NCBI GenBank assembly: GCA_030690245.1
Contig: JAUYGW010000029.1
Coordinates: 1-5,839 of the forward strand
DNA length: 5,839 nt
Source of the DNA: Gallionella sp.
GTDB taxonomy: Bacteria > Pseudomonadota > Gammaproteobacteria > Burkholderiales > Gallionellaceae
Direction: 5' to 3'
Shown: positions 1 to 5,839 of the stretch, in pieces
Position numbering within the stretch: the first letter of the stretch is position 1
Layout: the number at the start of each line of letters is the position of its first letter
The notes under the pieces: generated by a model
What the model saw: only the letters and a program-made list of their open reading frames with translations
Databases searched by the model: none
Told to the model about the DNA's origin: nothing
Program-made: the position numbers and the translations under genes

Positions 1-424
1 TGATTGAACTGGCAGGGCGAATGCGCATGCTTAATACGCTGAGCATGTTATGCGCGGCTTGATGCGAGCTATCAATCAACTCCCACAGCGCGGCATGGCC
101 GATCGCAAGCAGCTTGCAGTCGGTAGCGGCAATGACGAATGCCGGGATATGCACGTCTCCTATGATGGACGTTTCCCCCACGCATTCCCCTTCACCGAGC
201 ATGGCGATAGGCTCGACGCCGGAATCTTTTGTCTGGATGCTCAGGCGCCCGGAAAGAATGACATAAACCACATTGTCGGCCTGGCCTGGAACCAGCAATG
301 TTTCGCCTGAATTCAAGGTACGCAGCCTCGATTCATTTAACTTCTCGACAAGCAACTTGCCGGACACCCCCTGGAATAAGGGAGCCGTTTGCAATACTTT
401 GAAAATTTCGGGAGAGTGAATCAC
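1..424 (-). CDS. Cyclic-nucleotide-binding-domain protein, N-terminal part (C-terminus outside window)
   Basis: The first 141 codons of a minus-strand gene, open through the left edge. I place the start at a GTG (424-422), because AAAGAGGT lies about 6-7 bases upstream on that strand and no in-frame ATG is near. The protein has the cNMP-binding beta-roll pattern: a PLFQGV helix at residues 15-20, a glycine turn and GQADNVVYVILSGRLSIQ around 47-64, then the phosphate-binding-cassette pattern GEGECVGE at 77-84, and a C-helix after about 113. The conserved Gly-Glu is present (83-84), but the arginine that grips the cyclic phosphate in CAP-type domains aligns with Ile93, so classical cAMP binding is doubtful. 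No helix-turn-helix or output domain is visible in this part. Beyond the edge it could be a Crp/Fnr-like regulator or a CNBD fused to an effector such as GGDEF; this cannot be decided here. It is transcribed divergently from greB. Confidence 0.85.
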   Translation of the reverse strand, partial: MIHSPEIFKVLQTAPLFQGVSGKLLVEKLNESRLRTLNSGETLLVPGQADNVVYVILSGRLSIQTKDSGVEPIAMLGEGECVGETSIIGDVHIPAFVIAATDCKLLAIGHAALWELIDSSHQAAHNMLSVLSMRIRPASSI

Positions 425-650
425 GTCGTTACCTCTTTGCGGTTAATCAATCCAAAATCCGTGCGCATTGAGACGCATCAAGAATTGACCGATGATGTTC
501 AATGAAAACCGGCCAGGCGATAATACTCGGAAGCCTTGATTTACGGCTATTCTAAATGGGTTTTGCCATGACCGGTTATTGACGCGTAAAGCCCGCCAAC
601 CTAACCGGCCACCGCTATAAGTTTTGTTCGGCCGGGAGTTGGCCTTGCTG

Positions 651-656
651 TAAAAT
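651..656 (+). promoter_or_regulatory. Possible -10 element of greB (TAAAAT)
   Basis: TAAAAT matches the sigma70 -10 consensus at five of six positions and lies 7 bases before the greB ATG, which would put the transcript start at or next to the A of the ATG. No good -35 hexamer is seen at 16-18 bp; TTCGGC at 627-632 is a poor candidate. The call rests on one hexamer and on the absence of a Shine-Dalgarno sequence. Confidence 0.3.
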
Positions 657-663
657 TCACAAC

Positions 664-1257
664 ATGAGCAAAACATGCACACATGAAATGGATCTGGCAG
701 GCAGGCCGCGCAATGGCCAGCCGCAAAACGATGCGGAGGATGATGAGCCGGGAGTCTTGTTTCAGTTGCCGTCCGGCGCCAAAAATTACATCACGCCCAA
801 CGGATACCGCAAGCTGAAGGAAGAGTTGGATCATCTGTGGAAGGTGGAGCGCCCGGCATTGGTTAAAACCATTACCTGGGCCGCATCCAACGGCGACCGC
901 TCGGAAAACGGCGATTATATTTATGGCAAGAAGCGCCTGCGCGAGATCGACCGCCGCGTGCGCTTCCTGCGCAAACGCATGGAACTGGCCGAAGTCGTCG
1001 ATCCGGCGCAGCGCGGCGAGTGCGATCAAGTATTTTTCGGTGCGACCGTGACGGTTTGCGACGACAGCGGATGCGAGAACATTTACAGCATCGTCGGGGT
1101 GGATGAGGCGGATGTGGGCTCCGGCTTGATCAGCTGGGTCTCGCCACTGGCTCGAACGCTGCTCAAATTGCGCGAAGGCGAAGTGGCGGTATTGCGCACG
1201 CCGGTTGGCGTCCAGGAGCTGGAAATCTTGTCAGTGAGGTATTGCGAGCTGGGCTGA
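664..1257 (+). CDS. greB: Transcription elongation factor GreB
   Basis: GreB binds the secondary channel of RNA polymerase and stimulates cleavage of backtracked transcripts, restarting stalled complexes. The 197-residue protein matches GreB throughout. The N-terminal coiled coil includes YITPNGYRKLKEEL (42-55), the signature ERP-x-TWAASNGDRSENGDY-x-KKRLREIDRRVRFL (62-102) and the catalytic-tip acidic residues Asp78 and Glu81. The C-terminal FKBP-like domain includes VFFGATV (123-129), a conserved VGVDEAD segment (144-150) and SPLARTLL (160-167). Relative to the 158-residue E. coli protein it has about 37 extra N-terminal residues with an acidic stretch (NDAEDDEP), a form I recall from Betaproteobacteria. 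The start is uncertain: no Shine-Dalgarno precedes the ATG at 664. An ATG at 688 is possible, and a TTG at 757, which would give a length nearer to E. coli, has GGGAG only two bases upstream. No terminator is seen before the glnB promoter. Confidence 0.95.
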   Translation: MSKTCTHEMDLAGRPRNGQPQNDAEDDEPGVLFQLPSGAKNYITPNGYRKLKEELDHLWKVERPALVKTITWAASNGDRSENGDYIYGKKRLREIDRRVRFLRKRMELAEVVDPAQRGECDQVFFGATVTVCDDSGCENIYSIVGVDEADVGSGLISWVSPLARTLLKLREGEVAVLRTPVGVQELEILSVRYCELG

Positions 1258-1276
1258 TTCAATTATTCGCCGCTCT

Positions 1277-1285
1277 TGGTACAAT
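1277..1285 (+). promoter_or_regulatory. Extended -10 promoter of glnB
   Basis: TGGTACAAT is an exact extended -10 pattern (TGn followed by TACAAT, five of six to consensus) in the 68-bp greB-glnB gap. The only upstream -35-like hexamer is TTCAAT (1258-1263, 16-bp spacing), a weak match, as is common for extended -10 promoters. The predicted transcript start near 1292 gives a leader of about 34 bases. I see no convincing sigma54 (GG-N10-GC) element, so this copy of PII may be expressed constitutively. Confidence 0.6.
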
Positions 1286-1307
1286 CACGCCATTCAAGAA
1301 AAGATAA

Positions 1308-1664
<357 letters not shown>

Positions 1665-1688
1665 GTTCAGGCAGAATATGTGAAGTGA

Positions 1689-1717
1689 TTTACCGGCCTG
1701 CGCGGCATGCGTATAAT
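1689..1717 (+). promoter_or_regulatory. Sigma70 promoter of guaB(A) with GC-rich discriminator
   Basis: TTTACC (1689-1694) is separated by 17 bp from a perfect TATAAT (1712-1717). The bases just after the -10 are GCGCGC (1718-1723), a GC-rich discriminator of the kind that makes promoters sensitive to ppGpp and initiating-NTP levels. The transcript should start near 1724, leaving a leader of about 19 bases before the guaB ATG. Stringent and growth-rate control of guaBA is established in E. coli; its extension to this organism is inference. Confidence 0.75.
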
Positions 1718-1742
1718 GCGCGCTTTGCCGGGAGCATGTTTC

Positions 1743-3203
1743 ATGCGCATCATTCAGAAAGCACTAACCTTTGACGACGTTCTGCTCGTTCCTGCCTATT
1801 CCAATGTATTGCCGCGCGATGCCACCCTGCGCACCCAGCTTACCCGCAATATCAGCCTGAACATCCCGGTGCTTTCCGCCGCGATGGACACCGTCACGGA
1901 ATCGCGCCTCGCGATTGCCCTGGCGCAAGAGGGCGGTATAGGGATCATGCATAAAAACATGCCGGCTCATGCGCAGGCCGCCCAGGTCGCCAGGGTCAAG
2001 CGCTTTGAAAGCGGCGTGGTCAAGGATCCCATCACCATCACGCCGGACATGACGGTGCGCGATGTGCTGGTTTTGACGCGCCAGCACAAGATTTCCGGTT
2101 TGCCGGTGGTGCAGGGCAAGCAGCTGGTCGGCATCGTGACCAACCGCGACCTGCGCTTCGAGAGCAACCTGGACCAGCCGATCCGGAACATCATGACGCC
2201 GCGCGAACGGCTGATTACCGTCAAGGAAAATACCAGCCTGGATGAGGCGCGCAGCCTGATGCACAAGCATCGCATCGAGCGCGTATTAGTGGTCAATGAT
2301 GCATTCGAACTGTGCGGGCTGATGACGGTAAAGGACATCCTTAAATCCAGCGAACATCCGCTGGCTTGCAAGGACAGCCTCGGCCGCCTGCGTGCCGGCG
2401 CGGCGGTCGGGGTGGGCGAGGGGACGGAAGAGCGCGTCGCGTTGCTGGCCGAGGCCGGGGTGGACGTGATCGTGGTGGACACCGCGCACGGCCATTCGCA
2501 AGGCGTGCTGGATCGCGTCAAATGGGTGAAAGATAATTTCCCGCAGGTCGAGGTGATCGGCGGCAACATCGCCACCGGCGGGGCGGCGCAGGCGCTGCTG
2601 GATCACGGCGCGGACGGCGTGAAAGTCGGCATCGGCCCCGGTTCAATCTGCACCACGCGCATCGTCGCGGGTGTGGGTGTACCGCAGATCGCCGCAATCC
2701 AGAATGTCGCAAAGGTCTTGCAAGGCACCGGCGTTCCGCTGATCGCCGACGGCGGCATCCGTTATTCCGGCGACATCGCCAAGGCGATCGCAGCGGGCGC
2801 ACATGCCGTGATGCTCGGCGGATTGTTCGCCGGAACCGAGGAAGCGCCGGGCGAGATCGAGCTATTTCAGGGGCGTTCCTACAAATCCTATCGCGGCATG
2901 GGCAGCCTCGGCGCGATGCAGCAGGGCTCCAGCGACCGCTACTTTCAGGAAGGCGAAAGCAATCAGGACAAGCTGGTGCCGGAAGGCGTCGAGGGCCGCG
3001 TGGCTTACAAAGGCAGCGTGCTGGCGGTGATCCATCAACTGATGGGCGGGCTGCGCGCCAGCATGGGTTATCTCGGTTGCGCCGACATTGCCACGATGCA
3101 CACCAAGGCCGAATTTGTCGAAATTACCTCTTCCGGTATCCGTGAGTCGCATGTGCATGACGTGCAGATCACCAAGGAAGCGCCGAATTACCACATTGAC
3201 TAG
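1743..3203 (+). CDS. guaB: IMP dehydrogenase
   Basis: IMP dehydrogenase oxidises IMP to XMP with NAD+, the committed step of guanine nucleotide synthesis, as a cytoplasmic tetramer or octamer. From this start the protein has 486 residues, against 488 in E. coli. [14 protein letters not shown] opens the TIM barrel (7-20). A CBS-domain pair interrupts it at about 92-203 (VRDVLVLT... and [19 protein letters not shown]...). Asp247 lies in the NAD-binding [10 protein letters not shown] segment. The catalytic loop [10 protein letters not shown] holds the nucleophile Cys303, and the flap SSDRYFQ carries Arg399-Tyr400. All key residues are present. The start at 1743 is chosen over an in-frame ATG at 1707 because CGGGAG (1729-1734) lies eight bases upstream of 1743, homologues begin MRI..ALTFDD, and 1707 lies upstream of the promoter -10. 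guaA follows after 68 bp, so the two probably form an operon. Confidence 0.97.
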
Positions 3204-3206
3204 GAG
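3202..3206 (+). promoter_or_regulatory. Shine-Dalgarno AGGAG overlapping the guaB stop, probably serving guaA
   Basis: The guaB stop codon TAG is immediately followed by GAG, giving AGGAG, the only strong anti-16S match in the guaB-guaA gap apart from purine heptamers within the hairpin arm. It lies 65 bases before the guaA ATG in linear distance. After subtraction of the inverted repeat 3208-3265 the remaining spacer is C3207 plus ATAGCT (3266-3271), seven bases. Use of this site for guaA is inference. Confidence 0.45.
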
Positions 3207-3207
3207 C

Positions 3208-3265
3208 GAGGATTGAGGATTGTGGATTGAGTGAAACCACTCTCGATCCTCGATCCTCGATCCTC
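3208..3265 (+). repeat. Heptamer-built inverted repeat (long hairpin) between guaB and guaA
   Basis: The left arm (3208-3233) consists of GAGGATT, GAGGATT, GTGGATT and GAGTG. The right arm (3238-3265) reads as CTCGATC-type heptamers whose reverse complement is GAGGATC three times and then GAGAGTG. The loop is AAAC (3234-3237). In the plus-strand RNA the arms form about 26 pairs with one U-U mismatch (3223/3250) and a two-base bulge (3243-3244). Every heptamer contributes one G-U wobble. No T tract follows, so it is not an intrinsic terminator. GAGGATT-type heptamer arrays recur in many bacterial intergenic regions as I recall; their function is not established. Confidence 0.9.
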
Positions 3266-3271
3266 ATAGCT

Positions 3272-4852
3272 ATGCATAAGAAAATCCTCATCCTCGATTT
3301 CGGTTCACAGTACACCCAACTGATCGCGCGCCGCGTGCGTGAATCAAACGTCTATTGCGAACTGCATCCCTGGGACATGACGGCAGAAGACATCCGCGCC
3401 TTCAATCCGGCAGGCATCATCCTTTCAGGCGGGCCGAATTCCGTTTATGAGGAAGAGACGCCCAAGGCACCGCAAATCGTGTTCGATCTGGGCGTGCCGG
3501 TGCTGGGCATCTGCTACGGCATGCAGACCATGGCGGCGCAACTGGGCGGCGCGGTGGAAAACGGGCTGGTGCGCGAATTCGGCTACGCGGAAATCCGCGC
3601 TCAGGGGCATTCTGCGTTGCTGCGCGACATTCAGGATCGCGCCAATAGCGAAGGCCACGGCCTGATCGACGTGTGGATGAGCCACGGCGACAAGGTGACG
3701 GCGCTGCCGCCGGGTTTCTCGGTGATCGCCAGCAACCCCGCCACGCCCATCGCCGGCATGGCGGACGAAACACGGCGTTTTTACGCGCTGCAATTCCATC
3801 CCGAAGTGACCCATACCCGGCAAGGCAAGGCGATGCTCGGCCGTTTTGTGCACGACATCTGCGGCTGCGCGCAGGACTGGAACATGCCGGACTATATCGG
3901 CGAAGCGGTGGAAAAGATTCGCGCCCACGTCGGCAGCGACGAAGTGATCCTGGGACTGTCCGGCGGGGTGGATTCCTCGGTGGCGGCGGCGCTGGTTCAT
4001 CGCGCCATCGGCGACCAGTTGACCTGCGTGTTCGTGGACAACGGCCTGTTGCGCCTGAACGAAGCGGCGCAGGTGATGGAGACCTTTGCCAAGCATTTGC
4101 ATATGAAGGTGATCCACGTCGATGCCAGCGCGGAGTTTTTGCAGCATCTGACCGGTGTGACCGACCCGGAGAAGAAGCGCAAAATCATCGGGCGCGAGTT
4201 TGTCGAAGTGTTCCAGCGCGAAGCCAAGAAACTGCCGCAGGCCAAGTGGCTGGCGCAGGGCACCATCTACCCGGACGTGATCGAATCCGCCGGCGCGAAG
4301 ACCAAGAAGGCGCATGCCATCAAATCGCACCACAACGTCGGCGGCCTGCCGGAAAGTTTGCACCTCAAACTGCTGGAGCCGTTGCGCGAACTGTTCAAGG
4401 ACGAAGTGCGCGAGCTGGGCGTCGCATTGGGTCTGGCGCACGGCATGGTATACCGCCACCCGTTCCCCGGCCCCGGCCTGGGCGTGCGCATCCTCGGCGA
4501 AGTGAAACGCGAGTATGCCGAGTTGCTGCGCCGCGCCGATGCGATTTTTATCGAAGAACTGCACGCGACCAGGGATGAAGAAGGCAAGTCCTGGTACGAA
4601 AAAACCTCGCAAGCCTTCACCGTATTCCTGCCGGTCAAGAGCGTCGGCGTGATGGGCGATGGACGCACCTACGAATGGGTGGTGGCCTTGCGTGCGGTGC
4701 AGACGCAGGACTTCATGACCGCGCACTGGGCGGAACTGCCTTACTCGTTGCTGGGCAAGGTCTCCAACCGCATCATCAACGAAGTGCGCGGTATCAACCG
4801 CGTGGTGTACGATATCTCCGGCAAGCCGCCCGCCACGATTGAGTGGGAATGA
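3272..4852 (+). CDS. guaA: GMP synthase (glutamine-hydrolysing)
   Basis: GMP synthase aminates XMP to GMP using glutamine and ATP, the step after GuaB. The 526-residue protein has an N-terminal class I glutamine amidotransferase domain with [10 protein letters not shown] (51-60), nucleophile Cys81 in GICYGMQ, and His176/Glu178 in the FHPEVTHT segment. Next comes an ATP-pyrophosphatase domain with the PP-loop LSGGVDSS (229-236), followed by the C-terminal dimerisation/XMP-binding domain with [13 protein letters not shown] and the conserved ending [11 protein letters not shown]. The ATG at 3272 matches the usual start (E. coli is 525 residues) but is preceded by CCTCATAGCT, with no adjacent Shine-Dalgarno. 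An in-frame TTG at 3227, inside the inverted repeat, would add 15 unconserved residues; GAGG (3215-3218) lies eight bases before it. I keep 3272. The upstream hairpin may govern translation, and the gene's 3' end is probably the attachment site of the downstream element. Confidence 0.96.
4822..4852 (+). other. Probable attachment (attL core) region at the guaA 3' end
   Basis: The last codons of guaA, encoding KPPATIEWE, are strongly conserved. The 3' end of guaA is a recognised integration hotspot for tyrosine-recombinase islands. Here an integrase gene of the right type and orientation begins 298 bp downstream. The exact crossover cannot be seen without the distal att copy, so the boundaries are approximate and the call is inference from gene order. 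Confidence 0.4.
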
Positions 4853-4896
4853 TTTTGCGTCTGGCAGCGTAGCGCAGCGACTGGTAGCGCATAAAC

Positions 4897-4924
4897 GAAA
4901 AGCCCTGTATTTACAGGGCTTTTC
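4897..4924 (+). terminator. Intrinsic terminator after guaA
   Basis: A perfect inverted repeat: GAAAAGCCCTGTA (4897-4909) pairs with TACAGGGCTTTTC (4912-4924). In practice it is a GC-containing stem with an AUUU tetraloop, preceded by AAAA and followed by TTTT. The symmetry means it could end transcripts from both directions. It lies 45 bp after the guaA stop. If the element crossed over within guaA, this terminator is element-borne and replaces the native one. Confidence 0.85.
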
Positions 4925-4935
4925 TGCTTTATGTC

Positions 4936-4967
4936 TGGCAAATTCCGGCAATGACAAGTAGTGGCAA
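4936..4967 (+). repeat. Phased YGGCAA-type short direct repeats
   Basis: Four related hexamers occur in 32 bp: TGGCAA (4936-4941), CGGCAA (4946-4951), TGACAA (4952-4957) and TGGCAA (4962-4967). Members of each pair start exactly 10 bp apart, about one helical turn, so they face the same side of the DNA. Such iterated motifs near an integrase gene fit arm-type sites bound by the integrase N-terminal domain or by an excisionase. The function is inferred. Confidence 0.5.
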
Positions 4968-5085
4968 GCAAGTTTTTTTCATGGTTCTATCGATGGTACA
5001 ATCTTCCAAAATACCATTCACTCATCGTAATGCCATTGCAAAAAATATGGTTAGACAATGGTATCAAATATGAACAAGTTCAATA

Positions 5086-5097
5086 AACACGCGTGTT
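5086..5097. promoter_or_regulatory. Perfect 12-bp palindrome AACACGCGTGTT, candidate operator
   Basis: AACACGCGTGTT is identical to its own reverse complement, lies in an AT-rich stretch and overlaps the first two bases of the probable integrase -35 hexamer. It could be the half-site pair of a dimeric repressor. The responsible protein is not in the window. Confidence 0.4.
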
Positions 5098-5124
5098 GTA
5101 GCGATTTTTATTAGCTTTCATAAT
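5096..5124 (+). promoter_or_regulatory. Probable promoter of the integrase gene
   Basis: TTGTAG (5096-5101) is followed after 17 bp by CATAAT (5119-5124, five of six to the -10 consensus). Transcription would start near 5131, about 20 bases before the integrase ATG, within the second ATGGTATCAAAT copy. Confidence 0.5.
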
Positions 5125-5150
5125 CATGGTATCAAATCGCCGGGGGAAGT

Positions 5151-5839
5151 ATGCTGACAGATACAAAATTACGGAATCTCAAGCCTGAAGCCAAGGCGTA
5201 CAAAGTCAGTGACCGTGATGGTCTATATGTCACCGTCTTGACTACAGGTACGGTATCGTTCCGCTATAACTACAGCATCAACGGACGGCAAGAGACGCTG
5301 GTGATCGGGCGTTATGGTGCTGGGGGCCTGACACTGAAGGAAGCCAGAGAGAAGCTTTCATTGGCGAAAAAGGAGCTTGTTGCCGGCAAGTCGCCATCCA
5401 GAACCAAGGCGAGAGAAAAGCAAAAGTCCAAGGATGCAGATTCCTTTGGTGAGTGGGCGGAACTATGGTTGAAGAATCACCAGATGGCCGATTCAACCCG
5501 AGACATGCGGCGATCAGTCTATGAGCGCGATCTCAAGGAGCCGTTTGGCAAGCTCAAGATGGGTGAAATATCCCATGAGGATTTGCGTGCTTTGTGTGAC
5601 AAGATCGTAGCCAGAGGCGCACCGGCCACGGCGGTCCATGCCAGAGAGGTGTTGCAGTTGGTATATCGCTATGCGATGGAGAAAGGGCATAAGCATGACA
5701 ATCCGGCCGACTTGGTGCGGCCAACGTCTATCGCAAGATTTCAACCCAAGGATCGGTCACTATCGCCAGAAGAGATCGGGGTGATGTATCAGTATCTGGA
5801 GTACGTTTCTACCGCACCTACGATCAGGCTTGCGGTAAA
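5151..5839 (+). CDS. Tyrosine recombinase / phage-type integrase (P4-like, DUF4102 family), 3' end missing
   Basis: An integrase that would insert and excise the element by site-specific recombination. The 229 visible codons begin at ATG 5151, preceded by GGGGGAAG (5142-5149). Residues 1-80 match the arm-DNA-binding domain (DUF4102): LTDTKLRNLKP, then VSDRDGLYVTVLTTGTVSFRYNY and the LVIGRYGAGGLTLKEAREK segment. A basic linker follows (82-95). The SAM-like core-binding domain runs from about 98 to 190 (SFGEWAELWL..., ending YRYAMEKGHKHDNPADLV). The catalytic domain is just starting (LSPEEIGVMYQYLEY, 204-218). The catalytic Arg, His-x-x-Arg and Tyr residues lie beyond the window, so activity cannot be judged. 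No frameshift or stop is seen. Such integrases commonly lie beside their own attachment site, here the guaA 3' end. Confidence 0.9.
   Translation, partial: MLTDTKLRNLKPEAKAYKVSDRDGLYVTVLTTGTVSFRYNYSINGRQETLVIGRYGAGGLTLKEAREKLSLAKKELVAGKSPSRTKAREKQKSKDADSFGEWAELWLKNHQMADSTRDMRRSVYERDLKEPFGKLKMGEISHEDLRALCDKIVARGAPATAVHAREVLQLVYRYAMEKGHKHDNPADLVRPTSIARFQPKDRSLSPEEIGVMYQYLEYVSTAPTIRLAV

Follow-up and report, generated by a model that had tools for sequence, protein, structure and literature searches.

A heptamer hairpin filling the guaB-guaA gap of a Gallionella genome is probably an ORF-less relative of elements carrying intervening-sequence protein genes

Small dispersed intergenic palindromes of bacteria include the REP/RAYT elements and the MITEs, in which a non-autonomous copy is accompanied by a coding relative. 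Intervening sequences without an open reading frame (ORF) occur in rRNA, for example in Salmonella. In phage T4 gene 38, a hairpin places a distant Shine-Dalgarno (SD) sequence close to the start. For intergenic heptamer repeats, we know of no accepted cause.

The intervening sequence in the 23S rRNA of Coxiella has terminal inverted repeats, forms a long stem and carries an S23p ORF preceded by GACAGAT heptamers, and cutting of 23S rRNA intervening sequences by RNase III has been shown (PMC4990558). In the passages cited here, the same paper describes S23p-type proteins as being without known function and the origin of intervening sequences as unclear. The GGGAATC repeats of Xanthomonas are 7-nt tandem units arranged in about 70 convergent inverted pairs per genome; they are intergenic, with a stop shortly before them and a start behind them, and G-quadruplexes were proposed for them (PMC4692102). 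The terms S23, intervening and four-helix have no occurrence in the available text of that paper. Dispersed and mostly intergenic 7-nt arrays were also described as the heptanucleotide elements of Geobacter metallireducens (PMC2700814) and as TAACTGA repeats (PMC4679880). Among the titles and abstracts that searches of the open-licence PMC literature brought up, none joined the genes of intervening-sequence proteins (IVP) to dispersed heptamer hairpins.

The hairpin between guaB and guaA

The window (the whole stretch of DNA analysed, 5,839 nucleotides) belongs to a genome assembled to 82.5% completeness in 357 contigs (2.34 Mb). The closest labelled relatives of its guaA were MAGs of Gallionellales, Gallionellaceae and Sideroxydans, which points to a likely relative of Gallionella. 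On the forward strand, guaB (IMP dehydrogenase, 1743-3203; PF00478, 1.3e-162) is followed by guaA (GMP synthase, 3272-4852; PF00117, 2.9e-43 and PF00958, 1.2e-42). A repeat element exactly fills the interval from the guaB stop (TAG, 3201-3203) to the guaA start (ATG, 3272), in line with the first-pass annotation, and the first base of its heptamer array is the last G of the TAG. The G-rich arm (3203-3231) consists of GGAGCGA (3203-3209), GGATTGA (3210-3216), GGATTGT (3217-3223), GGATTGA (3224-3230) and a final G. The 10-nt loop TGAAACCACT (3232-3241), by eye a shortened version of a longer inter-arm core in other copies, leads to the C-rich arm (3242-3271), made up of a C, three TCGATCC units and a degenerate TCATAGCT that ends at the guaA start. 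Both pairing arms (3208-3231 and 3242-3265) consist of 7-nt units in tandem. As RNA, 23 of their 24 positions pair (20 Watson-Crick and three G-U, with one U-U mismatch); as DNA they are complementary at only 20 of 24, and a repeat finder with a 9-base seed did not list them. The earlier description of a near-perfect inverted repeat therefore suits the RNA, the match being weaker in the DNA.

The hairpin at this gap is real. RNA folding gave -42 kcal/mol for 3190-3290 (z -5.7) and -40.8 kcal/mol for 3201-3274 (z -8.0), and none of 200 shuffles was as good in either case. Pairing of 3205-3207 with 3269-3271, predicted in one of the folds, would partly close the supposed SD, which is open in the centroid. 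Neither a sigma-70-like promoter nor an intrinsic-terminator pattern was detected within 3050-3400, and a gathering-threshold Rfam search over the window returned 0 matches. About 300 bases past the guaA stop lies a tyrosine integrase fragment (5151-5839; PF13356, 6e-18 and PF22022, 5.4e-14), which is cut by the window end and is likely the edge of an integrated element.

A search of the own genome with 3190-3300 returned 29 matches, self included and several overlapping. In the window and 17 own-genome stretches, which were picked for having matches and whose ORF calls are rough, we counted 22 heptamer loci. From the stretches 19 distinct family hairpins were extracted: seven had the strict inter-arm core pattern, and 16 contained GGAGCGA or its complement, a unit that the search pattern permitted among others. 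Like the Xanthomonas repeats, the copies are dispersed between genes as convergent inverted pairs of 7-nt tandem arrays. Sites of the elements included guaBA and, with gene names read from translations, gyrA-serC, thyA-folA and dnaK-dnaJ. In the own-genome gyrA-serC copy, the TGA stop of the upstream gene falls within the first GGATTGA. Across 50 loci of the gyrA-serC site, the gap ranged from -5 to 273 nt; some loci were near-empty, some held the window family and some other heptamers, and 19 of the 50, counted from printed rows, reached 17 of 21 matches at period 7. Stop trinucleotides in the G-rich arms (228 sense and 80 antisense of 2,337) were uncorrected for composition and were not used as evidence.

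Intervening-sequence protein genes and their heptamer flanks

The own genome has a single match to PF05635, the family of the intervening-sequence protein (IVP/S23), at 1202-1516 of contig C270, between apparent thyA and folA (read from translation). The protein has 118 aa; its Pfam match was 3e-38 and its closest solved structure XCC0516 (2gsc, 6.8e-28); the solved structures of PF05635 are 2gsc and 2rld. The GGATTGA/GGATCGA arrays on the flanks of this gene are the window's heptamers.

PF05635 was present in 49 of the 76 genomes of the genus and not found in 27. With an array defined as at least 17 of 21 matches at period 7, 43 of 70 full-length IVP genes with both flanks had a 7-nt array, compared with 1, 1, 1 and 2 for periods 5, 6, 8 and 9. 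The flanking arms were complementary in 42 of the 70, compared with 19 of 350 swapped pairs, and none of 30 P-II control genes of the genus had either 7-nt arrays or complementary arms. In a draw from the phylum, PF05635 was found in 62 of 398 genomes. The best 29 loci (28 usable) had arrays in 18 of 28 and complementary arms in 20 of 28 (7 of 112 when swapped); in 20 more loci of the same class (19 usable), the values were 8 of 19 for arrays and 6 of 19 for arms (0 of 76 when swapped). The array threshold was missed by 27 of the 70 genus genes and 11 of the 19 same-class ones, which speaks against reading the hairpins as elements.

Furthermore, in a family with GGGAATC runs in 47 of 149 genomes, 7-nt arrays occurred at 21 of 30 IVP loci and arrays of other periods at 0; here the cut of the flanks was slightly different, taking in 40 and 60 nt of the ORF, and arrays alone were scored. 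IVP was present in 37 of the 47 genomes with three consecutive GGGAATC and in 27 of the 102 without (Fisher 3e-9, a hand tally uncorrected for kinship). We do not claim a direct tie to the Xanthomonas repeats, since among 14 loci of genomes with such runs, just one had three or more exact GGGAATC units next to IVP. In four loci of one family (L266, L269, L273 and L280), IVP genes lie amid long GTAGGCA arrays, with arms longer than in the window's genus.

IVP identity was correlated with heptamer sharing (Mantel r 0.70, 0 of 5,000 permutations; kinship uncorrected). This overall correlation could be explained by descent alone, so the pairs were split by site. At the same site, pairs with IVP identity below 55% shared heptamers in 0 of 86 cases. 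At different sites, sharing was seen in 14 of 30 pairs with identity of at least 70%, in 8 of 36 at 55-70% and in 9 of 1,839 below 55% (different-site Mantel r 0.28, 0 of 5,000; kinship uncorrected). At the level of sequence comparison, heptamer identity was shown to track the IVP clade and not the genomic site. In the same direction, ORF-less guaBA gaps scored 0.206 for 7-mers shared with IVP flanks from the same genome, versus 0.106 with flanks from other genomes (0 of 20,000 permutations, n=26, kinship uncorrected); the own genome scored 0.53 and ranked 2 of 26. That loci at one site are non-independent and that the co-variation tests ignore phylogeny weighs against the element reading.

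The median dN/dS of IVP was 0.09 over 114 pairs, none of which reached 1, and judged from these ratios IVP is under purifying selection. Where direction was callable, IVP agreed with its upstream neighbour at 38 of 39 loci and with its downstream neighbour at 36 of 37. An orientation argument from G-rich-first arms was rejected, because a G-rich-first inverted repeat looks alike on both strands and arm orientation is uninformative; the direction of the IVP gene was used in its place.

The guaBA site itself was compared across the genus. There were 66 congeneric loci, of which 64 were measurable (L159 and L162, without guaA, were dropped); 46 gaps were short and 18 long (424-766 nt). A PF05635 match lay inside 17 of the 18 long gaps, both ends of which, by eye, are heptamers of other sequence than the window's. 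At least three of the 17 IVP genes at this site were broken by internal stops or split frames. Among the short gaps, only 20 of 46 reached 15 of 21 matches at period 7 and 11 of 46 reached 17 of 21, a point against the element reading. A score of at least 15 was found in 15 of 26 short gaps in genomes with IVP, compared with 5 of 20 in genomes without, kinship being uncorrected. That 19 of 45 short-gap genomes had no PF05635 match counts against the element reading; we assume loss or incomplete assembly. A hairpin scan of L021-L100 and the window gave at least 12 period-7 rows, in the gaps of L027, L035, L060 and L062; it was not relied on, as it needs an exact 9-base seed, missed the window's hairpin and was overwhelmed by the N runs in L088. 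The 766-nt gap of L126 (G059) has heptamer ends and no PF05635 match, and by eye other sequence stands beside an apparent IVP gene end. The L168 gap (G053; 139 nt, -73.3 kcal/mol) is occupied by another long palindrome, one that has no clear heptamers.

Origin of the hairpin and competing explanations

On these comparisons, the hairpin at 3203-3271 probably belongs to a heptamer-bounded element family as a MITE-like copy that lacks the ORF; in full members, a PF05635 gene lies between arms of the same kind. Its movement, its cutting by RNase III and any influence on guaA are inferred as follows. Full elements would encode the IVP/S23 four-helix-bundle protein between their arms, and this protein, or a complex including it, would recognise the heptamer arms and promote spread of the element into operon gaps. 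The ORF-less copy would span from stop codon to start codon and its stem would fold within the guaBA transcript. By analogy with 23S rRNA intervening sequences, the stem may then be cut by RNase III; alternatively, it may just fold away, bringing the guaB stop and the guaA start together. The SD-less guaA probably depends on guaB translation or on the local start region, so an insert would cost little. Pairing of the element ends could hold stop and start near enough for SD-less coupling. Neither a transposase nor a reverse transcriptase was seen in the elements inspected. Against an element stand two points: no movement was seen, and the Xanthomonas heptamers, in the cited parts of the paper, are generally without mobile-element association and sit at conserved places (PMC4692102).

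The first-pass annotation had proposed another role, in which the hairpin brings AGGAG at the guaB stop (3202-3206) next to the guaA start, as in T4 gene 38. Its observation that guaA has no adjacent SD was confirmed (+0.1 kcal/mol for anti-SD pairing, scored over 3 to 22 nt before the start with a threshold of -5 kcal/mol). The spacing would indeed be short once folded, and anti-SD pairing at this genome's guaB stop reaches -8.3 kcal/mol. However, AGGAG does not lie outside the repeat as had been supposed: its AG comes from the stop codon and its GAG from the first unit, GGAGCGA, so that from 3203 on it is repeat sequence, whereas a gene 38-type arrangement keeps its SD outside the hairpin. 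Just 3 of the 64 congeneric gaps had AGGAG or GGAGG no more than 12 nt from where the guaB stop begins. The relatives, whose gaps the annotation had named as the check, gave the same answer. The SD threshold was reached before guaA in 0 of the 64, compared with 29 of 30 P-II and 55 of 71 IVP genes of the genus. Among 80 wider relatives (guaB on the examined stretch in 77, within 1 kb in 71), guaA reached it in 4 of 71 adjacent guaBA pairs, leaving 67 SD-less, and with gaps of up to 40 nt in just 1 of 12. As the SD is missing before guaA both in gaps with a hairpin and in gaps that have none, a displaced or bridged SD fails its own test, and we regard it as very improbable.

The chief competitor of the ORF-less element is a regulon: IVP, as an RNA-binding regulator of housekeeping operons, would act in trans by binding the hairpins, which would be kept by selection and not by selfish spread. 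Purifying selection on IVP, the match of heptamers within a genome and sites in the operons guaBA, gyrA-serC, thyA-folA and dnaK-dnaJ (names from translations) would suit it. It is nevertheless unlikely, given that congeners may have the same site empty or occupied by other heptamers, that 27 of the 76 congeners gave no IVP match, and that several guaBA-site IVP genes are broken. Slippage and template switching at a hairpin might also have built the array in place, unrelated to IVP; 7-nt units are commonly over-represented among bacterial repeats, according to the cited part of PMC4692102, and unit number varies between arrays. The same units with a partly shared core recur at dispersed genome sites, and heptamers follow the IVP clade from site to site, which makes such a local origin decidedly improbable. 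Least credible of all is movement as a REP-like element by a Y1 (RAYT-type) transposase. The own genome has five PF01797 matches, three of which (C55, C281 and C305) share a contig with heptamer hairpins 0.6 to 3 kb away, and complementary flanks were found at 8 of 32 genus Y1 loci, indicating that arms alone are not IVP-specific. But period-7 arrays flank 0 of the 32 usable Y1_Tnp loci (35 given), and RAYT was rejected as the mover since in REP/RAYT systems the same repeat flanks the Y1 transposase gene.

Comparison with known systems

If the hairpin is an ORF-less element of this kind, a wider proposal can be made tentatively, with the odds somewhat against it: that IVP/heptamer elements form a class of mobile RNA-hairpin element, so far unrecognised, that extends across Pseudomonadota and also takes in 23S rRNA intervening sequences and the Xanthomonas heptamers. 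Each IVP clade would recognise its own 7-nt word, the elements would settle from stop to start in operons, where paired arms hide them from translation, and ORF-less copies would be moved in trans. A protein clade travelling with its own 7-nt word would link PF05635 proteins, the origin of intervening sequences and heptamer repeats, and would make all three puzzles testable through IVP binding to the heptamers of its own versus another clade.

The own-genome IVP also matched PF22296, which we take to be bAvd, the accessory protein of diversity-generating retroelements; the match was weak (7.6e-9, 36.5 bits) and below the family cut-off of 40 bits. With REP/RAYT elements and MITEs, the window's hairpin shares the form of a small dispersed intergenic palindrome; the difference is that the 32 usable Y1_Tnp loci of the genus had no heptamer arrays. 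The Geobacter metallireducens elements (PMC2700814) and the TAACTGA repeats (PMC4679880), as described in the cited passages, are mostly direct repeats, unlike the inverted arms of the window, and no link to IVP was found there. The Xanthomonas GGGAATC repeats, so far as the cited text describes them, resemble the window's in their 7-nt units, convergent inverted pairs and intergenic position near a preceding stop and a following start (PMC4692102). The window's units GGATTGA and GGAGCGA have GG and, unlike GGGAATC, no GGG run, which each unit of a G-quadruplex-capable repeat would have. The 23S rRNA intervening sequences, in the parts cited, have in common with the window's element terminal inverted repeats that form a long stem, and with its family a PF05635-type ORF between the arms, with heptamers before the ORF in Coxiella (PMC4990558). 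This S23p/IVP ORF is absent from the window's copy and present at the same site in 17 of the 18 congeneric long gaps. Unlike the 23S rRNA intervening sequences, the element of the window sits in the guaB-guaA operon gap, and its arms are heptamer arrays.
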